Source: Acetobacteraceae bacterium (lineage in GTDB: Bacteria; Pseudomonadota; Alphaproteobacteria; Acetobacterales; Acetobacteraceae). From it: a DNA stretch of 36,735 bases. Below the pieces are notes generated by a model, which saw only the letters and a program-made list of their open reading frames with translations, searched no databases and was not told where the DNA came from. Each line of letters begins with the position of its first letter. The first letter of the stretch is position 1. Shown here piece after piece: positions 1 through 36,735 of this stretch. The stretch spans positions 1 to 36,735 of the forward strand of contig JADLHF010000116.1 of the NCBI GenBank assembly GCA_020848935.1. Direction: 5' to 3'. The translations under genes were made by a program, and so were the position numbers.

Positions 1-617
1 CGGGTGCCGGTGGTCACGGTGGGGATCGCCGCCGCCACGCGCGGGCCGTCCGAGGCGATCAGCACGTCGGCGGCCAGTTCGCGGGCGTGGGCGGCGACGA
101 ATTCGCGCAGGCCGGTGGAGCCGCGCTCCTCGCTCATTTCCAGCACCAGCTTGAGGTTGAAGCCGAGCTTGCCGCCGCGCGCGGCGATCACGTAGCCGAG
201 CGCGGTGAGGTGGATGGCGTGCTGGCCCTTGTTGTCCGCGGTGCCGCGACCGTACCAGCGGTCGCCCTGTTCGATCAGCTCCCACGGCTTGAGGCCCTCG
301 TCCCACTGCTCGTCCAGGCCGCGCACGGTGTCGCCGTGGCCGTAGGTGAGCACGGTGCGGTAGGCGGGGTCCTCGATGCGCTCGGCGACCAGGATCGGGC
401 CGAAGCCGGGGCGGGGGTTGTCGTGGATGGTGGCCTTGAAGCCCATGCGGGTGACCCAGGGGACGATCGCCTCGCGCAGGTAGCGCCAGACGTCCTTCTC
501 AAAGGCCGGGTCCTGCATGGTGGAGGGGATGGCGACCAGGTGGGCGAGGCGGTCGCGGAAGCCGCCGCCGTCGAAGAAGGCCAGGGCCGAGGACATGGCG
601 TGGTCGCGGGTGGACAT
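1..617 (-). CDS. M20 family metallopeptidase, N-terminal part (runs off window)
   Basis: Zinc-dependent M20 peptidase or deacylase (the ArgE/DapE/carboxypeptidase G2 family), cut by the left window edge; about 205 N-terminal residues are visible. Metal-site motifs appear in family order: YGHGDTV (His94, Asp96), GRGTADNKGQ (bridging Asp128) and EMSEERGS (Glu163 as general base, Glu164 as ligand). There is no signal peptide, so it is probably cytoplasmic. The ATG at 617 is preceded by GGAG five bases upstream, which supports this start. The next minus-strand gene ends at 676, 58 bases upstream, so the two may be cotranscribed. Substrate cannot be told: M20 members cleave dipeptides, N-acyl amino acids or carbamoyl compounds. 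The family call is firm; the specific activity is not. Confidence 0.9.
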   Translation of the reverse strand, partial: MSTRDHAMSSALAFFDGGGFRDRLAHLVAIPSTMQDPAFEKDVWRYLREAIVPWVTRMGFKATIHDNPRPGFGPILVAERIEDPAYRTVLTYGHGDTVRGLDEQWDEGLKPWELIEQGDRWYGRGTADNKGQHAIHLTALGYVIAARGGKLGFNLKLVLEMSEERGSTGLREFVAAHARELAADVLIASDGPRVAAAIPTVTTGT

Positions 618-675
618 GGGGTGCTCCGGGGCAAGGGCGGGGGACCGCCAGTATGAAGCGGCATCCGCCGCGCGG

Positions 676-1494
676 CTACCCGACGGCGGTGCGCAGCACG
701 CGGGTGACCACCAGCATGCGCGCGATGGCATCGCCGGTGAACAGCGCCAAGGCGGCATCGACACGCCCAGCCTGGTCGGATGCCAACGACGGCGCATCGG
801 CCACGCGCGGCAGGGCGGCGGCGCGGGCTTGGGCCAGCTCCAACCCCCCGGCGATCGCGCGCACCAACTGTCCGTCCGCCTGCAACGGCGCCAGGATGCC
901 CCAGGCGACGGCCAGGAACGCCGGCCAATGCGCGAGGTTGCGGTACATGCTGGCCAGCACCGGCGCAGGGTGCGTGGCTCCCATCCGGTTCAGCGCCGCC
1001 ACCAGTTCCGCGGTTGCCGGCGCCATGGCGGCAAGATCGACCAGCGGCGGCAGTGCCAGGGCAGCCGGCGCCGGCAGGTGCGCCGCCCCCGGCCGCCAGG
1101 GCGCGGCCGGCACGCCCGCCAGCCTGGCGCGGGCGGCGGACAGCGCCACCAAGGCCATCGCATTGGTGCGGTCATAGGCCGTCATCACCAGCCGCACGCC
1201 GTCCATCGCCGCGTCGTCCAGCCCGGCGGCCGCCAGCACGAAGCCGGGCACTGCCGGCGGCCGCGGCACCGCGATCGCCGCGCGCAGCGCATCCGCCTCC
1301 CGCGCGACCGTGCCGTCCAGGTAGAGCGGGCGCAGGCTGCCCCAGACATGGGCCAGCGCACCGGGCATGGTGGCGAGATGGCGCCACACCAGGTTGACCA
1401 CGCTCACCCCGTACACGGCGCGGATATCGGCGAACAGCGCGGCGGTCTCGCCACTGGCCTCGGCTTCGGTGACGGCGGCAACGGGGTCGCGCAT
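676..1494 (-). CDS. DehI-like halocarboxylic acid dehalogenase family protein
   Basis: This 272-residue all-helical-looking protein resembles the DehI group of 2-haloacid dehalogenases, which hydrolyse D- and L-2-haloacids by direct attack of water. An internal duplication is visible, as expected for DehI pseudo-dimers. Residues about 17-62 contain VNLVWRHLATMPGAL then WGSLRPLYLDG. Residues about 161-208 repeat this as LASMYRNLAHWPAFL then WGILAPLQADG. Length is close to the family's usual size of about 300. The start at 1494 has GGAG eight to nine bases upstream. It diverges from the SDR gene at 1575 and ends 58 bases before the M20 peptidase start. I could not map the catalytic Asp and Asn, so dehalogenase activity is inferred. 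A carboxymuconolactone-decarboxylase-like or other helical-bundle role is the alternative. Confidence 0.6.
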   Translation of the reverse strand: MRDPVAAVTEAEASGETAALFADIRAVYGVSVVNLVWRHLATMPGALAHVWGSLRPLYLDGTVAREADALRAAIAVPRPPAVPGFVLAAAGLDDAAMDGVRLVMTAYDRTNAMALVALSAARARLAGVPAAPWRPGAAHLPAPAALALPPLVDLAAMAPATAELVAALNRMGATHPAPVLASMYRNLAHWPAFLAVAWGILAPLQADGQLVRAIAGGLELAQARAAALPRVADAPSLASDQAGRVDAALALFTGDAIARMLVVTRVLRTAVG

Positions 1495-1574
1495 CGCGGG
1501 TGCTCCTTATCGGCGCGAGGTTGCCGGAAGCGCCGCGCTGCGCCAAGAACGCATCGCACAACGGGAGACACGCC

Positions 1575-2339
1575 ATGTCCGCAGCCCCGCTCGCCGGGAC
1601 CGTCAGCTTCGTCATGGGCGCCAGTGTCGGCATCGGCGCGGCCGTGGCGGAAACCCTGGTGGCGCAAGGTGCCTCGGTTGCCATCGCGGCGCGGCGCTGG
1701 GACGAGTTGCGCGCGCTGGCGGCGCGGCTGGGGCCGAAGGTCATGCCGCTGGCCTGCGACGTGGCCGACCACGCGGCGGTGAAGACGGCGGTCGATGCGG
1801 CGGCGGCGCATTTCGGCCGGCTGGACCACCTGGTCAACAATGCCGGCGTGATCGAGCCGATCGGCCGGGTGGACCAGACCGACCCCGTGCAATGGGCGCG
1901 CGCCATCCAGGTCAACCTGGTCGGCGCCTACCACGCCATCCACGCCTGCCTGCCGCATTTGCTGGCCACCCGCGGGGTGATCGTCAATGTCAGCTCCGGC
2001 GCGGCGCACCGCCCGCTGGAGGGGTGGGGCAGCTACTGCGCGTCAAAGGCCGGGCTGGCGATGCTCGGGCGGTCGCTGATGCTGGAATACGGCACGCTCG
2101 GGCTGCGCGTGTACGGCTTCGCCCCCGGCGGCGTGCGCACGGCGATGCAGGAGAAGATCCGGGCATCCGGCCTCAATCCGGTCAGCCGGATCCTGCCCCA
2201 GGACCACCTGCCGCCGGAACTGCCGGCCCAGGTGATCGCCTGGCTGTGCCGCGCCGAGGCAGCGGACTATCCGCAGGGCGAATGCAGCATCCGCGACGCG
2301 GCGCTGTGCCAGCGTGCCGGCATCACCCTGCCCGGGTGA
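1575..2339 (+). CDS. SDR family NAD(P)-dependent oxidoreductase
   Basis: A 254-residue classical short-chain dehydrogenase/reductase. Visible motifs are the cofactor loop GASVGIG (residues 15-21), NNAG (88-91), the catalytic serine in NVSSGAA (140/141) and YCASK giving Tyr154 and Lys158. Arg40 and Arg41 after the second strand suggest NADP(H) rather than NAD(H); this is an inference. The ATG at 1575 is chosen over an in-frame upstream ATG at 1500 because ACGGGAG lies eight bases before it and the Rossmann strand begins right after. The last 17 bases overlap the 3' end of the convergent phosphatase gene. Substrate is unknown, and the neighbours (dehalogenase, peptidase) give no clear pathway. 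Confidence 0.9.
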   Translation: MSAAPLAGTVSFVMGASVGIGAAVAETLVAQGASVAIAARRWDELRALAARLGPKVMPLACDVADHAAVKTAVDAAAAHFGRLDHLVNNAGVIEPIGRVDQTDPVQWARAIQVNLVGAYHAIHACLPHLLATRGVIVNVSSGAAHRPLEGWGSYCASKAGLAMLGRSLMLEYGTLGLRVYGFAPGGVRTAMQEKIRASGLNPVSRILPQDHLPPELPAQVIAWLCRAEAADYPQGECSIRDAALCQRAGITLPG

Positions 2340-2994
2340 CGCCCGAGGCACGCAGCCCCTCGGCCAGTTCGAACAGGTCGGGAAACGCCGTCGCCGTCGC
2401 CGAGGCGTGGTCGCCGGTCTCGGCGGGACCATAGCCCCAGGCGGCGAAGATGCTCGGCATGCCCAGGCCGGCGGCCGCCAGCACGTCGTTGTGGTGGTCC
2501 CCGGTCATCACCGCCATGGCGGGGCTGCTGCCGGCGGCGGCGATGGTGGCCAGCAGGTGGCCGGGGTCGGGCTTGCGCACCGCAAAGCTGTCGCCGCCGC
2601 CGACCGCCGCGAAGAAGCGCGCGAGGTCCAGCGCGTCCAGCAGGCTGCGCGCCGGCGCCACGGGCTTGTTGGTGCAGACCGCCATGCGCCAGCCGGCGGC
2701 GGCGAAGCGCTCCAGCGTCGCGTGCACGCCGGGATACGGCTCGGTCTCGCATGCCGCGTTGGCGCCGTAATCGGCAAGGAAATCGGCCAGCGCCGCGCCA
2801 TCGGCCACCGTGCCGCGCGCCGTGAAGGCACGATCCAACAGGACGCGGACGCCGTCGCCCACCATGCCGGCGACATCGCTGCGGCTCAACACCGGCAGGC
2901 GGCGGCTGGCCAGAAGGCGATTCAGCGCCGCGGCCAGGTCGGGCACCGAGTCCACCAGCGTGCCATCGAGGTCGAACACCATAAGGGGCTGCAT
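2323..2994 (-). CDS. gph: Phosphoglycolate phosphatase-like HAD hydrolase
   Basis: A HAD-superfamily phosphatase of about 223 residues. MVFDLDGTLVDS supplies nucleophile Asp8 and acid Asp10. CTNKPV is motif II, KPDPGHL motif III, and TGDHHND motif IV (usually GDSxND). The helical cap between motifs I and II matches Gph/PGP enzymes, which salvage 2-phosphoglycolate. I chose the ATG at 2994 over that at 3000 because GAGG lies eight bases before the former but only two before the latter. The gene diverges from glmU with about 90 bases between starts, and its stop codon lies inside the convergent SDR gene. Some homologues beside N-acetylmuramate or aminosugar genes act as MurNAc-6-P phosphatase (MupP-like). 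Proximity to glmU makes that an alternative. Confidence 0.8.
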   Translation of the reverse strand: MQPLMVFDLDGTLVDSVPDLAAALNRLLASRRLPVLSRSDVAGMVGDGVRVLLDRAFTARGTVADGAALADFLADYGANAACETEPYPGVHATLERFAAAGWRMAVCTNKPVAPARSLLDALDLARFFAAVGGGDSFAVRKPDPGHLLATIAAAGSSPAMAVMTGDHHNDVLAAAGLGMPSIFAAWGYGPAETGDHASATATAFPDLFELAEGLRASGVTRAG

Positions 2995-3048
2995 GGGCAT
3001 ATCCTCGGCGCCGGAGCGGGCGCGAACGCGCAACGGGAAAGGGTTTTT

Positions 3049-3078
3049 TTGACACGACACAGGCCGGGCCGCTACTCC
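3049..3078 (+). promoter_or_regulatory. Candidate promoter for glmU-glmS
   Basis: A consensus -35 hexamer TTGACA sits at 3049-3054, right after a run of seven T. A weak -10 candidate (TACTCC, 3073-3078) follows at 18 bases. Transcription would then begin close to the glmU ATG at 3087. No Shine-Dalgarno sequence precedes that ATG, so a leaderless or very short-leader mRNA is possible. The -10 match is poor, so this is only a candidate. Confidence 0.3.
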
Positions 3079-3086
3079 ATGGGTCG

Positions 3087-4430
3087 ATGACCATCCTGCC
3101 CCCCCCTGCCCTGCCGACGACGGCCGTCGTGTTGGCGGCCGGCTTCGGCACGCGGATGAAGTCCGCACGGCCGAAGGCGCTGCATCCGATCGCCGGGCGG
3201 CCGATGCTGCGCCACCTGCTTGCGACCTGCGAGGCGGTGTTCGACCGCATCGTCGTTGTCGTCGGGCCGGACATGGACGCGGTGCGCGCGGTCGCCGCCC
3301 CGCACCCCTGCGTGGAACAGACCGAGCGCCTGGGCACCGCGCATGCCGCATTGCAGGCCGTCGGGCAGTTCGGTGCCGGCGACGTGGCGGTGCTGTATGC
3401 CGACAACCCGCTGATCACCGAGGCGACGTTGCGCGCGCTGCTGGCGCGGCGGCGGGAAGGGGCGGGGCTGGCGCTGCTGGCCATGCGGCCGGCCGATCCC
3501 GCGCGCTACGGCCGGGTGATCGGGCCGCAGGACGATGTCCAGCGCATTGTCGAGTTCAAGGACGCCTCGGCCGCCGAGCGCGAGGTCGGGTTGTGCAATG
3601 CCGGGGTGCTGTGCGCACCGGCGGCGGACATGGCGCGCTGGCTCGCGGCGGTGCGCAACGACAACGCGGCGGGCGAGTACTACCTGACCGACCTGGTGGG
3701 GCTGGCCCGCGGCGACGGCAGGCAGGTGGCCGCGGTGCTGGGCTCGGAGGCGGAGTTGCGCGGCATCAATTCGCGCGCCGAGCTGGCGGTGGCGGAGGCC
3801 ACGGTGCAGCAGGCGCTGCGGCTGGGCGCGATGGCGGCGGGTGTTACCATGACCGCGCCGGAGACGGTGTTCCTGTGCGCCGACACGGCGTTCGGCCAGG
3901 ACGTGACGATCGGCCCGAACGTGGTGTTCGGCCCCGGCGTGACGGTGGCGGCGGGGGCCGAGATTCGGGCCTTCTGCCACCTGGAGGGCTGCGTGGTTCG
4001 GGCCGGCGCGGTCATCGGGCCGTTCGCGCGGCTGCGTCCGGGCGCCGATGTGGGCGAGGAGGCGCATGTCGGCAATTTCGTCGAGGTGAAGGCGACCACC
4101 CTCGGGCGCGGCGTGAAGGCCAACCACCTGGCCTATCTCGGCGATGCCGATATCGGCGCGCGCACCAATGTCGGCGCCGGCACCATCACCTGCAACTACG
4201 ACGGCTTCGCCAAGCACCGCACGGTGATCGGGGCCGATGTCTTCGTGGGCTCCGATGCCATCCTGGTGGCCCCGGTGGCGATCGGCGACGGCGCGATCGT
4301 GACCGCCGGCAGCGTGATCACCCAGGACGTGCCGGCCGACGCCATGGTCTTCGGCCGCGCCCGCCAGGAGAGCAAGGCGGGGCGGGCCGCCGCGTTCCGC
4401 GCGGCCCGGCGCAAGACGCCCAAGCCCTAG
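3087..4430 (+). CDS. glmU: Bifunctional UDP-N-acetylglucosamine pyrophosphorylase / glucosamine-1-phosphate N-acetyltransferase
   Basis: GlmU makes UDP-GlcNAc from glucosamine-1-P in two steps, for peptidoglycan and LPS. At 447 residues it matches the usual 450 or so. The N-terminal uridylyltransferase has LAAGFGTRMKS with Lys30 in RPKALHP (residues 16-33), LGTAHA and YADNPL. From about residue 250 a left-handed beta-helix of hexapeptide repeats (VTIGPNV, AVIGPFA and similar) forms the acetyltransferase. It includes VKANHLAYLGDADIG with the expected catalytic His, and CNYDGFAKHRT. Its stop is 27 bases from glmS, so the two probably form an operon that supplies and uses glucosamine phosphate. 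No clear ribosome binding site precedes the ATG. Identification is very secure. Confidence 0.97.
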   Translation: MTILPPPALPTTAVVLAAGFGTRMKSARPKALHPIAGRPMLRHLLATCEAVFDRIVVVVGPDMDAVRAVAAPHPCVEQTERLGTAHAALQAVGQFGAGDVAVLYADNPLITEATLRALLARRREGAGLALLAMRPADPARYGRVIGPQDDVQRIVEFKDASAAEREVGLCNAGVLCAPAADMARWLAAVRNDNAAGEYYLTDLVGLARGDGRQVAAVLGSEAELRGINSRAELAVAEATVQQALRLGAMAAGVTMTAPETVFLCADTAFGQDVTIGPNVVFGPGVTVAAGAEIRAFCHLEGCVVRAGAVIGPFARLRPGADVGEEAHVGNFVEVKATTLGRGVKANHLAYLGDADIGARTNVGAGTITCNYDGFAKHRTVIGADVFVGSDAILVAPVAIGDGAIVTAGSVITQDVPADAMVFGRARQESKAGRAAAFRAARRKTPKP

Positions 4431-4457
4431 GGCCAATACGACAGCGGAGTATCCGGC

Positions 4458-6281
4458 ATGTGCGGCATCATCGGCGTGATCGCGACCCGCCCGGCGGCAC
4501 CGCTGGTGCTGGAGACGCTGCGGCGGCTGGAATACCGCGGCTATGACAGCGCGGGGATCGCCACGCTGGTGGACGGGCGGATCGAGCGGCGGCGCGCGCC
4601 GGGCAAGCTCGTCAACCTGGCCCAGGTGCTGGAGGCCGCGCCGCTGGCCGGCAGCACCGGGATCGGCCACACGCGCTGGGCCACCCATGGCGCGCCGACC
4701 GAGAGCAATGCCCATCCGCACGGCACCGCGCTGGTGGCCGTGGTGCATAACGGCATCATCGAGAACCACGCGGCGCTGCGCGCCGAGCTGGAGGCCGCCG
4801 GGCAGGTGTTCACCAGCGAGACCGATACCGAAACCGTGGCCCAGCTGGTGGATCTGCATCTGAAGCGCGGCATGGACCCGGTGGCCGCCGCCGGCGCGGC
4901 GCTGGCGCGGCTGGAGGGGGCATACGCGCTGGCGATGCTCTTCGCCGGGCACCCCGAGTTGCTGGTCGGCGCCTGTCACGGCGCGCCGCTGGCGATCGGC
5001 TTCGGCGAGGACGAGATGTTCATCGGCTCGGACGCGCTGGCGCTGGCGCCGCTGACCCGGCGCATCGCCTTCCTGCGCGACGGCGACTGGGCGGTGGTGG
5101 AGCGTGAAGGCGCACGGTTCTACGACGCGGCCAATGCCGAGGTGCAGCGCGAGGTGAAGCTGACGGCGTTGTCCGGGGCGCTGGTGGGCAAGGGCAACTA
5201 CCGGCATTTCATGGAGAAGGAGCTGCACGAGCATCCCGGGGTGATCGGCGACACGCTGCACCAGATGGTGGACCCGGCGAGCCGGGCCGTGCATCTGCCG
5301 CCGTTGCCGTTCGATCCCGCGAAGCTCGCGCGGGTCAGCCTGTCGGCCTGCGGCGGGGCGTATTTCGCCGCGCTGGCCGGACGGCACTGGCTGGAGGAGA
5401 TCGCCCGGCTGCCGGCCGATGTCGATGTGGCGAGCGAGTTCCGCTACCGCGAGCCGCCGATGCCGCCGGACAGCCTGGGGCTGCTGGTGAGCCAGTCGGG
5501 CGAGACGGCCGACACCATCGCAGCGTTGCACTACATGAAATCCCAGGGCATGCCTGTGCTGTCGGTGGTGAATGTGCCCGAGAGCAGCATGGCGCGCTAT
5601 TCCGATGCGGTGCTGCAGACGGTGGCGGGGCCGGAGATCGCGGTTGCCTCGACCAAGGCGTTCACCGCGCAGCTGACGGTGCTGGCATGCTTCGCCATCG
5701 CGGTGGCCCGCGCGCGCGGGACGATCGACGCGGCGCGGGAGGCGGCGCTGACGCAGGCGCTGCTGGCGGTGCCGGCGGCGGCGGCCGAAGTGCTGGACGA
5801 CGCCGCGGCGATCCAGCGCGTGGCGCGGCGCGTGGCCGAGGCGCGCGACGTGCTGTATCTCGGGCGGGGGGCCAATTTCGCCATCGCGCTGGAGGGGGCG
5901 CTGAAGCTGAAGGAGATCTGCTACATCCACGCCGAGGGCTATGCCGCCGGCGAGATGAAGCATGGGCCGATCGCGCTGATCGACAGGAACGTGCCGATTA
6001 TCGCCATCGCACCGAGCGGACCCCTGTTCGAGAAGACCGCGTCAAATGTCCAGGAGGCGGCGGCGCGCGGCGGGCAGGTGATCGTGCTGAGCGATGCCGA
6101 GGGGGCGGAGAAGCTGGCCGGCATTGCCGTCGATGCCATCGTGATGCCGCGGGTCGATCCGTTCGTGGCGCCGATCCTGTATGCCATTCCGGTGCAGCTG
6201 CTGGCCTATCACGTGGCGGTGCTGAAGGGCACCGACGTGGACCAGCCGCGCAACCTGGCGAAATCGGTCACCGTGGAATGA
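4458..6281 (+). CDS. glmS: Glutamine--fructose-6-phosphate aminotransferase (isomerizing)
   Basis: GlmS converts fructose-6-P and glutamine to glucosamine-6-P and glutamate, the first step of aminosugar synthesis. The 607 residues match the family length. MCGIIGV gives the N-terminal Cys nucleophile of the class II glutaminase domain (about 1-225), with RRLEYRGYDSAG and HTRWATHGAP. Two SIS isomerase domains follow (about 285-420 and 455-595), with SQSGETADT, ASTKAFTAQ and AEGYAAGEMKHGPIALI. The C-terminus, PRNLAKSVTVE, is the classical ending that reaches the active site. No ribozyme-like leader is expected in this lineage and none is seen in the 27-base gap after glmU. The gene converges on the small membrane gene ending at 6349. 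Confidence 0.98.
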   Translation: MCGIIGVIATRPAAPLVLETLRRLEYRGYDSAGIATLVDGRIERRRAPGKLVNLAQVLEAAPLAGSTGIGHTRWATHGAPTESNAHPHGTALVAVVHNGIIENHAALRAELEAAGQVFTSETDTETVAQLVDLHLKRGMDPVAAAGAALARLEGAYALAMLFAGHPELLVGACHGAPLAIGFGEDEMFIGSDALALAPLTRRIAFLRDGDWAVVEREGARFYDAANAEVQREVKLTALSGALVGKGNYRHFMEKELHEHPGVIGDTLHQMVDPASRAVHLPPLPFDPAKLARVSLSACGGAYFAALAGRHWLEEIARLPADVDVASEFRYREPPMPPDSLGLLVSQSGETADTIAALHYMKSQGMPVLSVVNVPESSMARYSDAVLQTVAGPEIAVASTKAFTAQLTVLACFAIAVARARGTIDAAREAALTQALLAVPAAAAEVLDDAAAIQRVARRVAEARDVLYLGRGANFAIALEGALKLKEICYIHAEGYAAGEMKHGPIALIDRNVPIIAIAPSGPLFEKTASNVQEAAARGGQVIVLSDAEGAEKLAGIAVDAIVMPRVDPFVAPILYAIPVQLLAYHVAVLKGTDVDQPRNLAKSVTVE

Positions 6282-6348
6282 CCGGCTGAAACAGGGCGGC
6301 GCGCGTGGCGGGCCCGCGTTCAGCGCGGCCGGTGCCGACATGGGACGT

Positions 6349-6495
6349 TCAGTGCTGCGCGTCCTCGTAGCGCAGCGTCTCCGGCCGGCCGCCGCGGATG
6401 CGGTCATAGCGCCACGTGTTGTAGGCAAGAACCAGGCCGAATCCGCCGAAGGTGACGAACACGAGGGCGAGGTAGAGCAGTTCGCCTGATGACAT
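6349..6495 (-). CDS. Small single-span membrane protein downstream of an FNR/FixK-type box
   Basis: A 48-residue protein beginning MSSGELLYLALVF. A hydrophobic span covers about residues 6-25, followed by a basic, polar tail (WRYDRIRGGRPE) that should lie in the cytoplasm. The ATG at 6495 is preferred to the one at 6504 because GGAGG ends nine bases before the former and touches the latter. A perfect TTGATCCAGATCAA palindrome lies 55-68 bases upstream, where an oxygen-responsive Crp/Fnr activator could work. I do not recognise the family. The size, topology and regulation resemble small accessory subunits of terminal oxidases (CcoQ or CydX style), but no oxidase gene is nearby. Convergent with glmS, 67 bases apart. 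Confidence 0.65.
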   Translation of the reverse strand: MSSGELLYLALVFVTFGGFGLVLAYNTWRYDRIRGGRPETLRYEDAQH

Positions 6496-6549
6496 GGGCG
6501 GCATCCTCCGCTGGGGGGAAAAGCCTTGCGTGGCCGCGATCGTTGCGCA

Positions 6550-6563
6550 TTGATCCAGATCAA
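6550..6563. promoter_or_regulatory. FNR/FixK/Anr-type binding site
   Basis: TTGATCCAGATCAA matches the Crp/Fnr-family anaerobic consensus TTGAT-N4-ATCAA exactly in both half-sites. It lies between divergent genes: 55 bases upstream of the small membrane protein start (6495) and about 190 bases upstream of the aminotransferase start (6753). The first distance suits activation from near -40. The site sequence is directly seen; the regulator is inferred. Confidence 0.75.
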
Positions 6564-6619
6564 CGCAAATGGCCGGCGCAACATCCCGACCGCCGGCCCC
6601 GGCGGCGCCCGGCCCGCCG

Positions 6620-6675
6620 CCACACGCCACACGCTACACGCCACGCGCCACGCGCGATGCGCGATGCGCGATGCG
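6620..6675. repeat. Degenerate heptamer tandem repeat, about 8 units
   Basis: Fifty-six bases read as eight consecutive 7-mers in one register: CCACACG twice, CTACACG once, CCACGCG twice and CGATGCG three times. Adjacent units are identical or differ at one to three positions, so the array looks like slippage with drift from one end to the other. It lies in the divergent spacer, ending about 77 bases before the aminotransferase ATG. No coding frame uses it. Confidence 0.8.
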
Positions 6676-6752
6676 GCGCGGGGTGTTGCGGCCGAGACAA
6701 GCCCGAGGGGCTCGGTTAACATCGCCCCGCACAGCATGAGGGACCGCAGGCC

Positions 6753-8027
6753 ATGGACACCACGCCCAGTCAGACACTGATCGAGGCCGCACGGCGCGTG
6801 ATGCCGGGCGGGACGTTCGGCAACCTGCCGGCCGAGACGATGATCCGCGACGGGCGGGCCGGGCGGGTGTGGGACGAGGAGGGGCGGGAGTATGTCGATT
6901 TCCTGCTGGGCTCCGGGCCGATGTTCATCGGCCATGCCCATCCCGAGGTGACCGAGGCGGTGCAGGCGCAAATTCCGCTGGGCACCACCTACTTCGCCAA
7001 CAACCGGCACGGCATCAAGCTGGCCGAGGAGATCGTGGCGGCGATGGCCTGTGCCGAGCAGGTGCGGTTCGTCTGCACCGGGACGGAGGCCGACCTGTAT
7101 GCCATGCGGGTGGCCCGCGCGTTCCGCCGCAAGGACAAGATCCTGAAGTTCGAGGGCGGGTATCACGGCATGAGCGATTTCTCGCTGATGTCGCTGGCGC
7201 CGAAGCGGCCGGGGAACTTTCCGTATCCGGTGCCGGATTCGGCGGGCATTCCGCGGGCGATCCAGGACACCATGCTGATCGCGCCGTTCAACGACCTGGC
7301 GACGGTGGAAAGCCTGATCCGCGAGCACAAGGACGACCTGGCAGGCGTGATCGTGGAGCCGTTCCAGCGGCTGATCCCGCCCGCGCCGGGGTTCCTGCAG
7401 GGGCTGCGCAGGATCACCGCCGAGCATGGCATTCCGCTGATCTTCGACGAGGTGGTGACCGGGTTCCGCTTCGCCTATGGCGGGGCGCAGGAGTACTACG
7501 GGGTGACGCCGGATCTGTGCACGCTGGGCAAGATCATGGGCGGCGGGTTCGCGCTGGCCGCCGTGGCCGGGCGGGCGGACATGATGGCGCATTTCGACCG
7601 GGCCATGGTGGCGGACGAGGATTTCCTGATGCAGGTCGGCACGCTGTCGGCCAATCCGGTGGCCTCGGTGGCCGGGCTGGCCACGCTGGAGGTGCTGAAG
7701 CGGCCGGGCATGTACGAGAAGGCGTTTGCCACCGGGCGGGAGCTGATGGGCACGCTGTCGGAGCTGCTGCGCGCGGCCGGGCTGCCGGCGCAGGTGATCG
7801 GCGAGCCCGTGCTGTTCGACGTGGTGTTCACCGGCGAGCCGATCCGCGACTATCGCGGCACGCTGAAGGGGGATGCGGACATGCTGCGGCGGTTCAACGC
7901 GGCGCTGCGCCAGCGCGGGGTGATGAAGGGTGAGAGCAAATACTATGTCTCGGTGGCGCATACCGACGCGGACGTGAAGCATACCGTGGAGGCCTGGAAG
8001 GGCGCGATCGCGGAGATTGCCAAATAG
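6753..8027 (+). CDS. Class III PLP aminotransferase, glutamate-1-semialdehyde aminomutase-like
   Basis: A 424-residue fold-type I PLP enzyme of the size and layout of HemL. Motifs: CTGTEADLYAMRVAR (phosphate loop, 108-122), FEGGYHG (133-139), FDEVVTGFR with Asp232, and TLGKIMGGG with the Schiff-base Lys260. The opening (ARRVMPGGTFGN) and VWDEEGREYVDFLLG are also HemL-like. Alphaproteobacteria usually make 5-aminolevulinate with ALA synthase, and no haem gene lies nearby. A role as an aminotransferase or aminomutase on another amino or keto acid is therefore more likely than haem synthesis. The ATG at 6753 follows GGGACCGCAGGCC, a weak ribosome site. It stands alone, with the FNR-type box and heptamer repeat upstream. 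Confidence 0.88.
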   Translation: MDTTPSQTLIEAARRVMPGGTFGNLPAETMIRDGRAGRVWDEEGREYVDFLLGSGPMFIGHAHPEVTEAVQAQIPLGTTYFANNRHGIKLAEEIVAAMACAEQVRFVCTGTEADLYAMRVARAFRRKDKILKFEGGYHGMSDFSLMSLAPKRPGNFPYPVPDSAGIPRAIQDTMLIAPFNDLATVESLIREHKDDLAGVIVEPFQRLIPPAPGFLQGLRRITAEHGIPLIFDEVVTGFRFAYGGAQEYYGVTPDLCTLGKIMGGGFALAAVAGRADMMAHFDRAMVADEDFLMQVGTLSANPVASVAGLATLEVLKRPGMYEKAFATGRELMGTLSELLRAAGLPAQVIGEPVLFDVVFTGEPIRDYRGTLKGDADMLRRFNAALRQRGVMKGESKYYVSVAHTDADVKHTVEAWKGAIAEIAK

Positions 8028-8607
8028 TTTCGATATCGTAACTAAATGGACGCACTGGCGCGGCCCCTGCGAAGGGGTCTCGCCGGCTGTCCAGATGGCG
8101 CGCGGGCGCGGTTGGGGGGCCGCGGGTGTTGGGCCTGGCGCGGCGCTTCCTGGCGCTTGCAGGGGAGACAGCGAGGCGCAGCTTCTCCGTGGAGAGACGG
8201 AGGCGGGGAGACGCAAGGCAAGGGAGACGGCGGGTCGCGGTGCGGCGGTCGCCGATGGCGTGCGGTGATTCCGCTCGCTGATTCTCGTCGCCATGCCATC
8301 GCGTCGCCGTGGGGAATCTTCCTTTCGATTTGCTGCGTTGCGGCGAGGCGCCGCGCGTCATCTGCGGCGGGACTGACGCATGGGTGCCGGCGTTTGCCTG
8401 CTGGCGGGTGTCGGGCGGGGGGAGTTGGCCGGATTGCCAGAGCTGGACGAGGTCTTCCAGGCGGGCGAACAGGCGTGCGAGGACGGCCATGATCATGGCG
8501 TGCAGCGCATCGGGCAGCCAGAAAGGAGCCTGCTCCGCCTTGGCGGCGGCGCGCAGGTGGGCGATCCCTTCGGCCAGTGGAGATGTGTGAACTAACATTT
8601 GAGGCAT
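7894..8607 (-). CDS. Orphan open frame with a helical head and basic, Pro/Arg-rich tail (doubtful gene)
   Basis: The frame starts MPQMLVHTSPLAEGI and its first 60 or so residues look like real protein: an amphipathic helical stretch with AEQAPFWLPDALH, then AVLARLFARLEDLVQLWQSG. After that it becomes a basic Ser/Pro/Arg-rich tail without clear structure. The last 134 bases run antisense through the end of the aminotransferase gene, so the true end or reading frame is uncertain. Another minus frame near 8028-8100 reads HLVTISK, which hints at a frameshifted ending. My recollection, unverified, is that short orphan proteins with this head recur in Acetobacteraceae genomes, several per genome. 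No function is known to me. It fills most of the 8028-8813 gap. Confidence 0.4.
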   Translation of the reverse strand: MPQMLVHTSPLAEGIAHLRAAAKAEQAPFWLPDALHAMIMAVLARLFARLEDLVQLWQSGQLPPPDTRQQANAGTHASVPPQMTRGASPQRSKSKGRFPTATRWHGDENQRAESPHAIGDRRTATRRLPCLASPRLRLSTEKLRLAVSPASARKRRARPNTRGPPTAPARHLDSRRDPFAGAAPVRPFSYDIETIWQSPRSRPSRPPRYASRPRRYAPPRHSICSHPSSPRAGAAPR

Positions 8608-8707
8608 CTTATCTAACCGTCGGACCCGCTGCAACGGAAATCTTCGGATGCCGGGGTGCGCTCTGTCCGGCGGACCCGCTTCGCGTTCCGCCCAACGCCG
8701 GGGCGAG

Positions 8708-8748
8708 TGGATGAAGTTTTCTTGCTTCTTTTTGTTCACAAAAAGAAG
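8708..8748 (-). repeat. A/T-rich hairpin-plus-box element, single copy (CTTC type)
   Basis: A 10-bp inverted repeat, CTTCTTTTTG / CAAAAAGAAG with a 4-base loop (8725-8748), is preceded by the box TGGATGAAGTTTTCTTG (8708-8724). It is the same unit as the right half of the pair at 27721-27826, in the same orientation. No partner was found upstream. It stands between the orphan frame and cinA, upstream of both starts, so it does not mark the end of a recognised gene. Confidence 0.75.
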
Positions 8749-8813
8749 AGTCCTTGCGCTGGCCATGTCGCGGGGTTCGCGGTGTAATGCGCGGGACGGC
8801 GGGAGAAACAAGC

Positions 8814-10085
8814 ATGCGCATCGAGATCATCTGCACCGGCGACGAGGTGCTGACCGGCAAGATCGTCAACAGCAATTTCAGCTACATGGCGCAGAAGCTG
8901 GAGGATGTCGGGTTGGCCGTGGTGTGGGGCACCACGGTGGGCGACGACCGGGGCACGCTGCTGAGCGCGTTTCACCTGGCCGCCGCGCGGGCCGACATCG
9001 TGATCGTCAATGGCGGGCTGGGCCCGACGGTGGATGATCTGAGCCAGGAGATCGCCGCCCAGGCGGCCGGCGTGGAGCTGGAGCTGCACGAGGGCTGGCT
9101 GGAGAAGATGGAGGGGTTCTTCACCCGGCGCGGGCGCGCCATGCCGCCGAACAACCGCAAGCAGGCGATGCTGCCGGTGGGCTCCGAGATGCTGGACAAC
9201 CCGATCGGCACGGCATGCGGCTTCGCGATGGATATCGGCGCGGCGCGGTTCTTCTTCACCCCCGGCGTGCCGCGCGAATTGCGGCGGATGCTGGAGGAGC
9301 AGATCATTCCGCGGCTGCTGGCGCGCAACGGGGCGGCGGCGACGATCCGGCTGAAGCGCTACCACGGCTACGGGCTGGGCGAGTCCCATATCGACAGCCT
9401 GTTGCAGGGGGTGGAGGCGCTGGACCCGAGCGGCGGGGTGAAGCTGGGGTTCCGCGCCCACTACCCGCAGATCGAGACCAAGCTGACCATTCGCGGCGTG
9501 GATGCCGAGGATGTGGCGCGCAAGCTGGCCCCGGTGGATGCGGAGATCCGCCAGCGGCTGGGCAATTTCATCGTCTGCGAGGACGACCAGTCGCTGGAGG
9601 GCGTGGTCAACGACGCGCTGGGCAAGGTGGGCGGGCGGCTGGCGGTGGTGGAGACGTTCACGTCCGGCGAGATCGCCCTGCGCCTGGCGCACCTGGCCGG
9701 GGCCGAGGCGGTGTTCCGGCGCGGCATCATTGCGCGCGACCTGCACCAGGTGTTCGAATCGCTGCGGCTGCCGCCGCATCTCGATATCGGCGAATACACC
9801 GAAGCCCTGGCGGCCGAGGTGGCGGCGGCGGTGCGCGAGCAGGCCGGGGCCAGCCATGCGCTGGCGGTGCTGATCGACCTGGACGAGGGGGCCGACCGGA
9901 TGGATCTGGGCGGCACGATCTGGGTGGCGGTGGGGCGCGAGGGCGATACGGTGGTGCGCCGCGCGCGCATCCTGGGCGGGCGGGAGTGGATCCGGCTTGG
10001 CGCCGTGGAACTGGGGCTGGACTGCATGCGGCGCTATCTGCAGGGCTTGCCGGTGATCGAGCGGACGGATTTCGAGCGGAGGTGA
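8814..10085 (+). CDS. cinA: CinA family protein (molybdopterin-binding-like domain plus degenerate nicotinamide-nucleotide amidase domain)
   Basis: The 423 residues have the two-domain CinA layout. The N-terminal MoaB/MogA-like domain (about 1-170) reads EIICTGDEVLTGKIVNSN and NGGLGPTVDD (66-75), as in enzymes hydrolysing ADP-ribose or handling NAD breakdown products. The C-terminal domain (about 260-415) corresponds to PncC, which deamidates NMN. There the expected AESCTGG is VETFTSG (residues 279-285). The later Tyr and Lys segment is also replaced (GIIARDLHQVF), so the Ser/Tyr/Lys catalytic set appears lost. The ATG at 8814 has GGAG eight bases upstream. The next gene is a molybdenum enzyme, but about 230 bases and a repeat pair lie between. 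The family is secure; amidase activity is doubtful. Confidence 0.85.
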   Translation: MRIEIICTGDEVLTGKIVNSNFSYMAQKLEDVGLAVVWGTTVGDDRGTLLSAFHLAAARADIVIVNGGLGPTVDDLSQEIAAQAAGVELELHEGWLEKMEGFFTRRGRAMPPNNRKQAMLPVGSEMLDNPIGTACGFAMDIGAARFFFTPGVPRELRRMLEEQIIPRLLARNGAAATIRLKRYHGYGLGESHIDSLLQGVEALDPSGGVKLGFRAHYPQIETKLTIRGVDAEDVARKLAPVDAEIRQRLGNFIVCEDDQSLEGVVNDALGKVGGRLAVVETFTSGEIALRLAHLAGAEAVFRRGIIARDLHQVFESLRLPPHLDIGEYTEALAAEVAAAVREQAGASHALAVLIDLDEGADRMDLGGTIWVAVGREGDTVVRRARILGGREWIRLGAVELGLDCMRRYLQGLPVIERTDFERR

Positions 10086-10097
10086 AGGAAGGAAGGC

Positions 10098-10215
10098 GTT
10101 CTTTTTTGAAAAAAAGAACCAAAAAACTTCTGTCCACTTGGGGGTGAACAGCACGGTTCGCGGGCGGGCGGGTTGGAAGATATTTTTTTCTTCCTTTTCT
10201 GCTCGAAAAGACGAA
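10098..10215. repeat. Paired A/T-rich inverted-repeat element (left half intact, right half decayed)
   Basis: The left half is a perfect 10-bp hairpin, GTTCTTTTTT / AAAAAAGAAC with a 2-base loop (10098-10119), followed by box CAAAAAACTTCTGTCCA (10120-10136). After about 38 bases of GC-rich spacer comes a decayed, inverted CTTC-type half (about 10175-10215: GGAAGATATTTTTTTC, then an imperfect stem TTCCTTTTCT / CGAAAAGACGAA). The element occupies the gap between cinA (stop 10085) and the sulfite oxidase gene (start 10315). Confidence 0.75.
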
Positions 10216-10314
10216 TGCTTGGTTGCCGGCCGGCATGCGACATGGACCGCTGGCCGGCGCTTCGCCGCGGCTTTCGCGACGTCTGCTGTGGAACAATGCA
10301 AGGGGGCAACCGTC

Positions 10315-11595
10315 ATGCCGATGCGCACTGAAGACCCGGATATGCTTTTCGATCGCGCTGCCGGGCGGCGCGGCCTGTTGCGCGGTGCCGGGCTGGCGGC
10401 GATGGGGGCGGCGCTGGGCATGGCGATGCCGTTCGGGCGGTACCTGCCGCAGGGCATGCTGCCGCTGGCGCTGGCCCAGGGGGGAAAGGGGCCGCAGCTG
10501 CTCGACTATCCCGGCAAGGACAAGGGGCTGGTGGTGCTCGGCGACAAGCCGCTGGTGGCGGAGACGCCGGAATACCTGCTGAATGACGACACCACGCCGG
10601 CGGATAAGTTCTTCATCCGCAACAATGGCCAGATCCCGGACGCGGCCAAGGACCCCGATGGCTGGAAGATCACCGTCGAGGGCGAGGTCGACAAGACGCT
10701 GGAGCTGACGCTCGGCCAGCTGAAGCAGCGGTTCCCGGCGCAGACGCATCGCATGGTGCTGGAATGCGGCGGCAACGGGCGGGCGTTCTTCACGCCGCCG
10801 GGGCGCGGCAACCAGTGGACCAATGGCGGCATCGGCTGTGCGGAATGGACCGGGGTGAAGCTGGCCGACGTGCTGCACGCGGCGGGCTTGAAGGACAGCG
10901 CGAAATTCACCGGCAGCTGGGGCACCGATCCGCACCTGTCGGGCGACCCGGCGAAGCGGGCGATCAGCCGCGGCAACGTGCTGGCCAAGTCTTTGGAGCC
11001 GCACACCATGATCGTGTGGGCGATGAACGGGCAGCCCCTGCCGAACATCAATGGCGGGCCGGTGCGGCTGCTGGTGCCGGGCTGGCCGGGGTCGCTTTCG
11101 ACCAAGTGGCTGAGCCATGTCCTGGTGCGCGCGACGCCGCATGACGGGCAGGGGATGGGCGGCACCTCCTATCGCGTGCCGGTGACGCCGATCGTGCCGG
11201 GCAGCAGCAATGACGGCAAGAGCTTCCGCGACCTGGAGGCGATGCCGATCCGCAGCATCGTGACCGCGCCGGCGAACGGCACCAAGCTGGCCGCCGGCAC
11301 GCGTTCGCTGGCGCTGCGCGGTGCTGCCTGGGGCAGTGCGGTGGGCGTGGCGCGGGTGGAGGTGTCGGTCGATTTCGGCCAGACCTGGCAGCAGGCGGCG
11401 ATGACGCCGCCGCGCAATCCGTTCGACTGGGTGCGCTGGACCCATGCCATGCCCTTGCCGAGCGACGGGTATTTCGAGGTCTGGTCGCGGGCGACGGACC
11501 GCAACGGGGTGACGCAGCCGATCGTGGCGGCGAACTGGAACCCGCAGGGCTATGGCTCCAACCCGATCAACCGCATTGCGGTGCTGGTGGGATGA
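10315..11595 (+). CDS. Periplasmic molybdenum sulfite oxidase/dehydrogenase catalytic subunit
   Basis: A 426-residue sulfite oxidase-family enzyme (SorA/SoxC-like) that would oxidise sulfite to sulfate in the periplasm. A Tat-type leader (GRRGLLRGAGLAAMG, Arg18-Arg19, then a hydrophobic stretch and LALAQ) precedes the mature protein. The Moco domain has LECGGNGR with the Mo-thiolate ligand Cys151, and GIGCAEWTGVKLADVL. The C-terminal Mo-co dimerisation domain (from about 315) contains GVARVEVSVDFGQTW. Start 10315 follows AAGGGGGC about eight bases upstream; an ATG two codons later is the alternative. The stop overlaps the start of the cytochrome subunit by four bases, so the two form one unit. 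True substrates could include other S- or N-oxides. Confidence 0.88.
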   Translation: MPMRTEDPDMLFDRAAGRRGLLRGAGLAAMGAALGMAMPFGRYLPQGMLPLALAQGGKGPQLLDYPGKDKGLVVLGDKPLVAETPEYLLNDDTTPADKFFIRNNGQIPDAAKDPDGWKITVEGEVDKTLELTLGQLKQRFPAQTHRMVLECGGNGRAFFTPPGRGNQWTNGGIGCAEWTGVKLADVLHAAGLKDSAKFTGSWGTDPHLSGDPAKRAISRGNVLAKSLEPHTMIVWAMNGQPLPNINGGPVRLLVPGWPGSLSTKWLSHVLVRATPHDGQGMGGTSYRVPVTPIVPGSSNDGKSFRDLEAMPIRSIVTAPANGTKLAAGTRSLALRGAAWGSAVGVARVEVSVDFGQTWQQAAMTPPRNPFDWVRWTHAMPLPSDGYFEVWSRATDRNGVTQPIVAANWNPQGYGSNPINRIAVLVG

Positions 11596-11933
11596 GGCTG
11601 TCGGTCCTGCTGCTCGGCGTGGGGCTGTTCGCCAGCCCCGCGTCGGCGCAGGTCGTCGCGCCGAGCGATCCCGCCGACTATCCCGCGGCCCCGGGGCGGG
11701 AGGAGGCGGTGGCCTTCTGCGGCGCCTGCCACAGTTTTCGGCTGGTCGCGGCACAGGGGCTGACGCGGCTGCAATGGGATGAGACGATGAAATGGATGGT
11801 CCAGCGGCATAACATGCCGGAGCTGCATCCGCAGGACCATGACATCATCCTGGACTACCTTGAGCGGGCGTTTCCGCCCAAGGCGAGCGGCGGGCGGCCG
11901 GGCTGGACCAATCCGTTCGCGCCACACCAATAG
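11592..11933 (+). CDS. SorB-like c-type cytochrome subunit
   Basis: A 113-residue exported monohaem cytochrome c. A Sec signal peptide (MRLSVLLLGVGLFASPASAQ, cleaved after about residue 19) leads to CGACH (Cys43, Cys46, His47), the covalent haem site. Met75 in RHNMPEL is the likely sixth ligand. The ATG overlaps the previous stop (ATGA), the usual coupling for subunits made in equal amount. It would take electrons from the molybdenum subunit and pass them to another cytochrome or oxidase. The RraA-like gene starts 12 bases after its stop, so all three may share a transcript. Confidence 0.88.
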   Translation: MRLSVLLLGVGLFASPASAQVVAPSDPADYPAAPGREEAVAFCGACHSFRLVAAQGLTRLQWDETMKWMVQRHNMPELHPQDHDIILDYLERAFPPKASGGRPGWTNPFAPHQ

Positions 11934-11945
11934 GAACGTGACGGC

Positions 11946-12632
11946 ATGATCGACAATCCCCCGCTGCTGACGATCCATCGCGGCTGGGCGCGGCCCGACC
12001 CGGCACTGGTGGCCGCCTTCCGCGGCGCCCAGACCTCGCATCTGTGCGACGCGATGGAGGGGCGGGGGGCGGTGGACTGGCAGATCAAGCCGCTCGATCC
12101 TGGGAACGGGGTGTTCTGCGGGCCGGCGCTGACCGCCTGGGCCTATCCCGCGGATATCGCGGCGATGTTCGCGGCGCTGGCGGAGGCGCGGGCGGGCGAT
12201 GTGATCATGCTGGCCTGCGACAGCTTCACCGCGACGGCGGTGATCGGCGACCTGGCGGCGGGGATGATGCGCAACAAGGGGGTGGCGGCGTTCGTGACCG
12301 ACGGGCTGGCGCGCGACCGGGCGGGGATTGTGGCCACCGGGATGCCGCTGTTCGCGCGCGGGATCGTGCCGAACTCGCCGGCGCTGAACGGGCCCGGCAC
12401 GGTGGGGGCGCCGGTGGTGCTGGGGGGCGTGCAGGTGTGCCCCGGCGATATCGTGGTGGGCGACGCCGACGGGGTGGTGGTGGTGCCGCAGGGGCGCGCG
12501 GCCGAGGTGCTGGCGACGCTGGGGCGCATTCGGGCGGCGGAGGCGGCGATGGAGGCGCAGGTCAAGGCGGGGTTGCAGATGACCGAGAAGGCGGTGGCGC
12601 TGGTGGCGGCGGCGCGGGTGGTGGAGGGGTAG
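11946..12632 (+). CDS. RraA-like / HMG-aldolase-like family protein
   Basis: A 228-residue member of the RraA / 4-hydroxy-4-methyl-2-oxoglutarate aldolase family, sometimes labelled demethylmenaquinone methyltransferase. The signature region is GDLAAGMMRNKGVAAFVTDG followed by LARD; Arg123-Asp124 correspond to the substrate and metal contacts of the class II pyruvate aldolases. GDADGVVVVP follows near residue 160. Aldolases of this type act late in protocatechuate or gallate meta-cleavage and also decarboxylate oxaloacetate. RraA itself is an RNase E inhibitor that lacks aldolase activity. A catabolic aldolase fits the metabolic surroundings better, but its closest neighbour is the sulfite oxidase pair, so the pathway is unclear. 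Confidence 0.85.
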   Translation: MIDNPPLLTIHRGWARPDPALVAAFRGAQTSHLCDAMEGRGAVDWQIKPLDPGNGVFCGPALTAWAYPADIAAMFAALAEARAGDVIMLACDSFTATAVIGDLAAGMMRNKGVAAFVTDGLARDRAGIVATGMPLFARGIVPNSPALNGPGTVGAPVVLGGVQVCPGDIVVGDADGVVVVPQGRAAEVLATLGRIRAAEAAMEAQVKAGLQMTEKAVALVAAARVVEG

Positions 12633-13226
12633 GCAAGGCCTTCATTTCCGCCGGAAGGACAAGCAAGGAACCTCCTTGATTGAGGTCCGGTTCGCGCCGG
12701 GCGGCCAGGGGACGCGCGGGAGTGGGCTGGGCCGATTGAATGACCCATGTATCCGGGCAAGAACAGGGCTTCGCCCTGCACCCACCAAAGGCCGAAGGTT
12801 ATTGGACTCCCATTGCGTCCTGAATAGATGAGGTCCAGGGGCTCGGCCCGTCGCGCGAAGGCGCGCGCCGGACCAGGCGGGTCTGGGCGGAGCCCAGGCT
12901 GTCCTTGCCCCATCGGCCATTCATTTCGAGGATCGGCACAAGGTGTTCTTCGCCAGGTTGCCGCCGGTGGGTGTGGTGCTGGAGGCCTGTGGCGGTTCGC
13001 ATCGCCGCGGGGGGGGGGGGTGGCGTCTGCGCTGGGGCGCCGGCAGAGAGCGGATCAAGATGACGACCGGTCGGACCGGCGAATGCCGCAGGCCGTTGAG
13101 CGAAGGGTTTTGGAAGCCGCTTCGCTGTTTGGCCGGCGTTCGCGCAAGCGCCCCCTGCCCTCTCACCCGAGCCGACAGGATATGGTTTCTTGTTTCCTTG
13201 CGTCCACAAAATGAATAGTCCTGCCT
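12633..13226. other. Gene-poor spacer with three short stem-loops and a 12-G run
   Basis: No convincing gene in 594 bases. Three GC-rich hairpins occur: CAGGGC-TTC-GCCCTG (12764-12778), CGCGC-GAAG-GCGCG (12852-12865) and CTGGGC-GGA-GCCCAG (12883-12897). A homopolymer of 12 G lies at 13009-13020. The segment CCACCAAAGGCCGAAGG (from about 12781) resembles, from memory only, dispersed intergenic sequences of Acetobacteraceae. A decayed hairpin-box copy follows at 13178-13218. The open frames here are antisense or compositional. Confidence 0.6.
13178..13218 (-). repeat. Decayed A/T-rich hairpin-plus-box copy
   Basis: GGATATGGTTTCTTG then TTTCCTTGCGTCCACAAAAT aligns with the box and CTTC-type hairpin seen at 8708-8748 and 27786-27826, with many substitutions. 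It lies just beyond the stop of the crotonase gene (13227). The similarity is by eye and modest. Confidence 0.4.
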
Positions 13227-14012
13227 TCACCTGCCCTGGAATTCCGGCGGACGCCGGGCGGCCATGGCGGCGACGCCTTCCTTGAAGTCCGCTGTGCGGC
13301 GCTGCCATTCCTGTTCGACCAGTTCGCGTTCGGTAGCCGCCTCGATGGCGTCGGCGAGGCCGCGGCGGAGGGTTTCGCGGGTGGATTGCAGGGCGAGCGG
13401 GGCGGAGACGGCGATTTCGGCGGCCAGGGCCTGGGCGGTGCTGCGGACTTCGGAGATGGGCACCAGCTGGTCGGCGAGGCCGATGGCGGTGGCTTCTTCG
13501 CCGTTGAGGCGGCGGCCGGTGTAGAAGATCATGGCGGCTTTCTGCTGGCCGACCAGGCGCGGCAGGGTGGCGGTGAGGCCGAAGCCGGGGTGGAAGCCGA
13601 GGCGGGTGAAGTTGGCGGAGAAGCGGGCCTCGGAGCAGGTGATGCGGAAGTCGGCGACCAAAGCGAGGCCGAGGCCGCCGCCGATGGCCGGGCCCTGGAT
13701 GGCGGCGACGATCGGCTTCCTGGTGCGGAACAGGCGGATGGCTTCCTTGTAGAGGTGCTTGGTTATTTTCCCGCCTTCTTCGGTGACGAGGCCGGTGTCG
13801 GGGCGGCTGGAGAAATCGGCGCCGGCGCAGAAGGCTTTTCCTTCCGCACAGAGCAGGACGGCGCGGATTTCGGGGTCGGCGTCGAAGGCCTCGGCGGCGT
13901 CGGCGATCTGGTGGATCAGGGCGACGTCGAAGAAGTTGTTGGGGGGTTTGCGGATTTCGATCATGCCGACGCGGTCGGTGACCGAGGTGCCGATATCCTT
14001 GTAGGTGGCCAT
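13227..14012 (-). CDS. Crotonase (enoyl-CoA hydratase/isomerase) family protein lacking both hydratase glutamates
   Basis: A 261-residue crotonase. The oxyanion-hole segments are present: CAGADF near residue 62 and AIQGPAIGGGLGLALVADFRI near 104-124. Aligned with rat enoyl-CoA hydratase, Glu144 (GGGCE) is Gly115 here (GGGLG) and Glu164 (FGQPE) is Phe135 (FSANF). Canonical hydration is therefore unlikely; isomerase, hydrolase, decarboxylase or ring-cleavage chemistry on an acyl-CoA is more plausible. Its start is 13 bases after the stop of the alpha/beta hydrolase, so they form an operon. The C-terminus (KEGVAAMAARRPPEFQGR) is typical of the family. The start at 14012 is supported by the family N-terminus. 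Confidence 0.88.
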   Translation of the reverse strand: MATYKDIGTSVTDRVGMIEIRKPPNNFFDVALIHQIADAAEAFDADPEIRAVLLCAEGKAFCAGADFSSRPDTGLVTEEGGKITKHLYKEAIRLFRTRKPIVAAIQGPAIGGGLGLALVADFRITCSEARFSANFTRLGFHPGFGLTATLPRLVGQQKAAMIFYTGRRLNGEEATAIGLADQLVPISEVRSTAQALAAEIAVSAPLALQSTRETLRRGLADAIEAATERELVEQEWQRRTADFKEGVAAMAARRPPEFQGR

Positions 14013-14025
14013 GGGGATGGGCCTT

Positions 14026-14787
14026 TCAGTGCAGGGTGGCGAGGAAGGCCAGGACGGCCGTGTTGAAGGCTTCGGGCTGGTCGATGTTGGCGGCGTGGCC
14101 GGCGTCGGGGATGACGACCTTGGTGCTGCCGGGGATCTTGGCGGCCATGTAGTCGGTGGCGGCGAGGAACGGGGTGTCGCGGGCGCCGACCAGGACGAGG
14201 GATGGCACGTTGATGCCGGGAAGGGAATTGATCACGCCGGCGTCGCGCTGGGTGAGCATGAAGCGGGCGGCGTGGGCGAGGCCGGTGGCGTCGCGGTGGC
14301 GGGAGCGGGCGCGTTCGGCGGTGCCGGAGGAAAGCTGGGCCAGGCCCTCGGCGTCGAGGCGGGCGGCGGTGGCCAGCGAGCGGGTGTTCCAGGCGTCGCG
14401 GGCTTCGTCCTTCTTGAAGCCGGGACCGGTGTCGATGATGAGAAGGGCGCGGCAGCGCTCGGGGTGGCGGAGGTGGAAGGCGAGCGACATGTAGCCGCCC
14501 AGCGAGAGGCCGCCGATGATGGCGGTCTTGGCGCCGAGGGCGTCGAGGATGGCGGCCATGTCGGAGACGGTGGCTTCCTCGGAGTAGGCGGCGGGGTCGG
14601 TGGGGTAGTCGGACTGGCCGTGGCCGCGCATGTCCCACAGGACCAGGGTGTGGTTTCGGGAGAGGGGCTCGATCTGGCCGTCCCACATGCGCGACGTGGC
14701 GGAGAAGCCGTGGGAGAGGAGGAGGACGGGGCCCTGGCCGTGGGTTTCGTAGTGGAGGTTTACGCCGTTGTTGGTGAGGGTGGGCAT
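14026..14787 (-). CDS. Alpha/beta hydrolase (enol-lactone hydrolase/esterase-like)
   Basis: A 253-residue alpha/beta hydrolase with a complete triad: Ser95 in GGLSLGG, Asp204 in VGARDTPF and His231 in DAGHAAN. HGFSATSRMWDGQ gives the oxyanion loop and WDMRGHGQSD is the usual second motif. It resembles 3-oxoadipate enol-lactonase and related C-C or ester hydrolases. I chose the ATG at 14787. An in-frame ATG 14 codons upstream would add residues encoded by the A/T-rich repeat element. It is the first gene of a two-gene unit with the crotonase. The FAH and CoA-transferase genes lie upstream on the same strand, separated by the 14817-14987 element. Confidence 0.9.
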   Translation of the reverse strand: MPTLTNNGVNLHYETHGQGPVLLLSHGFSATSRMWDGQIEPLSRNHTLVLWDMRGHGQSDYPTDPAAYSEEATVSDMAAILDALGAKTAIIGGLSLGGYMSLAFHLRHPERCRALLIIDTGPGFKKDEARDAWNTRSLATAARLDAEGLAQLSSGTAERARSRHRDATGLAHAARFMLTQRDAGVINSLPGINVPSLVLVGARDTPFLAATDYMAAKIPGSTKVVIPDAGHAANIDQPEAFNTAVLAFLATLH

Positions 14788-14816
14788 TGTGGGGTTCCCT
14801 GGGAGGAAGGAAGGTT

Positions 14817-14987
14817 CTTCTTTTTCCAAGGAAAAAGAAGCAAAAAGACTTTTATCCGTGGGTTTTGGCGCAGAACTGGATGGGGTTTGGGTAGAAGAAG
14901 GAGAAGCGTGGGTCCTTCGCTGCGCTCAGGATGACGGCAGTCACGCCGGGGATGAAAGTTTTTTGGTTCTTTTTTTCAAAAAAGAAC
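14817..14987. repeat. Paired A/T-rich inverted-repeat element with a long spacer
   Basis: The left half is an 11-bp hairpin, CTTCTTTTTCC / GGAAAAAGAAG (14817-14840), plus box CAAAAAGACTTTTATCC (14841-14857). The right half, inverted, is box GGATGAAAGTTTTTTG (14950-14965) plus hairpin GTTCTTTTTT / AAAAAAGAAC (14966-14987). The spacer of about 92 bases holds GTCCTTCGCTGCGCTCAGG (from 14912), which I recognise from memory as a sequence scattered in many environmental bacterial genomes. The right hairpin ends four bases from the stop of the CoA-transferase gene. Confidence 0.8.
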
Positions 14988-14991
14988 ATTC

Positions 14992-16206
14992 TTACTTCCC
15001 TGCCACGGCGCCGGATTGCATGAGGGCGGTGATCTCGGAGCTGGTGTAGCCGGCGTCGCGGAGGATTTCGCGGCTGTGTTGGCCGATATCGGGGGCGCGG
15101 CGGGGTGGGGTTTTCGGGCTGCCTTCGATCGTGAAGGGGGAGTCCACGGTAAGCATGGAGTCGTTCTCGAAGGGGCGCAGGGCGCCGACGGCCAGGGCTT
15201 GTTCGTCGGCGGCGATTTCCTCGGTGGTGCCGATGGGGCCGAAGGTGATGCCGGCGCGGTCGAGGGTTTCGCGCCAGTGGGCCAGGGTGTTGGCGGCGAA
15301 GATGGTGTCGCAGATGTCCATGAGCGCGGTGGCGTTGGCGCGGCGGGCTTGGGTGGTGGCGAAGCGGGGGTCGGCGATCAGGTCGGGGCGGCCGATGGCG
15401 GCGGCGAATTGCGGCCATTGGCGGTCTTCGCTGACCACGGCGACGATGAACCATCGGGCGTCGCTGGTGTGGTACATGTTGCCCAGGGCGTTGAGGGTCT
15501 GGGCGCGTGGCAGGCGGGGCGGGATGGTGCCGCCGCAGAGCACGGCCTGGATGAGGAAGCTGTTCGCCCACATGCCGGCGTTGAGCAGCGACGCCCGCAC
15601 TTCCGCCCCCTGCCCTGTGCGTTCACGGCGATACAGCGCGGATGCGATGCCGCCGAACAGGGCGGAGGCGGTGGGGTGGTCGCCCATGCCGGGGACGGAG
15701 CGGGCGGGCATGGCGGCGCTGTCGGCGCGGACCTGGTCCATCAGGCCGGAGCGGGCCCAGTAGGCGGTGGTGTCGAAGCCGGTCTTGTCGGCTTCGGGGC
15801 CGGCTTCGCCGTAGGCGGTGAGGGAGGCGTAGATCAGGCGGGGGTATTTGGTGGCGAAGTCGGCGTAGCGCAGTTTGAGGCGTTCGCGAACCGGGAGGGG
15901 GAAATTGGTGACGAAGACGTCGGCCTGGGAGACCAGGCGTTCGAGGACGGCGCGGCCGCCTGGGGATTTCAGGTCGAGTGCCAGGCCGCGCTTGGTGCGG
16001 CTGTCCATCAGCCAGGCGTAGTCGATGCCGGGGTTGGGGGTGCCGGGGCGGGTGTGGAGCTGGCGGTAGGGATCGCCGGCGCCGGGGGGTTCGATCTTGA
16101 TCACGTCGGCGCCGTGGTCGGCCAGGATGGTGGCGGCGGCGGGGCCGGCGATGAAGCTGGCGCAGTCGATGACCTTGAGGCCGGCGAAGAGTGGGGCATC
16201 GGTCAT
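14992..16206 (-). CDS. Family III CoA-transferase (CaiB/BaiF type)
   Basis: A 404-residue family III CoA-transferase, which moves CoA between carboxylic acids through an aspartyl-CoA thioester. Visible: GLKVIDCASFIAGPAAATILADHGADVIKIEPP at the N-terminus (quoted motif core VIKIEPP at 35-41), LDLKSPGGR (78-85), and GMGDHPTAS with nucleophile Asp176. The start at 16206 overlaps the stop of the FAH gene by four bases (ATGA), so translation is coupled. Together with the FAH hydrolase, the hydrolase and the crotonase, it suggests activation and breakdown of an organic acid. The acid cannot be named: formyl-CoA, succinyl-CoA:benzylsuccinate and carnitine-type enzymes share these motifs. Confidence 0.92.
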   Translation of the reverse strand: MTDAPLFAGLKVIDCASFIAGPAAATILADHGADVIKIEPPGAGDPYRQLHTRPGTPNPGIDYAWLMDSRTKRGLALDLKSPGGRAVLERLVSQADVFVTNFPLPVRERLKLRYADFATKYPRLIYASLTAYGEAGPEADKTGFDTTAYWARSGLMDQVRADSAAMPARSVPGMGDHPTASALFGGIASALYRRERTGQGAEVRASLLNAGMWANSFLIQAVLCGGTIPPRLPRAQTLNALGNMYHTSDARWFIVAVVSEDRQWPQFAAAIGRPDLIADPRFATTQARRANATALMDICDTIFAANTLAHWRETLDRAGITFGPIGTTEEIAADEQALAVGALRPFENDSMLTVDSPFTIEGSPKTPPRRAPDIGQHSREILRDAGYTSSEITALMQSGAVAGK

Positions 16207-16991
16207 GCGGCGGGTTCCGGGGGGGAGAAGGTGTTTGTCAGCGTGCCGATGCCGTCGATGACGACTTCGACGGTCATGCCGGGGCGCATCGGCAGGGCGC
16301 CGACGGAGGTGCCGCAGGCGATGAGGTCGCCGGGCTCCAGGGTCATCTCGCGGCTGAGCAGGGCGACGATGCGGGCGGGGGGGAGGATCATGTCGGCGGC
16401 GGGGTAGTTCTGGCGTTCGCGGCCGTTCAGCAGGACGCGGATGCGGGCGGTGGCGAGATCGATGCTGGTCTCGATGCAGGGGCCGACGGGGCCGAAGCTG
16501 TCGGGCGACTTGGCGCGGGCCCATTGGGGGAAGGCGGGGTCGGCGGTGAGGATGTCGGTGGCGGTGACATCGTTGACGCAGGTATAGCCGAAGATGGCGG
16601 CGGCGGCTTCGGCCTCGTCGGCCTGGCTGGTGCGGCGGCCGATGACCAGGCCGAGCTCGCCTTCGTAGATGACGCGACCGGTGTAGGCGGGGGGCGGGCG
16701 GATCGGGGTGTCGGGGCCGGTGATGCTGGCGGGGGATTTCAGGAAGAACAGCGGTTCGGTGGGGATGGTGTTGCCCTGTTTGTGGGCGAGCTCGTGGAAG
16801 TTGTTCCACAGGCCGATGAACTTGCCGGGGCGGACGGGGGCGCGCAGGCGGACGGCTTCGGGAGGGACGATCTCGCCGGTGGGGCTGGGGCGGTCGAACA
16901 TGTCGCCGCGGTGGATGGCGACCGCGCCGTTATCGGCCAGCAGGCCGAAGGCGCCGCCGCCGCCATGTGCCACCCGCACCCATTTTGCCAT
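16203..16991 (-). CDS. Fumarylacetoacetate hydrolase (FAH) family protein
   Basis: A 262-residue FAH-superfamily enzyme. The metal triad is visible as Glu110 and Glu112 in YEGELGLVIG and Asp141 in VNDVTATD. KFIGLWNNFHELA and FFLKSPASI are the usual preceding motifs, and ACGTSVGALPM closes the active site. Members hydrolyse C-C bonds of acylpyruvates, or isomerise or decarboxylate intermediates of homoprotocatechuate breakdown. The start at 16991 has GGAGG nine bases upstream; longer in-frame starts run through non-coding sequence. It is the first gene of a minus-strand unit with the CoA-transferase and diverges from the carboxyltransferase gene, leaving 122 bases for two promoters. Confidence 0.92.
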   Translation of the reverse strand: MAKWVRVAHGGGGAFGLLADNGAVAIHRGDMFDRPSPTGEIVPPEAVRLRAPVRPGKFIGLWNNFHELAHKQGNTIPTEPLFFLKSPASITGPDTPIRPPPAYTGRVIYEGELGLVIGRRTSQADEAEAAAAIFGYTCVNDVTATDILTADPAFPQWARAKSPDSFGPVGPCIETSIDLATARIRVLLNGRERQNYPAADMILPPARIVALLSREMTLEPGDLIACGTSVGALPMRPGMTVEVVIDGIGTLTNTFSPPEPAA

Positions 16992-17113
16992 CCTGCGGCG
17001 CCTCCCTGTTCGAGGGCGAAGCTTAGCGGCATTGCGCGTGGCGGCAATCGTGGGGGTGGTCTTGCCCCGGCGGCGGGATGGGCCATCATGGCGGCAGGGA
17101 CGGAGATGATGAC

Positions 17114-18673
17114 ATGAGCTGGCAGGCTGAACTGGACGAGTTGCGTCGTCGCGAGGCATTCGCGCATCGCATGGGGGGGGCGGACAAGGTCAAGCGCCAG
17201 CACGATGGCGGGCGGTTGACGGTGCGCGAGCGGATTGCCGGGGTGCTGGACCCCGGCAGCTTCCACGAGGTGGGGGCGATTGCCGGCAAGGCGCAGTACG
17301 ACGCGGACGGCAACCTGGTGGAACTGGTGCCGTCGAACTGCGTGTTCGGGCGCGGGCAGGTGGACGGGCGGCCGGTGGTGGTGGTGGGCGACGACTTCAC
17401 CGTGCGCGGCGGCTCGGCGGATGCGACGATCAAGACCAAGCCGATCATGGCGGAGAAGATGGCCGCCGAGTTCCGGCTGCCGATCATCCGCATCATCGAG
17501 GGGTCCGGCGGCGGCGGGTCGGTGAAGACGATCGAGACGACGGGGCGGGCCAATCTGCCGGGGGGCGTGGGCGGGACCGAGGGGTTCTTCCTGGCGACCG
17601 ACAACATGTCGCAGGTGCCGGTGGTGGGGCTCGGGCTGGGCTCGGTGGCCGGGCTGGGGGCGGCGCGGCTGGCGGCGACGCATTACTCGATCATGACCAA
17701 GGGGACCTCGGCGATGTTCGTGGCCGGGCCGCCGGTGGTGAACGCGCTGGGGCACAATGTCACCAAGCAGGAGCTCGGGGGGTGGGAAATCCAGACCCGG
17801 GCCGGCGGCGTGGACGATGCGGTGGATACCGAGGAGGAGGCGTTCGAGCGGGCGCGGCGGTTCCTGTCCTACCTGCCGTCCAGCGTGCATGGGCTGCCGC
17901 CGGTGTTGCCGTGCGACGACGATACCGAGCGGCGCGACGAAAAGCTGATGAGCATCATCCCGCGCGACCGGCGCAAGGTGTACAAGATGCGCACGATCAT
18001 CGACACGGTGGTGGATGCCGGCAGCTTCTTCGAGATGGGGCGGCATTTCGGACGGCCGGTGATCACCGGGCTGGCGCGCCTCGGCGGGCATCCGGTGGCG
18101 CTGATGGCCAGCGATCCCTATCACTATGCCGGGGCGTGGACGGCGGATGCCTGCCAGAAGGTGGTGCGGTTCGTCGATCTGGCGGAGACGTTCCATCTGC
18201 CGGTGGTCTATCTGATGGACTGCCCGGGCTTCCTGATCGGCGTCGAGGCGGAGCGCTCGGCGGTGATCCGCCACGGGGTGCGGGCGATGGCGGCGATGAA
18301 CCAGACCACGGTGCCGTGGTGCACGGTGGTGATCCGCAGTTCCTTCGGGGTGGCGGGCGCGGTGCATACGCCGGCCGGGCGGCTGGCGCTGCGCTATGCC
18401 TGGCTGTCCGGCTGGTGGGGGTCGCTGCCGCTGGAGGGCGGGATCGAGGCGGCGTATCGCGCGGATATCGAGGGCGCCGCGGACCCGGCGGCGAAGCTGC
18501 GCGAGATCGAGACGCGGCTGAACAAGCTGCGCTCGCCGTTCCGCACGGCGGAGACGTTTGCGGTGGAGGAGATTGTCGATCCGCGCGATACCCGCCGGCT
18601 GCTGTGCGAATTTGCCCGCCTGGCGGAGCCGCTGCGCACGCCGGGGCGGCCGGTGATGACGATCCGGCCGTAA
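17114..18673 (+). CDS. Acyl-CoA carboxylase carboxyltransferase (beta) subunit
   Basis: A 519-residue carboxyltransferase of the propionyl-/methylcrotonyl-CoA carboxylase beta type, with two crotonase-like halves. N-terminal half: RLTVRERIAGVLDPGSFHE, VVGDDFTVRGGS, and GSGGGG near the acyl-CoA oxyanion site. C-terminal half: ITGLARLGGHPVALMASDP, YLMDCPGFLIG, and RSSFGVAGAVHTPAG. It would transfer CO2 from biotin to an acyl-CoA. No biotin carboxylase or biotin carrier gene is in the window, so the partner must be elsewhere, or this is a decarboxylase subunit. The ATG at 17114 has GGAG eight bases upstream, which decides against an earlier in-frame ATG at 17078. Confidence 0.92.
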   Translation: MSWQAELDELRRREAFAHRMGGADKVKRQHDGGRLTVRERIAGVLDPGSFHEVGAIAGKAQYDADGNLVELVPSNCVFGRGQVDGRPVVVVGDDFTVRGGSADATIKTKPIMAEKMAAEFRLPIIRIIEGSGGGGSVKTIETTGRANLPGGVGGTEGFFLATDNMSQVPVVGLGLGSVAGLGAARLAATHYSIMTKGTSAMFVAGPPVVNALGHNVTKQELGGWEIQTRAGGVDDAVDTEEEAFERARRFLSYLPSSVHGLPPVLPCDDDTERRDEKLMSIIPRDRRKVYKMRTIIDTVVDAGSFFEMGRHFGRPVITGLARLGGHPVALMASDPYHYAGAWTADACQKVVRFVDLAETFHLPVVYLMDCPGFLIGVEAERSAVIRHGVRAMAAMNQTTVPWCTVVIRSSFGVAGAVHTPAGRLALRYAWLSGWWGSLPLEGGIEAAYRADIEGAADPAAKLREIETRLNKLRSPFRTAETFAVEEIVDPRDTRRLLCEFARLAEPLRTPGRPVMTIRP

Positions 18674-18709
18674 GGTGCCGGGCGGCCGAAGGCGACGGAG
18701 CAGGCCGGA

Positions 18710-18733
18710 CAAGCCCGCATATCCCTGGGCTTG
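18710..18733. terminator. Candidate terminator-like hairpin
   Basis: A 7-bp stem, CAAGCCC / GGGCTTG with a 10-base loop, lies 37 bases beyond the carboxyltransferase stop. No U-run follows, so intrinsic termination is uncertain. Confidence 0.3.
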
Positions 18734-18765
18734 CCTGCCCGCCCCGCGTGGCGCCGTGACGAGGG

Positions 18766-20370
18766 ATGTGGGATAGATCGGTCCCGCGATACCCCGACAC
18801 GCTTCCACACAGGACCATCCAACTGACGCTTGCTGTCCTTGATCCGTCGCGCGTTGCCCGCGCCCTCTGGCTGCCGGCCTTGGCCGTGGTGATGTTGCCG
18901 CTGTTGGCGGTGGCGATCCCGCCGTTGCACGACTATCCGTTCCACCTCGCGCGTGCCGAGGCGATTGCGGCGCTGTTCGACCAGGTGAACCACGCCACGA
19001 TCTATCGCCTGGGCAGCATTCTGTTGCCCAACGAGGCGATGGATGCGGTGATGCTGGCGCTGACCGCGGTGATGACGCCGTTGCTCGCCGGGCGGGTGTT
19101 CCTGGGGCTGGTGCAGGGATTGCTTCTGGGTGGCACCGTGGCACTTCATTATGCGCTGCACAGGCGCGTCTCGCCCTGGCCGTTGCTGGCGGGGTTCTTC
19201 CTGTACAACTGGATCTTCACCTACGGCTTCACCAACTACCTGTTCGGGGTGGCGGTGATGTTGTGGGCGGTGGCCGGCTGGGTGGCGCTGGCCGGGGCGG
19301 GATGGGCGCTGCGGCTGGCGCTGGGGACGGTGGCGGCGGTGGTGCTGCTGTTCTGCCACCTGATGGCGTTCGGGCTGTTTGCCGTGGTGCTGGGCGGGCT
19401 GGCGCTGCATGACGCGATGGCGGCGCGGCGCGGCGGCGCCCGTGACATGGCGATGCGGCTGTTGCTGCCGGCGGTGCCGGTGGCCGTGGCGCTGCTGGTT
19501 TTCGTGGCGCTGTCCCCCGCCGCGACGGAGGCGCGCCAGCCATTGGCCTATCACGGCTGGTGGGGGTGGAAGCCGCTGATGGCATGGCGGCCCTTGCTGG
19601 GGACGTGGCCGGCGTTGGATCTGGTGACGCTGGGGCCCGTGGCGCTGGTGGTGGCGGTGCTGCTGGCGCGGCGGCGGCTGGCGCTGGCGCCGGCGATGCC
19701 GGTGCCGCTGGTGCTGTTGGTGATGGCGTTCGCGGTGATGCCGTACGAGCTGTTCGGTTCGTTGTATGGCGACGCGCGCCTGCCGGTGGCGGTGCTGCTG
19801 GTGGCGATTGCCAGTGTCGACCTTCGCCGGGTGGCGCCGCGCGCGGTGCTGGCCGGGAGCCTTCTGCTGGCGCTGGTGCTGGCCGGGCGCTGTGCCGCGA
19901 TCGCGCAGGATTGGCGGAGGATGGAGCCGGTTCTGGCCCGGCACATGGCGGCCTTCGCGGCACTGCCGCCGGGGGCGGTGCTGTGGTCGGCCACTGCTGC
20001 GCCCTATCCCCGGCTGGCCTATCGCAATGACGGCGAACTGGCGCTGTGGCGGCCGCCGCTGAAGCATGTCGCCTCGCTGGCGGGGGTCGGACGGGACGTG
20101 TTCGTGGTGGCGACCTGGGTTGACCCCAACAAGCAGCCGATCAACCTGCCGGCGGAACATGCCGCGGCCAAGCGCCTGCAGGGCAACAACCCGTTCGAGA
20201 CCGCCACCGCCGCCGACCTGGCGGCCGCCGTGGCGGCGATCCGCCAGCTGGGCAGCACGGCGCCGGCGTTTCTGCTGCTGTCCTACCCCGGCCGGATGGC
20301 GGGTGCGCTGCCCGCCGGGCTGTCGCCGGTGGCCGAGGGGCCGGACTTCCTGTTGCTGCGGATCGACTAG
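18766..20370 (+). CDS. Polytopic membrane protein, GT-C glycosyltransferase-like
   Basis: A 534-residue protein with roughly 10-12 hydrophobic spans between residues 35 and 385, then a soluble C-terminal region. Right after the first span comes IPPLHDYPFHLARAEA. An acidic residue in the first periplasmic loop near a Pro and His (His55-Asp56-Tyr-Pro-Phe-His60) recalls the catalytic loop of GT-C lipid-sugar-dependent glycosyltransferases. The rest has no motif I recognise. The start is uncertain: GAGGG directly abuts this ATG. The next gene begins three bases after the stop, so it leads a three-gene operon with a flavoprotein and a GT2. A flippase-like or polymerase role is the alternative. Confidence 0.72.
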   Translation: MWDRSVPRYPDTLPHRTIQLTLAVLDPSRVARALWLPALAVVMLPLLAVAIPPLHDYPFHLARAEAIAALFDQVNHATIYRLGSILLPNEAMDAVMLALTAVMTPLLAGRVFLGLVQGLLLGGTVALHYALHRRVSPWPLLAGFFLYNWIFTYGFTNYLFGVAVMLWAVAGWVALAGAGWALRLALGTVAAVVLLFCHLMAFGLFAVVLGGLALHDAMAARRGGARDMAMRLLLPAVPVAVALLVFVALSPAATEARQPLAYHGWWGWKPLMAWRPLLGTWPALDLVTLGPVALVVAVLLARRRLALAPAMPVPLVLLVMAFAVMPYELFGSLYGDARLPVAVLLVAIASVDLRRVAPRAVLAGSLLLALVLAGRCAAIAQDWRRMEPVLARHMAAFAALPPGAVLWSATAAPYPRLAYRNDGELALWRPPLKHVASLAGVGRDVFVVATWVDPNKQPINLPAEHAAAKRLQGNNPFETATAADLAAAVAAIRQLGSTAPAFLLLSYPGRMAGALPAGLSPVAEGPDFLLLRID

Positions 20371-20373
20371 GCG

Positions 20374-21474
20374 ATGGCCGAGCCGGACGCACTGGTGATC
20401 GGTGGCGGGTTCTACGGGTGCTGCCTGGCGATCCATCTGCGCCGGCGCTTTGGGCGCGTGCTGCTGGTGGAGGAGGCGGACGGGCTGCTGACGCGTGCGT
20501 CGCGGGTGAACCAGGCGCGGCTGCACAACGGCTACCACTATCCGCGCAGCTTCCTGACCGCCGCGCGCAGCCGCAGCAACCTGGAGGTGTTCCGGCGCCG
20601 TTTCCCCGGCGGGGTGTTCGACGATTTCCGCCACCTGTACGCCATTGCGCGCGCCGACTCCAAGGTGGGCCATCGCCATTTCGAGCGCTTTGCCGCCGCC
20701 ATCGGTGCCCGGCTGGAGGCGGCCGGGCCGGCCGATCGCCGCCTGTTCGCGCCGCGCCTGGTCGAGGCGGTGTACGAGGTGGTGGAGCCGGCGTTCGACG
20801 TGGCGGCGCTGCGCCGGCTGCTGGTGGGCCGGATGGCCGAGAGCGGCGTGGAGGTGCGCACCAGCATGCGCGTGGTCCGCCTGGGGGCTGCCGGCGCGGG
20901 CGTGGCGGTGGGGTTTGCCGACGGCACGGGGCTGCGTGCCGGCTGGGTGTTCAACTGCACCTATGCCGCGCTCAACCGCGTGGTGCCGGAGGCGGTGGAG
21001 CTGCGGCCGCGCCTGGTGCACCAGCTGGCCGAGGTGGCGTTGATCACCGCGCCGCCGGCGCTGCGCCGGCTGGGGATCACGGTGATGGACGGACCGTTCT
21101 TCTCCGCCATGCCGTTCCCGTCCGAAGGCCTGCATTCGCTGACCCATGTGCGCTATACTCCGCACATGTCCTGGCCCGAAGCATCGGCACCCGCGCGCGA
21201 TCCGAATGCGGTGCTGCACCCGCTGCCGTCGTCGCGCTTCGCATGGATGATGCGCGACGCGCGGCGCTACGTGCCGGCGCTGGAGGGGGCGGTGCATGTG
21301 CGCTCGCTGTTCGACATCAAGACGCTGGTGGACGGCACGCAGGGCGACGATGCGCGGCCGATCCTGTTCCACCGCGATGCCACCGCGCCGCGCCTGGTCT
21401 CGATCCTGGGCAGCAAGCTGGACAACATCTTCGACGTGCTGGACACGGTGGACGAAACGCTGGAGCGGGCATGA
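20374..21474 (+). CDS. FAD-dependent oxidoreductase (DAO family)
   Basis: A 366-residue flavoprotein. VIGGGFYG (8-15) begins the dinucleotide fold and VLLVEEADGLLTRAS ends its second strand. A distinctive block VNQARLHNGYHYPRS (about 48-62) follows, and FNCTYAALNRV lies near 195. The family includes amine and sugar-linked oxidoreductases; the HNGYHYPRS block is one I associate with flavoproteins in surface-polysaccharide clusters, from memory. There is no signal peptide, so it should be cytoplasmic. It begins three bases after the membrane protein gene and overlaps the GT2 start by four bases, so a shared job in sugar or glycolipid making is likely. Substrate unknown. Confidence 0.82.
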   Translation: MAEPDALVIGGGFYGCCLAIHLRRRFGRVLLVEEADGLLTRASRVNQARLHNGYHYPRSFLTAARSRSNLEVFRRRFPGGVFDDFRHLYAIARADSKVGHRHFERFAAAIGARLEAAGPADRRLFAPRLVEAVYEVVEPAFDVAALRRLLVGRMAESGVEVRTSMRVVRLGAAGAGVAVGFADGTGLRAGWVFNCTYAALNRVVPEAVELRPRLVHQLAEVALITAPPALRRLGITVMDGPFFSAMPFPSEGLHSLTHVRYTPHMSWPEASAPARDPNAVLHPLPSSRFAWMMRDARRYVPALEGAVHVRSLFDIKTLVDGTQGDDARPILFHRDATAPRLVSILGSKLDNIFDVLDTVDETLERA

Positions 21475-22568
21475 GGACGCGCGACATCTTCGTATCGGTG
21501 GTGATGCGGGTGCGCGATGCCGCGGGCGCCATCGGCCCGGCGCTGGAGCGGGTGGCGGGGGTGATGGAGGCGCATTTCGCCTATTACGAGATCATCATCG
21601 TGGATGACTGCTCAGCCGATGCGTCGGTGGCCGAGATCGCCGCGGTGCAGGCGCGGGCGCGCAACATCCAGCTCTATGCGCTGGCGCGCCGGCGGGGCGA
21701 CAACATCGCGCTGACCGCCGGGCTGGACCATGCCATCGGCGACATGATCGTGACGCTGGACCCGCTGTTGGACCCGCCCGCGCTGATCCCGCACTTGGTG
21801 GAGCGGGCGCTGGATGGTGTGGATATCGTCTATGCCCTGCCGCGCGCGCGGCTGGAGAGCCGGGGGGTGGGCAACCGGGCGGTGCGCGGCTTCGTGGCCG
21901 CACTGTCGCGGCTGATCAATGTCGATGCGCCGCAGGCGATGTCGAGCTACCGGCTGCTGAACCGCACCGTGCTGAACTACATGCTGGAGGCGGTGGACCG
22001 CCACCGCTCGCTGATGTTCCTGCCGGCGCTGTCGGGCTATCCCTACGCCACGCTGGAATACGACCGGCTGGCAGGGGCGGCCGGCGGGGCTTCGACCGGC
22101 GAGCGGCTGGCCAAGGCGGTGGACCTGCTGTTCTCCACCTCGGCGCGGCCGTTGCGGATCATCACGCTGATGTCGCTGGGGATCAGCGTGCTGTCGCTGT
22201 GCTACGCGCTGTACTCGGTGCTGATCTACGTGGTGCGCGACGATGTCGCCCGCGGCTGGACCTCGCTGAGCCTGCAGATCTCCGGGCTGTTCTTCCTGGT
22301 CTGCATCATCCTGGCGGTGATGTCGGAATACCTGTTGCAGGTGCTGGAGGCGACCACCCACCATCCGCGCTACCACATCGCCAGCCAGCGCCACAGCACC
22401 ACGATGGATATCGCGCGGCCGCGCAACGTGATCGCCACGTCGGGCGCAGCGGATGCTTTCCCCGCGCGCTCACCGCACGATGCCGCCGCGGGCCAGCCGG
22501 TGCTGCAACAGGCAATAGGCGATGGTGGCGAGGTAAAGCGTGCCGGCCTGGACCAGGCGAAACTTTGA
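21471..22568 (+). CDS. GT2 family glycosyltransferase with two C-terminal membrane spans (GtrB/DPM1-like)
   Basis: A 365-residue GT-A glycosyltransferase. VSVVMRVRDA opens the domain; IIIVDDCSAD (Asp45-Asp46) binds the nucleotide sugar. The usual second acidic motif appears as LDPLLDPP, so the DxD is altered. Two spans near residues 230-255 and 268-290 resemble GtrB or polyprenyl-phosphate glycosyltransferases, which load sugars on lipid carriers at the inner membrane. The ATG overlaps the flavoprotein stop (ATGA). The last 32 residues are encoded antisense to the end of the convergent GT2 gene. They look like a tail gained by loss of an earlier stop. Confidence 0.88.
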   Translation: MRTRDIFVSVVMRVRDAAGAIGPALERVAGVMEAHFAYYEIIIVDDCSADASVAEIAAVQARARNIQLYALARRRGDNIALTAGLDHAIGDMIVTLDPLLDPPALIPHLVERALDGVDIVYALPRARLESRGVGNRAVRGFVAALSRLINVDAPQAMSSYRLLNRTVLNYMLEAVDRHRSLMFLPALSGYPYATLEYDRLAGAAGGASTGERLAKAVDLLFSTSARPLRIITLMSLGISVLSLCYALYSVLIYVVRDDVARGWTSLSLQISGLFFLVCIILAVMSEYLLQVLEATTHHPRYHIASQRHSTTMDIARPRNVIATSGAADAFPARSPHDAAAGQPVLQQAIGDGGEVKRAGLDQAKL

Positions 22569-23198
22569 CACGCCGTCGGCGCGTTCGATCCAGCTGTTCG
22601 CCACCACTGCGAAGCGAGCGCCGCCGAGCACCGCCTTCATCGACATCTCGATGGTCAGGTTGAACTGGGCGCCGACCAGGGGCTGCATGCGTTCGATCAC
22701 CGGGCGGCTGAAGCATTTGAAGCCGTTGGTGAAGTCGGTGTAGTCGCTGCCGACCAGCCAGGCGATCAGGCGGTTGCCGGCGCGGTTGAGCAGGCGCTTG
22801 AAGCGGGGATAGCCGACCACCGATGTGCCCGGCCCGAAGCGCATGCCGAAGGCGCAGTCGTAGCCCTGTTGGATCAGGCGGGCATAGGCCACCACGTCGG
22901 CCGGCGCATCGGAGCCGTCGGCCATCGCGATCACCACGGCGTCGCCGCGGAACTGCGCCAGGCCGTGGCGCACGGCACAGCCATAGCCGTGCGGGCCGGG
23001 GTTGCTGACGTGGCGCAGATGGGGGTGGGATTTCTCCAGTTCGATCAGCACGGCTTCGGTGGTGTCGCGGCTGGCGTCGTCGACCACCAGGATCTCGTAC
23101 GGGAAATCCTGGAGGTCCAGTTCGGCGGCCAGGGCGCGGACGGTGTCGGCGATGACCGCGGCCTCGTTGTAGGCCGGCATGACCACCGAGAGCATCAT
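22470..23198 (-). CDS. GT2 family glycosyltransferase, dolichol/polyprenyl-phosphate type
   Basis: A 242-residue GT2 enzyme. SVVMPAYNEAAVI begins the nucleotide-binding fold. LVVDDASRD (Asp40-Asp41) and MADGSDAP (93-99, acidic pair with Ser between) fill the metal and sugar-nucleotide site. SNPGPHGYGCAVRHGL is typical of DPM1-like enzymes, as is TDFTNGFKCFSRPV. No membrane span is clear apart from a short C-terminal hydrophobic stretch. The ATG overlaps the stop of the isomerase gene, and either of two adjacent ATGs could start. It ends inside the convergent GT2 gene, a 99-base overlap. The acceptor is probably a lipid phosphate, by inference from the family. Confidence 0.9.
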   Translation of the reverse strand: MMLSVVMPAYNEAAVIADTVRALAAELDLQDFPYEILVVDDASRDTTEAVLIELEKSHPHLRHVSNPGPHGYGCAVRHGLAQFRGDAVVIAMADGSDAPADVVAYARLIQQGYDCAFGMRFGPGTSVVGYPRFKRLLNRAGNRLIAWLVGSDYTDFTNGFKCFSRPVIERMQPLVGAQFNLTIEMSMKAVLGGARFAVVANSWIERADGVSKFRLVQAGTLYLATIAYCLLQHRLARGGIVR

Positions 23199-24013
23199 GG
23201 CGTGGTGGCGTAGCAGGCGCGGACATGCGCGGCGGCGGCGCGCACGGTTTCCAGCGGGGTGTCGGTGCGGCGCATCTCGATCGACACCCAGCCGGCATAT
23301 CCGCCAGCGTGCAGGGCGGCGGCAATGGCGGGGTGGTCGATGGGGCTGGCGGCATCGACCGGGCCAAGCTGCGATGCGCTGACGTGGAAGTGGCGGATGC
23401 GGCTGGCGCAGGCCGCGGCGGCGGCGGCGGGGTCGTCGCCGGCCAGCGCGGTGCAGGCGGTGTCCAGGTGCAGGACGACGCCGGGGTGGTTGACGCGATC
23501 GACCAGGGCCGCGGCCTCGGACCAGCGCAGCACGAAGTCGCCGCCGTACTGCGCGGGATTGGCCTCGATGCCCAGCGTGGTGCCGGCATCGCGGCAGGCG
23601 GCGCCGAGCACGCGCAGCAGCGGCACCGCCTGGTCCATGGCGGCAGCGGGCGGCAGGTCGCCGCGCAGGCGGTTGCGCGGCGAGCCGAACACCATCACCC
23701 CGGCGCCCAGCGCGGCGGCCAGGGCGGCGGTGGCGGCGATGTGGGCGACGAGCGCCTCCTGGCTGGCGGCGTCGCCGAACAATTGCAGCGCGGGGCGGGC
23801 GAACAGGATCGACTGCAAGGCGGGCACCGCCAGCCCCTGCCCCGCCAGGCGGGTGCGCAGGGCGCGGGCGGCGGAGGGGGTGGCGCCCTCCCAGTCGGGC
23901 CAGAGCACGGTGGGCGCGATCTCCACCCCGGTGACGCCCAGTTCCGGCAGGGCGGCGAGGATGGCGTCCTGTTCGGCGACCGACCAGGCGATGTTGGAGA
24001 CGGCGAGCTTCAT
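23195..24013 (-). CDS. TIM-barrel sugar isomerase/epimerase (AP_endonuc_2 family)
   Basis: A 272-residue barrel of the xylose isomerase-like/IolE/tagatose-epimerase superfamily. A plausible divalent-metal set is visible: Glu150 in GIEANPAQYGGDF, Asp184 in LHLDTACTA, His210 in RHFHVSASQ and Glu246 in SIEMRR. Such enzymes isomerise or epimerise free sugars, inososes or keto-sugars through an enediolate. Start and stop overlap the two neighbouring genes by three to four bases, the tightest coupling in this run. With the GMC and SDR-like genes upstream it may act on an oxidised sugar. IolE-like dehydratase activity is the alternative. Confidence 0.87.
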   Translation of the reverse strand: MKLAVSNIAWSVAEQDAILAALPELGVTGVEIAPTVLWPDWEGATPSAARALRTRLAGQGLAVPALQSILFARPALQLFGDAASQEALVAHIAATAALAAALGAGVMVFGSPRNRLRGDLPPAAAMDQAVPLLRVLGAACRDAGTTLGIEANPAQYGGDFVLRWSEAAALVDRVNHPGVVLHLDTACTALAGDDPAAAAAACASRIRHFHVSASQLGPVDAASPIDHPAIAAALHAGGYAGWVSIEMRRTDTPLETVRAAAAHVRACYATTP

Positions 24014-24780
24014 GGCGCCGACCGTTCGGCGGCGATGAAGGCGGCGAGGCGGCGGAACACCTCGTCGGCGGTCTGGATGTAGCCGTCGCTGCCGCCGAAC
24101 ACCGCGGCGTGGCGGGTGCGGAAATCGTAGGACGGGCTGCCGGAGGCGGGCGGGGCGGCGACCTGGGCGGCGGGGAAGAAGCGGGCGATGATGTCGGAAG
24201 TGGCGACGGGTGCCGGCACCAGGTGGACCAGCTTCAGGCCGGCGGCCTGGGCGCGGCCGATATCGGCCCAGAGCCCGGCGAGGTCGTAGAACTGGAAGCG
24301 GGCGGCGGGGTCGATCCGGTCCACCTGGTTGTCGTGCAGCAGGTCGTAGAGGATGTTCTTCTGCAGGCCCGGTCCGAACAGGCCGGGCAGGCGGACGGTG
24401 AGCATGGCGGGATGGCGGGCGCGCAATTCGCCCTCCAGCCACAGCCGGTGTTCGCCGTAGGGGTGGGTGGGTTGGGCGGTGCAGTCGAACCCCTCGTCGG
24501 CACCGGCGACCGGGGGCACGACGTCGATGGTGGAGATCAGCACGACGCGGTTCGCGGTGACGCCGCGCATGGCGTCGAGCGCGCGCTGGATGCCGGCGCG
24601 ATCGGCGGCGGGGTTCTGGTTGGCCCACCACTTCTTCGCTTGGGCGCCGGAGAACACCAGGGTTTCGAAATCGCGCCCGGCGATGGCCTCGATGTTGGCG
24701 GTGTTGAAGCGGGCGGCGAAGTCGTGCTGGCGCAGCAGGTTGCCGCCGACGAAGCCGGTATGGCCGATCAGTGCGTCCAA
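24010..24780 (-). CDS. NAD-dependent epimerase/dehydratase-like protein with YxxxR in place of YxxxK
   Basis: A 256-residue protein with a short extended-SDR fold. ALIGHTGFVGGNL (GHTGFVG at 6-12) is the cofactor loop and VVLISTIDVV carries the serine/threonine strand. The active-site block is PYGEHRLWLE, so Tyr108 is followed by Arg112 where Lys is usual. RLPGLFGPGLQKNILYDLL matches the conserved stretch after the active site. It may reduce or epimerise a keto-sugar, or only bind one. It sits 12 bases after the GMC gene and overlaps the isomerase start by four bases. The altered Lys makes catalysis uncertain. Confidence 0.8.
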   Translation of the reverse strand: MDALIGHTGFVGGNLLRQHDFAARFNTANIEAIAGRDFETLVFSGAQAKKWWANQNPAADRAGIQRALDAMRGVTANRVVLISTIDVVPPVAGADEGFDCTAQPTHPYGEHRLWLEGELRARHPAMLTVRLPGLFGPGLQKNILYDLLHDNQVDRIDPAARFQFYDLAGLWADIGRAQAAGLKLVHLVPAPVATSDIIARFFPAAQVAAPPASGSPSYDFRTRHAAVFGGSDGYIQTADEVFRRLAAFIAAERSAP

Positions 24781-24792
24781 GAGGCGTTCCTC

Positions 24793-26388
24793 CTATCCTA
24801 GTTCGCGCGCCAGCGTGTCGGCCAGCCGCAGCGCCAGGGCGACGATGGTCAGCGTCGGGTTGGCGTAGCCGGCGCTGGCGAAGACCGAGCTGCCGGCGAT
24901 GTATAGGTTGGCGATGCCGTGGACGCGACACTGGGCATCGACCACCCCGGCGCGCGGCGAGTCCGCCATGCGGGTGGTGCCGAGGTGGTGGCGGCTGGCT
25001 TGCAGGTCGGCCGGCCAGGAGTCGGCGTCGCCCAGCGGATTGACGCGCAGCCGACCGATGCCGAGGCGGCCCATCTCCAGCCCCACCAGCTCGGCGGCGC
25101 GGCGCATGGTGCGTTTTTCGTCCGCACCCGGCCGCCAGTCCAGCACGATGCGGTTCTGGCCCAGCGCGTCGCGCGACCGGGACAGGGTGACGCGGTTGTC
25201 GCGGTTGGGCAGCTGTTCGACATTGACGTCGAGATGGGCGCCGACGATCGGGGCGTCCATCGGCTCCGGGGCGCCGAACAGGCCGCGGCGGGTGCCGAAG
25301 GCGGTCTTGTAGGCGGAGTCGATCACCGCGTCGTAGTCGCTGACGGCGTGGCCGAGATTGGCCCACAGATGCCGCGGCCAGCGCAGGGCAGCGATGTCGC
25401 TGCCGATCGATTTCAGCGCCGCCACCCCCTCGATGATCCGCCGGGACGGGCGCAGCAGCACGCGGAAGCCGCCGATGCCGGGCTCCGCCGTGGCCGGGGC
25501 CAGGGTGCCGAACAGGGTGGCCGTGGGCGTTTCGGTCTGGTCGAGGTAGAGGCGCAGGTCGCGGCCGGGGGTGTTGAAGGCGAGGTAGCCGAGATCGGCC
25601 AGCCAGGGATGGTCCATGAAGTAGCGGCCGACCAGGTCGTAGGTGTTGCCGAGGCCGGCGGGTTGGGTCTGGTTGGACAGGAGGAGCAGGCGCGCATTCT
25701 CCAGCCCGCCGGCGGCCAGCACGAACAGCCGCGCGGTGACGGTGAACACGGCGCCGCCGAGGCTGGCGGCGCGCAGGGCGGTGACCTGGCTGGCGGTGGC
25801 ATCGGTTTGCAGTTCCAGCAGGTTGGCGTGCAGCCAGACATCCACGCCCGGTGCGGCCGCCAGCTCCGGCTGGAACTGCGGCCCGAAACGGGCGCCGCTG
25901 AGCTGGAACAGCGCGGTGCGCAGCCGCTGCGGGTCCAGCTTCAGCGGGGCGAGGCCGGCGCGGTCCAGCAGCGGGTCGTCGGGCGCGTAGCGGTCGTGCG
26001 CAAGGCCCAGCACCGTGTGGGCGGCGGCGTAGTAGGGGGTGAGGTCCTCGCGCGCGATCGGCCAGCGGCGGGGGTCGGCGGGATCGGCGGGGCGGAAGTC
26101 GCTGGCCTCCAGCGGGCGGCACCAGCCGGCCCAGTGGTTGGTGGTGCCGCCGAAATAGCGCAGCCGCGAGGCGTCGAGGTCGAGCATCTTCACGCCGCGC
26201 TGCTCGCCCTGGTACAGCGCCTGGGTCGCCTCCTCCAGTTCCATGCCGCCGGATTCCAGCAGCAGCACGCGAAGGCCGCGACCGCGCAGGGCATGGGCCA
26301 GGGTGATGCCGGCGGCCCCGGCGCCGACGATGCAGAGATCGGCGGCCAGCGTGGTGCCGGCCGGCAGGGTGCGGGCGTCGTGGAACAT
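24793..26388 (-). CDS. GMC family FAD oxidoreductase (glucose/pyranose oxidase-like)
   Basis: A 531-residue GMC flavoprotein, the first gene of the four-gene minus-strand run. CIVGAGAAGITLA (GAGAAG, 22-27) binds FAD, followed by LLLESGG. FGGTTNHWAGWCRP is the flavin-proximal loop, LAAGGLENARLLL lies mid-protein, and HHLGTTRM with YANPTLTIVALALRLAD carries the catalytic His and Asn near the C-terminus. These enzymes oxidise an alcohol or sugar hydroxyl to a ketone or lactone. There is no signal peptide and no Cys-rich subunit, so it is probably cytoplasmic. It diverges from the acyl-CoA dehydrogenase gene with 131 bases between starts. Confidence 0.9.
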   Translation of the reverse strand: MFHDARTLPAGTTLAADLCIVGAGAAGITLAHALRGRGLRVLLLESGGMELEEATQALYQGEQRGVKMLDLDASRLRYFGGTTNHWAGWCRPLEASDFRPADPADPRRWPIAREDLTPYYAAAHTVLGLAHDRYAPDDPLLDRAGLAPLKLDPQRLRTALFQLSGARFGPQFQPELAAAPGVDVWLHANLLELQTDATASQVTALRAASLGGAVFTVTARLFVLAAGGLENARLLLLSNQTQPAGLGNTYDLVGRYFMDHPWLADLGYLAFNTPGRDLRLYLDQTETPTATLFGTLAPATAEPGIGGFRVLLRPSRRIIEGVAALKSIGSDIAALRWPRHLWANLGHAVSDYDAVIDSAYKTAFGTRRGLFGAPEPMDAPIVGAHLDVNVEQLPNRDNRVTLSRSRDALGQNRIVLDWRPGADEKRTMRRAAELVGLEMGRLGIGRLRVNPLGDADSWPADLQASRHHLGTTRMADSPRAGVVDAQCRVHGIANLYIAGSSVFASAGYANPTLTIVALALRLADTLARELG

Positions 26389-26519
26389 GGCGCCACGCTA
26401 GCCGATGCGCCGGGCGCGCGGAACCTGGGTTGCCATACCGCGGCTTGCGCGCGGCGGCGTGCGGTGGTTCGCTGGCGGCCAAGCGCCGCTGCGGCGGCAT
26501 TCGTCGGGAGGAATTTGCG

Positions 26520-27710
<1,191 letters not shown>

Positions 27711-27720
27711 AAGAAAGCAT

Positions 27721-27826
27721 GTTCTTTTTTGAAAAAAAGAACCAAAAAACTTTTGTCCATTAAGATGGCGGATCGCGCCTGCGAATGGATGAAGTTTTTT
27801 TGCTTCTTTTTGTTCACAAAAAGAAG
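27721..27826. repeat. Paired A/T-rich inverted-repeat element, best-preserved copy
   Basis: Left half: hairpin GTTCTTTTTT / AAAAAAGAAC with a 2-base loop (27721-27742), then box CAAAAAACTTTTGTCCA (27743-27759). A 26-base GC-rich spacer follows. The right half is inverted: box TGGATGAAGTTTTTTTG (27786-27802), then hairpin CTTCTTTTTG / CAAAAAGAAG with a 4-base loop (27803-27826). Seen in opposite orientation, the two boxes agree at most positions. The element fills the gap between the two acyl-CoA dehydrogenase genes. Confidence 0.85.
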
Positions 27827-27870
27827 ACTTCCTTCCTTACTCCCTCCCACCTTCTGGGGCTGCACGACCC

Positions 27871-29010
27871 ATGGCCATGATCCTCTCCGCCGATGCCAAG
27901 ATGGTGCGCGAAACCGCGCATGACTTCTTCCGCGAGAAATCCCCGATCCTGGCGCTGCGCAAGCTGCGCGACAGCGCGGACCCCGACGGCTTCTCCCGCG
28001 CGCTGTGGCGCGAGATGGCGGAGCTGGGCTGGTCCGGCTTCCTGGTGCCGGAGGATCACGGCGGCTCCGGCTTCGGCCATGTCGGGCTGGGCCAGGTGAT
28101 GGAGGCGGCCGGGCGCACGCTGGCCGCCACGCCGCTGTTGGGCACGGCGCTGATCGGCGCGGTGGCGATCGACCGGGGCGGCAGCGAGGCGCAGAAGGCG
28201 GCGCATTTTCCGGGGCTGGTGGGCGGGGAGACGATTTTTGCCCTGGCGCTGGAGGAGGGGGCGCATCACGCGCCGTACCGCATTGCGACCACGGCGAAGA
28301 AATCCGGCGGCGGCTGGGTGCTGGATGGCGCCAAGCAGTTCGTGCTGGACGGGCATGTCGCCGATACGCTGATCGTGGTGGCGCGCACCTCGGGCGGGCC
28401 GCGCGAGCGCAGCGGGATCACGCTGTTTCTCGTGCCCGGCAATGCGCCGGGGGTGAGCCGGCGGCGCTCGATCATGGTGGATAGCCGCAATGCCGCGCGG
28501 ATCACGCTGGCCGGCGTGGCGGTGGATGGCGAAGCGGTGCTGGGGCCGGTCGATGGCGGGGCCGACCTGCTGGACGGCATCCTGGATTGCGCCCGCGCCG
28601 GGCTGGCCGCCGAGATGCTGGGCAGTTCGGCCGAGGCGTTCGAGCGGACGGTGCAGTACCTGAAGGACCGCAAGCAGTTCGGCGTGCCGATCGGCAGTTT
28701 CCAGGCGCTGAAGCACCGCGCCGCGCAGATGTACTGCGAGGTGGAGGCCACGCGCTCGGCGGTGACGGCGGCGCTGGATGCGCTGGACAGCGGCGCCAAC
28801 GACGCCAGCCTGTTGGCCAGCCTGGCCAAGGCCAAGGCCAACGCCACCGCGCGGCTGACCGGCGACGAGGGCATCCAGATGCATGGCGGCATCGGCATGA
28901 CCGATGAGCACGAGATCGGCTTCTTCCTCAAGCGCGCAAGGGTGGCCGAGGCGACGTTTGGCGACGCCGCTTTCCATCGCGACCGCTACGCCGCCGTGTC
29001 GGGGTACTGA
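27871..29010 (+). CDS. Acyl-CoA dehydrogenase-like subunit lacking the usual catalytic Glu
   Basis: A 379-residue acyl-CoA dehydrogenase-fold protein. LGWSGFLVPEDHGGSGFGHV, the LDGAKQFVLDGHVAD core and DRKQFGVPIGSFQALKH are family blocks, as is IQMHGGIGMTDEHE near the end. Aligned with medium-chain enzymes, the Glu of YEGTSQ falls on Phe363 (ATFGDAA), so this subunit should not be active alone. It fits the inactive partner of a heteromeric dehydrogenase with the preceding gene. ATG at 27871 or 27877 could start; no strong ribosome site is seen. The next gene's ATG overlaps its stop by one base (TGATG), showing coupling with the reductase. Confidence 0.88.
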   Translation: MAMILSADAKMVRETAHDFFREKSPILALRKLRDSADPDGFSRALWREMAELGWSGFLVPEDHGGSGFGHVGLGQVMEAAGRTLAATPLLGTALIGAVAIDRGGSEAQKAAHFPGLVGGETIFALALEEGAHHAPYRIATTAKKSGGGWVLDGAKQFVLDGHVADTLIVVARTSGGPRERSGITLFLVPGNAPGVSRRRSIMVDSRNAARITLAGVAVDGEAVLGPVDGGADLLDGILDCARAGLAAEMLGSSAEAFERTVQYLKDRKQFGVPIGSFQALKHRAAQMYCEVEATRSAVTAALDALDSGANDASLLASLAKAKANATARLTGDEGIQMHGGIGMTDEHEIGFFLKRARVAEATFGDAAFHRDRYAAVSGY

Positions 29011-30017
29011 TGCGCAACGCCAATCGCCGCATCGTGCTGCGCGCCCGGCCCACCGGCGTGGCAGGGCCGGAGCATTTCGCCGAGGAGGCCGAGGCGGTGC
29101 GCGCACCCGGCCCCGGCGAGGTGCTGCTGGAGACGCTGTTCGTGTCGGTCGATCCCGCGATGCGGGTGTGGATCAGCGAGAACCCCGGCTATGTCCAGCG
29201 CATCGAGCCCGGCGAGACGATGCGCGCCAGCGGGATCGCGCGGGTGCTGGAGAGCCGGGTGGAGGGGCTGGCCGCCGGCGACCTGGTGCATGCCCGCACC
29301 GGCTGGCAGAGCCACCCGACGCTGGCGGGCGAGGCGGTGGAGAAGCTGCCGGACGGGATCGGTTCGCCGACCGACTGGCTGGGCGTGCTGGGCACGACGG
29401 GACTGACGGCGTTCTTTGGCATGCGCGCGGTTGGGCTGGTCAGGCCCGGCGAGACCGTGCTGGTGTCCGGTGCCGCCGGCGGGGTTGGCCAGATTGCCGG
29501 CCAGGTGGCGCGCATCGAGGCGTGCCGGGTGGTGGGGATTGCCGGCGGTGCGGAGAAATGCGCCTGGCTGCGCGACGAACTCGGCTACCACGCCACCATC
29601 GACTACAAGGCGGAGCCGGACCTGGCGGCGGCCGTCGCGCGGGCGTGCCCCGGCGGGCTGGACGTGTTCTACGACAATGTCGGCGGCGCGACGCTGGATG
29701 CGGCGCTGGGCAACCTGGCACTTCGCGCACGGGTGGTGATCTGCGGCCGCATCTCCCAGACGGCGGCAAGCGAACTCTACGGGGTGCGCAACATGGGCCA
29801 GCTGATCGGCAAGCGCGCGCGGGTTGAAGGCTTCGTGGTGACGGATTTCCAGCACCGTTTCGCCGAGGGCCGGGCTTGGCTGACCGCACGCATGCGCGAC
29901 GAGTCGTTGCGCCACCGGGTGCACGAGATCGCCGGGCTGGAGCGTGCGCCGGAAGCGCTGGGCATGCTGTTCCGCGGCGGCAACACCGGCAAGCTGGTGG
30001 TGCGGGTCGGTGCGTGA
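29010..30017 (+). CDS. NADP-dependent MDR oxidoreductase (CurA / leukotriene B4 dehydrogenase-like)
   Basis: A 335-residue zinc-independent medium-chain reductase. No zinc Cys/His sets are present. GVLGTTGLTAFFG, then VLVSGAAGGVGQIAGQVAR (the AAxxGxxG dinucleotide loop) and DVFYDNVGG are typical of 2-alkenal or enone reductases such as CurA and PTGR. It would reduce an activated C=C bond with NADPH. Its ATG overlaps the stop of the preceding dehydrogenase by one base, so the three genes likely handle one CoA or enone intermediate. A weak hairpin (GCGGGCG / CGCCCGC, 30098-30119) lies about 80 bases downstream. Confidence 0.92.
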   Translation: MRNANRRIVLRARPTGVAGPEHFAEEAEAVRAPGPGEVLLETLFVSVDPAMRVWISENPGYVQRIEPGETMRASGIARVLESRVEGLAAGDLVHARTGWQSHPTLAGEAVEKLPDGIGSPTDWLGVLGTTGLTAFFGMRAVGLVRPGETVLVSGAAGGVGQIAGQVARIEACRVVGIAGGAEKCAWLRDELGYHATIDYKAEPDLAAAVARACPGGLDVFYDNVGGATLDAALGNLALRARVVICGRISQTAASELYGVRNMGQLIGKRARVEGFVVTDFQHRFAEGRAWLTARMRDESLRHRVHEIAGLERAPEALGMLFRGGNTGKLVVRVGA

Positions 30018-30251
30018 TCCGCGCGGGACGGGCGGCCGGGCATCGCGACTGCCGTTGACCGCGCCTCGATCCGTTGGGACGCCGAGAGGGCCGCGCAGCG
30101 GGCGATCGCGACCGCCCGCGCACTGGACTTTCCCGCCCGCGCAACGTTAAAGTCGAAGGTGCCGGAACGGCAGGCTCGCTACCTCCGAGGTCGCCGCGGC
30201 CGCGCGTTGCGTGCCCCGGGGTTGGGTTGACCGAGAAGGAAAAATCGGGCG
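30018..30251. other. Spacer upstream of the ELWxxDGT protein gene
   Basis: No gene is seen in these 234 bases. A 7-bp stem GCGGGCG / CGCCCGC (30098-30119) could end transcription of the reductase. GAGAAGGA shortly before 30252 is the likely ribosome site of the next gene. I could not pick a convincing promoter. Confidence 0.4.
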
Positions 30252-32741
30252 ATGGCAACGGTCTTCACGGCAATCAGCGGCGGCGCCGGCCAGGAACTCT
30301 GGGTCAGCTACGGCACGCCTTCAAGCACCTTTCTGCTGAAGGACATCCGCTCCGGCGCCACCGGATCTGCGCCGTTGATCCTGGGCAACCTGCTGGTCAA
30401 CGGGATGGCGGACGCCAAGCGCGCGATTTTCACCGCCAGTGACGGTGCCAACGGCAATGAGTTGTGGGTCACCGATGGCTCCCCCGGCGGCACGGTGCTG
30501 TTCAAGGACATCAACGCCGGCGCCGCGGACTCGTTCGCCTCCAGCTGGGTATCCGTGGGCGCGCATGCGGTGTTCACGGCCAGCGATGCGGCCAACGGCA
30601 ACGAATTGTGGGTCAGCGACGGCACCAGCGGCGGCACCACCCTGCTGGCGGACCTGAATGCCGGCAGCGCCGATGCCAGCCCGGTGTTCCTCGGCTATCT
30701 GGTGACCGCCGGGGTGCCGGACACCAGCAAGGCGATGTTCGTGCTGTCCGACGGGACCAGCGGGCGCGAGATCTGGGTGAGCGATGGTACCGCCGGCGGC
30801 ACCGTGCAGTTGAAGGATATCAACCCCGGCGCGGGCGGATCCAGCCCATCGGCCTGGACCCCGGTGGGCAGCCACGCCGTGTTTTCGGCCAATAACGGCA
30901 CCAACGGGCAGGAACTATGGGTCAGCGACGGCACCGCGGGCAGCACTGCCCTGCTGCTGGACGCCGCCGCCGGCCTGGCCGGTTCGGACCCCGAGGTTCT
31001 GGGCTACCTGCTGGTCAATGGCGTGGCCGACACCACCCGGTTGCTGGTGTCCCTGAACGACGTGACGAATGGCCGCGAGCTTTGGGTGACCAACGGCACC
31101 GCCGGCGGCACCGTGTTGTTCAAGGATTTGAACGCCGGCAGCGCGGGGTCCGACCCCGGCGCCTGGACCGCGGTGGGCAGCCACGCCGTGTTCGCCGCCA
31201 CGACCGCGGCGGCCGGCACCGAGCTGTGGGTCAGCGACGGTACCGCAGGCGGCACCTCGCTGCTGAAGGACGCAAACCCCGGTGCGGCCAGCGCGGCGCC
31301 GGAGATTCTCGGCTACCTGATGGTCAATGGCGTGGCGGACACCGGCAAGCTGCTGGTGCGTCTCGACGATGGCGCCGACGGGACCGAGTTGTGGACCACC
31401 GACGGCACGCCGGGCGGTACGGTGCTGTTCAAGGACATCAACCCCGGTGCCGGCGGCAGCCAGCCCGGCGCATGGATCAGCGTGAACGGACACGCCGTCT
31501 TTGCCGCCGACGATGGCAGCCACGGCAGCGAATTGTGGGTCAGCGACGGCACGGCCGGTGGCACCTCGCTGCTGTTGGATGCGCGGCCGGGGGCCAATGG
31601 TTCGTTGCCATCCTTCGTTGGCTACCTGTCCCGCAATGGCGTGGTCGATACCGGCCAGGCGCTGTTTCTGATGGATGACGGGCTGACCGGGCAGGAATTG
31701 TGGATCACCGACGGCACGCCGGCGGGGACCATGCTGTTCAAGGACATCAATGCCGGTGCTGCCGGCTCCTTCGCCACCACCGGGATGGAGCTGGCCGCCA
31801 CCAGCGTGGATCTGACCGCGGCGCCCGGCCCGGTGACGCTGGCGCTGGGCGAAGGGGGCGCGGACAATGTCGTCGGCTCGCCCTTCGGCGACACGCTGGA
31901 CGGCAACAGCGGCAACAACGTGCTGCTGGGTGCCGACGGCGACGACATGCTGCGCGGCCTGGGTGGCAACGACCTGATCGACGGCGGCACCGGCTACAAT
32001 ACCGCGGTCTTCACCGGCATCCGCGGCGCCTCCGAACTGCGGTTCGAGGAGCCGACACCCGGCACGTTCAACGTGGTCGTGGTCGGGCCGGACGGCGTGG
32101 ACACCACCACCAATGTGCAGGCGCTCCAGTTCAGCGACCGCACCACGCAGGTGCTGGGTGTCGGCGGCGTGCAGCATCTGGTCAATGTGTCGTTTCCCGG
32201 CACCGGCACCAGCCGCTTCATGATCGGCGACACCTATACCGGACCGGTATCGGGGCTGACTGACGAGTTCGTGTTTCCGACCAGCGAGAACATCAACATC
32301 GCCTCGAACCTGCCGAATTCGTTCATCCGCACCGGTTCCGGCGACGACGCGATCACCGTGTCCTCGGGCCGCAACGTGATCGATGCCTTCACCGGCTCCA
32401 ACTTCCTCACCGGGGGCAGCGGACAGGATACGTTCTTCCTCGACGCACGTGGCGGCGGCGTGACGTGGGACACCATCGTCGATTTCGGCATCGGCGACGA
32501 GGTGACTCTGTGGGGTTATGTGAATGGCGTGTCGACTGACGGGTTCGACAAGGACAAATGGTATTCAAGCGACGGCGTCGATCCGTACAAGGGTTTGACG
32601 GTGCATGCCAAGCTGGACGGCAGCACCATCAGCGCGTCGATCACCTTCGCCGGCCTGGCCTTCGCCGACCGCGACAAGCTGACGGTGACCACAGGCAATG
32701 TCGGCGGCAGCGACTATCTCTACATCACCCGGGTGTCCTGA
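30252..32741 (+). CDS. Large ELWxxDGT-repeat protein with RTX-like C-terminus, probable type I secretion substrate
   Basis: The 829 residues carry no N-terminal signal. Ten copies of a motif like ELWVSDGTAGGTVLFKDINAG begin at residues 15, 70, 118, 173, 221, 276, 324, 379, 427 and 482. Spacing alternates exactly 55 and 48, giving a 103-residue two-blade unit. Long linkers read LGYLLVNGVADT and short ones read SVGSHAVF. Such repeats probably fold as a beta-propeller or solenoid. Residues about 541-582 hold RTX-like calcium nonapeptides (GNNVLLGADGDD, GGNDLIDGG). The C-terminus (GSGQDTFFLDARGG, TIVDFGIGDEVTLWGY) resembles type I secretion signals. No transporter gene is in the window. Calcium-dependent folding outside the cell is inferred. 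Function unknown: adhesin or matrix protein. Confidence 0.85.
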   Translation: MATVFTAISGGAGQELWVSYGTPSSTFLLKDIRSGATGSAPLILGNLLVNGMADAKRAIFTASDGANGNELWVTDGSPGGTVLFKDINAGAADSFASSWVSVGAHAVFTASDAANGNELWVSDGTSGGTTLLADLNAGSADASPVFLGYLVTAGVPDTSKAMFVLSDGTSGREIWVSDGTAGGTVQLKDINPGAGGSSPSAWTPVGSHAVFSANNGTNGQELWVSDGTAGSTALLLDAAAGLAGSDPEVLGYLLVNGVADTTRLLVSLNDVTNGRELWVTNGTAGGTVLFKDLNAGSAGSDPGAWTAVGSHAVFAATTAAAGTELWVSDGTAGGTSLLKDANPGAASAAPEILGYLMVNGVADTGKLLVRLDDGADGTELWTTDGTPGGTVLFKDINPGAGGSQPGAWISVNGHAVFAADDGSHGSELWVSDGTAGGTSLLLDARPGANGSLPSFVGYLSRNGVVDTGQALFLMDDGLTGQELWITDGTPAGTMLFKDINAGAAGSFATTGMELAATSVDLTAAPGPVTLALGEGGADNVVGSPFGDTLDGNSGNNVLLGADGDDMLRGLGGNDLIDGGTGYNTAVFTGIRGASELRFEEPTPGTFNVVVVGPDGVDTTTNVQALQFSDRTTQVLGVGGVQHLVNVSFPGTGTSRFMIGDTYTGPVSGLTDEFVFPTSENINIASNLPNSFIRTGSGDDAITVSSGRNVIDAFTGSNFLTGGSGQDTFFLDARGGGVTWDTIVDFGIGDEVTLWGYVNGVSTDGFDKDKWYSSDGVDPYKGLTVHAKLDGSTISASITFAGLAFADRDKLTVTTGNVGGSDYLYITRVS

Positions 32742-33012
32742 GCGCCGGTATCACCGAACGGCGCGCATCGAGCCGCGGCCGGCAAGGCCCACACTGCGCG
32801 AAGATGTGATGGCGCGTCATGGCCGCTGCCGTCTCCGGCCATCCGGCGTCAGATGCGCTTCGGATCATGGATGGATAGCCGCGCCCCGACGGCAAGCCGT
32901 CCTGTACAGCCCGCCGCGGGCCCTGCCGCGGCTTGCGTCGGCTTGGGGCACCGCACCGAAGGACGGCGGGATGCACGGGGGCGGAGTGGCCTGAATCCAG
33001 CGAACGACGCCG
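32742..33012. other. Spacer between two convergent giant genes
   Basis: No credible gene. One GC stem, GCCGCGG / CCGCGGC with a 6-base loop (32913-32932), might serve as terminator for the upstream plus-strand gene. Nothing else is recognised. Confidence 0.4.
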
Positions 33013-33042
33013 CCATGGCCGGCACCGGGGTGCCGGCCATGG
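33013..33042. terminator. Perfect 14-bp inverted repeat, probable terminator of the minus-strand giant gene
   Basis: Arms CCATGGCCGGCACC and GGTGCCGGCCATGG enclose a 2-base GG loop. It begins eight bases beyond the stop codon of the minus-strand gene (33050). Stability would be high, but no U-run follows on either strand, so rho-independent action is not certain. Its placement suits 3'-end formation or mRNA protection. Confidence 0.55.
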
Positions 33043-33049
33043 TGCGGTG

Positions 33050-36000
33050 TCATGGTGCCGGCGGGAGCGTCACCCGATAGACCCGTCCCTGGGTGGACGC
33101 GACCAGCAACTGGCCGCTGGCATCGAAGGCGAGGCCCGAGACCTCGGTGTTGTTGATGCCCTGGTCAACCAGGCTCACCGTGCGCACCGTGACACCGGCC
33201 GTGGTGATCTCCACCACGGAGTTGCTGTTGTCCGAGCCGTACCAGAGGTTGCCGGTCACCGGATCGATGGCGAGCCCGCTCTCGCCCGCGTTGAACGGCA
33301 GGTCGAACCCGCCGATCAGAGCGCCGGTGTCCGGATTGATTTCGGCGATGCGATCCGGGGAGGATCGCCGATCGACGACGAACAGATGGCCGCTGGCCGG
33401 ATCAAAGACGCCCGAAGACAGGTTGAAATTCGCCGGCAGTGCCAGCGACGCGAGCGCCGTGCCGGTTGCCGGATCCACCGCAATGACCCGGTCCGGGTTC
33501 GGTCCGCCGTTGAACAGCAGCAGGCTGCCGGACACCACCGCGGTGCCGCCAAGCGTGAACGCGGCGGGTGCCACCTGCATTCCGCCGGGCTGCAGGTGCT
33601 GCACGCCGAAGTCCTTGGTGTTCATCTGGAAGCTCAGCAGCTCCTGCCCGGTCGTCGTGTCGATCTTGTGCACCGTGCCGGGATTGCCGTTATCCGCCAG
33701 CCACAGCGCGCCGGCCTTGGTGTCGAAGGCGACATCGCGGAGATAGCCCAGTGCGGGGTTCAGTTCGTTCAGCACAAACGCCGCCGAGGTTCCGCCTGCG
33801 GTGGTCACGGTGATCGGGCCAAAGCCGTGCATCGGGTCATCGATCCGCACGCCGCTGTTGTCGGCGCCGGAGGCGTAGTAGGTGTCCGGGCCACTGCTGC
33901 CCGAATCATCGACAACCGTGGCACCGGCGAAGCCGTAGCTGGAAGCACCCTCGAGGAAGCCGTTGCCGGCGAGGTACAGGTTCCCGCCGGACACATCGAA
34001 GCCGGTCACCACGGGCACAATCTGCAACAACGGCTGCGCGGAGGCACCGAGCACCTGCAGCGTGAAGGCGCCGTTGGCGTAGGCCGGCACGGTCAGGGTG
34101 GCGGTTGTTCCGTCGTCGGCGGCGGCGCTGGGGTTCAGCAGCACCATCCGCAGCGCGCCAACACCGCTTTCGCGATAGCGCAGCAACACATCGGTGGCCG
34201 TGGATAGGCCGGTGCCGGTGAGCGTGATGCTCTGGCCCGGATTGGCGGAGGCTTCACTGGTGTCGGCGGCGGTGCCGCTGGCCGCCACGGCGGTGATCCC
34301 GGTCAGCCCCACCGTGAACGGCGCGCTGGTGCCGCCGGCGGTGCGAACCATCACCGGCCCGGTGAAACTGGCATTCAGCGGCAGCGTCAGGTTCACCGTG
34401 TCGTTCTGGCGATAGTTCGGCGCGCCCTGATAGACGTCCGGCCCCGCGCCCGGTCCCGGGTCCTCCACAATCGTGGTGCCGAAGAGATACTGCGTGCCGT
34501 CGCCGTCGATGAAGCCGCCGCCACGCAATGTCACCGCCGCAGTGAGGCCCTGCTGCTGCACTGACGTGACGTCGACGGCAGTGACCACCGGCACGATCTG
34601 CAGATAGGCATCGGTGCCGCTGCTGTCGCCCACGACGCGGACATAGCCGGTGACCGCGGCGTCCGGCACCACCACATCGGCGGTGGTACCATCGGCGGCG
34701 ACAGCAGTCGGGTGGACCACTATTTGGCTGCGGGTCCCATAGACATCGTAGGTCTGGAACACCACTTCGCTGCCCAAATCCAGATTGCCGCCAAGAACCG
34801 TGATGGTCTGGCCGGGATTGGCCGAGAATTTCAGCGGGTCAGCCGGCGCGCCGCTGGCCGCCGCCGCGGTCAGCCCGGTGAACGTCAGGCCGAACACGTT
34901 GCTGGTGCCACCGGTTGTGGTCACGGAGATCGGGCCCGCCGGCACGCCGTTCGGCACCGTCAGGTTCAGGCGGCCGTTATAGCGATAGGCGCTGTCGATA
35001 TAGGCGTAGGTTGCGTCGCTGCCGTCCCGGCGTGACGGGTCGGCAAGCGTGGTGGCACCGAAATTGACCGTGTTCGCACCCTCGATGAAGCCGCGGCCGG
35101 TCAGCGACAGCGTGGCCCCCGTGAAGGCCTGGTCCACCGGCATCGACACGTCATCCAGCACCGGCACCACCTGAAGCAGCAGGCCGGCACGGTCGTGCAC
35201 CAAACGCACCATGCCGGTCACCGCGGAATCCGGCACCACCACCGTCAGGCTGTTGCCGTCCGCGGCGATACTGGCCGGTGTGACGTTCAGCGACGTGACC
35301 ACCCCCTCGGCATCGGCGACAAGGAAGACAACCGCGTCCGCGCTGGTCAGTCCACTGCCGTTCAACGTGATCGTCTGGCCGGGATTGGCCGAGGCCACGC
35401 CACCATGCGCCGGCGTTCCGCGCGCCGCGTCAGCATCGATGGACGTCAAGCGGGTCTGGCCACTGCCGAAACGCGAGATGCCCAGCGCGTAGGTCCCGGT
35501 ATAGCCGTCATTGTTGCCGCTTCCGGCAACGGCCGGATCGTAGCTGGTATTCGAATAGCCGCTGATCCCGACATAGTAGGAGCCGGCTGTCGTCGCGACG
35601 AAATCGGTCGGCGCCGTGCCGCTCGGATAGACATACGTCGACGCCTTCTCCACGCCTGCCGCGTTGAACACGCGCAGATGCATGTAGGAACTGCCGGTCA
35701 GGTTGAGACTGATCAGATCGCCCGCGTTGAGATCGACCTTGTAGATATCCACGTCCAGACCGGCGAACGTGCCGTCGCCGACCTTGGTGTTGACGGTTGC
35801 CGTCGCACCCGCGGCCAGCGCCACCTTCAGGCTGGCATCCAGCGTATCGCCGACGTCGTCCGCACCGGGATCGATGCCCGGCAGTACGGTCGATACGTAG
35901 GAGTTCAGGCTCGCTGAACCGCCCGCTGTCTGGAGCGTGATCAGTCCTGGTCCGACATCGCCGGGCACTGTCAGCGTCACCAGCTGCTGGTTGGTGGTCT

Positions 36001-36735
36001 CCGGCAGGAACGTTGCGCCGTAATAGTTGGAATAGCTGCTGGCATCAGCAATGGTGCGCACCACCGCGTCGGTCACCGCCTTGCCGTCGATCAGCACCTT
36101 CAACTCGGTGGCCACCAGGCCGGTGCCTTCGAGGATCACGGTCTTGCCGGCGGCCAGCGTGCCGCCGACGCTGCGCAATGTGGGAACCACCTGCAGGTCG
36201 AACGACGCGGCGGCACCGAGTACTGACACCTTGCCACTGCGGGCCAGCTCCGGGATCTGCACGGTGAGCGAGGTGCCGTCGGAGCTGGCGGTGACGGCGC
36301 GCAGAACCGTTCCGGCATGTCCGGCATCATCCGCCGCGTCGAACTGCACCAGCGTCTGGTTGGTGAAACCCTGCCCCAGCAGCGTGATGGTCTGACCCGC
36401 GTTGGCCGAAGCGGCGCCGCCGGCGGCGGGCACGCCGGCGATCAGGCCCGGGGTCTGGATGCCGGTAAACAGCGACGGCGACGCGGCGGGCACGGTGGAT
36501 CCGGCGATCGATGCGTAGCCGCCCTCGGTGGTCACCTTGATCATGCCGTCCACGGTCAGCGGTGCGGTCACGGAATAGGCGCCGTTCGTGCCGCCGGTGA
36601 CGTCCAGTGTCGGCAGGTTGGTGAACTTGTCGTCGAACACCACGCCGCCGATGGTGATGGTGCTGGCACCCTCCATGAAGCCCGAGCCGTTCAGCGTGAA
36701 GGCGCTGTCACGTCCGGGCGAGCCGCTGGTCGAAC
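33050..36735 (-). CDS. Giant surface-type protein: TIG-like repeats, PPC-like domain, C-terminal beta-propeller (5' end beyond window)
   Basis: At least 1,227 residues are visible and the frame stays open to the right edge, so the N-terminus is missing. Modules beginning with SANPGQTIT-like segments start near 36400, 35390, 34820 and 34240. The last three are about 190 residues apart, each with a VxxVPV strand region, then GFIEG, then GPITVTTAGGTS. A PPC-like domain (about 35860-35440, with VDIYKVDLNAGDLISLNL and SYYVGISGYS) lies between the first and second. From about 33750 to the end are propeller-like repeats (AVDPATGTALASLAL, AEINPDTGALIGGFDLP, LAIDPVTGNLWYG). IPT/TIG and PPC domains usually occur in exported proteins. 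Adhesin, S-layer or matrix protein are possibilities. A hairpin follows the stop. Confidence 0.82.
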   Translation of the reverse strand, partial: STSGSPGRDSAFTLNGSGFMEGASTITIGGVVFDDKFTNLPTLDVTGGTNGAYSVTAPLTVDGMIKVTTEGGYASIAGSTVPAASPSLFTGIQTPGLIAGVPAAGGAASANAGQTITLLGQGFTNQTLVQFDAADDAGHAGTVLRAVTASSDGTSLTVQIPELARSGKVSVLGAAASFDLQVVPTLRSVGGTLAAGKTVILEGTGLVATELKVLIDGKAVTDAVVRTIADASSYSNYYGATFLPETTNQQLVTLTVPGDVGPGLITLQTAGGSASLNSYVSTVLPGIDPGADDVGDTLDASLKVALAAGATATVNTKVGDGTFAGLDVDIYKVDLNAGDLISLNLTGSSYMHLRVFNAAGVEKASTYVYPSGTAPTDFVATTAGSYYVGISGYSNTSYDPAVAGSGNNDGYTGTYALGISRFGSGQTRLTSIDADAARGTPAHGGVASANPGQTITLNGSGLTSADAVVFLVADAEGVVTSLNVTPASIAADGNSLTVVVPDSAVTGMVRLVHDRAGLLLQVVPVLDDVSMPVDQAFTGATLSLTGRGFIEGANTVNFGATTLADPSRRDGSDATYAYIDSAYRYNGRLNLTVPNGVPAGPISVTTTGGTSNVFGLTFTGLTAAAASGAPADPLKFSANPGQTITVLGGNLDLGSEVVFQTYDVYGTRSQIVVHPTAVAADGTTADVVVPDAAVTGYVRVVGDSSGTDAYLQIVPVVTAVDVTSVQQQGLTAAVTLRGGGFIDGDGTQYLFGTTIVEDPGPGAGPDVYQGAPNYRQNDTVNLTLPLNASFTGPVMVRTAGGTSAPFTVGLTGITAVAASGTAADTSEASANPGQSITLTGTGLSTATDVLLRYRESGVGALRMVLLNPSAAADDGTTATLTVPAYANGAFTLQVLGASAQPLLQIVPVVTGFDVSGGNLYLAGNGFLEGASSYGFAGATVVDDSGSSGPDTYYASGADNSGVRIDDPMHGFGPITVTTAGGTSAAFVLNELNPALGYLRDVAFDTKAGALWLADNGNPGTVHKIDTTTGQELLSFQMNTKDFGVQHLQPGGMQVAPAAFTLGGTAVVSGSLLLFNGGPNPDRVIAVDPATGTALASLALPANFNLSSGVFDPASGHLFVVDRRSSPDRIAEINPDTGALIGGFDLPFNAGESGLAIDPVTGNLWYGSDNSNSVVEITTAGVTVRTVSLVDQGINNTEVSGLAFDASGQLLVASTQGRVYRVTLPPAP

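Follow-up and report, generated by a model that had tools for sequence, protein, structure and literature searches.

Uptake-sequence pairs of Neisseria are dispersed, inverted and located at gene ends, where they double as terminators. REPINs, according to the accessible part of their description (PMC3116915), are extragenic elements present in hundreds of copies, with two conserved inverted palindromic ends and a variable spacer capable of forming a hairpin, and they are randomly distributed in extragenic space. The GTAG and CGTC superfamilies of REPs are characterized, in the sections available of PMC3733652, as palindromic, high in copy number and contiguous with coding regions; there, GTAG REP termini often give flanking ORFs their stop codon and CGTC REPs are reported to be missing in Acetobacteraceae. 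The portion consulted of the RepRanger paper (PMC12306157) counts 446 of 4,072 E. coli REPs at 15 nt or less from a stop codon, links these to ribosome stalling, says that REPs also protect mRNA from exoribonucleases, and lists 1,369 REPs for Lichenicola cladoniae.

The element analyzed here differs from the Neisseria pairs in its longer, self-hairpinned arms, its replaceable core and its patchy rather than genus-wide distribution. It shares its general layout, extragenic position and copy number with REPINs, whereas its arms are A/T-rich in a GC-rich genome, its ends come in distinct types (A with B or C), it hugs stop codons instead of scattering at random as in the REPIN text available (PMC3116915), and no RAYT was found in most carriers examined. 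Like the GTAG and CGTC REPs it is palindromic, abundant and next to coding regions, but no such tag was seen, and the stops at its AAGNAAGN flank are mostly TAG or TAA. Compared with the E. coli REPs, as far as the consulted part of PMC12306157 describes them, 129 of 196 stop-facing ends lie at most 16 nt from the stop and the element is a symmetrical composite. Searching 5.39 million open-access papers for five strings of the element returned one match, by title on a Yersinia toxin; a literature search, with subscription papers mostly outside its scope, gave no description of the element in the titles or abstract starts among the matches listed.

The locus lies in a window of 36,735 nt, the whole stretch of Acetobacteraceae DNA that was analyzed, whose genome is referred to below as the source genome. 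The initial annotation had described three paired elements here (10098-10215, 14817-14987 and 27721-27826) with a shared layout of hairpin, box, spacer, inverted box and inverted hairpin, and both coordinates and architecture proved correct; at 10098-10215 the paired layout stood, but the right arm is degenerate and scores below the profile threshold. The interval 27721-27826 corresponds to the core of a dispersed element, of which this is one copy, and the repeated unit extends beyond that core to an outer purine-rich AAGNAAGN flank, with many copies in the genus matching to approximately 27711-27843. Read in order, the copy at 27711 consists of TGA, AAGAAAGCAT, GTTCTTTTTTGAAAAAAAGAAC, CAAAAAACTTTTGTCC, a short spacer, the inverted half ending in CTTCTTTTTGTTCACAAAAAGAAG, and then ACTTCCTTCC. 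In general, an element runs from AAGNAAGN through a hairpin arm, an A5-7 box and an exchangeable spacer to the inverted box, the inverted arm and NCTTNCTT. Each AAGNAAGN end is followed inward by an A/T-rich hairpin and an A-rich box, and the arms form A/T tracts within 70% GC DNA. Because AAGNAAGN is present outside the arms at stop-facing, start-facing and distant ends alike, this flank is probably part of the element.

Three types of end were distinguished: A, with a GTTC..GAAC stem, and B and C, with CTTC..GAAG stems and unlike loops. The element at 27721 is A-C, that at 14817 is B-A', and that at 10098 combines A with the degenerate arm. The 10086-10215 element follows a CinA-like gene (8814-10085), and the A' end of the 14817 element comes after the stop of a CoA-transferase III gene on the minus strand (14992-16206). 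Elsewhere in the window, 30252-32741 encodes a large protein containing RTX calcium-binding repeats, and DNA repeats with a period of 309 nt occur there; a protein of 1,227 residues, with TIG/PPC-like matches, follows on the opposite strand. Rfam gave no matches above gathering score in the window.

Table 1. Coordinates of the element at 27711-27843, its neighboring genes and the other element sites in the window.
Feature	Position	Strand	Description
Outer purine-rich flank	27711..27720	+	AAGAAAGCAT (AAGNAAGN motif), directly 3' of the TGA stop of the upstream gene
Arm A	27721..27758	+	hairpin GTTCTTTTTT-GA-AAAAAAGAAC (27721-27742) and box CAAAAAACTTTTGTCC
Variable spacer	27759..27789	.	complementary sides TCCATT..AATGGA
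Arm C, inverted	27790..27826	-	inverted box TGAAGTTTTTTTG (27790-27802) and hairpin CTTCTTTTTGTTCACAAAAAGAAG (27803-27826)
Right-end outer flank	27827..27843	-	CTTNCTTN (inverted AAGNAAGN); many copies elsewhere match to ~27843
Upstream gene, acyl-CoA dehydrogenase	26520..27710	+	element abuts its stop codon
Downstream gene, acyl-CoA dehydrogenase	27871..29010	+	first in-line ATG 10 nt after the upstream stop in six element-free congeners
Second element	10086..10215	+	flank AGGAAGGAAGGC, arm A (10098-10136), spacer, degenerate right arm (~10170-10215)
Third element	14817..14987	-	arm B (14817-14852), long spacer, arm A' (14956-14987)
Lone type C arm	8712..8749	-	38.8 bits; partner below detection; fourth arm site in the window

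The element had been called dispersed and arranged as inverted pairs, and both descriptions held beyond the window. In the source genome as a whole (301 contigs, 4.6 Mb in total, 95% complete), we counted 439 matches to a 19-base arm pattern when at most two mismatches were allowed, compared to 0 for the backwards pattern. We then applied three arm profiles, at a threshold of 11 bits, to 1.56 Mb from three congeneric genomes, namely ~400 kb each of G003 and G008 and 761,639 bases of the source genome, the latter being approximately one sixth of it and mostly contigs picked because they had matches. This yielded 389 arms of at least 11 bits after overlap removal. In the reversed-sequence control, there were 22 raw hits of at least 8 bits (A 3, B 19, C 0), two of at least 10 and none of at least 12. 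Since this control was near-empty and the backwards pattern had no match, the arms in the 1.56 Mb do not reflect chance.

Neighboring arms less than 400 nt apart formed 156 inward pairs, 15 outward pairs and none in the same direction; all inward pairs were within 250 nt. Their composition was strongly non-random (A-B 106, C-C 30, A-C 18, A-A 1, B-C 1, B-B 0). Spacers ranged from 7 to 174 nt, with 45-50 nt the commonest length. The 77 arms without an inward partner include some with a degenerate partner, as at 10098, and approximately 26 that are members of compact outward-facing pairs. Such inside-out elements, 13 compact cases among the 15 outward-facing neighbors, have back-to-back hairpins around linkers such as AAGCGCTT, with the boxes outward and a length of ~65 nt, and some lie between divergent genes (L061:13549, L155:5266, L155:12022, L164:18485, L166:10016, L168:11934, L195:5977, L158:11872, L065:15826, L069:7517, L191:5857, L067:2312, L169:9963). 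They look like an element cut in its spacer and rejoined at its ends.

We used a home-made codon-usage caller, for which gene starts are approximate, to place the pairs relative to genes. As the initial annotation had proposed, the elements lie between genes: 84 of the 156 pairs were in codirectional, 52 in convergent and 5 in divergent gaps, 14 were at stretch edges, and the one pair inside a called gene apparently reflects a miscalled start, an alternative tally making it a sixth divergent case. Gaps of at least 100 nt in the same DNA, element-bearing ones included, were 310 codirectional, 92 convergent and 151 divergent. Where both neighbors were known and the pair lay outside genes, 136 of 141 pairs followed the end of one or both neighboring genes, in most cases immediately downstream of the stop. 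The initial annotation had regarded a position always at operon ends as favoring a terminator over a mobile element, and this sign is largely present. The choice between mobile element and terminator may be a false one, as the data fit the element being both.

Stop-facing ends within 0-16 nt of the stop were mostly 7-12 nt from it, the remaining 67 of the 196 falling outside this range. This adjacency is not simply due to lack of room, since in codirectional gaps with at least 100 nt free, 16 of 31 elements were within 16 nt of the stop, compared to 2.8 expected from uniform placement. For the convergent elements, both ends were within 16 nt of a stop in 30 of 52 cases, one end in 15 and neither in 7. 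The stops 0-16 nt before an element (n = 129) were TAG in 50 cases, TAA in 47 and TGA in 32, against 345, 137 and 806, respectively, for all called genes; this shift suggests that the purine flank tends to contribute to the stop codon. The same anatomy was seen in eight stretches from four more genera, chosen for their matches (G158, G127, G028 and G093), where 17 of 26 arms lay within 26 nt after an ORF end compared to 9.4% of random positions.

Comparison of congeners revealed polymorphic empty sites, the sign of mobility that had been suggested as a check. At 27711, the element is present in G006 and absent from six congeners (G001, G002, G004, G005, G007 and G008); at 10098, it is absent from all seven matched congeners; and at 14817, it is present in six and absent from G003. 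A wider survey took paired elements with long enough flanks, an empty site being one with no detectable arm, and gave 33 elements with an orthologous site, 25 with at least one arm-less congener and 19 with at least one filled one; several of these entries are one site viewed from different genomes, and a manual count gave ~24 distinct sites, ~17 with an empty case, including some with a long unlike gap. In the cases compared by eye (27711, 14817 versus G003, L180:18354, L164:14070 and L181:4125), the position of the stop codon does not differ between filled and empty versions. No clear target duplication was recognized at the filled/empty junctions, where the flanks compared are only ~70-95% identical.

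Some sites have a more complex history. One orthologous gene end bears an A-B element in the source genome, a C-A' element with an unlike spacer in G003, and none in five other congeners. At a second, the convergent stops of G006 are separated by 3 nt, an element lies between those of G001 and G005, the source genome has B-A', G004 and G008 have A-B', and G003 has none. Given this variation in occupancy and arm type, gene ends therefore gain, lose or exchange elements; a species tree from a single 3.6 kb block was set aside as too uncertain to polarize gains versus losses. At one site, gaps of 589-701 nt in G001, G005 and G006 contain gene-like sequence (by reading) beside or without the element, and this sequence is not enclosed by element arms. 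L077 11115-11833 comprises ~720 nt in the source genome and ~90 nt at the same place in G005.

At the 14817 site in seven species, arm A was 100% and arm B 96% identical, figures partly conditioned on a search allowing up to three changes per arm, compared to 51% for the spacer and 83-86% for the flanks. The arms are not always intact; arm A is changed in G005, for example. That spacers are hypervariable, an idea prompted by this site, does not hold in general, as G001 and G005 have a near-identical spacer at another site. In 92 arms taken from 58 loci throughout the family, only three of the loci from the source genus, the arm stems keep pairing through two-sided changes: the outermost pair was C-G in 50 arms, G-C in 28, T-A in 4 and T-G in 2, i.e., paired in 84 of 92 compared to 49% expected. 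Spacers of different copies within a genome reached a similarity of at least 0.65 in 30 of 3570 pairs in the source genome, 40 of 351 in G008, 0 of 378 in G003 and 0 in shuffles, with 0.80 the best value between different sites. Together, alike spacers and held arms suggest that units were copied whole, with later spacer drift under arm retention.

Spacers of A-B elements fold better than shuffles (mean z -1.37; flank control -0.21), and the 30 C-C spacers (mean z -0.69) fold little better than the control. Covariation of the spacer ends beyond the consensus was clear only for the A-B (0 of 1000 permutations) and A-C (13 of 1000) sets of the source genome, and the other four sets were not significant. 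Of the 156 whole elements, 120 are predicted to fold with the first arm paired to the far arm and 36 with the first arm paired to itself, the same two shapes as are discussed for REPINs in the sections of PMC3116915 available. Of the hits to three other dispersed repeats, 6 of 8, 6 of 6 and 8 of 10, respectively, fall on the spacer side of an arm, where 3.7% of sequence would be expected; two of these repeats are further GC-rich hairpin repeats, besides GGGTCCTTCGCTGCGCTCAGGATGACG. The GGGTCCTTCGCTGCGCTCAGGATGACG repeat itself occurs at 14905-14945 of the window, inside the 14817 spacer, and also at L062:12132, L153:19509 and L469. Such modularity fits a terminator that could use any stem as its core. 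Exact conservation of the 35-nt arms, loops included, exceeds what a terminator needs.

The exact arm pattern was found in 97 of 397 genomes of the family and 31 of 102 genera, with 1 to 479 matches each and no backwards match, and in none of 285 genomes of the class outside the family. The assignment of this family to Acetobacteraceae follows its named relatives (Rhodopila, Acidisphaera, Belnapia and records labeled 'Acetobacteraceae bacterium'), the nearest of which are MAGs. Lichenicola cladoniae is presumably also a member of this family. Match counts jump within genera (0 to 201 in g17, 0 to 46 in g120), and identical 34-mers occur in different genera. A second pattern, for the inverted arm, was present in 38 of 140 genomes, with up to 814 matches in G111; G111 (814) and G158 (450) had the highest counts among the matches listed, and the family search with the first pattern gave at most one and four matches, respectively, in these genomes. 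BLAST of one element region, with the low-complexity filter on, matched two Pseudoroseomonas cervicalis plasmids over 36-40 nt of an arm.

The element also occurs in 42 stretches of viral contigs, on 36 contigs by manual count and with host flanks possibly included. Among the 111 arms on these contigs, 70 had an ORF of at least 80 codons ending nearby, with 19 of the 70 stops inside the hairpin loop. We compared ten such ORFs with PHROGs: seven matched families with an assigned phage function (two portal, two terminase, and one each of major head, baseplate and, weakly, tail fibre), one matched a family of unknown function and two had no match. In the IMG/VR contigs L372, L374, L376, L379, L382 and L401, elements stand directly behind terminase, portal, major head or baseplate genes.

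The layout had been read as that of REPINs or small MITEs. The body plan is indeed REPIN-like, with two inverted palindromic units around a variable spacer in high-copy extragenic elements that may fold as a long hairpin or a clover, as the accessible REPIN account describes (PMC3116915); mobility within the genome is inferred from alike copies and empty sites, and the lack of a recognized target duplication would also suit a REP doublet mobilized by a RAYT (Y1 tyrosine transposase). RAYT-mobilized membership is the part that did not stand. No Y1 match (Pfam PF01797) was found in the source genome, in agreement with none having been seen in the window, and 20 of the 26 further carriers tested were likewise without one, among them G111, G003, G158 and G257 with 400-814 pattern matches; some genomes of this set are incomplete. 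Weak Y1 matches were obtained in 6 of 26 element-bearing genomes (E 1e-8 to 4e-4; L412-L417) versus 0 of 26 element-free ones, a loose association that would favor a REPIN, but an arm lies near just one of the six loci (L416), ~0.9 kb away; we thus reject RAYT as the general mover. By inspection, the feet of the arms read GTTC..GAAC or CTTC..GAAG, AAGNAAGN lies outside them, and no GTAG or CGTC foot is visible; CGTC REPs are missing in Acetobacteraceae in the consulted part of PMC3733652. A REPIN in the strict sense is therefore quite improbable. A MITE of a classical DDE insertion sequence, its transposase elsewhere or lost, would explain the terminal inverted repeats, the signs of unit copying, the empty sites and, by eye, the longer similar outer ends common to some C-C elements of G003. 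Against this, no target duplication was recognized in the examined junctions, and elements sit closer to stop codons than if they had inserted uniformly across the free gap. No autonomous parent element was found among neighboring arms 250 nt to 4 kb apart in the 1.56 Mb sampled: there was no inward pair at 1-4 kb, a distance that could accommodate a transposase, and one of the two inward pairs separated by 400-1000 nt contains an ORF of 187 residues with no Pfam match. We consider this origin unlikely.

Two further explanations dispense with either movement or transcription. Ordinary terminators, homogenized by gene conversion or convergent selection and occasionally lost, would account for the gene-end position, the avoidance of divergent gaps, the exchangeable core and the copies behind phage structural genes, yet they agree poorly with identical 34-mers across genera, the spread of 0 to 201 matches among species of g17, alike spacers at different sites, filled/empty differences and unlike arm types at one orthologous gene end; immobility thus appears very unlikely. 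Alternatively, the arms could be DNA-level sites bound by a nucleoid, uptake or recombination protein, their gene-end position merely avoiding damage, which would suit near-invariant arms with loops included, amid diverging spacers and flanks, and A/T tracts in 70% GC DNA. This also seems rather improbable, because compensatory stem changes point to a folded form and stop adjacency is tighter than damage avoidance requires. Two other candidates were set aside: promoter elements, as divergent gaps are avoided and a sigma-70-type scan of the window gave 0 sites, and integron attC sites, considered because the elements adjoin stops, as empty sites have the same neighboring genes. The attC core consensus does not fit the present arms.

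We favor the reading, with a probability of about 0.6, that 27711-27843 is a copy of a composite palindromic repeat, mobile and confined to one family, which serves as a modular bidirectional gene 3'-end signal, most likely an intrinsic terminator that also protects mRNA 3' ends. A transcript from either side would first form an A/U hairpin ~10 nt after the stop codon; pairing of box and inverted box, together with the often GC-rich and self-complementary spacer, would then build the main stem; and the U-rich strand of the far arm (e.g., GUUUUUUUGCUUCUUUUUG) directly after this stem would cause polymerase release. The first arm would keep the main stem ~30 nt from a ribosome halted at the stop codon. 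In the part of PMC4824070 consulted, a terminator placed several base pairs downstream of a gene is reported to have almost no activity and to become more active farther away; the first arm would provide such spacing. By reading, a box-plus-spacer stem followed by a T-rich arm occurs in both directions downstream of genes, and a simple terminator scan was mostly silent: its calls, with loops of at most 8 only, were similar to those in shuffles (7 versus 7.1; 4 versus 6.7), and those near an element were 10130-10151 (minus) and 10175-10194 (plus), with none at 14817 or 27721. Strong termination would be costly, because elements also entered tight operon-like junctions, where it would silence the next gene. 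Homologous spacers indicate that whole units were copied to new places, mostly directly after stops and without visible target duplication, by something other than the known REP transposase as general mover; the units are common to genera, plasmids and phage contigs.

More tentatively, the element may be aimed at stop codons: it would land behind the last codon, even between convergent stops 3 nt apart, and bring stop-forming ends and a two-way terminator with an exchangeable core, moved by an undescribed non-RAYT machinery common to Acetobacteraceae and their phages. The pairs of filled and empty sites make targeting, mobility and function directly testable. A REPIN-like body plan is here uncoupled both from RAYT and from a random extragenic distribution, in a high-copy palindromic element that combines tight stop placement, strongly conserved arms and a replaceable core, and for which most carrier genomes examined yielded no Y1 hit. 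If the element terminates transcription, genomes of the family and their phages would acquire ready-made terminators horizontally, and operons would be split into new units where it lands.
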